From an uncultured Acidimicrobiia bacterium (lineage in GTDB: Bacteria > Actinomycetota > Acidimicrobiia > Spongiisociales > JAENVV01), in contig CAJQPD010000087.1 in the NCBI GenBank assembly GCA_905480085.1, forward strand, positions 1-6,252: a stretch of DNA of 6,252 bases, read 5' to 3'. The notes under the pieces are model-generated. The model worked only from the letters and a program-made list of their open reading frames with translations. It was not told where the DNA came from and did not search any database. The position numbers and the translations under genes were made by a program. Positions 1 through 6,252 of this stretch are shown here, one piece after another. The stretch's first letter is position 1, and each line of letters opens with the position of its first letter.

Positions 1-1
1 C

Positions 2-139
2 GGGTCGACCGAGGCTTCGGATGAGTCCGATGAAGCGTCACCCGACGCCGCGGATTCCACCGAAACAGCCAGCGCTGATGAAGGTGCTGTTGCGGAAGAC
101 ATCGACCAACTGCGGAAGGACCTTGACGAAGAGCTGTGA
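2..139 (+). CDS. C-terminal end of an unidentified acidic-tailed protein (5' partial)
   Basis: The frame is open from the window edge to TGA at 137-139 and codes for the last 45 residues of a protein that begins outside the window. The tail is rich in Asp, Glu, Ser, Ala and Thr and has almost no hydrophobic or basic residues until the end, where EDIDQLRKDLDEEL has the heptad look of a short charged helix. Such tails are usually disordered, so no family can be named. The stop lies 21 bases before the sulfurtransferase ATG and in the same frame, which suggests co-transcription. Codon use (GC-rich third positions) matches the neighbours. That it is coding is fairly clear; the function is unknown. 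Confidence 0.6.
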   Translation, partial: GSTEASDESDEASPDAADSTETASADEGAVAEDIDQLRKDLDEEL

Positions 140-160
140 ACGCACTGCCATACTGCCGGC

Positions 161-1054
161 ATGATCGTCAGCGCCGAATGGCTTGCTTCACAACTCAATG
201 ATCCCTCAATGCGCCTGGCCGATGTGCGCTCGTTCCTTGGCGAACCTGAGAAGGGGCGCCAGGAATACGCCATCGGTCATATTCCGGGCGCCCAGTTTCT
301 CGATCTTGAGAGTGACCTGGCCGGCCACGAGGGTGGCGGTCGGCACCCCCTCCCCGATCTCGACTCGTTTGCCAAGAGGATCGGGGGGCTTGGTATCGGG
401 CGTGATCACCGGGTGGTCATCTACGACGCAGATCATGGTTCAACGGCAGCCCGCTTATGGTGGATGCTCCGCCATCTTGGTCACGAGCACGTGGCCGTTC
501 TCGATGGTGGCTGGCCGGCCTGGATTCAGGCAGGCGGATCACAGACCTCCGTTCGGCCGAACTACCCGCCCGTTCATTATGAAGTGAATGTTCGGACCGA
601 TGACCAGGCAACCCGGACCGAAGTCGCCACGCGACCATCGACAACCACCCTCATCGATGCAAGGGCCGGTGCCCGTTACCGCGGCGAATTCGAACCCATC
701 GATCCGGTGGCCGGCCACATTGGGGGGGCGATCAACATCCCGCACGAAAGCCTGGCCAGGGGTGGCCGCATGCTCCCGGTCTCCGAACTAACCCCCCGTC
801 TCACGGACGGTCACGACTCCATCGCCTACTGCGGAAGCGGAGTCACTGCCTGCTACGTCATCCTCGCCCACGCCGTGGCAGGTCTCCCACTCCCGAGGCT
901 GTATGTCGGATCGTGGTCGGACTGGGTCGGGGCCGGAATGCCTGTGTCCGTCGCCGGGACGGATGCGGCCGGCGACAAAAGGGTGGGCATCGGCGAAGAG
1001 CTGGCGGCCGCCAACGATCGAGAACCAGGCTCCGATGAGGGGTGGTCGCCGTGA
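161..1054 (+). CDS. Sulfurtransferase with two rhodanese domains (3-mercaptopyruvate / thiosulfate type)
   Basis: This is a 297-residue tandem rhodanese protein of normal family length. Such enzymes move a sulfane sulfur from 3-mercaptopyruvate or thiosulfate through a cysteine persulfide to cyanide or a thiol, usually in the cytoplasm. The N-terminal domain (about 1-125) carries GHIPGAQFLDLE and the structural AARLWW signature but has Asp89 near the place of the catalytic Cys, so it is the usual inactive domain. The C-terminal domain (about 155-265) has RYRGEFEPIDPVAGHIGGA and the active-site loop CGSGVTA with Cys224. CGSGVT is the mercaptopyruvate (SseA/MST) form, whereas classical thiosulfate enzymes have CRKGVT; substrate choice is therefore inferred. 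ATG161 is the first start after the in-frame stop of the upstream gene. No clear Shine-Dalgarno precedes it, so expression may depend on the upstream gene. Its stop overlaps the next start. Confidence 0.93.
   Translation: MIVSAEWLASQLNDPSMRLADVRSFLGEPEKGRQEYAIGHIPGAQFLDLESDLAGHEGGGRHPLPDLDSFAKRIGGLGIGRDHRVVIYDADHGSTAARLWWMLRHLGHEHVAVLDGGWPAWIQAGGSQTSVRPNYPPVHYEVNVRTDDQATRTEVATRPSTTTLIDARAGARYRGEFEPIDPVAGHIGGAINIPHESLARGGRMLPVSELTPRLTDGHDSIAYCGSGVTACYVILAHAVAGLPLPRLYVGSWSDWVGAGMPVSVAGTDAAGDKRVGIGEELAAANDREPGSDEGWSP
1037..1054 (+). promoter_or_regulatory. Ribosome binding site and GTGA start/stop overlap
   Basis: GAGGGG at 1037-1042 lies eight bases before GTG1051, the ideal distance for a Shine-Dalgarno. 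GTG1051 shares GTGA (1051-1054) with the TGA stop of the sulfurtransferase. This arrangement selects GTG1051 over the in-frame GTG1042, which overlaps the Shine-Dalgarno itself, and suggests translational coupling between the two genes. Confidence 0.7.
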
Positions 1055-2052
1055 CCTCAGACGACACACCGCCCCCATCCCTCGACCATCTCTCGATTCC
1101 AGAACTCATCGAGCTCGGCCAACCCGATCCTCTCATTCGAAGGGTCGATTCACTTGCCGGTCGACGGGATTGGTCCGAAATGATCGACCTGCGCGACCGG
1201 TGCCACGAGGCGGTTGAACGCGGCAAACAACTCTGGGGCGTCGCCCACCATGTTGATTATCGGCTGGCCCTCGAAGCCGATCCGGACCTCGCAGCAGCGG
1301 TCGTCGATTCTCTGGCAAGCCGATTCACGCTCGGTCCGCTCACTGAGGTGGCAGCCACCTCCCATTCCTGGAACGAACTAGCGCCTTTCCTGCCAGTCGG
1401 TCCATCTCGTGACATTGTGGGCTACGAACGGGCACTGCGCGGCGATCCCCCACCCGACGCCAACCCGGTGCTCGAAATACCCGTAGCTCTATCCAGCTGG
1501 GAACCCGAATACGCCCTACCCAAGTACAAGTCAGATCGAGTCGAGGCCGATCCTCCGGCTGTCGAGCCCGGAGTGATAGTCGAACTCGGAGCTCCAGGGG
1601 AGATCATCACTGATCTCGAAACGACCGAAGCGCTAGCTCATCTTGCGGCTACCTGGACCGAGCACTCGAATGGTACGGCCGAGGCGTTGGCTGTGGAGGG
1701 AACTGCCGCCTCGGCGATCGCCGCACTTGGTCTCAAGCAGGCCGAGATGACCGAGATCCGTTTGGACCAGGCAATGGCGCTGATGGCATGGACCGCCTCG
1801 GGCGGGGGCGCCCACGGCCAACGCACCGGCGGCGCCTCAGGTCGATTCGCCGCCTGGTGGGCCCTGGCCTGCCTCACCGAGTTCACCGATGAATGGCCAC
1901 CCGATCCGGATGAACTCGGGACGGCCGGAGCCGAACTCCGCTGGTACTGGTGGTCGGACCTCTACCCGGCGACCGGATGGGCCTGTCGAATTGCGGTCGA
2001 GGATCCCCAAGCTGGGTATGCCTGGGTCCTCAACGCCGCCGACGCCGCCTGA
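1051..2052 (+). CDS. Conserved hypothetical protein in operon with the sulfurtransferase
   Basis: This 333-residue, mostly acidic protein starts at GTG1051, which has a good Shine-Dalgarno and overlaps the preceding stop by four bases. I do not recognise the family with confidence; it may belong to an actinobacterial domain of unknown function. The N-terminal half (about 12-110) is helical, with Leu/Ile- and Trp-containing segments such as RRDWSEMIDLRDRC. A loop rich in Pro and acidic residues (about 128-180) follows. The C-terminal half holds short clusters that look conserved: WTEHSNGTAEALAVEG (about 198-213), a Gly-rich GGGAHGQRTGGASGRFAAWW segment (about 251-270), and aromatic-rich ELRWYWWSDLYPATGWACRIAVED. 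No signal peptide or membrane helix is seen, so it is probably cytoplasmic. The Gly/His/Arg-rich segment could bind a nucleotide or phosphate, but that is a guess. The tight link suggests a role connected with sulfur transfer or co-expression only. Confidence 0.85.
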   Translation: MTSDDTPPPSLDHLSIPELIELGQPDPLIRRVDSLAGRRDWSEMIDLRDRCHEAVERGKQLWGVAHHVDYRLALEADPDLAAAVVDSLASRFTLGPLTEVAATSHSWNELAPFLPVGPSRDIVGYERALRGDPPPDANPVLEIPVALSSWEPEYALPKYKSDRVEADPPAVEPGVIVELGAPGEIITDLETTEALAHLAATWTEHSNGTAEALAVEGTAASAIAALGLKQAEMTEIRLDQAMALMAWTASGGGAHGQRTGGASGRFAAWWALACLTEFTDEWPPDPDELGTAGAELRWYWWSDLYPATGWACRIAVEDPQAGYAWVLNAADAA

Positions 2053-2095
2053 ACCCCCCGTTCCGAGGGCCCCAGCGCCCACTATCGGGTGCTGC

Positions 2096-2204
2096 AACCC
2101 CGGGTTCCTGTGCGAACCCAGGGTTATTCTCCGGGCTCCAACGATCGATTTCCGCGTGCAGGAACCCTGGGTTTAACCCAGGGTTTGGGCGAGAACCCTG
2201 GGTT
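2096..2204. repeat. Five copies of the 11-base palindrome AACCC-N-GGGTT
   Basis: Copies lie at 2096-2106 (centre C), 2115-2125 (A), 2163-2173 (T), 2175-2185 (A) and 2194-2204 (T). All ten arm bases are identical in every copy. Start-to-start distances are 19, 48, 12 and 19, so copies 1-2 and 4-5 each have an 8-base spacer. A degenerate sixth copy (AACCCCCCGTT, 2052-2062) overlaps the stop of the upstream gene. The block fills most of the 159-base gap between two convergent genes and contains no credible gene. Because every arm can pair with several others, alternative hairpins are possible. A role as terminator, extragenic palindromic repeat or protein binding array is not resolved. Confidence 0.8.
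2163..2185. terminator. Candidate bidirectional terminator hairpin between convergent genes
   Basis: The two adjacent palindromes at 2163-2173 and 2175-2185 form a perfect inverted repeat around T2174. As RNA this gives a nine-pair stem, AACCCTGGG (2163-2171) with CCCAGGGTT (2177-2185), and a five-base TTTAA loop. It sits between the 3' ends of two facing genes, where a two-way terminator is expected. There is no T-tract on either side, so it is not a classical intrinsic terminator; T-less hairpins are often proposed as terminators in actinobacteria, but activity is inferred. Confidence 0.4.
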
Positions 2205-2211
2205 CGAACGA

Positions 2212-4020
2212 TCAGGGGATTTGGAGGGCTTCTTCGGCGGCGGTGAGATCCTGCTCGCCGGACAGCACGCCGGCGAAGAGGTCACCGTGCGTTGCGAGGC
2301 GGTCCCAGACATTGGCCATCGTGAAGTCACCGTTCTTGAGATCATCCAACTCGTCCCACTTGATCGGGATTGAGACCGGAGCCCCAGGACGCGGACGAAT
2401 CGAGTAGACGGATGCGATGGTCTGGCCTGTGGCATTGCGAAACGCATCGATGAATACCCGATTGCCACGCTTCGGTTTGTCCCATTCCATGGTGATATCA
2501 GCCGGATTGGCAGCCGCCATCAGCATCCCGACGGCGTACACGAAGTTCCGGACCCGTTCCTGAGTATGCCCCTCGGCCAACGGGACATACACATGAATCC
2601 CTCGCGACCCTGACAACTTCGGGTAGCCGACCAGGCCGAGCTGACCAAGCAGCGTCTCCAACAGGCGGGCCGTGTCCACCACCTGCTGCCAGGTCACGTC
2701 ACCTGCGGGGTCCAGGTCGAACACCGCCCAATCAGGCGTATCGGGGGTGGTCCATCGAGAGTGGAAAGGATGCAGCTCGATACAACCCATGTTGGCGAAC
2801 CACATGAGTGATTCCCGGTTGGCCGCCAACAGGAAATCAATGTCACCGCCCATCGATTCAGACGACACAAGACCGGTCGCCATCCAATCCGGCTGATGCC
2901 CAGGAGCCCGCTTCTCGTAAAACGATTGCCCGGCTATTCCGTTCGGGTACCTGCTCATCGAGATCGGACGATCGGCCAGATGAGGAAGCAGTAACGGAGC
3001 AACCGAGGCGTAGTACTGGATCATGTCCCCTTTCGTGAACTGGCCAGGAAACATTTCCTTGTCAACGTTCGAAACCGATAAGGGCCGCCGGGTCCGCAGG
3101 ACTCGCCACCGATCCGCTTCCTTGACGACGTTGACCTGACGCGGAACCCCTGCCATATGCAATCCGACCGGGCGCCCTTCGTCAGACCCGCGAACTCTGA
3201 CGGTGGCTGCGACCGCTTCAGCGTAAATCTCATCGTGGCTCTCTCGATCTCGCGATTCGGAGATCACGACCATGTCAATGCCACGATTCCAGGCCGCCTC
3301 GATCAGGGGCTCAATGCGAAGGGTCCCCGTGCCGTACCGAACGTGCCGGATCTCGCCGTGCTCACCGAACTCGTTGTCCGAGAACTGGCACTGAAGCGGA
3401 TCGGTCTTCCACTCCGGGAAGGAATCAATCACGAATCCAAGAACCTGATCGAACGCTTCCACCGAGGTGAGCGCTCCTCTGGTGGTGGCATGCACATGGG
3501 CCCAGTCGATCAGCGGATAGACAAATGGGAACTCCTCGGCGAGCAACGCTATGTCGCCGATCGAACCGAAGTTGTTGTCGTTGCCCGACGTTTCGAATCC
3601 GAGCGCCACGCCGAGGTGAGCAATCTTCGGCGACAGATAATCGAGCCGCCGCCGGACCAGGTCCATCGTCGCCGCCGGCTCACGATCGCCATGGACTCCG
3701 ATGTGGGCGCAGATGATCCGGGCTCCGAGGGCTCGGCCAAGTTTCATCGAATGCTCCAGCGCCGATACCGGCAGCTTGGCCTTTTCGTCGTCGGCTCCGG
3801 TCAGAGTGGCAAAGTAGGGAGCGTGAAGCGAGAGGTCGATACCTCGCTCAGCGGCAGCTTTCCCGAAAGCAACACAACGTTTCTCTTTCCAGGGAAAGTC
3901 TTTCGTGAACCCGAGTTCGTACGCCGAGTGCCCGCGAGAGACCAGCTCATCCAAGAAGAGTGCATCGTCCACCCCTTCGGGCGGCAATCCGGACATCCCG
4001 AAGCGCAACATGCCCGCCAT
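2212..4020 (-). CDS. Endonuclease IV-like TIM barrel fused to LigD-type primase-polymerase domain
   Basis: This 602-residue protein reads through without interruption. Residues about 1-275 resemble the endonuclease IV (AP endonuclease 2-like) barrel: LSLHAPY with His66, His106, Glu143, IDWAH with Asp172/His175, His226 and Glu255 fall where Nfo has metal ligands. The position of Nfo His216 appears to be Gln212, and Asp229 is not conserved in place, so the metal site is altered. Residues about 290-602 are a LigD polymerase (archaeo-eukaryotic primase family): NVDKEMFPGQFTKGDMIQYY, RPISMSRYPNG, FYEKRAPGHQPDW, catalytic FDLDP (Asp435, Asp437), SGSRGIHVYVPL (His476) and VFIDAFRN (Asp525). No phosphoesterase or ligase domain is present. 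Known LigD-Pol enzymes fill short gaps, often with ribonucleotides; a coupled abasic-site cleavage and gap-filling role is my inference. An in-frame TGA three codons upstream limits the start to Met1 or Met4; neither has a strong Shine-Dalgarno. Confidence 0.9.
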   Translation of the reverse strand: MAGMLRFGMSGLPPEGVDDALFLDELVSRGHSAYELGFTKDFPWKEKRCVAFGKAAAERGIDLSLHAPYFATLTGADDEKAKLPVSALEHSMKLGRALGARIICAHIGVHGDREPAATMDLVRRRLDYLSPKIAHLGVALGFETSGNDNNFGSIGDIALLAEEFPFVYPLIDWAHVHATTRGALTSVEAFDQVLGFVIDSFPEWKTDPLQCQFSDNEFGEHGEIRHVRYGTGTLRIEPLIEAAWNRGIDMVVISESRDRESHDEIYAEAVAATVRVRGSDEGRPVGLHMAGVPRQVNVVKEADRWRVLRTRRPLSVSNVDKEMFPGQFTKGDMIQYYASVAPLLLPHLADRPISMSRYPNGIAGQSFYEKRAPGHQPDWMATGLVSSESMGGDIDFLLAANRESLMWFANMGCIELHPFHSRWTTPDTPDWAVFDLDPAGDVTWQQVVDTARLLETLLGQLGLVGYPKLSGSRGIHVYVPLAEGHTQERVRNFVYAVGMLMAAANPADITMEWDKPKRGNRVFIDAFRNATGQTIASVYSIRPRPGAPVSIPIKWDELDDLKNGDFTMANVWDRLATHGDLFAGVLSGEQDLTAAEEALQIP

Positions 4021-4079
4021 TCTGGTCGCTCAACAAGCCCGGTTGCCATCGCGCGCCGGCCCACACCACCATCTATCTC

Positions 4080-4098
4080 TCGCGATGTCACATCGCGA
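4080..4098. promoter_or_regulatory. Perfect 19-base dyad, candidate operator for the fusion repair gene
   Basis: TCGCGATGT (4080-4088) and ACATCGCGA (4090-4098) are exact reverse complements around a single base, C4089. The site lies 60 bases upstream of the ATG of the endonuclease IV/LigD-Pol fusion and 25 bases beyond the stop of the acetyltransferase gene, inside a 103-base gap between the two minus-strand genes. Two nine-base arms with a one-base centre are typical of a site for a dimeric regulator. It does not match the actinobacterial LexA box (CGAAC-N4-GTTCG). A hairpin (seven pairs, five-base loop) is an alternative, but no T-tract follows on the minus strand. The regulator is unknown. 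Confidence 0.5.
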
Positions 4099-4123
4099 AC
4101 GTCCGGACATCTGGCTGGGGCCT

Positions 4124-4576
4124 CTACCGCCGAGGTGCGTAGTAGGGATTGGTGAACGGCCAGACGGTGGCCAGCCAATCAGACACGGCCTCCCAAACCA
4201 CCCGATCCAACTCTGCTCGTGAAGCCCGAACCCATGACTTGACCTCGGCATCGTGACCCTCGATGTCGGTTGGCTTGATATACAGGCAGCCGACCACGTC
4301 TTCGCCATCGAGTATCGAATAAGCGAAGGCAACTCGCTCGGCAAACTCCTTGGCATGCCGATTCAAATCGGAAAGGTTCTCCTCAAGAGTCATCGGAACC
4401 GGCCAACTCCCTTGCCAGCTTTCAGAGCCAGGCGTGGCAACGATATGGTCAACGCTCGACATCCACGCCGCATGGTCGCGTTCGTTGTGAACTGCAGCCA
4501 GAGGCTCGAGGCGGAATCCGGGGCCTACTAACGAGCCGGGCACAACAAAGTCGACAGGAACGAGTGGAGCATTCAC
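4124..4576 (-). CDS. GNAT-family N-acetyltransferase
   Basis: The 150-residue product resembles small GNAT proteins of actinobacteria, which transfer an acetyl group from acetyl-CoA to an amine; the substrate is unknown. Visible signatures are FRLEPL (about 21-26), HNERDHAAWMSSVDHI (30-45), MTLEENLSDLNRHAKEFAER (62-81), the core strand FAYSILDGEDVVGCLYIKP (84-102), then SWVRASRAELDRVVWEAV (114-131) with SDWL and WPF near the end. The canonical acetyl-CoA loop (Q/RxxGxG/A) is not obvious, so catalysis is not proven. I prefer GTG at 4576-4574 because it gives MNAPLVPVDFVVPG, the usual N-terminus of relatives as I recall them, with AGAG eight bases upstream. A TTG at 4624 would add 16 residues. 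It is co-directional with the fusion gene, 103 bases apart, and divergent from the lipoprotein gene. Confidence 0.8.
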   Translation of the reverse strand: MNAPLVPVDFVVPGSLVGPGFRLEPLAAVHNERDHAAWMSSVDHIVATPGSESWQGSWPVPMTLEENLSDLNRHAKEFAERVAFAYSILDGEDVVGCLYIKPTDIEGHDAEVKSWVRASRAELDRVVWEAVSDWLATVWPFTNPYYAPRR

Positions 4577-4649
4577 ACGCCAGACTCTATCGAAGAACGC
4601 TACCCGCCAATTCCCGGTCGGCAATCCCGGAACTATCCGCGACGGCGAC

Positions 4650-4663
4650 TACGTTACGTACCC
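4650..4663 (+). promoter_or_regulatory. Possible -10 element giving a leaderless lipoprotein transcript
   Basis: TACGTT at 4650-4655 fits the relaxed actinobacterial -10 pattern TANNNT and ends eight bases before ATG4664, so transcription would begin at or next to the start codon. No Shine-Dalgarno is present before that ATG, which agrees with a leaderless mRNA. No convincing -35 is seen. The match is short and could be chance. Confidence 0.25.
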
Positions 4664-6034
4664 ATGTTGCGGTCTCTGTCCAGCATCCTCATCGGAGCCT
4701 TGTTGCTCGTTGCCTGCTCGACCGACCTACCGGCGGCCTCCCCGGCCGCTCCAACGGTGTCGCAGCCAACCACCACTTCCTCCCCAGCCCCGGTCAGCCC
4801 GAGCACCACGTTGGCGAGTCCAACGACAACGAGCACCACCACCAACGTTGATGACTCGGTCACCCCTGATATTGATTCCGCCGTTCCCGAGAAGCATCTC
4901 GAGAACTACTTGGCGGCGCTGGCTGCCGGAGCCTATGAGCAGGCCGGGTTCCCGGCTACGAATGCCGGTACTGCCTTCGGCGACAACGAGAACATCGCCG
5001 CAGCAGACTATTTGGGAACGGCTTGCGAGCCGGATCTCTGCAACGGGCCATATAGGATCGAGCCGGGCGACCCGTTTATCCAATACGACGGAATCGCCCC
5101 ACCTCGCTGGAACTTCTCAGTCACCCACGAACCGTCCGGAGAGGCCACGACGATGACGGTCGGCATGTTTGAGGGCCAGTTCGTCATAGCCGATCTTCCG
5201 CCGCTCGTGGAGTCACCCCAGCCCGACGACCTCCTGACCCGGTTGTTCGGCAGCGACCAACCCGACTACGCGGTCGTCGAACGATTCGATGCGTTCGAAA
5301 TCCAACTTGCTGGCACCAACACCTGGGTGACCAATTGGTTCGCTGACACCGCCTGGTTCGTGGAGGGTGACGTGGTAGTCAGTTATGGGGATACCAACGG
5401 CGTCCACGTGACCCCGCTTGCAGCGCCACAGGAATCGCTCATCTACGAATGCCCGGACATCATCGTTAGGGAGGGGCGGACGCTGGTGTTGGACCTTTGC
5501 GACCCGATGGCACCTGGCCTGTACGGATTCGGAACTGCTGATCGGTATCCCTTTCTCATCGACCCGCTGGAGATCGAGCCCTATGAGAGTGGCGGGGTGA
5601 GTTATCTCGAACGAGGCGGAACTGCGGTCGTGACGCTCGGCGACGCCGAAGGAAACACCAGCGAACTGATCAGTACAACCGGCGCCGACCTACTGAGAGG
5701 CGATTACGCCGGATACCGGACCCTATCTGCCGACGGGAGCCGGTTCATCTACACCGACCACAGCCAGGGCAGCGGCACGTACAACCACTTCTGGAGTCCA
5801 GTCGTCGTTGTGCGTACAACGGACACGGGCGCTGAACTCCTCCGACTCGTCCTCGACGGTCCGGTCACCTGTCTCGAATCGGACGGCCTCTGGGTGCTCG
5901 CCTGCGAAGGTGATGTCGACCGCATGCTCGAAGGCGATCCCGGCATCATTGCACTGGTCGCCTACAACGTCGAAACCGGCGAGACGAACCGGATCGCAAC
6001 TGGTACCCGGGTGTTCCTCCCGTCGAAACCGTAA
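4664..6034 (+). CDS. Secreted lipoprotein of unknown function with three likely disulfide pairs
   Basis: The 456-residue protein begins with a lipoprotein signal peptide: MLRSLSSILIGALL, a hydrophobic core, then the lipobox LVAC with Cys18 as the lipidated residue. It should therefore be exported and anchored to the outer face of the membrane. Residues about 19-65 are a flexible Ala/Pro/Ser/Thr linker. The folded part may start with a small alpha/beta domain (about 70-180, HLENYLAALAAGAYEQAG, possibly NTF2-like). It continues with beta-rich, repeat-like stretches such as YRTLSADGSRFIYTDHS and VAYNVETGETNRIATGT, which recall propeller blades. Six further cysteines (121, 126, 263, 279, 403, 414) fall in three close pairs, consistent with disulfides outside the cell. 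I do not recognise the family; both domain guesses are weak. ATG4664 is set by the signal peptide. It is divergent from the acetyltransferase gene. Confidence 0.88.
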   Translation: MLRSLSSILIGALLLVACSTDLPAASPAAPTVSQPTTTSSPAPVSPSTTLASPTTTSTTTNVDDSVTPDIDSAVPEKHLENYLAALAAGAYEQAGFPATNAGTAFGDNENIAAADYLGTACEPDLCNGPYRIEPGDPFIQYDGIAPPRWNFSVTHEPSGEATTMTVGMFEGQFVIADLPPLVESPQPDDLLTRLFGSDQPDYAVVERFDAFEIQLAGTNTWVTNWFADTAWFVEGDVVVSYGDTNGVHVTPLAAPQESLIYECPDIIVREGRTLVLDLCDPMAPGLYGFGTADRYPFLIDPLEIEPYESGGVSYLERGGTAVVTLGDAEGNTSELISTTGADLLRGDYAGYRTLSADGSRFIYTDHSQGSGTYNHFWSPVVVVRTTDTGAELLRLVLDGPVTCLESDGLWVLACEGDVDRMLEGDPGIIALVAYNVETGETNRIATGTRVFLPSKP

Positions 6035-6035
6035 A

Positions 6036-6072
6036 AACGATTTCCCCCGCGATGCGTGCAGCGGGTATCGTT
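6036..6072 (+). terminator. Hairpin between the lipoprotein gene and tRNA-Lys
   Basis: AACGAT (6036-6041) pairs with ATCGTT (6067-6072) and CCCGC (6046-6050) with GCGGG (6061-6065), leaving a 4-by-1 internal loop and a ten-base hairpin loop. It begins one base after the lipoprotein stop. No T-run follows, so it is at best a weak or factor-aided terminator. TATCGT (6066-6071) within its right arm also resembles a -10 element twelve bases before the tRNA, so promoter and hairpin may overlap. Confidence 0.35.
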
Positions 6073-6083
6073 AAGGGACCATT

Positions 6084-6157
6084 GGGTCTGTAGCTCAATC
6101 CGGTAGAGCAGCGGACTTTTAATCCGTTGGTTGTGGGTTCAATTCCCACCGGACCCA
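6084..6157 (+). tRNA. tRNA-Lys (anticodon UUU)
   Basis: A complete cloverleaf can be drawn. The acceptor stem pairs GGGTCTG (6084-6090) with CGGACCC (6150-6156), with one G-T wobble. The D stem is GCTC/GAGC (6093-6096, 6106-6109). The anticodon stem is GCGGA/TCCGT (6111-6115, 6123-6127) around the loop CTTTTAA, placing TTT at 6118-6120. The variable loop has five bases (TGGTT). The T arm is GTGGG-TTCAATT-CCCAC (6133-6149). The discriminator is A6157, and the CCA end is not encoded and would be added by tRNA nucleotidyltransferase. It decodes AAA and AAG lysine codons. Confidence 0.97.
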
Positions 6158-6162
6158 CCCCT

Positions 6163-6226
6163 CAATCGAGTGTGCATCCAGATTCCGCATAGGCACTTGC
6201 ATGCACACTCGTTTCGCGATCGATTG
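6163..6226 (+). terminator. Nested inverted repeats downstream of tRNA-Lys, candidate terminator
   Basis: CGAGTGTGCAT (6167-6177) is the exact reverse complement of ATGCACACTCG (6201-6211), giving an eleven-pair stem with a 23-base loop and only TTT after it. A second, overlapping pair, CAATCGA (6163-6169) with TCGATTG (6220-6226), lies outside it, so two folds compete or stack. The position right after the tRNA fits a terminator, but the large loop and short T-run are atypical. The arms could instead be a protein binding site. Confidence 0.4.
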
Positions 6227-6252
6227 TTTGGACAACATGAATCTGGTTTCCG

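Follow-up and report, generated by a model that had tools for sequence, protein, structure and literature searches.

A fusion of an endonuclease IV-type barrel and a LigD-type polymerase that co-occurs with Ku in Actinomycetota

The fusion gene and its spread

The stretch of DNA analysed here (the window) comprises 6,252 nucleotides from an uncultured member of the Acidimicrobiia, whose genome assembly consists of 393 contigs and is 68% complete. Three of its genes lie on the plus strand. Positions 161-1054 encode a 297-residue relative of the rhodanese-type 3-mercaptopyruvate sulfurtransferases with two rhodanese stretches, which scores 162.6 bits against NF008557, below the cut-off of 250; positions 1042-2052 encode a 336-residue DUF6183 protein and overlap the preceding gene by 13 bases; and positions 4664-6034 encode a 456-residue protein with a lipoprotein-like start that matches no family above cut-off. 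The gene under study occupies 2212..4020 on the minus strand: it is complete, with 602 codons and a stop (ATG at 4020, stop at 2214-2212), and it is a single frame in relatives too. A first-pass annotation had reported one frame joining two domains at this place without giving a strand; the frame is as reported, and the strand is minus.

Both domains are those that the annotation had named. Residues ~1-275 (3196..4020, minus strand) form an endonuclease IV-type TIM barrel, in which Pfam places AP_endonuc_2 at residues 24-271 (E 4.9e-24, 85.8 bits against a cut-off of 31.1). Residues ~313-602 (2215..3084, minus strand) form a LigD-type primase-polymerase domain, with LigD_Prim-Pol (PF21686) at residues 329-582 (E 4.8e-90, 302 bits against 27.4); the NCBIfam model for the LigD polymerase domain, TIGR02778, gives 239.3 bits, above its cut-off of 214.7. 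Between them lies a linker, residues ~276-312 (3085..3195, minus strand), the fastest evolving part of the protein in a dN/dS comparison. Pfam finds neither a ligase domain nor a 3'-phosphoesterase (PE) domain in the 602 residues, and the whole-LigD model TIGR02776 stays below its cut-off (244.5 against 373.2 bits), in agreement with the earlier statement that the fusion has no ligase; sealing must therefore come from a separate protein. Database sources label homologues of the fusion "non-homologous end-joining DNA ligase" despite this lack of a ligase domain, a caution that the presence of LigD cannot be inferred from annotation.

The architecture is conserved. A set of 59 genomes, made up of the window's own and those of 58 relatives, includes 46 with the fusion, as one match across both domains in 42 and as broken or split copies in four (G005, G038, G039 and G056, scored as present). 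Identity to the window's fusion is 50-96% in the 41 other genomes with a two-domain match. Among proteins, all 120 listed homologues, the best 120 of 5531 passing the threshold, carry both domains. The dN/dS ratio is 0.02-0.05 in the barrel and in the polymerase in comparisons with four same-genus genomes, in two of which synonymous sites are near saturation; the linker evolves more loosely than both halves. An assembly chimera, a possibility that the annotation had raised for the junction, is ruled out by the paired domains of the best homologues, the conservation across genomes, the low dN/dS and the existence of a second, more distant group of fusions, described below. In G005, which its coordinates suggest is probably record CP070681.1, the fusion has undergone fission: barrel and polymerase (loci L118 and L082) are separate genes ~390 kb apart, and the polymerase gene adjoins a luciferase-like gene, which by eye resembles a fusion neighbour in genus g7. 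Ku is present in this genome, and a search of it for a TIGR02779 ligase match found none.

How widespread the architecture is, a question put by the annotation, can be answered: it is found in one order of the class and, beyond that class, in at least two families. A scan of a genome collection gave 64 loci, 40 of them from records titled Acidimicrobiia, -iales or -iaceae. The class was surveyed in 197 genomes, all but the window's own at least 90% complete: every full-length fusion listed belongs to the window's order, and no full-length match appears in the 119 genomes of other orders among matches listed down to E ~2e-51; since the list ends near this value, weak barrel pieces in other orders may be missed. 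A search of 396 genomes of the phylum reveals a second group of fusions, group B, which is 40-45% identical to the window's group (group A) and occurs in two families, f81 (G304, G323, G343, G362 and G440) and f78 (G294 and G382); the copies in G323 and G382 run into contig ends. Group B accounts for 95 of the best 120 proteins of a separate protein search (P0179-P0273), its boundary being set where identity drops from 63 to 47%. A single origin for the two groups is not rejected and not demonstrated (AU p 0.333). Two fusion copies, L080 and G440:C47, have an in-frame stop that may be real or a sequencing error. The residue counts given below refer to 171 aligned fusions of group A and 94 of group B.

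The two halves of the protein

The barrel has the endonuclease IV (EndoIV) TIM-barrel fold. EndoIV or APN1 fills 14 of the top 15 rows of a structural search, and, among stand-alone relatives, the closest that bear a source name are called endonuclease IV, deoxyribonuclease IV or TIM barrel protein. Against the nfo subfamily model TIGR00587 the fusion scores 17.6 bits, far below the cut-off of 129.65; the separate Nfo encoded in the same genome, at 106.4 bits, likewise falls below it. An nfo-model match outside the fusion occurs in 53 of the 59 genomes, exceeding the curated cut-off in 10, so that the barrel is rarely the sole EndoIV-type enzyme.

Nine positions of the barrel correspond to the trinuclear metal ligands of Nfo. 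Seven of the nine are identical to Nfo in the window's protein. Positions H66, H106, E143, D172 and H175 are kept in all 171 group A fusions, and E223, H226 and E255 in 170. The two departures are Glu223 in place of Nfo Asp229 and a Gln in place of His216, the latter within Q210-C-Q212 (3385..3393, minus strand), which replaces an H-x-H motif. Gln occupies position 212 in 163 and position 210 in 128 of the 171; group B retains the complete H-x-H set, with His in 94/94, as do stand-alone relatives. Of two DNA-contact residues of Nfo, Tyr72 has its counterpart in Y69, which 170/171 retain. A different change is shared by every fusion: where E. coli Nfo has Asn75, the window's protein has Thr72 (3805..3807, minus strand), and Asn is absent from this place in 171/171 of group A and 94/94 of group B. 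According to PMC6341776, Asn75 of Nfo contacts the complementary strand, the residue at this position is required for duplex AP cleavage by an archaeal EndoIV, and of the archaeal homologues within one species generally just one is active. EndoIV also strips 3' blocks, as described in parts of PMC6341776 and PMC5663958.

These residues bear on two accounts that would deny the barrel a role in processing DNA. It could be a relative of sugar-phosphate isomerases and epimerases with a small-molecule substrate, fused by accident. A sugar epimerase is compatible with the fold, but the set H66, H106, H175, E223 and H226 matches EndoIV, as do the structural search and the names of the stand-alone relatives; we rule it out on the metal ligands and find the account scarcely credible. 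Alternatively, the barrel might be a scaffold that binds DNA or Ku and is no longer a nuclease, leaving a protein that acts only as a polymerase of non-homologous end joining (NHEJ). The change of His to Gln in the His216 region of most group A proteins and the loss of Asn75 would fit a scaffold, as would one lineage, without Ku, in which a polymerase of the fusion clade has no barrel match (G144 and G166; L143 and L154). Against it, 170-171 of the 171 group A fusions retain eight of the nine ligands or show a conservative change there, the H-x-H set is complete throughout group B, the barrel evolves at a dN/dS of 0.02-0.05, and in G005 it persists as a gene of its own. A scaffold seems quite improbable to us, and a degenerate barrel is not favoured, given the conservation of metal ligands in both groups.

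The catalytic aspartates of the polymerase half named by the annotation, D435 and D437 of the D-x-D motif (2710..2718, minus strand) and D525 (2446..2448, minus strand), stand at the positions it gave and are conserved in 170, 170 and 171 of the 171 group A fusions and in 94/94 of group B. N318 (169/171), K321 (170/171) and K330 (170/171) presumably correspond to the Asn, Lys and Lys of the 5'-phosphate pocket of LigD-Pol. H476 we take to be the motif II His of the polymerase; its position is Gln in 94/94 of group B, whose barrel retains all His ligands, and group A shows the reverse.

A quick tree of 85 rows unites groups A and B with 13 of the phylum's LigD polymerases in a single clade (SH-aLRT 97); 10 of these 13 have Ku within the same fetched stretch. 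The fusions lie outside the clade of Prim-PolC (SH-aLRT 100); a joint clade of the two is disfavoured marginally (AU p 0.045), and a smaller, more careful tree puts the fusion on the NHEJ side at a support of only 80/61. In a structural alignment the fusion stops at Msm residue 308, ahead of Loop 3 of Prim-PolC, which spans Msm residues 313-333 in the available text of PMC7442782. An orthologue of Prim-PolC is ruled out by the separate clade, the AU test and the missing Loop 3 region. In the four fusion genomes examined (G002, G009, G033 and G054), a separate polymerase of the Prim-PolC clade lies beside a LigC-type ligase. Some LigD-type polymerase besides the fusion occurs in 44 of the 59 genomes; none other than the fusion was found in eight Ku-bearing relatives (G000, G005, G006, G013, G030, G045, G056 and G058), of which four are less than 90% complete and one, G005, has the split fusion.

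Ku, ligases and PE in genomes with the fusion

In the usual view, bacterial end joining relies on Ku together with LigD, whose PE domain cleans the ends. The presence of the fusion follows that of Ku. Within the order, 77 genomes at least 90% complete comprise 53 with both, 4 with the fusion only, 6 with Ku only and 14 with neither (Fisher p 9.6e-8), fusions in pieces at contig ends or frame breaks being counted as present (G038, G056, G146, G168, G188 and G208). At genus level the same classes hold 26, 3, 4 and 7 (p 0.0015); this table includes the window's own genome and scores the mixed genus g17 as Ku-bearing. Five of the six genomes with Ku and no fusion (G027, G034, G140, G161 and G177) encode PE and Pol in one LigD frame of 833-897 residues beside Ku; the ligase part of these long frames was tested in G027 and G034. 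Without these five the table becomes 53, 4, 1 and 14. Put differently, the fusion occurs in 53/54 Ku-bearing genomes that have no such long frame and in 0/5 of those that have one; the sixth genome, G201, has Ku, and neither the fusion nor a classical LigD was found in it.

A test of the association that allows for shared ancestry used an rpoB tree with 76 rows (4 of 80 genomes gave no rpoB match), on which the fusion changes 8 times, yielding 7 independent pairs. On average, Ku follows the direction of the fusion in ~4-5 of the 7 and takes the opposite one in 0.0; significance is not reached in a sign test (median p 0.0625-0.125), and taken alone this phylogeny-aware test is suggestive. Four near-complete genomes (at least 90%) keep the fusion and have no Ku (G010, G017, G164 and G194), and the same combination occurs in three genomes of lower completeness (G025, G044 and G050); G010 and G017 were searched for a TIGR02779-type ligase match, and none was found. 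Outside the class, Ku is present in 7/7 fusion genomes of group B. Five fusion genomes (G015, G028, G042, G146 and G168) have two Ku genes, and in G028 a span of ~10 kb on contig C7 contains Ku, a ligase and a LigD-type polymerase of a third kind.

A candidate for the separate sealing enzyme lies beside Ku. The annotation had advised looking for Ku, a ligase and Nfo elsewhere in the genome, and all three are there. The Ku locus encodes Ku, a MinD/ParA-type ATPase (L106:5186-6091, minus strand, between the other two) and a 302-residue ligase core in which Pfam finds neither Pol nor PE. Among 45 Ku-bearing relatives, 25 have a ligase match in a frame of 164-470 residues at most 5 kb from Ku, a count that excludes G027 and G034, where the LigD ligase also adjoins Ku; that the relatives' ligases have no Pol or PE is judged from the length of the frames and the lack of such matches there, and in the own genome from Pfam. 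For group B, 8 short stretches around Ku were fetched, and 3 of them (L253-L255, two examined with Pfam) have a ligase core next to Ku.

PE is largely missing from the same genomes: no PE match was found in 43 of the 53 genomes of the order with both fusion and Ku. The 15 genomes of the order that do have PE are all five with a classical LigD and ten of these 53, and G382 of group B carries a full LigD alongside the fusion; replacement is therefore not strict.

The fusion itself lies away from these genes. With phmmer, neither Ku nor a ligase was found in the fetched flanks of fusion loci in groups A and B; the group A flanks (L001-L083 and L085) vary in length, and ligase matches occur only in L084 and L086, both non-fusions. 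Conserved neighbours, grouped by single-linkage clustering with nine representatives run through Pfam, include neither Ku nor a ligase nor a glycosylase. Three belong to no family; the others are HisA-type, aldehyde dehydrogenase, rhodanese, acyltransferase and chorismate-binding proteins and a 5'-3' exonuclease (PF02739, PF01367). The exonuclease gene is a few kb from the fusion in 11 of the 64 named loci (for example L044:9766-10644) and is the sole conserved neighbour that might have a bearing on repair.

The annotation had likened the protein to Prim-PolC and placed it in base excision. There the fusion would work without Ku: the barrel would cut abasic sites or clean 3' blocks at single-strand breaks, the polymerase would fill the one-nucleotide gap, and LigA or LigC would seal. 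EndoIV chemistry, the retained Y69 and the persistence of the fusion in Ku-less genomes favour such a role, and PMC4770248 links LigD and Nfo of B. subtilis in spore survival, proposes that the two work together and assigns a 5'-dRP lyase activity to LigD. Other evidence points away from it. In the 59 genomes the fusion is associated with Ku (41, 5, 4 and 9 in the four classes, p 8e-5) and not with other LigD-type polymerases, which serve as a control (36, 10, 8 and 5, p 0.28); the polymerase is of LigD type, outside the Prim-PolC clade, and ends before Loop 3; separate nfo-model matches (53/59) and other LigD-type polymerases (44/59) are common; and the position needed for duplex AP cleavage in an archaeal EndoIV has lost its Asn in 265/265 fusions. 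We therefore abandon the analogy and consider a base-excision enzyme independent of Ku unlikely; a base-excision role beside or instead of end joining is possible.

A proposed role and its relation to known systems

In our reading, the fusion is probably the polymerase and 3'-end-cleaning arm of Ku-dependent end joining, with the ligase encoded by a separate gene; most likely the barrel stands in for PE in a rebuilt NHEJ system. This reading draws on the polymerase's kinship with those of LigD, on the co-distribution of fusion and Ku within the order and in all seven group B genomes, the p 0.28 of the control, the ligases at Ku's side, the missing PE and the barrel ligands. It is weakened by the Ku-less genomes with a fusion, the lack of gene linkage, the ten genomes in which PE coexists and the altered metal site, and further by G201, the sign test, the low nfo score, the single active homologue usual among archaea and the 80/61 support of the smaller tree. 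The annotation's sequence of cleaning and then filling is retained as a best guess; its base-excision setting gives way to Ku-dependent NHEJ.

The steps may be pictured as follows. Ku would bind the broken ends and partner physically with the fusion. The barrel, acting as a nuclease, would remove 3'-phosphates, 3'-sugar fragments or damaged 3' nucleotides, which is the job of PE in classical LigD; PE generates 3'-OH ends, as the available part of PMC8656161 describes. The polymerase would then bridge and fill the ends, probably with ribonucleotides, and sealing would fall to an ATP-dependent ligase core that stands alone and often has its gene near that of Ku. Read most simply, the fusion would be these bacteria's LigD polymerase in detached form, its EndoIV-like barrel doing the end cleaning done elsewhere by PE.

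A broader proposal, which we put forward tentatively, is that part of the Actinomycetota may have rebuilt LigD. Ligase and polymerase would have been separated, PE dropped, and an EndoIV-type nuclease of archaeal affinity joined to the polymerase as an end-processing head, retuned through the loss of Asn75 and the altered metal site from duplex abasic incision to the cleaning of 3' ends at double-strand breaks. This would make a third bacterial architecture of end joining besides the classical LigD and the split, Ku-adjacent set.

In the order sampled here, most genomes with Ku have neither a classical LigD frame nor a PE match; they have the fusion instead. If the proposed role is right, the fusion supplies the missing polymerase of these bacteria, endonuclease IV chemistry has been incorporated into end joining, and a clear test arises: whether an EndoIV-type barrel performs the job of PE. 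An EndoIV-LigD polymerase fusion is not named in the titles and abstract openings of the literature searched, which did not extend to subscription papers and preprints, nor is an EndoIV-polymerase fusion mentioned in the accessible parts of PMC10140301, PMC4538821, PMC5862659, PMC8656161 and PMC10273834. Split NHEJ domains are already known, as parts of PMC1378119 and PMC4538821 attest.

The fusion can be set against four known systems. Like DNA ligase D, it has a polymerase of the same clade, co-occurs with Ku and is predicted to clean and fill ends; unlike DNA ligase D, it lacks ligase and PE, has an N-terminal EndoIV-type barrel instead and was not found beside Ku. The stand-alone, Ku-adjacent NHEJ polymerases in other orders of the class share the domain, the separate ligase and a Ku in the genome; the 16 tested have no barrel and form a clade of their own (100/100). 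A stand-alone NHEJ polymerase of the Streptomyces type appears in the available text of PMC1378119. Mycobacterial Prim-PolC with LigC, which fills gaps in base excision, differs from the fusion in its clade, in its Loop 3 region and in lying beside LigC. Endonuclease IV, whose archaeal members are the closest relatives, shares with the fusion the TIM barrel and seven of nine identical metal ligands; the fusion departs from Nfo in its attached polymerase, in the replacement of D229 by Glu and, in most of group A, of the H216 region by Gln, and in the loss of Asn75.
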